Assembly: GCA_900315665.1 (NCBI GenBank)
Contig: OMZX01000010.1
Coordinates: forward strand, 1 to 35,415
DNA length: 35,415 bases
Direction of reading: 5' to 3'
DNA from: an uncultured Eubacteriales bacterium
GTDB lineage: Bacteria; Bacillota; Clostridia; Lachnospirales; Lachnospiraceae
Shown here: positions 1 to 35,415 of the stretch, piece after piece
Position numbering within the stretch: the stretch's first letter is position 1
Layout: every line of letters starts with the position of its first letter
Notes under the pieces: model-generated
What the model saw: the letters and a program-made list of their open reading frames with translations, nothing else
Database searches by the model: none
Told to the model about the DNA's origin: nothing
Position numbers and translations under genes: made by a program

Positions 1-104
1 GGTGTTGCGTCTATATTCAGTTTTTCAGCCACCGAAAGATGGCTTGTTTGTGTTGCCCTTTAATAGGATCTAACCGCTACCTTTCTGTTTCAAACTTTCC
101 CCTC
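1..104. other. non-coding stretch 3' of hisH
   Basis: No open reading frame with a ribosome binding site is visible on either strand. On the minus strand, directly after the hisH stop, there is a GAGGGGAAAG stretch, but the reading frame behind it closes after a few codons. A weak stem (AGCCA/TGGCT, about 27-44) has no U-run on the minus strand, so I do not call it a terminator. Whether the his operon continues (hisA, hisF, hisI) beyond the edge cannot be seen. Confidence 0.5.
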
Positions 105-764
105 TTATAGTGACATAAAGGCCTTCAGGATCTTCAGCCCCACCGGGCCGGACTTCTCAGGATGAAATTGCGTACCGAACACATTCCGGTTCTCGACTGC
201 TGCCGTCAGTGGCACACCATACTCTGCGGTCGCTGTGAGATTCTTATCACAGTTAAACGCCGCAAAGCTGTGGACAAAATACACATAATCTCCCTCTGCG
301 AGATCACGAAACAGCGGGCAGACACCATTTGGTGCGCCATCCGTATTATATAAAGAAGCACCATCCGCTGGCCGGGAAATGAGATGCAGCGCATTCCAAC
401 CCATATGCGGGATGTCAAGCTCCTTAGGAATCACCTCTTCAATCGGTCGTACTTCACCAGGCACTAAGCCGAGACCTTCATGCTCGCCGTACTCCAGCGA
501 CCGATCAAACAAAAGCTGCATGCCGAGGCAGATGCCAAGCAGCGGTTTTCCTTCACCGGCAATCTCACGAACGAAATCGAAAAGGCCTCTCTCCCGAAGC
601 TTATCGGCTGCATCACCGAATGCACCGACACCCGGCAGAATCACACGATTTGCTGCCCGGATCTTCGTTTTGTCATCCGTGACGATGGCCTCCTCTCCGA
701 TAGCATGGAGAGAACTCTGCAGGGAAAAAACATTCCCGACACCATAATCGATTACCGCAACCAT
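105..764 (-). CDS. hisH: imidazole glycerol phosphate synthase, glutaminase subunit HisH
   Basis: Class I glutamine amidotransferase that hydrolyses glutamine and channels ammonia to HisF in the fifth step of histidine synthesis. It is a cytosolic partner of HisF. The 219-residue product is normal length. Visible motifs are the N-terminal DYGVGN, the nucleophile elbow GICLGMQLLF with the catalytic Cys, and the C-terminal FGTQFHPEKSG with the His-Glu pair. The start is the ATG at 764 because GGAGG (772-776) lies 7 nt upstream. A TTG two codons earlier would sit only 1 nt from that site. It is the last his gene in view, 47 nt after hisD. HisF is not in the window. Confidence 0.96.
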   Translation of the reverse strand: MVAVIDYGVGNVFSLQSSLHAIGEEAIVTDDKTKIRAANRVILPGVGAFGDAADKLRERGLFDFVREIAGEGKPLLGICLGMQLLFDRSLEYGEHEGLGLVPGEVRPIEEVIPKELDIPHMGWNALHLISRPADGASLYNTDGAPNGVCPLFRDLAEGDYVYFVHSFAAFNCDKNLTATAEYGVPLTAAVENRNVFGTQFHPEKSGPVGLKILKAFMSL

Positions 765-811
765 AGTCAAGCCTCCATTTCTTTTTGTCTAAGGTCGACA
801 CCTATTGCCTC

Positions 812-2098
812 TTAGTCTCTGTCCTCTTTTCCAAACCGGATGTCCACCGCTCTCGCATGCGCTGTCAAGCCTTCCTTTTTTGCGAAGAAGGAAATCTTCT
901 CATAATCCCTTTCCAGTGCATCCTTCGTGTAATAGCTGTACTGAAGGCGCTTTACAAAATCATCGACGCCAAGCGGACTGTAGAAACGGGCTGTACCACT
1001 CGTCGGCAAAGTATGATTCGGTCCGGCAAAGTAATCGCCCGTCGGTTCTGCATTGTAGCGTCCGAGAAACACGGAACCCGCATTTCGGATCTCACCGAGA
1101 ATATCAAACGGCTGATCGACACAGACCTCCATGTGCTCTGGTGCAATGCGGTTTGCTGCATCGACGCCCTCATGAAGATCCTTCGCAACGATGATTTTCC
1201 CATTATGATCAATCGACGTCCGTGCAATATCCGCGCGCCTAAGCTTCGGAATCTGCTTCTCAAGCTCCGCCTGAACAGCTTGCGCAAGCGTCATCGAATC
1301 AGTGATGAGCACTGCACTGGCGTTTTTGTCATGCTCCGCCTGGGACAGAAGATCCGCTGCAACATACGATGGATCTGATTTTCCATCCGCCAGCACCAGA
1401 ACCTCCGACGGACCGGCGATCATATCGATTCCTACCTGCCCGAAAACCTGCTTCTTTGCTTCGGCCACGAAGGCATTGCCGGGACCTACGATCTTGTCGA
1501 CACGTGGGATTGATTCTGTTCCATAAGCAAGCGCTGCCACCGCCTGCGCTCCGCCGACCTTGAAGATCCGGCCGACACCAGCGATATGTGCAGCAGCAAG
1601 GATATAGTGGTTAACGGAACCCTCCTTCGATGGTGGCGTCACCATGACGATTTCCTTGACGCCGGCAATCTTCGCAGGGATCGAATCCATCAGCACCGTC
1701 GATGGATAGGCCGCCGTACCACCCGGCACATAGAGACCGACCCGCTCCAGCGGAAGCACTCTCTGTCCGAGGATCACCCCCGGCTTATCCGCCATGATAA
1801 AGCTTTGCCGTACCTGCTTTTCATGAAAAGCACGGATGTTAGCTGCCGTCTCTTTAAGAATCGAGAGAAATTCCGGTTCTACCTTTTTTAATGCCGCTTC
1901 CTTTTCCTCTTCGGTCACGAGGAAATCGGAGAGCTCTACATGATCAAACTTCTCTGAATACGCCTTAAGTGCTGTATCACCGTCTTTTCTTACCGTCGCG
2001 ATAATATCCTTTACGATATCGGATACATCCGACACCGGATTCTGCCGTGCGAAGATTTCCTCATCCGGCAGCTTTCCCATTTCAAAAATTCTGATCAT
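812..2098 (-). CDS. hisD: histidinol dehydrogenase HisD
   Basis: Zinc-dependent NAD enzyme that oxidises L-histidinol to histidine in two steps, the last reactions of the pathway. The 428-residue product is full length. Family signatures include VDKIVGPGNAFVAEAKK, AGPSEVLVLADG, LLSQAEHDKNASA and, near the C terminus, GPNHTLPTSGTARFYSPLGVDDF. The start ATG at 2098 follows AAGGAG with good spacing. The gene begins 17 nt after the hisG stop, consistent with one polycistronic his transcript. Confidence 0.97.
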   Translation of the reverse strand: MIRIFEMGKLPDEEIFARQNPVSDVSDIVKDIIATVRKDGDTALKAYSEKFDHVELSDFLVTEEEKEAALKKVEPEFLSILKETAANIRAFHEKQVRQSFIMADKPGVILGQRVLPLERVGLYVPGGTAAYPSTVLMDSIPAKIAGVKEIVMVTPPSKEGSVNHYILAAAHIAGVGRIFKVGGAQAVAALAYGTESIPRVDKIVGPGNAFVAEAKKQVFGQVGIDMIAGPSEVLVLADGKSDPSYVAADLLSQAEHDKNASAVLITDSMTLAQAVQAELEKQIPKLRRADIARTSIDHNGKIIVAKDLHEGVDAANRIAPEHMEVCVDQPFDILGEIRNAGSVFLGRYNAEPTGDYFAGPNHTLPTSGTARFYSPLGVDDFVKRLQYSYYTKDALERDYEKISFFAKKEGLTAHARAVDIRFGKEDRD

Positions 2099-2115
2099 TT
2101 CTACTCCTTTTCGTA

Positions 2116-2772
2116 TTAGTGCTCGAGCCGGATGGTCTCAATCTTTTCACCGGAGCCGACAAGCTCCGTCAGTTCATCCCGCACCCGGATGATCTCGTCA
2201 TGTCGGAACTGGAAGCTCACCTTGTTGCAAATAAGTCGGGCACTGACCGGCACGATTTCTCTAAGCACGACGAGGTTGTTTTCGCGAAGCGTATTACCGG
2301 TTTCCACGATATCGACGATGACATCCGAAAGCCCGAGGATTGGTGCAATCTCGATGGAGCCATTGAGATGGATGATGTCGATGTCCCGTCCGATGGATTC
2401 GTAGAAGCCCGATGCGATATGCGGGAATTTCGTCGCAACACGGAGTGTCCGCTCCTCATCGTCATAGAAATCTCCTTTTCCGGCTACGCACATGCGGCAT
2501 TTGCCAATCTGAAGATCCAGAAGCTCATAGATATCCGGCTCATATTCAAGAAGAATATCCTTTCCGCAGACACCGATATCCGCAGCGCCCCGTTCCACGT
2601 AAATGCTCACATCAGACGGCTTAACCCAGAAGTAACGGACGCCCTTTTCCGGATTCTCAAAGGTTAGCTTTCGATTCTTCTCAAGAATCGCCGGACAATC
2701 GAAGCCGGCCGCCGCCATGAGACTGTAGGTTTTTTCACCGAGTCTTCCCTTCGGAAGTGCTACATTAATCAT
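2116..2772 (-). CDS. hisG: ATP phosphoribosyltransferase, short catalytic subunit HisG
   Basis: Condenses ATP with PRPP in the committed step of histidine synthesis. At 218 residues it is the short HisG_S form, which lacks the C-terminal regulatory ACT-like domain and therefore needs HisZ. Visible are the N-terminal INVALPKGRL, the periplasmic-binding-like core (VERGAADIGVCGKDILLE) and the PRPP-site region DVIVDIVETGNTLRENNL. It overlaps hisZ by 4 nt (ATGA at 2769-2772), which suggests translational coupling and stoichiometric HisZ-HisG assembly. Histidine feedback inhibition would act through the HisZ complex (known for the family). Confidence 0.96.
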   Translation of the reverse strand: MINVALPKGRLGEKTYSLMAAAGFDCPAILEKNRKLTFENPEKGVRYFWVKPSDVSIYVERGAADIGVCGKDILLEYEPDIYELLDLQIGKCRMCVAGKGDFYDDEERTLRVATKFPHIASGFYESIGRDIDIIHLNGSIEIAPILGLSDVIVDIVETGNTLRENNLVVLREIVPVSARLICNKVSFQFRHDEIIRVRDELTELVGSGEKIETIRLEH

Positions 2773-3959
2773 TTCACTGCCTCCGGTTCCGCTGCATTCT
2801 GCCTGTCTGCTGTCTTCTCATTCAAGGAATTCTGCTCTTTTATGGGGGAATCGCCAGCACTGTCCTCCAGCCACTTCTCCGCTTCCGATATCGTCATCGT
2901 TTTCTCCGCACGAATCTTGTGTTCCATATGGGCGAGTTCATCCTTTCGCACAAGCCGCACTTTCATGCTGTGCGCTGTCATCTCTGTCATCACCCGGGCG
3001 GCCCGCACAGAAAGAGGGCAAGTCCCACTCTCTTTCTCACTGCCATAGACCAACAGCACATCAACATCATAATCCCGCGGTTTCGTGAGATAATTTTCCA
3101 GAAGATCAATCGACATCGCGAAGCCGATCGCGCCCACATGCTTTCCCATTTTCTCCGGTAGCGGGTCATATCGTCCACCCGTAAGAACCACAAATGGAAT
3201 TTCCTCCACGGCTCCCTGGAAAATAACACCATTATAATAATCCATGGAATTCACAAGAGAAAAATCAAGATAGATATTGGGAAGGACATTAAACGCATCG
3301 AGAATGTCGGAAAGCTCCCGGAGCTCATCCGCGATTCGCATCGCTGTATTTGAAAATGCAAGCTTCCGGATCACCGAAACACCCTCGGTAAAGGGTGCAT
3401 AAAGATCCATGAGCTTCGCAAGTGTTTCCGCCGAAGCTTCTGTCAAGTGTCCCTTATCCGAGAGCGCTTTTAGTCCAGCCTGATTCTTCATGGAAAAAAG
3501 CTTCAGTACCTCAATTTTCGTCTGTTCTGAAAGACCCATCGAGGAAAACTCCTCCTGAAGAAAAGCCGCATCTGAAATTCTAAGCACATAATGCCTTGAA
3601 ACCGCAGCAAGCGAGCGGCAAGCCAGCGCAATCACTTCCGCCTCCGCATAGGGGTCCACCACACCGAGGCACTCTACACCGCTCTGCAGAATTTCACGAT
3701 AATGACTATCCGACGGCCGGTAAACATTTTCATTGTAATAAACCTTTTCTTCTCCGCCGCCGTTTGACTTTACGATACTAAGCGTAACATCCGGTCGAAG
3801 CGCAAGAAGCGTCCCGTCCAGATCTGAAAATGTGATCAGCTGCTGTGTATTTAAGAAATCTCTGTTGTCAGCATAGAGGTCATACGGTTCGAATTTTGTC
3901 ATCCGGAATTTCCGGTAGCCATATGACTCATAGAGCTGATTCAACGTCTGTTCGATCAT
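2769..3959 (-). CDS. hisZ: ATP phosphoribosyltransferase regulatory subunit HisZ
   Basis: Histidyl-tRNA-synthetase-like protein that forms a hetero-oligomer with short HisG and confers activity and histidine inhibition; it does not charge tRNA. The 396-residue product has class II synthetase-like segments: FEPYDLY, a motif-2-like LRPDVTLSIVKS, and VLTGGRYDPLPEKMGKHVGAIGFAMSIDLL near the end of the core. The last 30 or so residues are a charged tail of low similarity to anything I recognise. It immediately precedes and overlaps hisG, its obligate partner. Ninety-two nt of apparently empty sequence separate it from hisB. Confidence 0.93.
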   Translation of the reverse strand: MIEQTLNQLYESYGYRKFRMTKFEPYDLYADNRDFLNTQQLITFSDLDGTLLALRPDVTLSIVKSNGGGEEKVYYNENVYRPSDSHYREILQSGVECLGVVDPYAEAEVIALACRSLAAVSRHYVLRISDAAFLQEEFSSMGLSEQTKIEVLKLFSMKNQAGLKALSDKGHLTEASAETLAKLMDLYAPFTEGVSVIRKLAFSNTAMRIADELRELSDILDAFNVLPNIYLDFSLVNSMDYYNGVIFQGAVEEIPFVVLTGGRYDPLPEKMGKHVGAIGFAMSIDLLENYLTKPRDYDVDVLLVYGSEKESGTCPLSVRAARVMTEMTAHSMKVRLVRKDELAHMEHKIRAEKTMTISEAEKWLEDSAGDSPIKEQNSLNEKTADRQNAAEPEAVK

Positions 3960-4051
3960 GCTTCACCCCGGTTCATCTAATCTCTTTCATTATCTAATGC
4001 TTCTATCAGACATCATAGCGCTATTTCGTCATCAATCTTCAGGAAAGCGCA

Positions 4052-4645
4052 TCACTCTAAAACTCCCTTCGTGCTCGGAATCTCATGGGAGAAGCGATCA
4101 TCAATTTCAACAGCCTCCCGCATCGCGTGCCCCAGTCCCTTGAAGCATGCCTCTGCAATATGATGGGAATTCTCCCCCGCAAGCTGCCGGATATGAAGCG
4201 TAAGTCCGGCATTCATCGCAAAGGCCATCATAAACTCCTTCACGAGCTCCGTATCAAACGTGCCGATCTTCTCACTCGGATAATGCATATCCGTGAAAAA
4301 GCCGCCACGCCCGGAAATATCAACTGCCACCAATACAAGCGCCTCATCCATCGGCAATGCAAGACTCGCATACCGTCTGATGCCCTTCTTATCCGAAAGC
4401 GCTTCGCGGATTGCCTGACCCATCGCAATACCGATATCCTCGACAGAATGGTGATCATCTACGTAGGTGTCTCCCTTACAGCTCAAGGTCATCTGTATCC
4501 CACTATGCTTACTAAACAGTGTCAGCATATGATCCAGGAAGCCGACTCCCGTCTGAATCTCCGATGCGGAGCCATCTCCATCAAGATCCAGCCAAAGATC
4601 CACATTTGTTTCATTCGTCACACGATTGATTTCCGCTGTACGCAT
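4052..4645 (-). CDS. hisB: imidazoleglycerol-phosphate dehydratase HisB
   Basis: Mn-dependent dehydratase converting imidazole glycerol phosphate to imidazole acetol phosphate. The 197-residue monofunctional form has no histidinol phosphatase domain. The duplicated metal-binding signatures are visible: FLDHMLTLFSKHS and DDHHSVEDIGIAMG in the first half, SGRGGF and NSHHIAEACFKGLGHAMREA in the second. A GAGGAAAG ribosome binding site precedes the ATG. The gene lies between hisC (86-nt gap) and hisZ (92-nt gap) and is presumably on the same mRNA. A separate histidinol-phosphatase must exist elsewhere. Confidence 0.96.
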   Translation of the reverse strand: MRTAEINRVTNETNVDLWLDLDGDGSASEIQTGVGFLDHMLTLFSKHSGIQMTLSCKGDTYVDDHHSVEDIGIAMGQAIREALSDKKGIRRYASLALPMDEALVLVAVDISGRGGFFTDMHYPSEKIGTFDTELVKEFMMAFAMNAGLTLHIRQLAGENSHHIAEACFKGLGHAMREAVEIDDRFSHEIPSTKGVLE

Positions 4646-4732
4646 ATCTTTCCTCTTCCGCCCGGAAAAGTCATGTTATCCACTTCACAGGCTGCTTTAA
4701 AATAATTATCATAAACCGTCGACAGTAGGCCT

Positions 4733-5800
4733 TTATGCCGAGATGATGCCTTTTATCTTTGCAACAAGCATCTCCATGTCTTCCCGCGAGCCGATCGTGA
4801 TCCGGACGAAATCCCGGATCCTCTCACTCTCGAAATGCCGTACGAGGACACCTTCCTCCTTCAGCCTCCGATATAGACTGCCACCATCGATTTTATTGGT
4901 TCTCACAAAGATAAAATTTGCCTGCGAAGGCAGCACCATGAAGCCAAGTGTCTCCAGCGCTTCCGTAGTATACTTCCTGTTCTCCTGGATCTTCTTTACA
5001 TTGGAAAACGTGTATGCCTGATCCTTGATTGCTTCGACAGCCGCCGCCATCGAAAGCCGATTCACATTGTAAGGATTTGTCGAAAATTTGATTGTCTCGA
5101 GGTCCTGAATGAGCGCTGCATCTCCGATTGCAAAGCCCACTCTGGCACCAGCCAGAGACCTGGACTTCGAAAACGTCTGCACCACGAGAAGATTCTTATA
5201 CGTCTTCGTGAGCCCGACCGCAGAAACCGGCTCCTCCGAAAAATCCACATACGCTTCATCGATGATGACAACATGCGAAGGGTTCTTCTCACATAACGCC
5301 GCAACATCCGTACGGCTAATCGTAAGACCCGTCGGTGCATTCGGATTTGCAAGCACCAGCGACTTCCCGATTCCGAAATAATCCTCTACCTTAATCCGAA
5401 AGTCTGTTGTCAGCGGCTTCACATCACTCTCGATATGATTCACCGCCGCAAATACCGGATAAAAACCATAGGAAATATCCGGATACGCCATCCCGTCCCC
5501 GCCAAATGCCATAAAAGCAAAATTCAGACACTCATCCGATCCATTGCCAATGAATACATTTGCCGGCTCCACAGAAAAAGTTTCCGCAATCGCCGCCTTC
5601 AACGGCTTAAGCTCCGGATCCGAATACAATCTGAGATTTTTCGCCTCCGCTTCATTCACAACCTTCAGCACCCCTGGTGCCGGTGGAAATGGCGATTCAT
5701 TGGTATTCAGCTTCACATACCGCTTATCCTGCGGCTGCTCCCCCGGTGTATACGGCGTAAGATGCTTGAAATTCTCATTGAAAAAAGACGACATAACCAT
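4733..5800 (-). CDS. hisC: histidinol-phosphate aminotransferase HisC
   Basis: PLP-dependent class II aminotransferase forming histidinol phosphate from imidazole acetol phosphate and glutamate. Visible are KLNTNESPFPPAP near the N terminus, NPNAPTGLTIS, the VIIDEAYVDFSEEP segment and VVQTFSKSRSLAGARVGFAIG, which contains the PLP-binding Lys. GAGGGGG at 5804-5810 fits an ATG at either 5800 or 5794; I give the first (355 residues). The TTG-initiated longer frame to 5824 has no ribosome binding site. It is the first gene of the his operon, about 117 nt downstream of a strong promoter. Confidence 0.94.
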   Translation of the reverse strand: MVMSSFFNENFKHLTPYTPGEQPQDKRYVKLNTNESPFPPAPGVLKVVNEAEAKNLRLYSDPELKPLKAAIAETFSVEPANVFIGNGSDECLNFAFMAFGGDGMAYPDISYGFYPVFAAVNHIESDVKPLTTDFRIKVEDYFGIGKSLVLANPNAPTGLTISRTDVAALCEKNPSHVVIIDEAYVDFSEEPVSAVGLTKTYKNLLVVQTFSKSRSLAGARVGFAIGDAALIQDLETIKFSTNPYNVNRLSMAAAVEAIKDQAYTFSNVKKIQENRKYTTEALETLGFMVLPSQANFIFVRTNKIDGGSLYRRLKEEGVLVRHFESERIRDFVRITIGSREDMEMLVAKIKGIISA

Positions 5801-5924
5801 GATCCCCCTCGAAACAGTATACAACAGGAAGCACTAAACTTTGTATAAAGAAATCTTATTTCAGCTATATGCTTTCTTTTGCTAGCATGCTATCACACTA
5901 CTACGTTAAAGCGTCCTGCGTATT

Positions 5925-5953
5925 AAAATACAAGAAGACTCGCTTCCTGTCAA
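5925..5953 (-). promoter_or_regulatory. his operon promoter (sigma-A type)
   Basis: On the minus strand TTGACA (5948-5953) is followed by a 17-nt spacer and TATTTT (5925-5930). Transcription would start near 5917, giving a leader of about 117 nt before hisC. I saw no T-box signature and no histidine-rich leader peptide in this leader. It contains a small palindrome, TAGCATGCTA, of unknown meaning. Confidence 0.75.
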
Positions 5954-6003
5954 GGCAAACATATCTGTAAATGCAGAGAGAACCATCCCTGGTGTTACAT
6001 GAT

Positions 6004-7170
6004 TCATCGCGTTATGTGATGCGCCTTTTTCCAGACGGATTTGTTCTTATAGAGCGCTGCATCCGCTGCAGCGATAAACTGCTGCGGTGTCTTCATCGTC
6101 TCAGGATCAAGCTGTGCCCAACCGATCGAGATCGATGCCTCCTTGCCCTGTGAAGCCCGCTCATTTCTCTCCGAAAGCTCCTGCTGTAAGATTACCTCCA
6201 TCGCCCCGGTTTCCCCCGGAATATTCGTATGTAAAAGAATCATGAACTCATCGCCACCGAAGCGTGCCACATACGGATGACTTTTTCGTCCTTCAGCCGC
6301 CTTCTTCAGAGAATCCGCAACCCGGCAGAGTACCTCATCCCCGACGACATGTCCATAGTGATCATTGATATGCTTAAAATCATTGAGGTCCAGCATCGCG
6401 AGGAAGACCTGATCTTTCGGATTCTCCATGTAGCTTTTGATATGACGCATCAGATTCTGCCGGTTATTAATACCTGTCAGCGGATCAACAGAAACTGTGT
6501 TCGCAGTCGCACTAGTATAAATCATGACGATACCGAAGGTCGACATTACCGGAATGAAATAGGAACGCGGGATAAGGTAGTGCAGGAAAACGCCTATGCA
6601 AAGTGATATACTGTACAAACTGAAGAAATGTGGGAACTTGCTGCGGCTGCCCCAATCATCGCTGTTTACCGAAAGTGCCTTTGTTGCTCTGCTGATCCGG
6701 ATATAACCGAAGATACCTAGAAATAGGATTTCCAGAAGCAGTACCCAGTACAGTCTTCCCGGGACGAAGCGGTAATCGATTCTATAGTAGAATAACAGAT
6801 GATTATTCCGAACCGTCAAGGCTAGTATGGTAGCCGGTATCGCCGGAAGAAACACTAAAAATCTCTTATGGAGGAGCATTTCCCGGATGCTTTCCTGATA
6901 GATGCAGGCGCTGAATCCGCCGTATAGGATAACCTGGATCAGGACATAATAAATGCTGGAATAAAGGTAAACGCTGAAATTGTCATAGCTTCTTTCTGCA
7001 AAGGAAATCAGAATTTCTGTAAAGAAAGAAATGACAAGGTACACTGATCCCCAAAGGATCAGCCGGAACAACACATAAAACTGTACATCTCTATCTCTCT
7101 CAATCCAGAAAGAAAGCAGAATCAGTGTCACAAGAAGACAGCAGGCATATGTCTCAATGATCACACTCAT
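6004..7170 (-). CDS. membrane diguanylate cyclase (GGDEF protein), second of tandem pair
   Basis: Predicted to make c-di-GMP from two GTP at the inner face of the membrane. Residues 1 to about 215 are strongly hydrophobic, with roughly six to seven membrane segments and no recognised sensor domain. The C-terminal GGDEF domain carries DPLTGINNR, DLNDFKHINDHYGH, and an intact GGDEF at about 305-309, so it should be active. The residues before GGDEF do not form the RxxD inhibitory I-site. The start codon overlaps the stop of the upstream GGDEF gene (ATGA, 7167-7170), implying coupled translation. GGDEF occupies the same residue numbers in both genes, pointing to a tandem duplication. Its signal is unknown. 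Confidence 0.9.
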   Translation of the reverse strand: MSVIIETYACCLLVTLILLSFWIERDRDVQFYVLFRLILWGSVYLVISFFTEILISFAERSYDNFSVYLYSSIYYVLIQVILYGGFSACIYQESIREMLLHKRFLVFLPAIPATILALTVRNNHLLFYYRIDYRFVPGRLYWVLLLEILFLGIFGYIRISRATKALSVNSDDWGSRSKFPHFFSLYSISLCIGVFLHYLIPRSYFIPVMSTFGIVMIYTSATANTVSVDPLTGINNRQNLMRHIKSYMENPKDQVFLAMLDLNDFKHINDHYGHVVGDEVLCRVADSLKKAAEGRKSHPYVARFGGDEFMILLHTNIPGETGAMEVILQQELSERNERASQGKEASISIGWAQLDPETMKTPQQFIAAADAALYKNKSVWKKAHHITR

Positions 7171-8378
7171 GACTTGTCCGCCTCCGTTTTTAAGGTGACC
7201 GGTTCCTTTGAAGGAACAGCGTTTCTCGGCAGGGTTCTCGCTTTTTTTACTGCATATAGTGCTTCATCCGCCTTCTTAAAGAGATTCTCCGGATGCATCT
7301 GATTCTCAGGAAGATCTTCATAGCAGGCTGCCCCGATCGAGATTGTCAGATCATATGGCGCTCCCTCATAACGGTTCAGTACCCGGAGTGTCTTCCGTAT
7401 CGCCTTCTTCAGGCGTTCTACATCCTCATGATCCCCTGCGAGAATAATCGTAAATTCATCTCCGCCGAAGCGTCCGAGAAAATAATCCTTCAGAGTACTG
7501 CGGCAGGACTCCTTCAGGCCCTGTGCAACTCTTTGAAGTGCTCTATCGCCTTCGACATGGCCATAGGTATCATTGATGGACTTAAAATAATCAACATCCA
7601 TCATAAGAAGCCAGAGCTGTTTATCATGATCCCGGATCATCTCAGGAAGCACGATCTTCATACGTAAACGATTATTAATCTTCGTAAGCGGATCGATGGA
7701 CTCCGCCTGCATCTGCATACCAAAATAAGTATAGACTGCAGCAAAGGCCATTGACGCCGCGCCGATCGGTTCAGTGTTACTGATCAGCCCAAGCAGTGTC
7801 AGCGGAATCACGATGACCGGAAATTCCGCTGCAATCTTTTCCTGCTGTTCCCGGACCGGATCCGGTTCCAGAGACATATACATGAATCGACGGAGTGACT
7901 CTCCCACCAGCACGAAAATAACGACTGCCACCTCGATATAGAAATAATCCATCCGGGTAACTGTCTCCATATAGCCGATATAAAAAATGAGATGCGTCCA
8001 TTTCGTGGTTACATTTGCAAGGATGATGAGGCCAAAAGGCCAGAAAAGGTGGAGGCGATTCCGTCTTTTATCAAGACCATGTCCATCAGTAAAGGACTCA
8101 GAATAGAGTACCCAGCAGTAGATAGAAAAATTCAGAAGTGAATAGTAGAGAATATTTAAGAAATAAAGATTACTCTCGGTATATAGTGTAGAGATAACCT
8201 TTTGCATCACAAGAATCCTTGTGACATTAAAAAAGAGCGTAAGAAGCAGGCTTCCACCAAACCATAGGAACATGATATGCTGGAAATCCATAGAGGTACT
8301 TCTCACAGCCTCCACCATTACACAGGAGAATACAAGAAGTGCAAGAATATTCAGTTCCGGACCAGCAGGTGTAGACAT
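7167..8378 (-). CDS. membrane diguanylate cyclase (GGDEF protein), first of tandem pair
   Basis: Predicted c-di-GMP synthase of 403 residues. The N-terminal half (1 to about 225) is a multi-pass membrane region without a recognised sensor signature. The catalytic domain has DPLTKINNR, MDVDYFKSINDTYGH and GRFGGDEF (GGDEF at about 305-309), so it looks catalytically competent. There is no RxxD I-site at the usual position. A lysine-rich polar tail of about 25 residues follows the domain. It begins 43 nt after the pilO-like stop with no terminator between, so it is likely co-transcribed with the pilus genes. This placement suggests local c-di-GMP supply for the pilus machine, which is inference. 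Confidence 0.9.
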   Translation of the reverse strand: MSTPAGPELNILALLVFSCVMVEAVRSTSMDFQHIMFLWFGGSLLLTLFFNVTRILVMQKVISTLYTESNLYFLNILYYSLLNFSIYCWVLYSESFTDGHGLDKRRNRLHLFWPFGLIILANVTTKWTHLIFYIGYMETVTRMDYFYIEVAVVIFVLVGESLRRFMYMSLEPDPVREQQEKIAAEFPVIVIPLTLLGLISNTEPIGAASMAFAAVYTYFGMQMQAESIDPLTKINNRLRMKIVLPEMIRDHDKQLWLLMMDVDYFKSINDTYGHVEGDRALQRVAQGLKESCRSTLKDYFLGRFGGDEFTIILAGDHEDVERLKKAIRKTLRVLNRYEGAPYDLTISIGAACYEDLPENQMHPENLFKKADEALYAVKKARTLPRNAVPSKEPVTLKTEADKS

Positions 8379-8421
8379 CCGCTCCGGCTCCCTTCTCTAC
8401 TTTACGGCATTGTTTTTTCTA

Positions 8422-9117
8422 TTACGGTGTTTCCCCGGCGAGGCTCTCCGCTGCGGTTTCAAGATCATTCCGCTCGATCCCGGAAACGTCAGCATTGGCA
8501 ATACCGGTTGGCGCTGCCGTCGTCTCCTGGATGTCGAGACCATCCGTCGTCGTCGCGTTAACAAGTGTTTCAAAAAATGTTACATCCAGGCTCGCATTGA
8601 CCATCGAATATTCGAGACTCGGATCCATCCCCTGCACAGAATTATCGTTCTCAGCCGTCATATTGATATGATTAATGAGACAGCGGTATGGAGAGTCATG
8701 AAGCTCCTGTAAAATCGTGCTGGCTGCCTGATAATTTGCCGCCGTAAAGGTAATACTGATCACACGCCGCACAGCATCCTCATTGGCCACCGGCTTCGTG
8801 AAGCTGTAATTATAGGTCAAGGCGTTTGGCATAAAAATCGAATTCAGAAGTTCAAGCTCCGCCTTCTGATTGTCATAGGTCGAGATATAGCCGGTCTGAT
8901 TTTCCTTATTCTCCTCCATCTCCGTCTGCATCCGCTTAATCTCGGCAGCCCTTTTCGCCTCCTGGGAAAGCTGCACGGTCAGCTCCGTCGTGTCCGCCGC
9001 CTTAATACGGTCGCGTACATCCAGAACGACAAAGCGGTAATAAAAGAGCGCAACCAAAAGAATCGCAAACACGAGTAGTGCTGCGTTTTCTCTTTTAGTA
9101 AATGGCCGGTTCATCAT
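8422..9117 (-). CDS. pilO: PilO-like type IV pilus inner-membrane protein
   Basis: Bitopic membrane protein of 231 residues: a short cytoplasmic N terminus, one transmembrane helix at about residues 12-31 (LLVFAILLVALFYYRFVV), a Gln/Glu/Lys-rich coiled-coil stretch (about 40-85), then an extracytoplasmic alpha/beta domain. This is the architecture of PilO, which pairs with PilN and links PilM to the pilus machine. Sequence similarity is not strong by eye; the call rests on architecture and position directly after pilM and pilN-like genes. The ribosome binding site AGGAGC precedes the ATG at 9117 well. The last 40 residues are Thr/Ala-rich and probably disordered. Confidence 0.7.
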   Translation of the reverse strand: MMNRPFTKRENAALLVFAILLVALFYYRFVVLDVRDRIKAADTTELTVQLSQEAKRAAEIKRMQTEMEENKENQTGYISTYDNQKAELELLNSIFMPNALTYNYSFTKPVANEDAVRRVISITFTAANYQAASTILQELHDSPYRCLINHINMTAENDNSVQGMDPSLEYSMVNASLDVTFFETLVNATTTDGLDIQETTAAPTGIANADVSGIERNDLETAAESLAGETP

Positions 9118-9178
9118 ATCGTTATGCTCCTTTTATTCAATGCTTACATCAACGCCTTTGCACCAGGTTTCTCTAAGC

Positions 9179-10423
9179 CTATGAACCGCTGACGGGACTT
9201 CCGCCCTGCAGGCTGTTGATCACGAGATCCTGTGTGGCGCCGCTGCCGGTAGGCGTATCGATGCTCGCGGGTCTTGTCTCTACCGGTGTCGTATACTGTC
9301 CGGGCCCGCCTGCGGCCGTCTGAACAGAACCTGTTGATGATGTTACAGAAGAGGAGCTCCCGGTCGAACTGCCCGATGAAGACGATGTACCCGCTGAAAC
9401 GGATGCGCTCCCCGATCCTGACGCAGCCTTATTTCCCGTATTGGCAGAGGCCGCTGTACTGCTGCCAGTGCCAGATGATGCACCCGCATTACCGGATTTT
9501 GAAGTGCTGGCGGATGAAGTGCCGCCGGTCGGCTTTTTGCCGCTGGTCGAAGCTGCTGCACTGCCGGCATTTGACGATGCGGCGGCAGACGCCCCATTCT
9601 CTCCCGTCGTCGTGTCGCTCTGCTCTGTACTATTCTTTTGTACCGTCGGCATCGGTATCACCTTAGGTACGAAGCTTTCGAAGCTGGAGGTTGTACCCGC
9701 CCTTCCGGCATCGAGATCCGCATCCGGGGTGCTTGTGATCGTACCAGCCTTGATCCCGTCCTGAAGCTCCTTTTCCGTACGAAACTCCACCGTAATCGTC
9801 GCCTGAACGAACTGGATGCCCTGAGACTCCTGCTCCTCCGAATTTTCTGTCACGATATAGGTATTATAATAATTTTTCTCTACTGTACCGGCTGTCTGTG
9901 CCGTCACATAATAAACATATTCCGACTCTTCGAGAGACGCGATCATCCCGGGGAGATTTGCAGCGCTTGGCACTTCGACAAGAAGCGTCGCGACATTGCC
10001 ATCGATTGTGATATTCTGAATGCCTCCTTCAGGATGCACACGGCGATTGATGACATTCAACATCGTGACACGATCCTGCATCGCCTTCTCTTCATCATTG
10101 AGATAGCCGTTGCCATAGTGTGAATACTCAGCGCGTACCTCCGGGTAGACAGCATTGGCCTCCTGGATGATCTGAAGCCTGTTCGCCATCTCGTTGTAGG
10201 CGGCTTCTGCTTCATCGGCCTGCCGGAGCTTCGCGATCACCGCATAAACCGTGAAGAAATAGAGTGCAACTAAGAACACCGCAAAGATTGCAAGCTCCAG
10301 CAGAATCTTCCTGGTTTTATTTTCCTTATAGTAAAGATTAATGCTCCGCTTCGTCGGATATTTCCCGCGACTGCCGATCGTCATCGAGAGCGGGCTTTTC
10401 TTCTTTGTCTCAGTTGCTGCCAT
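9179..10423 (-). CDS. pilN: PilN-like type IV pilus protein with Ser/Gly-rich tail
   Basis: Membrane protein of 414 residues. A basic cytoplasmic N terminus contains KRSINLYYKEN (about 25-35), reminiscent of the INLLP motif by which PilN binds PilM. One transmembrane helix follows (about 40-62), then a coiled-coil and an alpha/beta extracytoplasmic domain (to about 225). From about residue 250 the chain is low complexity, rich in Ser, Thr, Ala and Gly, which is not typical of PilN. The start is the ATG at 10423, preceded by AAGGAGA; it overlaps the pilM stop by 14 nt. The longer frame to 10492 lies inside pilM and is rejected. Its partners are expected to be PilM and PilO. Confidence 0.75.
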   Translation of the reverse strand: MAATETKKKSPLSMTIGSRGKYPTKRSINLYYKENKTRKILLELAIFAVFLVALYFFTVYAVIAKLRQADEAEAAYNEMANRLQIIQEANAVYPEVRAEYSHYGNGYLNDEEKAMQDRVTMLNVINRRVHPEGGIQNITIDGNVATLLVEVPSAANLPGMIASLEESEYVYYVTAQTAGTVEKNYYNTYIVTENSEEQESQGIQFVQATITVEFRTEKELQDGIKAGTITSTPDADLDAGRAGTTSSFESFVPKVIPMPTVQKNSTEQSDTTTGENGASAAASSNAGSAAASTSGKKPTGGTSSASTSKSGNAGASSGTGSSTAASANTGNKAASGSGSASVSAGTSSSSGSSTGSSSSVTSSTGSVQTAAGGPGQYTTPVETRPASIDTPTGSGATQDLVINSLQGGSPVSGS

Positions 10424-11750
10424 GCCCGTCTCCTTCTTCTGTCGAATCATCACCCATACTCTGCATGCGGAACGCAGTGAATGGATCGACATCCTGACTC
10501 TCTGTTACAAGGTCTGAAGGCTTTGTCTCATCATCTGCTTCTGTCACTGCCTGGTCAGAATCATAAACTGGTGCAGGGGTTTCATCTTCAGCAGCTTCAG
10601 CCGTTTGTGCTGTTGTCACGATTTCCTCTTGCGGCCTGGTTGTCGTAAAATTTTCCGCCTGGGTTGCTTCTACGGGAGCTTCCTTATGTGTAAGGAAATC
10701 TTCTTCCTTCCTCTCGGAAATCCGTGCAAGCTCCTTCTCAGAAAGAGGCTTCACCTTATCCTCCGGATTCAGAAGAACACCATAGCTCACCGGGCCGTAG
10801 GCAACATTTCTGGCTGCCGCCTCGTCAATATAGTTCATGAGCACACTGATCCGACGGATGGGAAGCGAAATCGTCTCAGCAATATCCTGTATAAACGGAA
10901 GAATTTCCGCACCGCCGCCCGTAATATAAAGCGTATCAATCGTGTTCTGTGTATTACTATAGCTATAGAAGTTCAGCACACGCATGATCTGCACAGCAGG
11001 ATTATCATATTCCTGCATGAGAAAATCCTGATGCTGAATGTCCTTCTGATTTTCCTCCAGCATGATCCGCGCGATATGAATATCCACGTTCTCATGCTCT
11101 ACAATTTGTTCTGCAAAATGCCTAACGCCCGGTTCAAGGGATCTGGTGATCTCATAAATTCCATTCTTGAAGAAATGAATCCTGAGCGCATCATCGCCGG
11201 CATCCAGGATCGCATAATCATGCGTCTCCTTCTGGTTCTTCAACTCATACCGTTGAATCACACGCTGAAGTCCCAGAACAGAAGGCACGATAGCAACGAT
11301 CTTAAGCTTTGCACGCTTAGCAAGCTCCTTGTACTGTTCGATCAGCTTCTTCGCACTCGCCACAGCAAGAAGGCGCATACTTTTCTCGTCCTTTGAAAGA
11401 ACAGCATAATCATAGTAATAATTATCACTGCTATCTGAAATATAATCATGAAATTCATAGGGAAGATTGATGCGGAGCTGGGCGATCGTCATCAGCGGAA
11501 GTTCCACAATCTTAATATAATATCCGTTTAACGGCATCACAAAAACGACATTTCGGCAGGAAATCCCGTGCTTCTTGAGGCACTCCCGGATGAAGTCCGC
11601 TGTCGGCTCCCAAATCCGGATCATACCATTCTCAACCAGATTATCCGGCATGTCCTCGGAAAAATACTGCTTCACCTCACCGCGGCTCAAATATGTGAAT
11701 TTAATTCTATAGCTGCCGATCTCAATGCCGACAAGATTCGCTGCTCCCAT
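10410..11750 (-). CDS. pilM: PilM-like type IV pilus assembly actin-fold protein
   Basis: Cytoplasmic FtsA/actin-like ATP-binding protein that anchors the PilN-PilO complex in type IV pilus systems. The N-terminal LVGIEIGSYRIKF matches the phosphate-1 loop of the family (usually GIDIGS; here Glu replaces Asp). Further actin-fold signs are YAILDAGDDALRIHFFKNG and TLYITGGGAEILPFI (adenosine motif). Residues 1 to about 335 form the PilM domain; the last 110 or so residues are acidic, low complexity and probably disordered. GAGGG precedes the ATG at 11750. It is the first gene of the pilMNO-GGDEF-GGDEF operon, with its own promoter upstream. Confidence 0.85.
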   Translation of the reverse strand: MGAANLVGIEIGSYRIKFTYLSRGEVKQYFSEDMPDNLVENGMIRIWEPTADFIRECLKKHGISCRNVVFVMPLNGYYIKIVELPLMTIAQLRINLPYEFHDYISDSSDNYYYDYAVLSKDEKSMRLLAVASAKKLIEQYKELAKRAKLKIVAIVPSVLGLQRVIQRYELKNQKETHDYAILDAGDDALRIHFFKNGIYEITRSLEPGVRHFAEQIVEHENVDIHIARIMLEENQKDIQHQDFLMQEYDNPAVQIMRVLNFYSYSNTQNTIDTLYITGGGAEILPFIQDIAETISLPIRRISVLMNYIDEAAARNVAYGPVSYGVLLNPEDKVKPLSEKELARISERKEEDFLTHKEAPVEATQAENFTTTRPQEEIVTTAQTAEAAEDETPAPVYDSDQAVTEADDETKPSDLVTESQDVDPFTAFRMQSMGDDSTEEGDGHGSN

Positions 11751-11825
11751 ACTACCCTCTAACGGTTAATTTATCTCACAACCGGCCCTTTAGCCGGTAT
11801 AAAATTCGAGACTATCACAAACTCC

Positions 11826-11854
11826 ATTATATACCATGATTTTGCATATTTAAA
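11826..11854 (-). promoter_or_regulatory. probable pilM operon promoter
   Basis: On the minus strand a perfect TATAAT (11826-11831) lies 17 nt downstream of TTTAAA (11849-11854), which matches the -35 consensus only partly. The leader of about 70 nt contains a 6-bp hairpin (ACCGGC/GCCGGT). It has no GEMM-I or GEMM-II c-di-GMP riboswitch signature that I can recognise. Confidence 0.55.
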
Positions 11855-11906
11855 AAAGATTTTCAAATCGAAAGAAAAATGTATTTTTTAACCGAATAAA
11901 AATATC

Positions 11907-11970
11907 GCACAGCAGAAGTGGTCCGGCCCGTAGCATTCGAATGCCACGGGCCGGCCCACTTCTGCTGTGC
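11907..11970 (-). terminator. 64-bp palindrome 3' of livF, probable terminator (IR-A)
   Basis: Two 32-nt arms meet with no spacer at TTCGAA (11936-11941) and differ at only two positions. On the minus strand one of these mismatches becomes a G-U pair, and the stem is followed by ATATTTTTATT. This fits an intrinsic terminator for the liv operon. The stem is much longer than a normal terminator and shares the core AGAAGTGGTCCG with the repeat at 22092-22171. Confidence 0.7.
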
Positions 11971-11994
11971 TGTTTTCAATGATTTTAAAAACTT

Positions 11995-12705
11995 TTATTT
12001 CCCGGCGCCGGTGCCGAGGTAGGCAGCGCGGACCTTCTCATCGCTGAGAAGCTCGTGGCCGGTGCCCTGCATCGTGATGCGGCCGTTTTCGATAACATAG
12101 GCATAGTCCGCGATACGGAGTGCCATGTTTGCGTTCTGCTCGACGAGGAGCACAGTCGTGCCACGGGCGTTAATCTTTTTAATGATGTTAAAGATTTCCT
12201 GTACGACGATTGGTGCGAGGCCGAGGGATGGCTCATCCATCATGATGAGCGTCGGCCTGGCCATAAGCGCCCGTCCCACGGCAAGCATCTGCTGCTCGCC
12301 GCCGGACAGAGTTCCGGCGGCCTGCCAGGATCTTTCCTTTAGTCTCGGGAAAAGAGAGTAAACCTCCTCGAGGTCCTCCGTCAAATCATCCGACCGAAGA
12401 TAGGCACCAATCTTCAGATTCTCAAGTACAGTCTGGTCCGGAAATACATGACGCCCCTCCGGCACCAGTGTAATGCCTTGCTTCACGATTTCATCGGTTC
12501 TCTTACCGGTAAGAAGAGCATCATTAAAGGTAACAGCACCCTCCTGTGTTTTGACGAGTCCGACGATTGCACGAAGCGTCGAGGATTTACCGGCGCCATT
12601 GGCGCCGACGAGAGTGACAATCTTGCCATTCGGCACCTGGAAGCTAATATCCCGGACCGCTTCGATGCCGCCGTAATTGATCTTAATATTCTTTACTTCA
12701 AGCAT
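11995..12705 (-). CDS. livF: branched-chain amino-acid type ABC transporter ATPase LivF
   Basis: Cytoplasmic ATPase subunit of a HAAT-family importer. The 236-residue product has Walker A GANGAGKSS, Q-loop region, signature LSGGEQQMLAVGRAL, Walker B LIMMDEPSLGLAP and the switch His region replaced by VLLVEQNANMAL, as is typical of LivF. The start is ATG 12705, preceded by GGAGGAAGAAG; the frame upstream of it belongs to the end of livG. It overlaps livG by 8 nt. It is last in the liv operon and is followed by the 64-bp palindrome. It pairs with LivG on the permease dimer LivH-LivM. Confidence 0.94.
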   Translation of the reverse strand: MLEVKNIKINYGGIEAVRDISFQVPNGKIVTLVGANGAGKSSTLRAIVGLVKTQEGAVTFNDALLTGKRTDEIVKQGITLVPEGRHVFPDQTVLENLKIGAYLRSDDLTEDLEEVYSLFPRLKERSWQAAGTLSGGEQQMLAVGRALMARPTLIMMDEPSLGLAPIVVQEIFNIIKKINARGTTVLLVEQNANMALRIADYAYVIENGRITMQGTGHELLSDEKVRAAYLGTGAGK

Positions 12706-13555
12706 CTTCTTCCTCCTGTACACCGAGATAAGCTTCGATTACCTTCGGATCATTTGCGACCTCATCCGGTGTGCCCTTTGAGATGAGCTTACCGAAATCG
12801 ATACAATAGATACGATCTGAAATACCCATGACAAGATTCATATGATGCTCGATGAGAAGGATTGTGAGATGATATTGATCACGGATTTTCAGGATGAACT
12901 GTGAAAGTTCTTCCGTCTCCTGCGGGTTCATGCCGGCTGCCGGCTCATCGAGACATAAAAGCTTCGGGTCTGTTGCGAGAGCTCTGGCAATCTCGAGACG
13001 GCGCTGCATACCATAGCTAAGGCTCTTCGCCTCCCAGTTTGCATACTGGTCGAGTCCCTGCTCCTTAAGAAGCGCCCAGGTTTCCTCCCGCATGCGCTGT
13101 TCTTCCTTATAGTTCAGACGGAACGTAGCGGAGAAAGGATTCTGATGGGCACGCATATGCTTCGCGACGAGAACATTGTCAAACACATTCTGCCCGCCGA
13201 AAAGACGAATATTCTGGAAGGTTCTCGCGATTCCCATCTTCGTGATTTCGTCCGGTGTATGACTGATATGCTTCGTGTATTTTCCCTTATTTTCACCCTT
13301 GTAGTTCTTCTCCATCTTGCCGGACGGAAAATCCTCGACCATCGGCTCGCCCATGAAGGCAACTTGACCATTTGTCGGTTCATACACACCGGTGATACAG
13401 TTAAAGGCTGTCGTCTTGCCGGCGCCATTCGGTCCGATCAGAGCGACAATCTCACCCTCATCCACATGCATCGAAAGGTTATTCACTGCGACGACACCAC
13501 CGAACTGCATCGTCACATCCGAAAGACGAAGCACTGTTTTCTTTTCTTCACTCAT
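12698..13555 (-). CDS. livG: branched-chain amino-acid type ABC transporter ATPase LivG
   Basis: Second ATPase of the importer, 285 residues. Walker A is GPNGAGKTT, the signature is LSYGMQRRLEIARAL, Walker B is LLCLDEPAAGMNP and the switch region is ILLIEHHMNLVMG. It is about 30 residues longer than many LivG proteins because of a Lys/Gly-rich insert after Walker A (about residues 75-100: GKMEKNYKGENKGKY). GGAGG precedes the ATG. Its start overlaps the livM stop by 4 nt (ATGA), so translation is probably coupled. Confidence 0.94.
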   Translation of the reverse strand: MSEEKKTVLRLSDVTMQFGGVVAVNNLSMHVDEGEIVALIGPNGAGKTTAFNCITGVYEPTNGQVAFMGEPMVEDFPSGKMEKNYKGENKGKYTKHISHTPDEITKMGIARTFQNIRLFGGQNVFDNVLVAKHMRAHQNPFSATFRLNYKEEQRMREETWALLKEQGLDQYANWEAKSLSYGMQRRLEIARALATDPKLLCLDEPAAGMNPQETEELSQFILKIRDQYHLTILLIEHHMNLVMGISDRIYCIDFGKLISKGTPDEVANDPKVIEAYLGVQEEEDA

Positions 13556-14679
13556 GCTGCCACCTCCGTCTTTTTCTTCGAGCCCTTCAGTCTCTTAAAA
13601 AAGTTGATTGTCCGATTCCAGGAAACCTCCTTTGATCCTGTGATACCGTGGTTCCAGAAGAGAACGACGATCATAAGAAGAATACTGAAGATAACCATAC
13701 GGAAGCCGTTCCGGAGAAGCGGCACCTTCATCGCACCGAAGGCTGTACCACTGAGGTTCTTGAAAATATCCGAGAACATATATTCCTTATCGAGGAAACG
13801 CAGCCACTCCTGTGAACCTGTCACGAGGAACGCACCGATGATCGAACCCGATACGGAGCCAATGCCTCCAAGTACGACCATCAGGAGGATATTATAGGTC
13901 AGCGCGACGGTGAAGGTACTGGTCACGGCTGACCGCATGAAGATGGCAAGCAGCCAGCCTGCCACACCTGCAAACGCGCTGGATACCACGAAGGAAAGCT
14001 GCTTCGTACGGAACAGATTGATTCCCATGGCTTCCGCTGCGACATCATCATCCCGGATGGCCATAAACGCCCGGCCATAGCTTGAATTGATCAGCAGATT
14101 CATGATGATGATACATACCGCACAGATGATGACACATTCAAAGATATTTGCAAAGGGTGGAATGTTCGACACACCGTAGGAAGCATTGGTAATCGTACCG
14201 AAGCCCTCCCAGCCGAACACCGCACGGACAATCTCGGAAAAGCCGAGCGTACCGATTGCAAGATAATCGCTCTTAAGACGAAGAATCGGCCAGCCGACAA
14301 GCGCAGCAATCAAGGCACAGATGATCGCAGAAATGAAAAGTGCTACGATCATCGGGAGCTTGATATCATGGATGATGGGTGACATACCATAGAGATAATA
14401 AATCTGGTCTCTCATCTTGATCGGGATCGTCAGAATGCCGGTCACATACGCACCGATACACATGAAACCGGCTGTACCAAGTGAAAACTGCCCGGTGAAA
14501 CCGATAATCAGGTTCATAGAGACCGCCGCGACCGCATAGATTGAGCTTCGCTCAATGATTGTGATCGCATAGGAATGTGCGGTCGTATCCGCCTGAAGCG
14601 CGCCGAGATAAATACCGATCAGTGCGATCAGGACCAGTGTCAAAATCAGATTTCTCTTCTTGTTCTTATCCTTTTCCAT
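13552..14679 (-). CDS. livM: branched-chain amino-acid type ABC transporter permease LivM
   Basis: Integral membrane permease of 375 residues with about nine to ten hydrophobic segments. The family signatures are GFTGQFSLGTAGFMCIGAY near the N terminus and the coupling region GGIGSVSGSIIGAFLV. A basic cytoplasmic tail ends the chain. GGAGG precedes the ATG at 14679. It lies 11 nt after livH and forms the heterodimeric pore with it. The substrate cannot be proved from sequence; branched-chain amino acids are the default for this family. Confidence 0.93.
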   Translation of the reverse strand: MEKDKNKKRNLILTLVLIALIGIYLGALQADTTAHSYAITIIERSSIYAVAAVSMNLIIGFTGQFSLGTAGFMCIGAYVTGILTIPIKMRDQIYYLYGMSPIIHDIKLPMIVALFISAIICALIAALVGWPILRLKSDYLAIGTLGFSEIVRAVFGWEGFGTITNASYGVSNIPPFANIFECVIICAVCIIIMNLLINSSYGRAFMAIRDDDVAAEAMGINLFRTKQLSFVVSSAFAGVAGWLLAIFMRSAVTSTFTVALTYNILLMVVLGGIGSVSGSIIGAFLVTGSQEWLRFLDKEYMFSDIFKNLSGTAFGAMKVPLLRNGFRMVIFSILLMIVVLFWNHGITGSKEVSWNRTINFFKRLKGSKKKTEVAA

Positions 14680-14690
14680 TCCGCACCTCC

Positions 14691-15572
14691 TTATACCTTC
14701 TCGACTGCCTTCTCACCGAAGAGTCCTGTCGGCTTGCAAATCAGGATAATGATGAGAAGAACAAACGTAAACGCATCACTGAAGACAGAATATCCGGCTG
14801 CGGTAATGATGATCTGGCAGATACCGACGACAAAGCCGCCGACCACAGCGCCCGGTATCGATCCAATGCCTCCGATCACGGCTGCAACGAAGCATTTTAA
14901 TCCCGGAAGGGACCCGGAATACGGCTGCACGGTATTACGGTCTGTAAAATAAAGAATCGAACCGATGGCTGCCAATGCACCGCCGATGATGAAGGTCGTC
15001 GTGATGATGTTATCAACACGGATACCCATGATACGGGCTGTATCCTGATCTTTCGAGCAGGCACGCATCGCCATGCCAAGCTTCGTATGGTTAACAATTG
15101 TGATGAGTCCCCAGGCAAGAAGAATGGTAAGAATCGGCGCCAGCAGTGTGACACGGGATACGGAGACATCGCCGAAGCTGTACACCTTCTTCAGAATCTG
15201 AATCTGCGGATAGCTCTGCGGCATAGCCGTAAAAAGATAGTTCGCGAGATTCTCGAGAAGATAGGACACACCGATCGCACTGATCATGACAGACATTCTC
15301 GGTGCAGAACGAAGGGGCTTATACGCTGCCCGCTCGATGAGAACACTCATGAGAATCGTAAGTAGGATAACGACCGGAATGCTAAGAAACCATGGCATGA
15401 CTGCAATGGAATAAATCATGAAATAGCCGGCCATCATAAACTCGTCGCCGTGTGCAAAATTGATCATACGAAGAATGCCGTAAACCATCGTATAGCCGAT
15501 GGCGATCAACGCATAGGCGCCGCCCAGGGACAGGCCATTCAGAAGCTGTTGTACAAAATAAGACAAAGACAT
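14691..15572 (-). CDS. livH: branched-chain amino-acid type ABC transporter permease LivH
   Basis: Integral membrane permease of 293 residues. It starts with LLNGLSLGGAYALIAIGYTMVYG and MINFAHGDEFMMAGY, the classic LivH opening, and contains AVIGGIGSIPGAVVGGFVVG, the ATPase-coupling region. There are about eight membrane segments. GGGGAG precedes the ATG. It is separated from livK by 184 nt containing a strong hairpin, so permease expression is probably lower than that of the binding protein. Confidence 0.93.
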   Translation of the reverse strand: MSLSYFVQQLLNGLSLGGAYALIAIGYTMVYGILRMINFAHGDEFMMAGYFMIYSIAVMPWFLSIPVVILLTILMSVLIERAAYKPLRSAPRMSVMISAIGVSYLLENLANYLFTAMPQSYPQIQILKKVYSFGDVSVSRVTLLAPILTILLAWGLITIVNHTKLGMAMRACSKDQDTARIMGIRVDNIITTTFIIGGALAAIGSILYFTDRNTVQPYSGSLPGLKCFVAAVIGGIGSIPGAVVGGFVVGICQIIITAAGYSVFSDAFTFVLLIIILICKPTGLFGEKAVEKV

Positions 15573-15756
15573 GCTATACTCCCCTTCGAAATGTTCTATC
15601 CTTCGGAACAGATGCTTCGCTACGTTTCATCCATCCTTCGGGATGATTATCTTTTCTTATTACTTCGAAAAGGGAGGACTGCTCGATAGAAGCAGCCGCT
15701 CCCTTTTCTTGGCAAATGGAAATCTAATATAGGAGGTTTCAGTAAGAAGTGAAGAA
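15573..15756 (-). other. livK-livH intercistronic region with hairpin
   Basis: On the minus strand, stems AAAAGGGAG/CTCCCTTTT and CTGCT/AGCAG (15668-15707) form an extended hairpin ending in a short U-run. Smaller GAAGG-type hairpins follow nearer livH, for example CATCC/GGATG around 15630-15645. Such hairpins after binding-protein genes commonly protect the upstream mRNA and reduce read-through, giving excess binding protein over permease. I see no open reading frame here. Confidence 0.6.
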
Positions 15757-16977
15757 TTATCCTTCTACGGTTTCTGTGCTCTGATACTTCCACTCGCCAT
15801 CTGTGATCTGGCAAACATAGGAAGTATTCTTGATTGCATCACCGTTCTCATCGAACTTGTATGGGCCACAGGCGAAGCCGTCGGAAGCATCCATCGCGGC
15901 GATCGCATCACGGATCTTCGTACCATCAAGTGAATTTGCAGCTTCGATGGCATCACACATTACCATGTAAGCATCGTAGCATACCGCGTGGTTGCCGACG
16001 ATTGCATCAGAGTCGAGGTTCGTCTTCTTTCTGGACTCGTCTGCATTGATCCACTCCTTGAAGCCCTTATCGAAATCAGGAGTACCACCCTCACTATAGA
16101 AGGTATCAGCTACAACGCCATTCGCATTGTCACCGGCATCCTGGATAATAACATTGGAATACCAGGTATCGCCTGCGATCCACTGAAGGTCAAGGCCGAG
16201 GTCTGCAGCCTGGTTCAGAAGCAGCGGTGCATAGAGGTAATCAGTCGGTGCAAAGACAGCCTTGACACCCTTGTTCTTGATGTTTGTAAGGATGGCCTTG
16301 AAGTCGGACTCGTTTGTCTGGAAGGTCTCTGCATCGACGACAGTGCCGCCGAGTGCTGTGAAGGCATCGGTAAAGGTCTTGACAAGACCGGAGGTGTACT
16401 CGTTGCCGACATTATCGATCGTTGCCACCTCGGTATAGCCATTGTCATGTGCCCAGTTCGCCATGACCTTGCCCTGGAACGGATCAAGGTAGCAGGTACG
16501 GAAATAATAATCATTGCCGAGGGTTACATTTGCGTTCGTGCAGGAGGTACCGATTGCCGGAATCTTGGCATCCGAGAAATAGGAGCCTGCGGCGATACAT
16601 ACACCGGAGCCGTAGCCGCCGATCACGCCGACACAGCCGTCGCTGATGAGCTTCTGTGCTGCGGTTACAGCGACTGTCTTATCAGACTGGTTATCCTGCC
16701 AGTCGAGCTCAATCGTATAGGTCTTGCCATCTACTGTAACTGTCGGACGAACGGAGTTTGCATATTCGATGCCGAGCTCCTCCTGAGCGCCGCCGCCGCC
16801 ATTCTCACCGGTCTTCGGCTCAAAGACACCGAGCTTAATGGTGTCACCGGATGCTGCTGATCCGGACCCGCCTGCTGCGGCTGTCGTGGATGCTGCTCCG
16901 CCGGATGAAGAAGAACCGCATGCTGCAAGAGATACGGCCATCGCGCCGGCAACAGTGAAAGCAACTAACTTTTTCAT
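15757..16977 (-). CDS. livK: ABC transporter substrate-binding lipoprotein LivK
   Basis: Extracytoplasmic Leu/Ile/Val-binding type receptor of 406 residues, lipid-anchored. The signal peptide has MKK, a hydrophobic core and lipobox LAAC with Cys20, followed by a Ser/Gly/Ala-rich linker. The mature domain reads IKLGVFEPKTGENG, then VIGGYGSGVCIAAGSYF, IPAIGTSCTNANV and YFRTCYLDPFQG, as in the family. The start is ATG 16977 with GGGGAGG 9 nt upstream; the longer frame to 17040 lacks a site and would bury the signal peptide. It is first in the liv operon, with a near-consensus promoter. Confidence 0.94.
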   Translation of the reverse strand: MKKLVAFTVAGAMAVSLAACGSSSSGGAASTTAAAGGSGSAASGDTIKLGVFEPKTGENGGGGAQEELGIEYANSVRPTVTVDGKTYTIELDWQDNQSDKTVAVTAAQKLISDGCVGVIGGYGSGVCIAAGSYFSDAKIPAIGTSCTNANVTLGNDYYFRTCYLDPFQGKVMANWAHDNGYTEVATIDNVGNEYTSGLVKTFTDAFTALGGTVVDAETFQTNESDFKAILTNIKNKGVKAVFAPTDYLYAPLLLNQAADLGLDLQWIAGDTWYSNVIIQDAGDNANGVVADTFYSEGGTPDFDKGFKEWINADESRKKTNLDSDAIVGNHAVCYDAYMVMCDAIEAANSLDGTKIRDAIAAMDASDGFACGPYKFDENGDAIKNTSYVCQITDGEWKYQSTETVEG

Positions 16978-17036
16978 AATGATTGTCCTCCCCTTTTTAA
17001 GAATGATGCGCTTCCGGATTTTTAACATCCGAATAC

Positions 17037-17072
17037 ACAAAAGGACGCCACAGATGATTCTGCGACGTCCTT
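17037..17072 (-). terminator. leader hairpin upstream of livK, possible attenuator
   Basis: A 13-bp stem, AAGGACG plus CGCAG paired through two G-U wobbles, closes a 6-nt loop within the livK leader. On the minus strand it is followed by only four U residues, so termination may be partial. On the plus strand it is followed by GTCTTTTTT, but no plus-strand gene ends here. Confidence 0.45.
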
Positions 17073-17103
17073 GTCTTTTTTCGCATCAATTTTTATGTCT
17101 CAA

Positions 17104-17132
17104 AATATAGTCAGAAAAAGGACAATTGTCAA
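17104..17132 (-). promoter_or_regulatory. liv operon promoter with palindromic operator candidates
   Basis: Minus-strand TTGACA (17127-17132), a 17-nt spacer and TATATT (17104-17109) make a near-consensus sigma-A promoter. Overlapping the -35 is the perfect palindrome GACAATTGTC. Just upstream (about 17141-17158) is a second inverted repeat with half-sites GGACA and TGTCC. Both could bind a repressor such as an amino-acid-sensing regulator; the regulator is not identified. Confidence 0.75.
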
Positions 17133-17253
17133 TATATAGTGGACAAATTTAAATGTCCGCAAGCAATGCCTATTTTTAATAGCTGGTATAATGTGAGTTC
17201 GTGTAGCAGTGGGGCTTAAGTGGGGCTGTTCCAGGACCCGGCTCTCGCCCCTA

Positions 17254-18087
17254 TCAAAGTAACGACATATACCAATTAATAAATTGAGCGCCGAATAATA
17301 ATGAGATGAATGTCCCCATGCAAATGGACGGGCCGAAGGGGATCTTTTGCTTTTTGAAGGCAACAACGAATATGAGTCCGATCAGGCAACATAATACCAG
17401 GTTGAACAATCCGAGTAATGGTGTCAAATAGAATCCTGTCACAAAAAATAGCTTAATGTCGCCGCCGCCCATGGATTCTTTGCCCAGGACCTTATCCATA
17501 ATCAGGGATATGAGGAGCATGCCGCCACCGATAATTGCTGCGGTAATGACACCGGAGATCAGCATATGGAGCAGTGATTGTGAAAATGCTGCCGTCGTGT
17601 CTGCTGGTTTGAAGGTGCCTCCTATGGTCATGACACCGATAGTTTTTTGCCAGGAGATGAGGGGTAATGTGGCGAAATAAATGATGAGGATCGCAATGTG
17701 GAAGCGGTCAGGGATTTCGTAGGTATGAAGGTCGATGATAGAGAGGGCAAAGAACATCACGAGCAGAACCAGGATGCGGATGGTTTCAAAGCTTAGGCCG
17801 AAGCGGAAAACGGAAATCGTGAAGCATACGCCCATGAGTATTTCTGTGATGGTACTCTCTGCAGAAATCCTGGCATCGCAGTAGCGGCATTTGCCATGGG
17901 AAAAGAGCCAGGAAAAGATGGGGACGAGATCTCGCGCACCAAGCACATGGCCGCACACATCACAATGAGAGCGTCCCTTCAGGACGCTCTCTCCATTCAT
18001 GATCCGATATGCCATGCAGTCAGTGAAACTGCCGAACACAGCACCAAGGATAAATGCAATTGTTGAAATATAAATCGTTAAAAACAT
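17254..18087 (-). CDS. pilD: type IV prepilin peptidase PilD
   Basis: Membrane aspartic protease that cleaves and N-methylates type IV prepilins. The 277-residue product has eight or so membrane segments. Visible are the opening ILGAVFGSFTDCMAYR, the cytosolic zinc module with CDVCG and CRYC (absent from some relatives), the first catalytic Asp in IIDLHTYEIPD and the second in the GxGD motif MGGGDIKLF. It starts 1 nt after the SIMPL gene stop and lacks a clear ribosome binding site, so translation is probably coupled. Its likely substrates include the prepilin-like protein at 19295-19906. Confidence 0.92.
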   Translation of the reverse strand: MFLTIYISTIAFILGAVFGSFTDCMAYRIMNGESVLKGRSHCDVCGHVLGARDLVPIFSWLFSHGKCRYCDARISAESTITEILMGVCFTISVFRFGLSFETIRILVLLVMFFALSIIDLHTYEIPDRFHIAILIIYFATLPLISWQKTIGVMTIGGTFKPADTTAAFSQSLLHMLISGVITAAIIGGGMLLISLIMDKVLGKESMGGGDIKLFFVTGFYLTPLLGLFNLVLCCLIGLIFVVAFKKQKIPFGPSICMGTFISLLFGAQFINWYMSLL

Positions 18088-18088
18088 A

Positions 18089-18937
18089 TTATCTTAGGTG
18101 GTAGGTCACAGTGATGTTTGCGGTGACGACGGCGCTGCCCGGGAGGATCTGCGGTTCCGCCTGGCCGGATGTATCGGAGGCAGCCGCTTCGAGCTTTGCG
18201 GAGCCATACGCGATGCCATCGTCAGAATAGCCTTCCTGGATGTGCTCGACGGCACCGAGGGTCCTGCCGCTCGCATCGGCGAGGGCCTGTGCCTTGCCCT
18301 GGGCTTCTGCTACTGCCGCGGTCAGTGCCTGTTCATATAGTGTATCATAGTTTGAGCAGGTATAGGTGATGCCGGTCATATTATTTATGCCGGCTTCGAC
18401 GCAGCCACTGATGACAGAGGCGGAATCTTCTACCGGGATATCCGATACGGTGAGCGTCGTATTGACAGTGTAGCTGGAAATGGTGGATGCTCCGGTATCG
18501 TTGTCATAGGTATAGTTCGGGTAAATGCTGTAATCCGTGGTCTTTATGTTCTTATTTTCTACGTTAAGAGCATTCAGGGTGTCGATAATCTTTTTTGATT
18601 CGTTTGAGTTTTCATCCTGTGCCGCCTTGACGTTGTCGCCGCTTGTCATGACACCGAAGGTAAGGGTGGCTTTATCCGGAACTCCTGTCACGTGTGATAC
18701 GGCATTGACCGTGATCTGGTCATCTATGGAAGCACCCTGAAGGGTTGCCGGATCCTTCAACTCTTTTTTCTCTTCGAGCTCCTCCGCCATCGTGGTAGCG
18801 GGCACGGTCTCCCTCGTTTCTTCTACCTGAGTTCCTGTGAGTGCCATCTCCTTCGGGCCCTGACTGCAGGCAGAAAGTGCTGCTGCCGTGATGACGGCCG
18901 CTGTAAGCCTTGTGATGTTCCGATTCATCCTTCTCAT
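18089..18937 (-). CDS. SIMPL-domain (DUF541) lipoprotein
   Basis: Extracytoplasmic protein of 282 residues of unknown function. The start is ATG 18937 with GAGGAGG 8 nt upstream. The longer frame to 19072 is not supported. The signal peptide ends in LSAC (Cys24), a lipobox. After a Glu/Lys-rich linker comes the SIMPL domain: ITVNAVSHVTGVPDKATLTFGV at its start, then the NALNVENKNIKTTDYSIYPNY segment, and AQALADASGRTLGAVEHIQEG. Family function is unsettled. Being directly upstream of and abutting pilD it may belong to the same mRNA, though a link to pilus function is speculative. Confidence 0.87.
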   Translation of the reverse strand: MRRMNRNITRLTAAVITAAALSACSQGPKEMALTGTQVEETRETVPATTMAEELEEKKELKDPATLQGASIDDQITVNAVSHVTGVPDKATLTFGVMTSGDNVKAAQDENSNESKKIIDTLNALNVENKNIKTTDYSIYPNYTYDNDTGASTISSYTVNTTLTVSDIPVEDSASVISGCVEAGINNMTGITYTCSNYDTLYEQALTAAVAEAQGKAQALADASGRTLGAVEHIQEGYSDDGIAYGSAKLEAAASDTSGQAEPQILPGSAVVTANITVTYHLR

Positions 18938-19044
18938 ATATTGTTCCTCCTCTAAAACCGGGGAGTTATTCCCCATCGATTGTTTCCGTAGTTCATCAGT
19001 TTGAAGCATCCGTATAAAGAAAATCTTATTTCTCTGATGCCTAC

Positions 19045-19072
19045 ATACTATAACACGCAGAAATGGTTTCAA
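19045..19072 (-). promoter_or_regulatory. possible promoter of the SIMPL-pilD operon
   Basis: On the minus strand TTGAAA (19067-19072) and TAGTAT (19045-19050) are 16 nt apart. The leader would be about 100 nt. Both hexamers deviate from consensus, so this is tentative. Confidence 0.4.
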
Positions 19073-19129
19073 AGGTTACAAAACAGGGATGAAAATTATT
19101 ACGAAATACAGAACATCTTTCTTGATTAC

Positions 19130-19160
19130 AAAAAAAGGAACCTCTTTCGAGATTCCTTTT
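19130..19160 (-). terminator. intrinsic terminator after tRNA-Leu
   Basis: Directly after the tRNA 3' end on the minus strand, an AAAGGAA-CTC stem with a GAAA loop (one G-U pair) is followed by seven U residues. This is a strong rho-independent terminator. Confidence 0.88.
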
Positions 19161-19161
19161 A

Positions 19162-19245
19162 TGCGGGAGATGGGACTTGAACCCACACGTCCTATCGGAC
19201 ACAAGATCCTTAGTCTTGCCTGTCTGCCAATTTCAGCACCCCCGC
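19162..19245 (-). tRNA. tRNA-Leu, anticodon AAG
   Basis: An 84-nt class II tRNA. The acceptor GCGGGGG pairs with CTCCCGC (one G-U) and the discriminator is A. The D-arm region reads GAAATTGGCAGACAG, typical of leucine tRNAs. The anticodon stem is CAAGA/TCTTG with loop CTAAGGA, giving anticodon AAG. The long variable arm is TGTCC-GATA-GGACG, and the T arm is GTGGG-TTCAAGT-CCCAT. CCA is not encoded. A34 would normally be deaminated to inosine, so it would read CUU and CUC. It lies 49 nt after a prepilin-like gene but has its own promoter and terminator. Confidence 0.95.
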
Positions 19246-19258
19246 GCGACAATTCGAT

Positions 19259-19287
19259 ACTTTACTCTTTGAAGCGGTTCATGTCAA
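19259..19287 (-). promoter_or_regulatory. tRNA-Leu promoter
   Basis: Minus-strand TTGACA (19282-19287), a 17-nt spacer and TAAAGT (19259-19264) place the transcription start near 19252, a few bases before the mature tRNA 5' end. Confidence 0.75.
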
Positions 19288-19294
19288 GCGCGGT

Positions 19295-19906
19295 TTATGA
19301 TTCTTCAGCAATTTCTTTTTCCATCGGCGTGGTGCCGACGTTTGTTTCGATGATATGGAGTGCCTGTGAACGGGTAATTCTGGCATCCTGCAGAGGAGAT
19401 GTGTTGATGCCGGAGAAGGAACGGATACTGCCGTCACTTTTCATGGCGACACAGTACCAGTCCCAGCCATCACGGCTTGTTTTACGGTTGACACGGCGTG
19501 AACGTACATAGAGTTTTTTATCATCGGGGTTCTCCGTCGTTCCGGAAACCAAAGACGCGTGGACAAACATCTCACGGATTTTCTCTTCTGTTGTGAAATC
19601 CTGATACTGAGAATCCACCAAAACCTCTGTGCCGTCCGTCGCACGATACAGCACCTTTCTGTCTGTTACAAAAATCCAGAGGCAGGCATCCTGATCTGTA
19701 AATTGAATATCCTGCACACGATATGCGCTGTCCAGCACCTCGCGAATCGCCCGCTGATTCGCAATATCCTGCTTTCTAAGTGCAAATTCCCGATGATAGA
19801 GATAGAGAGAACTAAAAACAAATACAAATCCGGCAGCCATGACCACCACGATGAGCGTGCCCAGAATGGTAAAACCTCTTTTGTTTTTCCTATTGTTCCC
19901 GCTCAT
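19295..19906 (-). CDS. prepilin-like (minor pseudopilin) protein
   Basis: Protein of 203 residues with a type III (prepilin) signal: basic leader MSGNNRKNKRG, predicted cleavage after Gly11, then FTILGTLIVVVMAAGFVFV as the hydrophobic helix. Mature position 5 is Gly instead of the usual Glu, a feature of tip-located minor pilins such as the GspK type. The rest is a predicted extracellular domain with YVRSRRVNRKTSRDGWDWYC and no obvious known fold. A GAGG site precedes the ATG. It would need PilD (17254-18087) for processing. It may be a pilus tip or initiation subunit; that is inference. Confidence 0.75.
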   Translation of the reverse strand: MSGNNRKNKRGFTILGTLIVVVMAAGFVFVFSSLYLYHREFALRKQDIANQRAIREVLDSAYRVQDIQFTDQDACLWIFVTDRKVLYRATDGTEVLVDSQYQDFTTEEKIREMFVHASLVSGTTENPDDKKLYVRSRRVNRKTSRDGWDWYCVAMKSDGSIRSFSGINTSPLQDARITRSQALHIIETNVGTTPMEKEIAEES

Positions 19907-19950
19907 CTTATGTATCCTCTTCCCTGAGAAATTCTGAAGCTTTTCTTACA

Positions 19951-19956
19951 TTATAC
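19951..19956 (-). promoter_or_regulatory. -10 element upstream of the prepilin-like gene
   Basis: A perfect minus-strand TATAAT lies about 45 nt upstream of the start codon. No convincing -35 hexamer sits at 16-18 nt, so an activator or another start upstream is possible. Confidence 0.35.
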
Positions 19957-20084
19957 ATGATTCTCCGTAAGAATATCTACAAATGTTTTAAGAATTTCGT
20001 TTCGGAATTTCCATGCCGCGATATACAGGTTCAAACATAGAATTGTCAATTTACAGCTCTGATCCTTGCGAAAATGGTAACATT

Positions 20085-20106
20085 TGTAAGCGCTTTATGG
20101 TAGAAT
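20085..20106 (+). promoter_or_regulatory. extended -10 promoter with overlapping cre-like site
   Basis: TAGAAT (20101-20106) is preceded by TGG, an extended -10. Immediately upstream, TGTAAGCGCTTTAT (20085-20098) matches 12 of 14 positions of the catabolite-responsive element consensus, including the central CG. This suggests carbon-catabolite (CcpA) control of the following GGDEF gene; it is untested. Confidence 0.45.
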
Positions 20107-20184
20107 ATAAATGATTATTGGGTTTGCAGCCTGTATACAGGAACGAAATACGGCTGCAGCGTCGTGAAACAGGGAGATCGTTCA

Positions 20185-21957
20185 GTGGTTAAGCAGCAAA
20201 AGCCTAAAATATATAAATCCACTATTCATACTATACTGATCTCACGAAAGGATCACTGTATCCTCTCCGGAGATAGCTGGGCTTATGAATTTATAAAAGG
20301 AAATATCAGCACACCGTATGAGAACTTTTTGACCGAGGCAGGTAAGGAAGCGTTTCTTCGCCATCTCACGGACGAGGATACCGGATGGTTCTTTGTGCGG
20401 ATAGACGGAGAGGCCCTCTATCTAAGACTTCTTGAACTTCAGGATCCGGAAAGCTTTAAGCTTCAGATTCTGGAGCTGGATCTCCTGATCGAAAATCATT
20501 TTCACCTCATGGAGCAGCTTTCCTCCTTAAAGAAGGTCGGCGAACTCTATGGTGATGTCTATTTTTTATACAACCGTGAAGATGATTCCATACAAATCTT
20601 CAATGATTCCCGGAGCCTCATCGATTCAGGGACGTATCCGCTTTCCGGGCTGATTGCATTATTAGAAAAGAAATGCGGCGCTGACTCTGCTCTCGAACAT
20701 TTCGAAGATAGTCTGCGGTATGGCATGGAATCCTTCTCCTATCGTGTCCACAAAAATCTTCTTAAAGATGATCACGCGCTTCCGGAAACCATGGTACGCG
20801 GCACACCTGTCTATCTTACAGACGGACGGATCGGCATGACCGGCTTTTTCCACCCGATTTCTCCGGAAAACAGTTCGTCTCTTTCCGGGAAACCTTATCT
20901 TCTCGATGCTCTGACCGGCCTCGTGTCAAAGTCAGATATCGAAGCCTACATCAAGGAACGTCTCGAAGGCAATATGCAGAACACTGTCATCGCGATGATG
21001 GATATCGATAATTTCAAGCATATCAATGACTCCTTCGGCCATCAGTATGGAGATAAGGTTCTCCGGGCGGTTTCTGATGTTGTCAGAAGCGTTCTCGGCA
21101 ATGACGGTCTCGCCGGTCGGTTTGGCGGCGATGAATTCCTCCTGGCTTTTAACAACATCCACGATGAGCTTGAACTACGGAGCTATCTTTCAAACATCAA
21201 AAATATGGTGCATTCTGTGCTGCCCGATCCGACCGTACAAGGAGATCTCATGCTATCGGTTTCCATCGGCTGTGCAAAATATCCGGCAGACGCAGATAAT
21301 TACGATGATCTTTTTACACTGGCTGACCATTGCATGTATCTTGCAAAATCAAAGGGAAAAAATCGATATATCATATATCTTCCCGAAAAGCACGGTACTT
21401 TAGAGGAAATTAAAAAGAAGGGGCACGAAGGGGCGCGCCTCAATGAGCGGGGCGATATGCCGGTTGGTGAGCTTCTCATACGGATGCTTTACCTTGCAAG
21501 CTATGGAAAGCCTCTGCCGCTTGATGATCTCTTACAGGAGTTCACGGATGCCTTTAAGATTCCGACGGCTGTAATTTTGGGTGGGAAAAATATACATATC
21601 ATGGCACAGGCGGGCGATATTCATGCGCTCACAAAAGAAATGGTAGATGATTATGCTGCCTATCTCGAAAAAAAGCCCGAGCATGCTCTTCTTAACGTAC
21701 AGTCAGAGGGGAATGTCGATCGACTGCTTGTCAATCTCGAAGCGAATGTTTCTGAGGCAGCTGTACAGCTTCACCGCCTTATGAAGAAGCATGATGTGCA
21801 TTCTTTCCTGTATTATCAGTTTCCGGATAAGGATGGAGAGACGGCAACGCTTTTGTTTCTATCCATCGGGAGCCGGACGACCTGGAATCAGCAACAATTC
21901 CCGTTCTATCGTATTTTCCTCGACGTGCTGTCGCACTACTCACTGTCACATGGCTGA
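20185..21957 (+). CDS. soluble GGDEF-domain diguanylate cyclase
   Basis: Predicted cytoplasmic c-di-GMP synthase of 590 residues without membrane segments. Residues 1 to about 235 form an uncharacterised sensory region. The GGDEF domain follows (about 236-402) with LDALTGLVSKSD, MDIDNFKHINDSFGH and GRFGGDEF (314-318). An RxxD I-site is absent. The last 170 or so residues form another alpha/beta domain, possibly a degenerate GAF domain. The start is GTG 20185, because AGGGAGA sits 7 nt upstream; the GTG at 20164 has no site. It is divergent from the prepilin-like gene, sharing a 278-nt regulatory region. Confidence 0.87.
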   Translation: MVKQQKPKIYKSTIHTILISRKDHCILSGDSWAYEFIKGNISTPYENFLTEAGKEAFLRHLTDEDTGWFFVRIDGEALYLRLLELQDPESFKLQILELDLLIENHFHLMEQLSSLKKVGELYGDVYFLYNREDDSIQIFNDSRSLIDSGTYPLSGLIALLEKKCGADSALEHFEDSLRYGMESFSYRVHKNLLKDDHALPETMVRGTPVYLTDGRIGMTGFFHPISPENSSSLSGKPYLLDALTGLVSKSDIEAYIKERLEGNMQNTVIAMMDIDNFKHINDSFGHQYGDKVLRAVSDVVRSVLGNDGLAGRFGGDEFLLAFNNIHDELELRSYLSNIKNMVHSVLPDPTVQGDLMLSVSIGCAKYPADADNYDDLFTLADHCMYLAKSKGKNRYIIYLPEKHGTLEEIKKKGHEGARLNERGDMPVGELLIRMLYLASYGKPLPLDDLLQEFTDAFKIPTAVILGGKNIHIMAQAGDIHALTKEMVDDYAAYLEKKPEHALLNVQSEGNVDRLLVNLEANVSEAAVQLHRLMKKHDVHSFLYYQFPDKDGETATLLFLSIGSRTTWNQQQFPFYRIFLDVLSHYSLSHG

Positions 21958-21977
21958 TCGGACGTTTCTTTCCGAGT

Positions 21978-22074
21978 TGACACCGGGGACGGTTTTCCTT
22001 GTCAGCTTTTTCCATATTTTCAAGAGAAAGTATCCATCGTAAAAAGCTGACAGAGGGAACCGTCCCCGGTGTCA
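21978..22074. repeat. long inverted repeat IR-B (REP-like ends)
   Basis: Two 34-nt arms, 30 of 34 matching, enclose a 29-nt loop. The outer 17 nt are perfect: TGACACCGGGGACGGTT and its complement. This outer sequence resembles palindromes I associate with REP-type elements mobilised by IS200-like (RAYT) transposases, but no transposase gene is in the window. It lies 20 nt after the plus-strand GGDEF stop and could act as its 3' hairpin. Confidence 0.75.
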
Positions 22075-22091
22075 TATCAAGGTCTATAAAA

Positions 22092-22171
22092 CAACTGGCG
22101 ATGTAGAAGTGGTCCGCTGGGTGACATTGTTTCAAATGTCACCCAGCGGACCACTTCTGTATCGCCAGTTG
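22092..22171. repeat. long inverted repeat IR-C
   Basis: Two 37-nt arms match at 35 positions around a 6-nt loop. The arms contain AGAAGTGGTCCG, also found in the palindrome at 11907-11970. It lies only 17 nt from IR-B, between the convergent GGDEF gene and the small membrane-protein gene, and may serve as a bidirectional transcription barrier. Confidence 0.8.
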
Positions 22172-22196
22172 CCTTTCAGAGAATATTTGTTTTGGG

Positions 22197-22242
22197 AAAA
22201 AAGCACCAAGCCAGGCGGGATTTATTCGGTTTTGCCCGGCTT
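22197..22242 (-). terminator. terminator overlapping the end of the small membrane-protein gene
   Basis: On the minus strand AAGCCGGGC pairs with GCCTGGCTT (one G-U) around a 17-nt loop that contains the stop codon. A run of six U follows a few nt later. The last codons thus form one arm of the stem. Confidence 0.6.
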
Positions 22243-22464
22243 TGTGATGATGCGGTTTGCGAAGTGAAGCACGATGCAGCTGATAACAGCGGCTGCAAAA
22301 TACTGCATGCTGAGCGGGGCTGTCGGGAAATTCAGGTGCATGAGGAACATGCCGATCAGGAATGTCCAGAAGGCGATCACGATTGCGCCGGCTTCCATCG
22401 TAAGAAGTACGTCTGTAATAACGTCATAAAAACTGTGTGAAAAAGAATTGTTTGTGCTTGTCAT
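22222..22464 (-). CDS. small two-helix membrane protein, function unknown
   Basis: An 80-residue protein that I do not recognise. After a polar N terminus there are two hydrophobic segments (about 24-44 and 53-70) joined by a short HLNFPTAPLS turn, with a basic end (NRIITKPGKTE). The ribosome binding site GGAGG with 6-nt spacing before the ATG, a TATAAT promoter and a terminator all support a real gene. It is divergent from a DMT-family permease with which it may share an operator. It might modulate a transporter, but this is a guess. Confidence 0.75.
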   Translation of the reverse strand: MTSTNNSFSHSFYDVITDVLLTMEAGAIVIAFWTFLIGMFLMHLNFPTAPLSMQYFAAAVISCIVLHFANRIITKPGKTE

Positions 22465-22560
22465 AATTTTCCTCCTTCTTCAAAGATCGAATATCTGAAA
22501 CTCGTATAACGGATTGAATGTCAATAACCCGACGGAATATATTTCATTCCATCTACCTAT

Positions 22561-22605
22561 ATTATAGACAATCTTTAAGAATTGTCTATTGTTTACGGAC
22601 AATTC
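22561..22605 (-). promoter_or_regulatory. promoter and multi-half-site operator, small membrane protein / DMT intergenic
   Basis: Minus-strand TAGACA (22583-22588), 16 nt and TATAAT (22561-22566) form a promoter for the small membrane-protein gene. Overlaid is a perfect inverted repeat, AGACAAT and ATTGTCT spaced by 8 nt (22566-22587). Its left half also pairs as an inverted repeat with a further half-site (GAATTGTC...GACAATTC, 22579-22605). Three half-sites suggest cooperative binding of a dimeric repressor, possibly acting on both divergent genes. Confidence 0.6.
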
Positions 22606-22719
22606 ATAAATTTATTTTTTAATATTTACTATAATTTTAATTTAGTTTTATGGTTTTTAGTGATGGCACTATGACGTTTTAAAGTTTAATATAAGTTTAT
22701 TTATTAATGAGGGGAATTT

Positions 22720-23619
22720 ATGAAGAAATCATCTGTCATGCACCATCTTGTGGGTGCTTTCATGGCTACACTTGGCGGAATCTGCTGGGGGATATCCGGC
22801 TCTATCGGTCAGTATCTTTTCACGGTACAGGGTATGGATTCAAAATGGCTGGTGCCGATTCGTCTGGGTTGTGCAGGAATTATCCTTCTTTTATTCAGTG
22901 CATTTCGTTATGGGAAAGGGATCTTCGATCCTTGGAGAAATAAGGCCGAGCGGCTGGAGCTTGTCATCTACGGTCTTCTCGGCGTCAGTCTCTGTCAGTT
23001 TTTCTATTTTCTCACGATTCAGCTTTCGACTGCCGGTGTCGCGACGATTTTACAGGATCTTTCACCGATTTTTATTCTCTTAGTGACCTGCGTGCAGTTA
23101 AAAAGAGCACCGAAGCCGCTTGAGATTCTGTCGATCCTCTTTGCGCTGCTCGGCGTTTTTCTCATCACCACACATGGCAGTCTTCAGTCACTGAGTATCT
23201 CGGCAAGTGCGTTGCTTGCCGGTATTCTATGTGCGATCTGTGTTACAGTCTATAATATTGTACCGTCTCATATCATGAAGAAGTATTCTGTTGTCATGCT
23301 GCAGGGCTGGGCCTTTCTCATGGGCGGTATTTTCTTTTCTATCGTTTTTCAGCCGTGGAGCTTTCATTATGTACCGAATGGCTTGGGGTATCTCGGCATC
23401 GCCGGCGTTGTGCTCATTGGCAATTGTCTTGCCTTTCCGCTCTATATGATCGGGGTGCAGATGATCGGGGCGAGTGAGGCGATTCTCTATGGGTTCTCGG
23501 AGCCGGTCAGCGCGGCCATCATCGGGGTCGCGCTGCTGGGGACGCCGTTTACTGGTTTCGACGCGCTCGGGTTTGTCTTCATCTTCGTCATGCTGGCACT
23601 GGTTTCCGTCAACAGTTAA
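22720..23619 (+). CDS. EamA/DMT-superfamily permease
   Basis: Inner-membrane drug/metabolite transporter-type protein of 299 residues with about ten transmembrane helices in two EamA repeats. The first repeat opens with GGICWGISGSIGQYLF and the second with LLAGILCAICVTVYN. The conserved FSEPVSAAIIG segment lies near the end. Substrate is unknown; relatives move amino acids or other small metabolites. GAGGGG precedes the ATG. It is monocistronic and followed at 11 nt by a 41-bp-arm inverted repeat. The preceding 100 nt is very AT-rich, with a TATAAT at 22630 but no good -35. Confidence 0.88.
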   Translation: MKKSSVMHHLVGAFMATLGGICWGISGSIGQYLFTVQGMDSKWLVPIRLGCAGIILLLFSAFRYGKGIFDPWRNKAERLELVIYGLLGVSLCQFFYFLTIQLSTAGVATILQDLSPIFILLVTCVQLKRAPKPLEILSILFALLGVFLITTHGSLQSLSISASALLAGILCAICVTVYNIVPSHIMKKYSVVMLQGWAFLMGGIFFSIVFQPWSFHYVPNGLGYLGIAGVVLIGNCLAFPLYMIGVQMIGASEAILYGFSEPVSAAIIGVALLGTPFTGFDALGFVFIFVMLALVSVNS

Positions 23620-23629
23620 TGGCTTCACG

Positions 23630-23782
23630 TCCGACCGAGATAGCAAATTGTGGTGCCCGCATGGGCAGCCTTACTCACTGCTCGAAAGTCTAAGCGCTAT
23701 CCAGCCATGTCGAGCTGAGACTTTCGGCTTTAGGTTCGAACGGCTGCCCATGCGGGCGCCACAATTTGCTATCTCGGTCGGA
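23630..23782. repeat. long inverted repeat IR-D with nested hairpin
   Basis: Two 41-nt arms match at 40 positions (the exception is a G-U pair on the plus strand). The 71-nt centre contains a second hairpin, CGAAAGTCT (23683-23691) with AGACTTTCG (23718-23726). It fills almost the whole gap between the convergent DMT permease and hemZ genes, ending 2 nt before the hemZ stop. A bidirectional terminator or insulator role is plausible; a mobile palindromic element is the alternative. Confidence 0.85.
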
Positions 23783-23784
23783 TT

Positions 23785-25440
23785 TTATATCTCACTAAAC
23801 ATTTGTACTTTCCTCTTGAAATATTTGTCGAAGTGATCCAGGTATTCTGGGATGCTTTTGCCGTTGTCGATGCGTTCTACGCGGCGGGTGTCGTAGGTGG
23901 CGCCTGGGAAGACGATTTTTGAGGAGGTGCCGGCGCCGCAGCCTATGACGGTATGTCGTTCTTCCATCATGAGGATATTGTAGAGGCACTCTTTTCCGGG
24001 GAGGCTGTAGCCTGTATTTTCGAGGTTTCCGGCCATGTTTTTCTGGCGGTAGAGGTAGTAGGGGTTCTGTCCCAGGAGCTCTGCCGTGTATTCAGAGGCG
24101 AGCATCATGCGGGTGATTTCCGGGTAGTGGAAATCCTGTTGCGAGGCGCTGGTGTAGGCATTGGCCTCTGTTTCCTTTAGGATTTCCTGCTCGTCACCGG
24201 CGCGGTAGATGCCTGCCCAGTAGTCGCGTTCGAGGGTGAGGCGGGCGGCGCGTTTGATGGCAAGGCTGTGTACGGTCAAGGAATCAGGCTTTAGGCGGGC
24301 AATCTCGCAGAGGGTGTGGGTGACCTCCGGGAGCTTCTCACCCGGGAGCCCGAGGATGATATCCATATTGATGTTGTCAAAGCCTACGCTTCTTGCCAGA
24401 TAATAGGTCTCGATGACAGATTCGACACTATGTTTTCTGCCGATTAGATCGAGGGTCTTCTGGTTAAAGCTTTGCGGATTCACGGAAATGCGGGTCACGC
24501 CTGCTGCCTTTAGGATTTCCAGCTTCTCTCTCGTGATGGAATCCGGACGTCCTGCCTCGACGGTGAATTCGACTACATTCTTGAAATCAACTTCCTCATG
24601 CAGGATGTCCATCAGGGTTTTAAGCCACTGTTCATTCAGTGCGGTTGGTGTCCCGCCGCCGATATAAATCGTCTGCAGTGGCTTTCCGAGTCTTCCGCAC
24701 ATTTCCTGTATGGAAAGTCTGATTTCCTCGCGAAGATGTGCCATATAGTCCGGCAGCCGCTTCTCCCAAAGGTCGATCGTATTCGACAGGAAGGAACAGT
24801 ACAGGCATCTCGTCGGGCAGAATGGAATGCCTATATAGAGGCTCCAGCCGTCTTTATAGGAGCTCCCGGTCCTCTTCCGGATCGTATCGAGTACCTTCTC
24901 TTCGCGGCGAGCGATATCGAGAATAAGGTCAAGCTTCTCTCCCTCGAGCCGGTATTCTTCCTTCAATGCGCAACGGATCTCGTCCTCCTCTGTATCTGCT
25001 TCAAGATACGGCGTTACCAGTGATACCGGCCGGATGCCGGTAAGATCGCCCCACGGCAGTTTCTTCCCGGTTTCCAGGGATAGTTTGTCATAAAGTGCAC
25101 CCTTGATGACAGATTTATCGGTTTTTCTTTGACCGGTAAGAGGAAGTGTCTCTCCCTTCACCTCGATGGTTCGTGTAATGCTTCCATCAGGCGCACCCTC
25201 TGGCGTGAGAAATCCGGTCATTTTTGCGGAATTCTTCGTCGACTTCTTATTCACGGCTGTAGCAGTGCCACTCTCCCGTGCCGCCTTGAGGGCGTTCTTC
25301 TCCTCCTGCGATGCATTTGAAAGCCACACCTTCCCGTTCGCGCGGATCTCGAAATCCTCTCCCGGATAGAACTCTCCCACAAGCTCCCGGATATCCTGTT
25401 CGAAGCCTGCCGCAGCTTCATCCAAAATCAATCTGATCAT
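23785..25440 (-). CDS. hemZ: HemZ-type coproporphyrinogen dehydrogenase (radical SAM)
   Basis: Oxygen-independent coproporphyrinogen III oxidase-like radical SAM protein of 551 residues. The 4Fe-4S cluster motif is CPTRCLYC (Cys208, 212, 215), followed by TIYIGGGTPTALN and the FTVEAGRPDSIT and RISVNPQSFN segments of the SAM barrel. A 200-residue N-terminal region, characteristic of the HemZ subgroup, precedes the barrel. Members of this group in fermentative Clostridia often lack proven haem function, so the physiological role is uncertain. A GAAGGA site precedes the ATG at 25440. Confidence 0.85.
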   Translation of the reverse strand: MIRLILDEAAAGFEQDIRELVGEFYPGEDFEIRANGKVWLSNASQEEKNALKAARESGTATAVNKKSTKNSAKMTGFLTPEGAPDGSITRTIEVKGETLPLTGQRKTDKSVIKGALYDKLSLETGKKLPWGDLTGIRPVSLVTPYLEADTEEDEIRCALKEEYRLEGEKLDLILDIARREEKVLDTIRKRTGSSYKDGWSLYIGIPFCPTRCLYCSFLSNTIDLWEKRLPDYMAHLREEIRLSIQEMCGRLGKPLQTIYIGGGTPTALNEQWLKTLMDILHEEVDFKNVVEFTVEAGRPDSITREKLEILKAAGVTRISVNPQSFNQKTLDLIGRKHSVESVIETYYLARSVGFDNINMDIILGLPGEKLPEVTHTLCEIARLKPDSLTVHSLAIKRAARLTLERDYWAGIYRAGDEQEILKETEANAYTSASQQDFHYPEITRMMLASEYTAELLGQNPYYLYRQKNMAGNLENTGYSLPGKECLYNILMMEERHTVIGCGAGTSSKIVFPGATYDTRRVERIDNGKSIPEYLDHFDKYFKRKVQMFSEI

Positions 25441-25472
25441 ACTCTATTCCTTCAACATTTCACCAAACTGCC

Positions 25473-25531
25473 GTCCGGAGAGATTCCGGCTGCGCACAGC
25501 ACTGCCGTGCGCAGCCGGAACCTCTCCGGAC
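25473..25531. repeat. inverted repeat IR-E
   Basis: Two 25-nt GC-rich arms match at 24 positions around a 9-nt loop. A T6 tract follows on the plus strand, whereas both neighbouring genes run on the minus strand. On the minus strand there is no U-run, so it is not a classical terminator for the upstream hydrolase gene. Confidence 0.8.
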
Positions 25532-25561
25532 TACTTTTTTGCTGCAATTATCAGTTTAAAT

Positions 25562-26254
25562 TCATTTCATATTACCGATGAACGCGGCGGGATTGTACTT
25601 CTGCTCGTTGCCGATCGAGGTCTGGCCTTCGTGCCCCGGGAAAACTGTGGTCTCGGATGGCAATACGAGGAGTTTCTCCGCGATACTGTCGACGATTTCA
25701 CGCTCCGAACCGGTCGGGAAATCCGTCCGCCCGAAGGATTCACAGAACATCGTATCGCCGCTGAAAAGCACCGGATATAACTTCGGTTCCGATTCGCCCT
25801 CCGCCTGATACGACATGCCATCCTGGATGAAAAAACAGACCGATCCATGCGTGTGCCCCGGCGTCCCGATCACCCGTATATCCCGCGAAAGAAAATGGAG
25901 CACATCTCCATCCTGAAACGTCTCATACTCTCCCGGCTCAAGCGTCACAGACGTCCCGAAATTCTGACTCAAATTCTTCTCCGGATCTCCGAGCACATCT
26001 GCCTCTAAAGCATCAGCATAAATCTTCACCGAGAAGTGCGCCGAAACCTCCTTTGCCGCCATCATATGATCAAAATGCCCGTGCGTAAGAAGAATCGCCA
26101 CCGGCTTCACCTTTAACTCTTCTTCCACTATTTTGATAATTTTCTTCGCATTCGCGGCAGGATCGACGATCACACACTCCATTGTATCCGTGTCATACGC
26201 GAAATATACATTCGTCTGAATTACCCCAGTGGTATATTTTGATACCTTTAGCAT
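25562..26254 (-). CDS. metallo-beta-lactamase-fold hydrolase (glyoxalase II-like)
   Basis: Cytoplasmic binuclear zinc hydrolase of 230 residues. The metal motif THGHFDH (57-63) is intact, followed by GTPGHTHGSVCF, the bridging Asp in LFSGDTMF, and VFPGHEGQT. Such proteins often hydrolyse glyoxylase-type thioesters, but the substrate is not known. The start is ATG 26254 with GAGG 7 nt upstream. A longer frame to 26320 runs into the inverted repeat IR-F and is rejected. It lies between rel and hemZ, separated from each by a long inverted repeat. Confidence 0.9.
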   Translation of the reverse strand: MLKVSKYTTGVIQTNVYFAYDTDTMECVIVDPAANAKKIIKIVEEELKVKPVAILLTHGHFDHMMAAKEVSAHFSVKIYADALEADVLGDPEKNLSQNFGTSVTLEPGEYETFQDGDVLHFLSRDIRVIGTPGHTHGSVCFFIQDGMSYQAEGESEPKLYPVLFSGDTMFCESFGRTDFPTGSEREIVDSIAEKLLVLPSETTVFPGHEGQTSIGNEQKYNPAAFIGNMK

Positions 26255-26288
26255 AGAAAAACCTCGCACTACTGCAGCCATAAAGTAA

Positions 26289-26519
26289 AGCCTGCTGTGC
26301 CTGGTCCCATGGGGACCCATGCATAAGCAGGTAATGCGCAGGGCCGGTGCTTAGCGATCCAGGACACGCTTTACCGTCCTGGGAGCTTAGCATCCGTTGC
26401 TCCGAGCACTTTAGCGGTGAGTGTGTGCCAGTGGCACACGTGCTACGAACCGACCGGAGCGACAGCGGAGAAGCGGGCCTGCGTTGCATGGGTCCCCATG
26501 GGACCAGGCACAGCAGGCT
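26289..26519. repeat. 231-bp branched inverted-repeat element IR-F
   Basis: The ends are perfect 35-nt inverted repeats (26289-26323 and 26485-26519), extended inward by GCAGG/CCTGC. The core contains at least three further hairpins: CCAGGAC/GTCCTGG (26359-26382), GGAGC/GCTCC (26382-26403) and GTGTGCC/GGCACAC (26423-26439). There is no credible coding sequence. It lies 13 nt after the rel stop and 34 nt before the hydrolase start. It could be a MITE- or REPtron-like element, or a structured RNA. Confidence 0.85.
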
Positions 26520-26532
26520 GTCGGATAGCCGG

Positions 26533-28722
26533 TTACCCCTGGCTACGCTCAATATCGATCACGCCGTCAATCTTCCGAAGCTTCGCCACAATCTTTGCAA
26601 GCTCACTCTTGTTATGAATATTGAAGGAGACAGCAATCGTCGCCTTTCCGTTCTTTCCGACACGCGACTGCACACTCTGAATATCGATATTCGCATCCGT
26701 CAGCGTCTTCGACACATCCACGAGAAGTCCCACACGATTCGTCGTGAAAATATCAAGCTCCGTAAAGAAGGTCTCGCCCTCGCTGTCCTTCTGCCATTCT
26801 GCCTCGATGAGACGGTCCTTCTCCTCCTCCGGGAGGTCCATGATGTTAATGCAGTCGGTCCGGTGAATCGTGATGCCACGGCCACGCGTGACGAAGCCGA
26901 CGATCTCATCACCCGGTACCGGTGAACAGCACTTCGCATAGCGGACAGCAAGATCATGGATGCCCTTCACGACGATACCGGACTTTGACTTCCGGATCAC
27001 CTCGGGCTTCTTCTGAAGATCCTCGATGTTCTTGAGGACGTCCTCGTCGGAAACATTAGCCTGAAGGTCCTTGTTATGCATCTCGATCAGCTTCGCGATG
27101 ACCTGCGACTCCTTGATACCGCCACGACCGACAGATGCGACAATCGAATCCCAGTCCTGATAGCTGTAGCGCCGGATCACAGCCTCGACATACTCCGGCT
27201 TCGTGAGCTCGCCCATGCTGTAGCCTTTAGACTTCGCATAGTTTGCAAGCATTTCCTTGCCGCGCTCGAGATTCTCATCCTTCTGCGCGTGCTTAAACCA
27301 CTGGGTGATCTTGTTCTTCGCCTGGGTTGACTTACAGAGCTTCAGCCAGTCACGGCTCGGACCATGGGAGTTCTGGGACGTGATAATGTCTACACGATCG
27401 CCATTCTGCAGCTGATAGCTGACCGGCACGAGCTTGCCATTGACCTTCGCTCCGACCATCTTGTTACCGACTGCTGAGTGAATCGCATATGCAAAGTCGA
27501 TCGTACAGGAGCCGGCCGGCAGATTCTTCACATCACCGCTCGGCGTAAAGCAGTAAACATTCTCATTAAAGAGATTAAGGTCGGACTTAACGAGATTCAG
27601 GAATTCCTTCGAATCATTCTCATCCTTCTGCCACTCGAGGATCTCGTGCAGCCAGTTCATCTTCTCGATTTCAGCCTCGGACGCCTTCTCCTGCGAGCCG
27701 CCCTGCTCCTTATATTTCCAGTGGGCCGCAATACCGTATTCAGCAATCCGGTGCATCTCAAAGGTACGAATCTGAATTTCAAACGGAATACCGTCCTTGC
27801 CCATGACCGTCGTATGAAGCGACTGATACATGTTCGGCTTCGGCATCGCGATATAATCCTTGAAGCGGCCTGGAATCGGCGTATACATCTTATGGATGAC
27901 ACCGAGCGCCGCATAGCAGTCCTTCACAGAATTTACGATGATACGGATGGCAAAAAGATCATAGATCTGATCAATCGTCTTGTTCTGATTGACCATCTTA
28001 CGGTAAATGGAAAAGAAATGCTTCGCACGGCCATTGATCTCACCCTCGATGCCGGACTCCTCCATCCCCTTCTTTACCTCATCGATAATGGCCTGAATCC
28101 GGGCCTCCCGCTCTTCACGGCGAAGGGAAACCTTCTTCGCAATATCATAGTAGACATCCGGTTCAAGGTACTTTAAGGAGAGATCATCCATCTCGACCTT
28201 GATCTTACTAATACCGAGACGCTCTGCAAGAGGAGAATAAATCTCAAGCGACTCTCTTGCCTTTTCCTTCTGCTTTTCCGGTGTCTGATATTCGAGTGTA
28301 CGGAGGTTATGCAGGCGATCGGCAAGCTTAATGATGATGACCCGGATATCCTTCGCCATCGAGACGAACATCTTCCGGAGATTCTCCGCCTGCATCTCGA
28401 CCTTGTCGGAATTCAGATTCAGCTGTGTCAGCTTGGTGACGCCATCGACAAGAAGCGCAACAAGAAGTCCCGCTGCAATCGTCTCCTTATCCATCTCGAG
28501 ATCCGCCAGGATGATGGCGACACAAAGCGGATGGATGATGTACGGCTCACCCGATTTTCTCTTCTGATTCTTATGCTGCTCCGCCGCTACCCTATAAGCC
28601 TTCTCGATCATCGAAAGGTCATCCGATGGATGATAACGCTTGATCGTTTCAATCAGATCCTTATATAGTGCCTCAGGAGGCGTATTGTCCGCCGGTCTCT
28701 CGAGCGTAACTTCCTGTGCCAT
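26533..28722 (-). CDS. relA: RelA/SpoT (p)ppGpp synthetase with deleted hydrolase motif
   Basis: Stringent-response alarmone enzyme of 729 residues. It has an HD-type hydrolase region (about 40-180), the synthetase domain (YDLFAIRIIV, GRFKDYIAMPKPN, YQSLHTT, EIQIRT), a TGS domain (YCFTPSGDVKNLPAG), a conserved-cysteine region (YAKCCSPVPGD) and a C-terminal ACT domain. Oddly, TIAAGLL (81-87) runs straight into VALLVDGVTKL; relatives have about 21 residues here carrying HDxxED. The other metal ligands His64 and Asp135 and the nearby Asn139 remain. The frame is uninterrupted. Synthesis should be intact, and hydrolysis is predicted lost. GAGG precedes the ATG; a strong promoter lies at 28827-28855. 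Confidence 0.93.
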   Translation of the reverse strand: MAQEVTLERPADNTPPEALYKDLIETIKRYHPSDDLSMIEKAYRVAAEQHKNQKRKSGEPYIIHPLCVAIILADLEMDKETIAAGLLVALLVDGVTKLTQLNLNSDKVEMQAENLRKMFVSMAKDIRVIIIKLADRLHNLRTLEYQTPEKQKEKARESLEIYSPLAERLGISKIKVEMDDLSLKYLEPDVYYDIAKKVSLRREEREARIQAIIDEVKKGMEESGIEGEINGRAKHFFSIYRKMVNQNKTIDQIYDLFAIRIIVNSVKDCYAALGVIHKMYTPIPGRFKDYIAMPKPNMYQSLHTTVMGKDGIPFEIQIRTFEMHRIAEYGIAAHWKYKEQGGSQEKASEAEIEKMNWLHEILEWQKDENDSKEFLNLVKSDLNLFNENVYCFTPSGDVKNLPAGSCTIDFAYAIHSAVGNKMVGAKVNGKLVPVSYQLQNGDRVDIITSQNSHGPSRDWLKLCKSTQAKNKITQWFKHAQKDENLERGKEMLANYAKSKGYSMGELTKPEYVEAVIRRYSYQDWDSIVASVGRGGIKESQVIAKLIEMHNKDLQANVSDEDVLKNIEDLQKKPEVIRKSKSGIVVKGIHDLAVRYAKCCSPVPGDEIVGFVTRGRGITIHRTDCINIMDLPEEEKDRLIEAEWQKDSEGETFFTELDIFTTNRVGLLVDVSKTLTDANIDIQSVQSRVGKNGKATIAVSFNIHNKSELAKIVAKLRKIDGVIDIERSQG

Positions 28723-28765
28723 AGTATTACCTCAACTTGTCCTAGTCCTACCGCTCTGTGCCGCT

Positions 28766-28788
28766 CATGTAGGCATTGGCATCCTCCT
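28766..28788 (-). other. strong Shine-Dalgarno with three-codon ORF in rel leader
   Basis: In the rel 5' leader, GGAGG (28784-28788) is 6 nt from ATG-CCT-ACA-TGA (28777-28766). An ATG overlapping that stop (ATGA) opens a second six-codon ORF. The position resembles a minimal leader ORF, though it may be fortuitous. Confidence 0.3.
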
Positions 28789-28826
28789 CACAGCACAAAG
28801 AAAAGACAGAATAATAAACAAATCAT

Positions 28827-28855
28827 ATATTACTATCTGCGTGTTTTCATGTCAA
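28827..28855 (-). promoter_or_regulatory. rel promoter
   Basis: Minus-strand TTGACA (28850-28855), 17-nt spacer and TAATAT (28827-28832). The leader to the rel start codon is about 100 nt. Confidence 0.7.
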
Positions 28856-28993
28856 AAGTGTTGTAAAGAGGGTAATTCTAAAGAATTTGTGAAATTTTTC
28901 AGTCATTCATAATTTCTACACATTTAATTTGTATAATTTCACCTGTAAATAGAGGATTTTCGTCTAATTGACGACTGGAGGATTATTTTAGTA

Positions 28994-29449
28994 ATGAATA
29001 TTTTATTTTTCCTGACACCGAAATGTGATGTAGTTTATCTTGAAACAGAAGATACATTGCGGCAGGCCATGGAGAAAATGGAGCACCATCGCTATTCGAC
29101 GATGCCGGTGCTTTCAAAGGATGGCTGCTATTACGGCACAATCACGGAGGGTGACATCCTGTTTGAAATAAAAAATCATCTCGATATGGACCTTCGGAAG
29201 ACAGAGTCAATCTACGTGAAGGATATCGAGATGAAAAATCATTATGCGCCGGTGAAGGTCAATGCTTCCATGGAGGACCTCATGCAGAGGGCTTCAGAGC
29301 AGAATTTCGTTCCGGTGGTGGACGATGATGATCATTTTATCGGGATGATCCGGCGGCGGGAGCTCATCAGCTATCTCGCCGAGACCGCGTCGCGGTGCCC
29401 GAACTGTGACGTGGATGACAAATCGATACGCGCACTGGTATACGCTTAA
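28994..29449 (+). CDS. tandem CBS-domain protein
   Basis: Small cytoplasmic protein of 151 residues made almost only of two CBS domains (about 8-65 and 70-130). The signs are ETEDTLRQAMEKMEHHRYSTMPVL, YYGTITEGDIL, then VNASMEDLMQRASEQNFVPVV and FIGMIRRRELISYL. CBS pairs bind adenine nucleotides and act as sensors, but no effector domain is attached. The C terminus has CPNC. GGAGG lies 12 nt before the ATG, a rather long spacing. A perfect TATAAT is at 28932-28937 without a clear -35. It is divergent from rel, and its stop overlaps the greA stop. Confidence 0.88.
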   Translation: MNILFFLTPKCDVVYLETEDTLRQAMEKMEHHRYSTMPVLSKDGCYYGTITEGDILFEIKNHLDMDLRKTESIYVKDIEMKNHYAPVKVNASMEDLMQRASEQNFVPVVDDDDHFIGMIRRRELISYLAETASRCPNCDVDDKSIRALVYA

Positions 29450-29949
29450 TACGCCTTGATATGGTCGTCCTCGGACTCGCCAGTGTTTTCGATTTTGCGG
29501 ATGACGACGTAGTAGCTTGCGCCGTTGTCCATCTTGACCTCGCAGCGGTCGCCGACCTTGTGGCCCATGACGGCACGGCCTAATGGAGATTCGTTTGAAA
29601 TGAGGCCTTCAAGGCTATGGCCGCGGATGGATGTCACAAAACGATAGGTTTCTTCTTCGTCGTCATCCTCGAAGTAAAGGGTTACCGTGTTGTTTAGCCC
29701 TACTTCGTCGTCGGCTGATTCGTCACTGATCACCTTGCCGAAACGGAGCACTCTTTCCAGGTACGCAATACGGCTGTTGTTTTCACGATTTGCCTTTTTC
29801 GCAGCGTAATATTCAAAGTTCTCGGAGCGGTCACCCTGGGCAGCGGCCTCGGCGATTTCCTTTGTAATCTGTGGACGAAGCACGAGCTTCCGGTGGTCGA
29901 TCTCCTCCTGAATTTTCTTTACATCTGATTCTGTTAATTCCTGTCCCAT
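29446..29949 (-). CDS. greA: transcription elongation factor GreA
   Basis: RNA-polymerase secondary-channel factor of 167 residues that stimulates transcript cleavage in backtracked complexes. The N-terminal coiled coil carries the acidic tip in AAAQGDRSENFEYYAAK. The C-terminal FKBP-like domain follows (about 85-160) with ISNESPLGRAVMGHKVGD. A highly acidic loop FEDDDEEETY replaces the shorter strand link usual in GreA. It is downstream of nudix and apt on the same strand, with a hairpin between apt and greA, and converges with the CBS gene with a 4-nt stop overlap. Confidence 0.92.
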   Translation of the reverse strand: MGQELTESDVKKIQEEIDHRKLVLRPQITKEIAEAAAQGDRSENFEYYAAKKANRENNSRIAYLERVLRFGKVISDESADDEVGLNNTVTLYFEDDDEEETYRFVTSIRGHSLEGLISNESPLGRAVMGHKVGDRCEVKMDNGASYYVVIRKIENTGESEDDHIKAY

Positions 29950-29978
29950 ATTTTATCTCTCTTTAAGTAAATTAATAA

Positions 29979-30005
29979 GCTGCCGCTTTCGCGGCAGCCT
30001 TTTTT
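29979..30005. terminator. hairpin between apt and greA
   Basis: GCTGCCGC and GCGGCAGC close a 4-nt loop (29979-29998). On the plus strand TTTTTT follows. On the minus strand, in the direction of the genes, the following sequence is TTATTAATTTACTT, so termination of the apt transcript is possible but perhaps leaky, allowing greA expression. Confidence 0.6.
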
Positions 30006-30025
30006 CTGTATTGCAAAAAGCTCAC

Positions 30026-30556
30026 TTACGCTCCCGGATATTTGATGAGCGAAACGACATCGTAGTCTTTGAGCTGATCGCGGCCGTTTAAGCCACAGAG
30101 CTCCATGACGACGGCGATCTTTACGACATCGCCCTTCAGCTCCTTGACGAGGCGGCAGGCTGCTTCGAGAGTACCGCCGGTTGCGATAAGGTCATCGACG
30201 ATAACAACCTTTTCGCCAGGCTTGATGGCATCGGTGTGCATCTCGATCTCAGCAGTACCGTATTCGAGGGCATATTCTGCAGAAACAGTCGCACGTGGAA
30301 GCTTGCCCTTCTTACGAACCGGCACGAAGCCCTTGTGCAGCTTATAGGCAAGCGCGGTGCCGAAAATGAAGCCGCGGGATTCGAGGCCGAGCACCTTATC
30401 AAACTCGACGCCTTCGAGCGCAGCTGCCATCTCATCGATTGAACGCTCGAGTCCATCTAGATCCTGAATCAGGGATGTGATATCCCGGAACATGATTCCC
30501 TTTTTCGGGAAATCAGGAATCGTAACGACATAATCTTCCAGCTTTTCTTTCTTCAT
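30026..30556 (-). CDS. apt: adenine phosphoribosyltransferase
   Basis: Purine-salvage enzyme making AMP from adenine and PRPP in the cytosol. The 176-residue product has normal length. The PRPP-binding motif VVIVDDLIATGGT (117-129), the N-terminal FPKKGIMFRDITSL and the flexible-loop region RKKGKLPRATVSAEYALEYG are visible. The start is ATG 30556 behind GAGGAG; the longer frame overlaps the Nudix gene. It lies 13 nt after the Nudix gene and is probably co-transcribed with it. In many Firmicutes apt neighbours rel, as it nearly does here. Confidence 0.96.
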   Translation of the reverse strand: MKKEKLEDYVVTIPDFPKKGIMFRDITSLIQDLDGLERSIDEMAAALEGVEFDKVLGLESRGFIFGTALAYKLHKGFVPVRKKGKLPRATVSAEYALEYGTAEIEMHTDAIKPGEKVVIVDDLIATGGTLEAACRLVKELKGDVVKIAVVMELCGLNGRDQLKDYDVVSLIKYPGA

Positions 30557-30569
30557 GACTGCTCCTCTT

Positions 30570-31124
30570 TTATTTATGATATTTCGCCGCATAGGTCTGA
30601 ATCGCCGCGACGGTTTTACCATCTGTCATCTTACCTTCGTAGATCAGCTGCTGCAGATCTTCGAGCTTCCAGGCTTCGACACCGAGCTCCTCATCCTCAT
30701 CCCAGTGCATCTGACCCTTTTCAAGGTCCTTCGCTAGATAGATACCGATCTTTTCATCCAGAAATGCAACGGTCGTGTTCACATATAAAAGAAATTCCAG
30801 ATGTTCACACTTGAAGCCTGTTTCCTCCTCAAGCTCACGCATCGCACAGATCTCAAAGGCTTCATCCTCAGAATCTCTCTTCCCGGCAGGAATCTCCAGC
30901 GTATAACGATCCAGTGCATGCCGGAACTGCCGCACCATAAGGATCCTGCCATCCTTCAAAACCGGAAGCACTGCTGCTGCACCCATGTGATGGATAAAAT
31001 CCCAATGTGTCTTGTGTCCGCCGACATCCACATAGTCATCATAAACCGTCAGCACGACACCCTGATACGCAAGCTTCCGCTCGATCAGCTTCACCGGCTT
31101 CTCCGCATTTTCAGCATTCAGCAT
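30570..31124 (-). CDS. Nudix hydrolase, ADP-ribose pyrophosphatase type
   Basis: Predicted to hydrolyse ADP-ribose or related nucleoside diphosphate sugars. The 184-residue product has the ADPRase-like layout: HWDFIHHMGAAAVLPVL, LMVRQFRHALDRYTLEIPAG, then the Nudix box to about residue 104 (RELEEETGF core intact). The gap from the box Gly to the first Glu has six residues rather than five, a small deviation. The start is ATG 31124, 6 nt after GGAGG; the GTG at 31130 would be inside that spacing. It is the first gene of the nudix-apt unit. Confidence 0.9.
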   Translation of the reverse strand: MLNAENAEKPVKLIERKLAYQGVVLTVYDDYVDVGGHKTHWDFIHHMGAAAVLPVLKDGRILMVRQFRHALDRYTLEIPAGKRDSEDEAFEICAMRELEEETGFKCEHLEFLLYVNTTVAFLDEKIGIYLAKDLEKGQMHWDEDEELGVEAWKLEDLQQLIYEGKMTDGKTVAAIQTYAAKYHK

Positions 31125-31164
31125 ACTCACCCTCCAGCACGTGCGATTTCCTCACACGTATTGA

Positions 31165-31173
31165 AGTATAGCA
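31165..31173 (-). promoter_or_regulatory. extended -10 promoter of nudix-apt unit
   Basis: Minus-strand TGC-TATACT is an extended -10 element about 35-40 nt upstream of the Nudix start codon. No good -35 is present, which is usual for extended -10 promoters. Confidence 0.5.
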
Positions 31174-31253
31174 CAGATTCCGCCGATAAACATACTACAT
31201 TTATATATCTTCCGCCCAGAGGAGCGCTGTCGCAGAAACATCGTCACAGACGT

Positions 31254-31283
31254 AAAAAGGCTGCCGCAGTTCCTGCGACAGCC
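31254..31283 (-). terminator. terminator of the CNNM/HlyC-type gene
   Basis: On the minus strand, GGCTG and CGCAG stems separated by one mismatch fold over a 3-nt loop and are followed by TTTTT. It starts about 17 nt after the stop codon. Confidence 0.82.
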
Positions 31284-31299
31284 CGTCCTTTAACTATCT

Positions 31300-32622
31300 C
31301 TATTTGTCTTCTGTCTCAGGAGCTTCCTTCGGAAGCTTCCGCACAATCGTCTTCCCAATCCGGTGATTCTTTATATAAGCGACATCCACATCGAGTCCAT
31401 CCGTCTGCAGATGGAAGGAGCTGCCATCATCCGGCACCGTCCCCATGATACCCATGAGGTAGCCGCCGAAGGTATCCGCATCCTCTGTCGGAAGTGACAT
31501 ATCCAGCTTCTCATTGACATCTTCCAGGTCTGCTGTTCCGAGGATGATCCACTCATTCTCTCCGATGGGCTCGATCGGCTCCGGCTCCGGCATCTCATCC
31601 TCCTCCTGGAGGTCGCCGACCAGAGCCTCGATGAGGTCATGCACGGTCACGATACCTGTCATACCGCCATACTCATCGATGACGATCGCATAATACTTTC
31701 TCTCCCGCTTCATGGTCTCAAAAAGATCGGAAACCTTCATGTTCTGTGACACAAAGAAAGGTTTATCCACCGCGTTTTTCATGACGTTCTCACGAGATTT
31801 ATCCGAGAGTCTGAAATAATCCTTCGTATCGAGGACGCCAATGATGTCATCATCGTCCTCACCGGAAATCGGATAATAGCCGAAGCGGTGTCCATAGATC
31901 GTATCCTTCCAGGTCTGGTCGTCATCCTCCTTATAGAGCATGGCAACATCGGTCCGGTGCGTGCAGACATCTTCGATCGTGAGATCATTGAACTCAAACA
32001 CGTTCTGAATCATCCGGTTCTCAGATGTCTCAATCGTACCCTTTTCAGTTCCTTCATCGATCATCATCATAATGTCTTCTTCAGACACTTTATCCTCGAC
32101 ATCGGACGCCTTGATACCCATGAGCTTCAGCACGCCATTCGTTGTCGACGTGAGAAGCGCTACGAAGGGCTTAAATAAAATGGAGGTCACCATCAGCACA
32201 TGGCTCATGAACAGCGCCATCTTCTCTGTATATACCTGTGCAAGCCGCTTCGGGATAAGCTCCCCGAATACAATACTGATATAGGATAAGAGCAGGGTAA
32301 TAAGTACAATGACGATTGGCTCGAGTACTTCTGCAGAAATGGGTACATTGAGATGCTGTAATCCCTTGATGATGAGTCCTGCGAAGCTGTTCGATGCAAA
32401 CGCACTGGACAGGAAGCCGGCCAGCGTGATGGCAACCTGAATCGTACTCAGGAACCGTGCCGGCTCCTTAGTCAGCTTAAGGAGTGTATCGGCATCCTTG
32501 TTTCCCTCCTCTGAAAGCTTATGAAGCTTCGCATCGCCGACCTGCAACACTGCGATCTCTGCGCATGAAAAAAAACCATTCACAAGGACCAGGATCAGTA
32601 GTAAAAGTATTCGACCAACCAT
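31300..32622 (-). CDS. CNNM/HlyC-CorC family membrane protein
   Basis: Protein of 440 residues with a DUF21/CNNM membrane domain (1 to about 190; ILLLLILVLVNGFFSCAEIAVL at the start, four hydrophobic helices including VFGELIPKRLA), a cytosolic CBS pair (about 200-330; YAIVIDEYGGMTGIVTVHDLIEALVGDL) and a C-terminal CorC_HlyC domain (about 350-430). Relatives are implicated in magnesium or other divalent-cation efflux; the older label haemolysin is misleading. The only GGAGG lies about 21 nt before the ATG, so the translation start is not well fixed. Confidence 0.88.
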   Translation of the reverse strand: MVGRILLLLILVLVNGFFSCAEIAVLQVGDAKLHKLSEEGNKDADTLLKLTKEPARFLSTIQVAITLAGFLSSAFASNSFAGLIIKGLQHLNVPISAEVLEPIVIVLITLLLSYISIVFGELIPKRLAQVYTEKMALFMSHVLMVTSILFKPFVALLTSTTNGVLKLMGIKASDVEDKVSEEDIMMMIDEGTEKGTIETSENRMIQNVFEFNDLTIEDVCTHRTDVAMLYKEDDDQTWKDTIYGHRFGYYPISGEDDDDIIGVLDTKDYFRLSDKSRENVMKNAVDKPFFVSQNMKVSDLFETMKRERKYYAIVIDEYGGMTGIVTVHDLIEALVGDLQEEDEMPEPEPIEPIGENEWIILGTADLEDVNEKLDMSLPTEDADTFGGYLMGIMGTVPDDGSSFHLQTDGLDVDVAYIKNHRIGKTIVRKLPKEAPETEDK

Positions 32623-32764
32623 AAAATTTTTGAAGAAACCGTTCCTCCATGTAACGGGCTGAAAAGAAATAAAAATAGATTATTACACTAAATATCACTG
32701 AATAGAAGTCTATACAGAGCTCTAGATATCGCAGAAACCACGTATCAGCGATTGAAGCATAATA

Positions 32765-33625
32765 TTATACAACTTTATATTGATTGTACTGCGCTGTCAA
32801 GTACCTACAATCATCCAAATATCGATCCGGTGTTGAATTCTCGAGTGTACCGACGATATATGGCTTCCATTTGGATACCTGCCGCATGAGTTCCTGGTAA
32901 TTGAAAAAGCCCTCGCCCGGATGACGGTATACCTGCTTCTGTCCCTCAAACACAGCGTCCTTAAGGTGCAGCGTCGTGATTCGGTTGCCATAGCGTTCAA
33001 ATGCCTCCCTGATGATCGCTGCCTGCTTCTCGGGAGACGTCGATGCCTCCGGTGTAATAAGATTGACACCATCCAGGATGACATCAAAATTCGGTGAATC
33101 AATATCGTGCAGAAAACGGTCCATCATTGCAGGAGAATATAAAGTATGGTCGAATACGCTCTCTACGCCGACCATAACACCAAGCTTCTCCGCTGCATCC
33201 CGGATTCGCTTGAAGCTGTCAAGAACGCGCTGATAATTTTCCTCCGTCCTCGTCTCCGGTACGACCTTCATGTCCGGATCGGCCCGTCCTGTTTCCGTGC
33301 CGACCATGTCAGCCCCGATTCTTTTCGCATACTTAAGATGCTCGATGAAACGGTCTACCGCGAGAAGACGCTTTTCCTCATCGGGGTTCGCAGGATTGAT
33401 GTAGCAGCCTAGAACCGAGACATGGATGTTTCTTTTTGCAAGTTCTTCACCGACATAATCTCCGAGACCGGCACTGTAATGTCCAACCGAAGTATCAACA
33501 TCCGAAAAGCTTTTCGACATCGCAAGCTGCACATAATGAATGTGCTGTGCCTCAATCGCATCCAGCACCTCTGTGATCGTTCCCTTTTTTACTGCGTCAT
33601 GCACACGCATTCCAAATTGAATCAT
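32765..33625 (-). CDS. sugar phosphate isomerase/epimerase (TIM barrel)
   Basis: Xylose-isomerase-like TIM-barrel protein of 286 residues. Likely metal-binding residues are in VGVESV (Glu), VILDGVNL (Asp), TTLHLKD (His) and VGTLENS (Glu), the standard arrangement of the family, so it should be an active isomerase or epimerase. The substrate is unknown. Its ATG overlaps the AraC-regulator stop (ATGA, 33622-33625), implying coupled expression. With the GH105-type gene upstream, a role in plant-polysaccharide sugar metabolism is plausible. Confidence 0.87.
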   Translation of the reverse strand: MIQFGMRVHDAVKKGTITEVLDAIEAQHIHYVQLAMSKSFSDVDTSVGHYSAGLGDYVGEELAKRNIHVSVLGCYINPANPDEEKRLLAVDRFIEHLKYAKRIGADMVGTETGRADPDMKVVPETRTEENYQRVLDSFKRIRDAAEKLGVMVGVESVFDHTLYSPAMMDRFLHDIDSPNFDVILDGVNLITPEASTSPEKQAAIIREAFERYGNRITTLHLKDAVFEGQKQVYRHPGEGFFNYQELMRQVSKWKPYIVGTLENSTPDRYLDDCRYLTAQYNQYKVV

Positions 33626-34572
33626 ATTTTCCCCAATCCCTTCCGGTATCGCCCCGGCGTCGAGCCGGTCGTCTGCTTAAAGACCTTTTCAAAATATGTG
33701 ATGTTTCCGAAGCCCAGCGAGCTTGAAATATCGGTAATCGGCATATCCGACTCCCGGAGAAGCTTCTGCGCCTTTCTGACCCGTAAAAATGTCACATATT
33801 CAATAACAGAGAAGCCGGTTACGCTTCGGAAAACCCGTGTCAGATAAGACTTCGACATATAAAAATGCTCTGCCACCTGCTCAAGCGTCACATTTTCATC
33901 CATATGCTCCTGGAGATACAGTGCGATCTCATGCACCTTTTTATGGATACCGGTCGTGACAACCATCCCTTGATCCGCCGAGTCAACCAGATTCTGACGA
34001 TTTACTTCTTCCTTCCGCGCCCGCGCATAGATACCGGCAAGCTCAACGGCCTGAAGATACAGGAAGGAATTGACTGATTCAATGTCCCCACTCCCGCGTA
34101 GTGAGCCCTGGCAAGCATCCTTGAAGGCCGTGATGATCGACATAATGAGCGCCCAGTCTTCATCCGAGAAGCGGACAATGCCTCCATACGTGCTCCCGAA
34201 CCAGTCGAAGCCATGCAGGCCAAGTGCACGAAACAGCCCGTCAAAAACCGACCGATCCAGATGAATGATGAAATTATGATGATCAGGGGGTGCGCCAGGC
34301 ACGATGGACGTACGATGGACCAGATCATGATCCACCATCGCACAGCTATGTGCCGTCAGATGATAGGTTTCCTTGTCGACAAAGAGCAGTCTCTGTCCCG
34401 AAAGAATAAAATGCACCTCGATATCCTCATGAAAATGCTTCGAGCGCATGATGAAGTCACGATGCCGGACCGCTTCCGTCACCCGAAGCCCCGGGATTCG
34501 TTTTTCAAACACCAGCTCCAGTCGTGAGTTATGTATATCCTTATTTTCGGTAAGTTGTTGCCCCTCTGCCAT
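33622..34572 (-). CDS. AraC-family transcriptional regulator
   Basis: DNA-binding regulator of 316 residues. An N-terminal cupin-like ligand domain (about 25-110; HFHEDIEVHFILSG) is followed by a helical linker. Two C-terminal helix-turn-helix motifs begin at about 211, with VTLEQVAEHFYMSKSYLTRVF and then the signature ITDISSSLGFGNITYFEKVFK. GAGG precedes the ATG. It is translationally coupled to the isomerase and probably controls the local carbohydrate genes in response to a sugar; the ligand is unknown. Confidence 0.93.
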   Translation of the reverse strand: MAEGQQLTENKDIHNSRLELVFEKRIPGLRVTEAVRHRDFIMRSKHFHEDIEVHFILSGQRLLFVDKETYHLTAHSCAMVDHDLVHRTSIVPGAPPDHHNFIIHLDRSVFDGLFRALGLHGFDWFGSTYGGIVRFSDEDWALIMSIITAFKDACQGSLRGSGDIESVNSFLYLQAVELAGIYARARKEEVNRQNLVDSADQGMVVTTGIHKKVHEIALYLQEHMDENVTLEQVAEHFYMSKSYLTRVFRSVTGFSVIEYVTFLRVRKAQKLLRESDMPITDISSSLGFGNITYFEKVFKQTTGSTPGRYRKGLGKI

Positions 34573-34595
34573 ATTTCCTCAAACCATGAAATGCT

Positions 34596-34628
34596 AAAAA
34601 GACCATGACTGCTTCGGCAGTCATGGTC
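34596..34628 (-). terminator. terminator of the GH105-type gene
   Basis: A perfect 12-bp stem, GACCATGACTGC with its complement, and a 4-nt loop are followed on the minus strand by TTTTT. It begins 5 nt after the stop codon and separates the hydrolase gene from the AraC gene. Confidence 0.9.
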
Positions 34629-34633
34629 ATATT

Positions 34634-35415
34634 TTACCGTAACATTTCCGTGTAAGCAAGAAGCAGCGGACCAACACCTTTGGCGTCATTGTCTACCACC
34701 GGCTCAGATAGATAATACTCTACCGATCCATCACGGTGCTTTTTACCGCCCAGGCCACCCACGAGACAGATACCGGTCACGGCCTTTTCTCCGGCTTCGC
34801 GATACCAATCCGGCAGGAGCTTTAGACGCGCCGCCTTAAGCCAGGCTGCAGCAATCAGCGCTGTACCCGATGTCTCAAGATAATTTCCCGGAACGTTTGG
34901 CAGTGCGATCAGCTGATAGAACAGACCACTTGCATCCTGATACCGGACCAGTGCTTCAGAGAGCTCGTGAAGCATTCTCGTCAGGTGTTCTCTTCCTTCA
35001 TCGATGTATTTTCCATGATCTCCAGGACATCAACGAGTCCAAGGATGAACCAGCCTTCGGCCCGCAGCCAGAAGTTCGGACTGCAGCCGGTCTCCGGATC
35101 TGCCCAGTACATCTTCCTTGATTCATCATAGCCGTGATAATATAACCCGCTAACAGGATCCCGCATGAACCGCTCGACATTTTCGATCTGTGTCACCGCA
35201 TCCGGACAGCTCTCACCATCCCGGAAGCGTCTCTCGTACTCCATGTAGAAGGGCTGTGCCATATAGATACCATCCAGCCAGATCTGGTCGGGGTAGATCT
35301 TTTTATGCCAGAAATTGCCGGATTTTGTCCTCGGCATATCCCGTAGCTGCATGCGTACGAGGTCCATTGCCTTCCGGTATTTCTCCTTGCCTGTCTCATC
35401 GTACAGGGCAAAGAG
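34634..35415 (-). pseudogene. GH105-type unsaturated rhamnogalacturonyl hydrolase, frameshifted and 5' truncated by window edge
   Basis: Family GH105 enzymes remove unsaturated uronic acids from pectin-lyase products in the cytosol. The 5' part (to 34981) reads KIYPDQIWLDGIYMAQPFY, with the probable catalytic Asp, and NFWLRAEGWFILGLVDVLEIM. The rest lies in another frame (LTRMLHELSEALVRYQDASG, then NYLETSGTALIAAAW and KGVGPLLLAYTEML to the stop at 34634). Adding one A to the A4 run (35009-35012, minus strand) would restore a continuous family-like sequence, VLEIMEKYIDEGREHLTRM. Either a true frameshift or a sequencing error is possible. The 5' end lies outside the window. Confidence 0.82.

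Follow-up and report, generated by a model that had tools for sequence, protein, structure and literature searches.

A Lachnospiraceae Rel sequence without the HDxxED segment: a probable in-frame deletion and its predicted consequences

Rel enzymes with and without a hydrolase motif

Firmicutes whose only Rel is a bifunctional one are taken to rely on the hydrolase of that enzyme. The motif HDxxED of the hydrolase domain is named in PMC4154780 and PMC8012599. A hydrolase-inactive B. subtilis Rel, H77A/D78A, has been reported to raise alarmone levels (PMC7098656), and the HD domain has been described as a switch acting on the synthetase (PMC8012599). In the RelA[hS] proteins of beta- and gamma-proteobacteria, HDxxED has been lost while the HD shell and the synthetase are kept (PMC3153485, PMC8012599). 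Their inactive HD domain has diverged, strongly so according to PMC3153485, their H-loop is extended and SpoT serves as the hydrolase; their synthetase carries an EXDD-type motif, the meaning of the RFKD and EXDD motifs being taken here from PMC4154780. Small alarmone hydrolases (SAHs), among them MESH1, RelH, PaSAH, XccSAH and Lmo0812, have been shown elsewhere to hydrolyse (p)ppGpp and (p)ppApp, and one of them NADPH as well (PMC9765508, PMC10434055), while NahA of B. subtilis converts (p)ppGpp to pGpp. A search of the open-access literature, at the level of titles and abstract openings of the papers listed, returned no natural Firmicute Rel without HDxxED.

The DNA considered here, termed the window, runs from base 1 to base 35,415 of a scaffold of 40,066 bases in a Lachnospiraceae draft genome (G000; 2.45 Mb in 121 contigs, rated 97.6% complete). 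It contains no N, and a 43-N gap starts at the next base. A first-pass annotation had claimed that its rel gene (Table 1) is intact in frame and lacks about 21 residues containing HDxxED. The frame is indeed uninterrupted and encodes 729 aa, reading KETIAAGLLVALLVDGVTKL around the junction in the translation. An alignment with the Rels of 29 relatives (L002-L030) puts the loss at exactly 21 residues: the segment, beginning HD..EDT, is present in 29/29 and absent here, 63 nt being missing between L87 (codon at 28464-28462) and V88 (28461-28459).

Table 1. Positions of the features discussed, in window coordinates unless a contig is named
Feature	Position	Strand	Basis
rel, long RSH protein with 21-codon internal in-frame deletion	26533..28722	-	Pfam and TIGR00691, E = 8.1e-223
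Deletion junction, codon 87 (L) / codon 88 (V)	28461..28462	-	alignment to 29 relatives
HD hydrolase domain, N-terminal part, residues 37-87, with H64	28462..28614	-	HD_4 profile 1-54, here and across the junction
HD hydrolase domain, C-terminal part, residues 88-171, with D135 and N139	28210..28461	-	HD_4 profile 67-155
Synthetase domain RelA_SpoT with GRFKDY (RFKD-type) motif	27700..28032	-	profile search; motif from translation
TGS domain, residues 389-448	27379..27558	-	Pfam
AH/RIS region, residues 468-630	26833..27321	-	Pfam AH_RIS
ACT_4 domain, residues 650-726	26545..26775	-	Pfam
8-bp repeat copy in ALLV codons, CTTCTTGT on coding strand	28448..28455	-	sequence read
8-bp repeat copy across junction	28460..28467	-	sequence read
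NUDIX gene	30570-31130		
HTH-HD protein, 301 aa	C36 1308-2213 (= L033:1123-2028)	+	sole other HD_4-like match in genome

Four residues of the HD domain, H, D, E and D, have gone with the segment. We take these to be H77, D78, E81 and D82 in RelSeq numbering, lost together with 17 further residues; going by work on RelSeq, they would supply the hydrolase with two of its metal ligands and with its two catalytic acids. The residues that had been claimed as retained, H64, D135 and N139, are all present and stand in invariant columns of the alignment (A1). The window Rel departs from the other 29 Rels at seven of the 229 columns that are invariant among them, six lying in the gap and the seventh being the conservative change L194I; judged by this alignment, it differs far more than Rels usually vary.

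Outside the HD domain the protein resembles Rel[HS] of B. subtilis, S. aureus and S. equisimilis in its domain order, its RFKD-type motif and its match to TIGR00691 over the cut-off, and differs from them in the lack of HDxxED. The synthetase, TGS and ACT domains predicted in the first-pass annotation are recognised by Pfam, as is AH/RIS, giving the order HD-SYNTH-TGS-AH/RIS-ACT of a bifunctional long RSH, with HD_4 in two pieces. The predicted outcome is like that in RelA[hS], yet the route is different, again as had been proposed: the segment has been cut out cleanly and the rest of the HD domain is conserved instead of diverged, the synthetase reads GRFKDY and not an EXDD-type motif, and no second RSH was found. 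Since the closest sequences found in a similarity search, as distinct from a tree with proteobacterial RelA, are the Rels of Oribacterium and other Lachnospiraceae, descent within the beta/gamma-proteobacterial RelA clade seems less likely. The best Rel matches in 60 related genomes range from 46 to 85% identity.

Distribution and breakpoints of the deletion

A profile search of 17 genomes of the genus, G000 included, found the HD_4 match of Rel split in G000 only; in all 16 others it is unsplit and covers profile positions 1-155, as it does by Pfam in the intact relative L003. When a 61-aa peptide spanning the junction was searched against 397 Lachnospiraceae, 387 gave matches, and among the matches listed only that in G000 aligned end to end over 61 residues (E = 3.9e-35, the next being 1.6e-18). 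HDVVEDT is retained in each of seven Rels taken from the ranks that follow (L112-L118). Nine genomes, namely seven of the ten without a match and two weak matchers, were searched again: three hold Rel pieces that start past the deletion region and six lack a full Rel in the assembly. The three other non-matchers (G186, G191 and G382) were left out of this second search. No clade-wide deletion was seen in the 16 other genus genomes or among the listed matches of the 397 Lachnospiraceae, and on these comparisons the deletion is private to G000 among the relatives examined.

The direct repeat reported at the junction is real, two copies of the 8-bp sequence ACAAGAAG lying 4 nt apart. It does not, however, explain the deletion. 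In the rel genes of the 29 relatives the two breakpoints share only 0 or 1 nt of sequence, and a slippage event between direct repeats was rejected on this ground. Instead, the repeat exists because the deletion brings together two LL-V codon blocks.

The age of the deletion can be approached through the HD remnant, which is identical to that of the nearest relative, G007, at 129/135 residues (dN 0.036, dS 1.04). Counting lineage-specific changes where five outgroups agree, the remnant has none in the window Rel and one in G007. The synthetase has seven against one in G007, AH/RIS six against one, and the five counted regions together 15 against four. By these counts the branch leading to the window Rel is long, but not in the HD remnant, and neither dN/dS nor the lineage-specific changes, relative to G007 and the five outgroups, give any sign of relaxed constraint there. 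It follows that the deletion is either very recent or not real, and that nothing shows lineages having lived with the deletion allele. An unconstrained remnant would be expected to gather some 160 nonsynonymous changes over the branch (an estimate from 314 sites and half of dS), as against six residue differences observed. If the remnant is unconstrained, the deletion would have arisen within about the last tenth of the branch, a bound that is only rough because the HD remnant may retain a structural role. The seven synthetase changes leave room for an altered synthetase activity.

Predicted consequences for the enzyme and the state of the assembly

On balance we lean towards a normal bifunctional Oribacterium (Lachnospiraceae) Rel that has been struck by a private, very recent, in-frame deletion of 63 nt, leaving a hydrolase-dead, synthetase-only enzyme. 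The deletion would take out the HDxxED helix and the short helix that follows it in the hydrolase domain. With two metal ligands and both catalytic acids gone, the 3'-pyrophosphohydrolase activity would, from established Rel biochemistry, be lost, and no hydrolase activity should be left provided that the sequence is correct. On the same grounds the synthetase would remain active, with the restraint exerted on it by the HD domain weakened. The removal of alarmones would then fall to other enzymes, for which the best candidate may be a small HD hydrolase fused to an HTH domain and encoded on another contig, C36, whilst the absence of RelP/RelQ-type synthetases would lower the alarmone burden. 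A profile search of the genome, a draft 97.6% complete, gave no second RelA_SpoT match, a situation shared by eight of the 16 other genus genomes; an intact second copy of rel was not found in the assembly either.

AlphaFold2 models built from shallow 10-row alignments were compared for the N-terminus of the window Rel and for an intact control Rel, L041. The mean pLDDT is 66.0 for the window model and 73.6 for the control, and in the window model it falls below 50 at residues 91-124. In the control, residues 81-110 are modelled at pLDDT 84-91, with short helices at 90-93 and 98-104 inside the segment that the window Rel lacks, whereas in the window model the helices flanking the junction (79-86 and 88-99) are almost fused. 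Block 81-90 drops from 91 in L041 to 66, and the blocks over 91-130 reach 38, 39, 42 and 49, against 83, 55, 61 and 71 in the roughly matching L041 blocks 111-150; both models are of moderate quality, and L041 is itself weak (55-61) in part of this stretch. Stand-alone HD hydrolases are missing from the best 50 of the 71 structures that Foldseek matched to the window model (E <= 0.001), and small alarmone synthetases are present among them; in the list for L041, MESH1 and SAH structures appear from rank 29. Our reading of these models is that the HD fold is damaged and the synthetase fold retained. Sequence and model would thus agree on a synthetase with an inactive HD domain.

Of the synthetase-only outcome proposed in the first-pass annotation, the in-frame loss of HDxxED with the other domains kept has stood for the assembled sequence. 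We consider it probable that the deletion is also real in the organism, including the case of a gene in decay. There is nevertheless a substantial, if smaller, chance that the organism's rel is intact, and that the joining of contigs dropped 63 nt or the consensus was drawn from a minority or chimeric molecule. An error of this kind would account for a remnant as conserved as in relatives, with no lineage-specific change, and it would suit a scaffolded assembly which has N gaps of 18-77 nt (six in the stretches examined) and further lesions in a GH88 gene, an ADP-ribosylglycohydrolase gene on C48 and a transporter gene on C16. Against this, a join by overlap is not evident, there being no N and no more than 1 nt shared at the breakpoints; a k-mer assembler would presumably need reads that span the junction; and the loss is exactly in frame, as would be the case by chance one time in three. 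Nor is there a strong genome-wide excess of gaps or splits when 862,379 bases of the assembly (including seven short all-N contigs) are set against 800,000 bases of G008. In-alignment gaps of at least 8 aa number three in each (91 own proteins), or one against none under stricter settings (47 proteins). Split alignments number eight against five (219 queries each way); not all of these are true lesions, one of the eight being an N gap in a feoB-like gene, and the shifts of -58 and -122 include ordinary gaps, which makes the lesions look larger than they are. Around rel itself, seven of ten neighbouring proteins, including greA, apt, NUDIX and CNNM, align with G007 without a gap. The three exceptions are a radical-SAM protein (gaps of 7, 47 and 2 aa, the 47 possibly an insertion in G007), the product of 33622-34572 (gaps of 2, 1 and 1) and GH88.

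A real deletion could also mark a gene on its way out, its N-terminal domain unfolded and neither activity properly regulated, so that the strain would be nearly (p)ppGpp-null or deregulated. The low model confidence extending from the junction to residue 124 is in keeping with such decay, as is the report that alterations in the HD domain of the E. coli RelA protein, one of them the deletion of a single residue, reduce the synthesis of ppGpp and occur among suppressors of spoT loss (PMC4154780). The broken GH88 gene 6 kb away fits gene decay or poor assembly alike. However, the protein has kept its synthetase, TGS, AH/RIS and ACT regions whole and well conserved, and the model retains a synthetase fold that matches small alarmone synthetases; we regard decay as improbable.

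If the synthetase-only reading is true, a natural strain whose sole long Rel lacks HDxxED would show how dependence on the hydrolase gets lost. It would be an early-state replay of the ancient change in proteobacterial RelA, and it would suggest that accessory SAH-like genes are what makes the change possible. Should the deletion turn out to be an artefact, hydrolase-dead Rel calls made from single draft genomes would require read support.

Several genes of the assembly show lesions, those in the GH88 and C48 genes by our own reading. In the GH88-family gene (34634-35367, minus strand) a frameshift near 34980 interrupts the frame; the gene lacks 18 aa relative to the partial copy of G007, the one relative compared, falls only 8 positions short of the Pfam profile and closely precedes the 43-N scaffold gap beyond the window end. 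The ADP-ribosylglycohydrolase gene L197:143-845 (G000:C48) is some 60-110 nt short with a change of frame, and a paralogue on C36 (L076, about 8400) is frameshifted. A conserved ion transporter, L166:2-1280 (G000:C16), 72% identical to that of G008, has a 1-nt frameshift near 878.

A candidate alarmone hydrolase on another contig

The search for another alarmone hydrolase or a second Rel that the first-pass annotation had proposed yielded the HTH-HD protein of C36 and no second Rel. The protein has an HTH_3 domain at residues 13-69, followed by a domain that matches the first part of TIGR00691 (E = 1.6e-11) as well as SpoT, Rel, MESH1 and SAH chains of known structure. It falls below the Pfam cut-off for HD_4 (22.8 against 27.2 bits) and is by this test a divergent member. 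Nevertheless, in an alignment of 22 proteins of this type (its own, 19 from loci L120-L138, a Butyrivibrio plasmid protein and a distant protein of G038), H141, H166, D167, E170, D225 and N229, along with R122 and K222, are invariant, and D171 is present in 21. The HD domain thus matches the small alarmone hydrolases and keeps their catalytic residues, although the protein differs from them in its N-terminal HTH_3 fusion and in lying near restriction-modification genes. Its neighbours encode an AspBHI/Mrr-type endonuclease, Vsr, a MutH-like protein and a cytosine methylase, as well as ADP-ribosylglycohydrolase, macro-domain and AbiEii proteins; judged by gene content, this is a defence-island setting. 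Just upstream lies a serpin-family ORF, L076:260-1213 (G000:C36), whose residues 93-302 match profile positions 153-365 of PF00079 and whose first part has no family match; it is probably truncated or frameshifted.

Neither 60 related genomes, where the best match has E = 2e-11 and 31% identity, nor the 16 other genomes of the genus gave a close relative of the C36 protein, and proteins of its type occur in 37 of the 397 Lachnospiraceae, G000 included (best E <= 1.2e-28). Members of the family are small HD proteins, either fused to an HTH domain or free-standing, that have the full Rel-type catalytic set, and the family is accessory in Lachnospiraceae. A phage or plasmid origin was considered for the C36 protein and rejected. 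The HD part of this protein matches phrog_15275 (unknown function, E 1.6e-21) and phrog_990 (metal-dependent phosphohydrolase, 1.6e-15). Phage records gave 18 matches to the protein, the best listed at 29%, and plasmids 11, the best being a 49% relative on Butyrivibrio pNP243 (L082); viral contigs gave no confirmed match, and those in PADLOC were weak and lay nearly all in the HTH part.

On its sequence, the C36 protein is a candidate back-up alarmone hydrolase if the Rel deletion is real, and it is plausible, though unproven, that a Rel confined to synthesis exists in nature alongside a substitute hydrolase. It is unlikely, in our estimation, that we are looking at a single-Rel Firmicute which has just split its alarmone system, with a deletion making Rel synthetase-only and hydrolysis taken over by a small alarmone hydrolase that is DNA-binding through its HTH fusion, came in by horizontal transfer and sits in a restriction-modification island. 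Co-occurrence was not accepted as proof of compensation, as the C36 type is found in 36 other Lachnospiraceae, none of which, among the matches listed, has an alignment that spans the whole junction peptide, and as extra HD_4 proteins over the cut-off are found in nine of the 16 other genus genomes. By these counts the C36 family is much commoner than the Rel deletion and is not tied to it.

Within the genus, the presence of small synthetases seems to go with that of small hydrolases. Among the eight genomes other than G000 that have no extra RelA_SpoT match, an extra HD_4 protein occurs in G005 only, and all eight genomes with an extra RelA_SpoT over the cut-off also carry an extra HD_4 over the cut-off.
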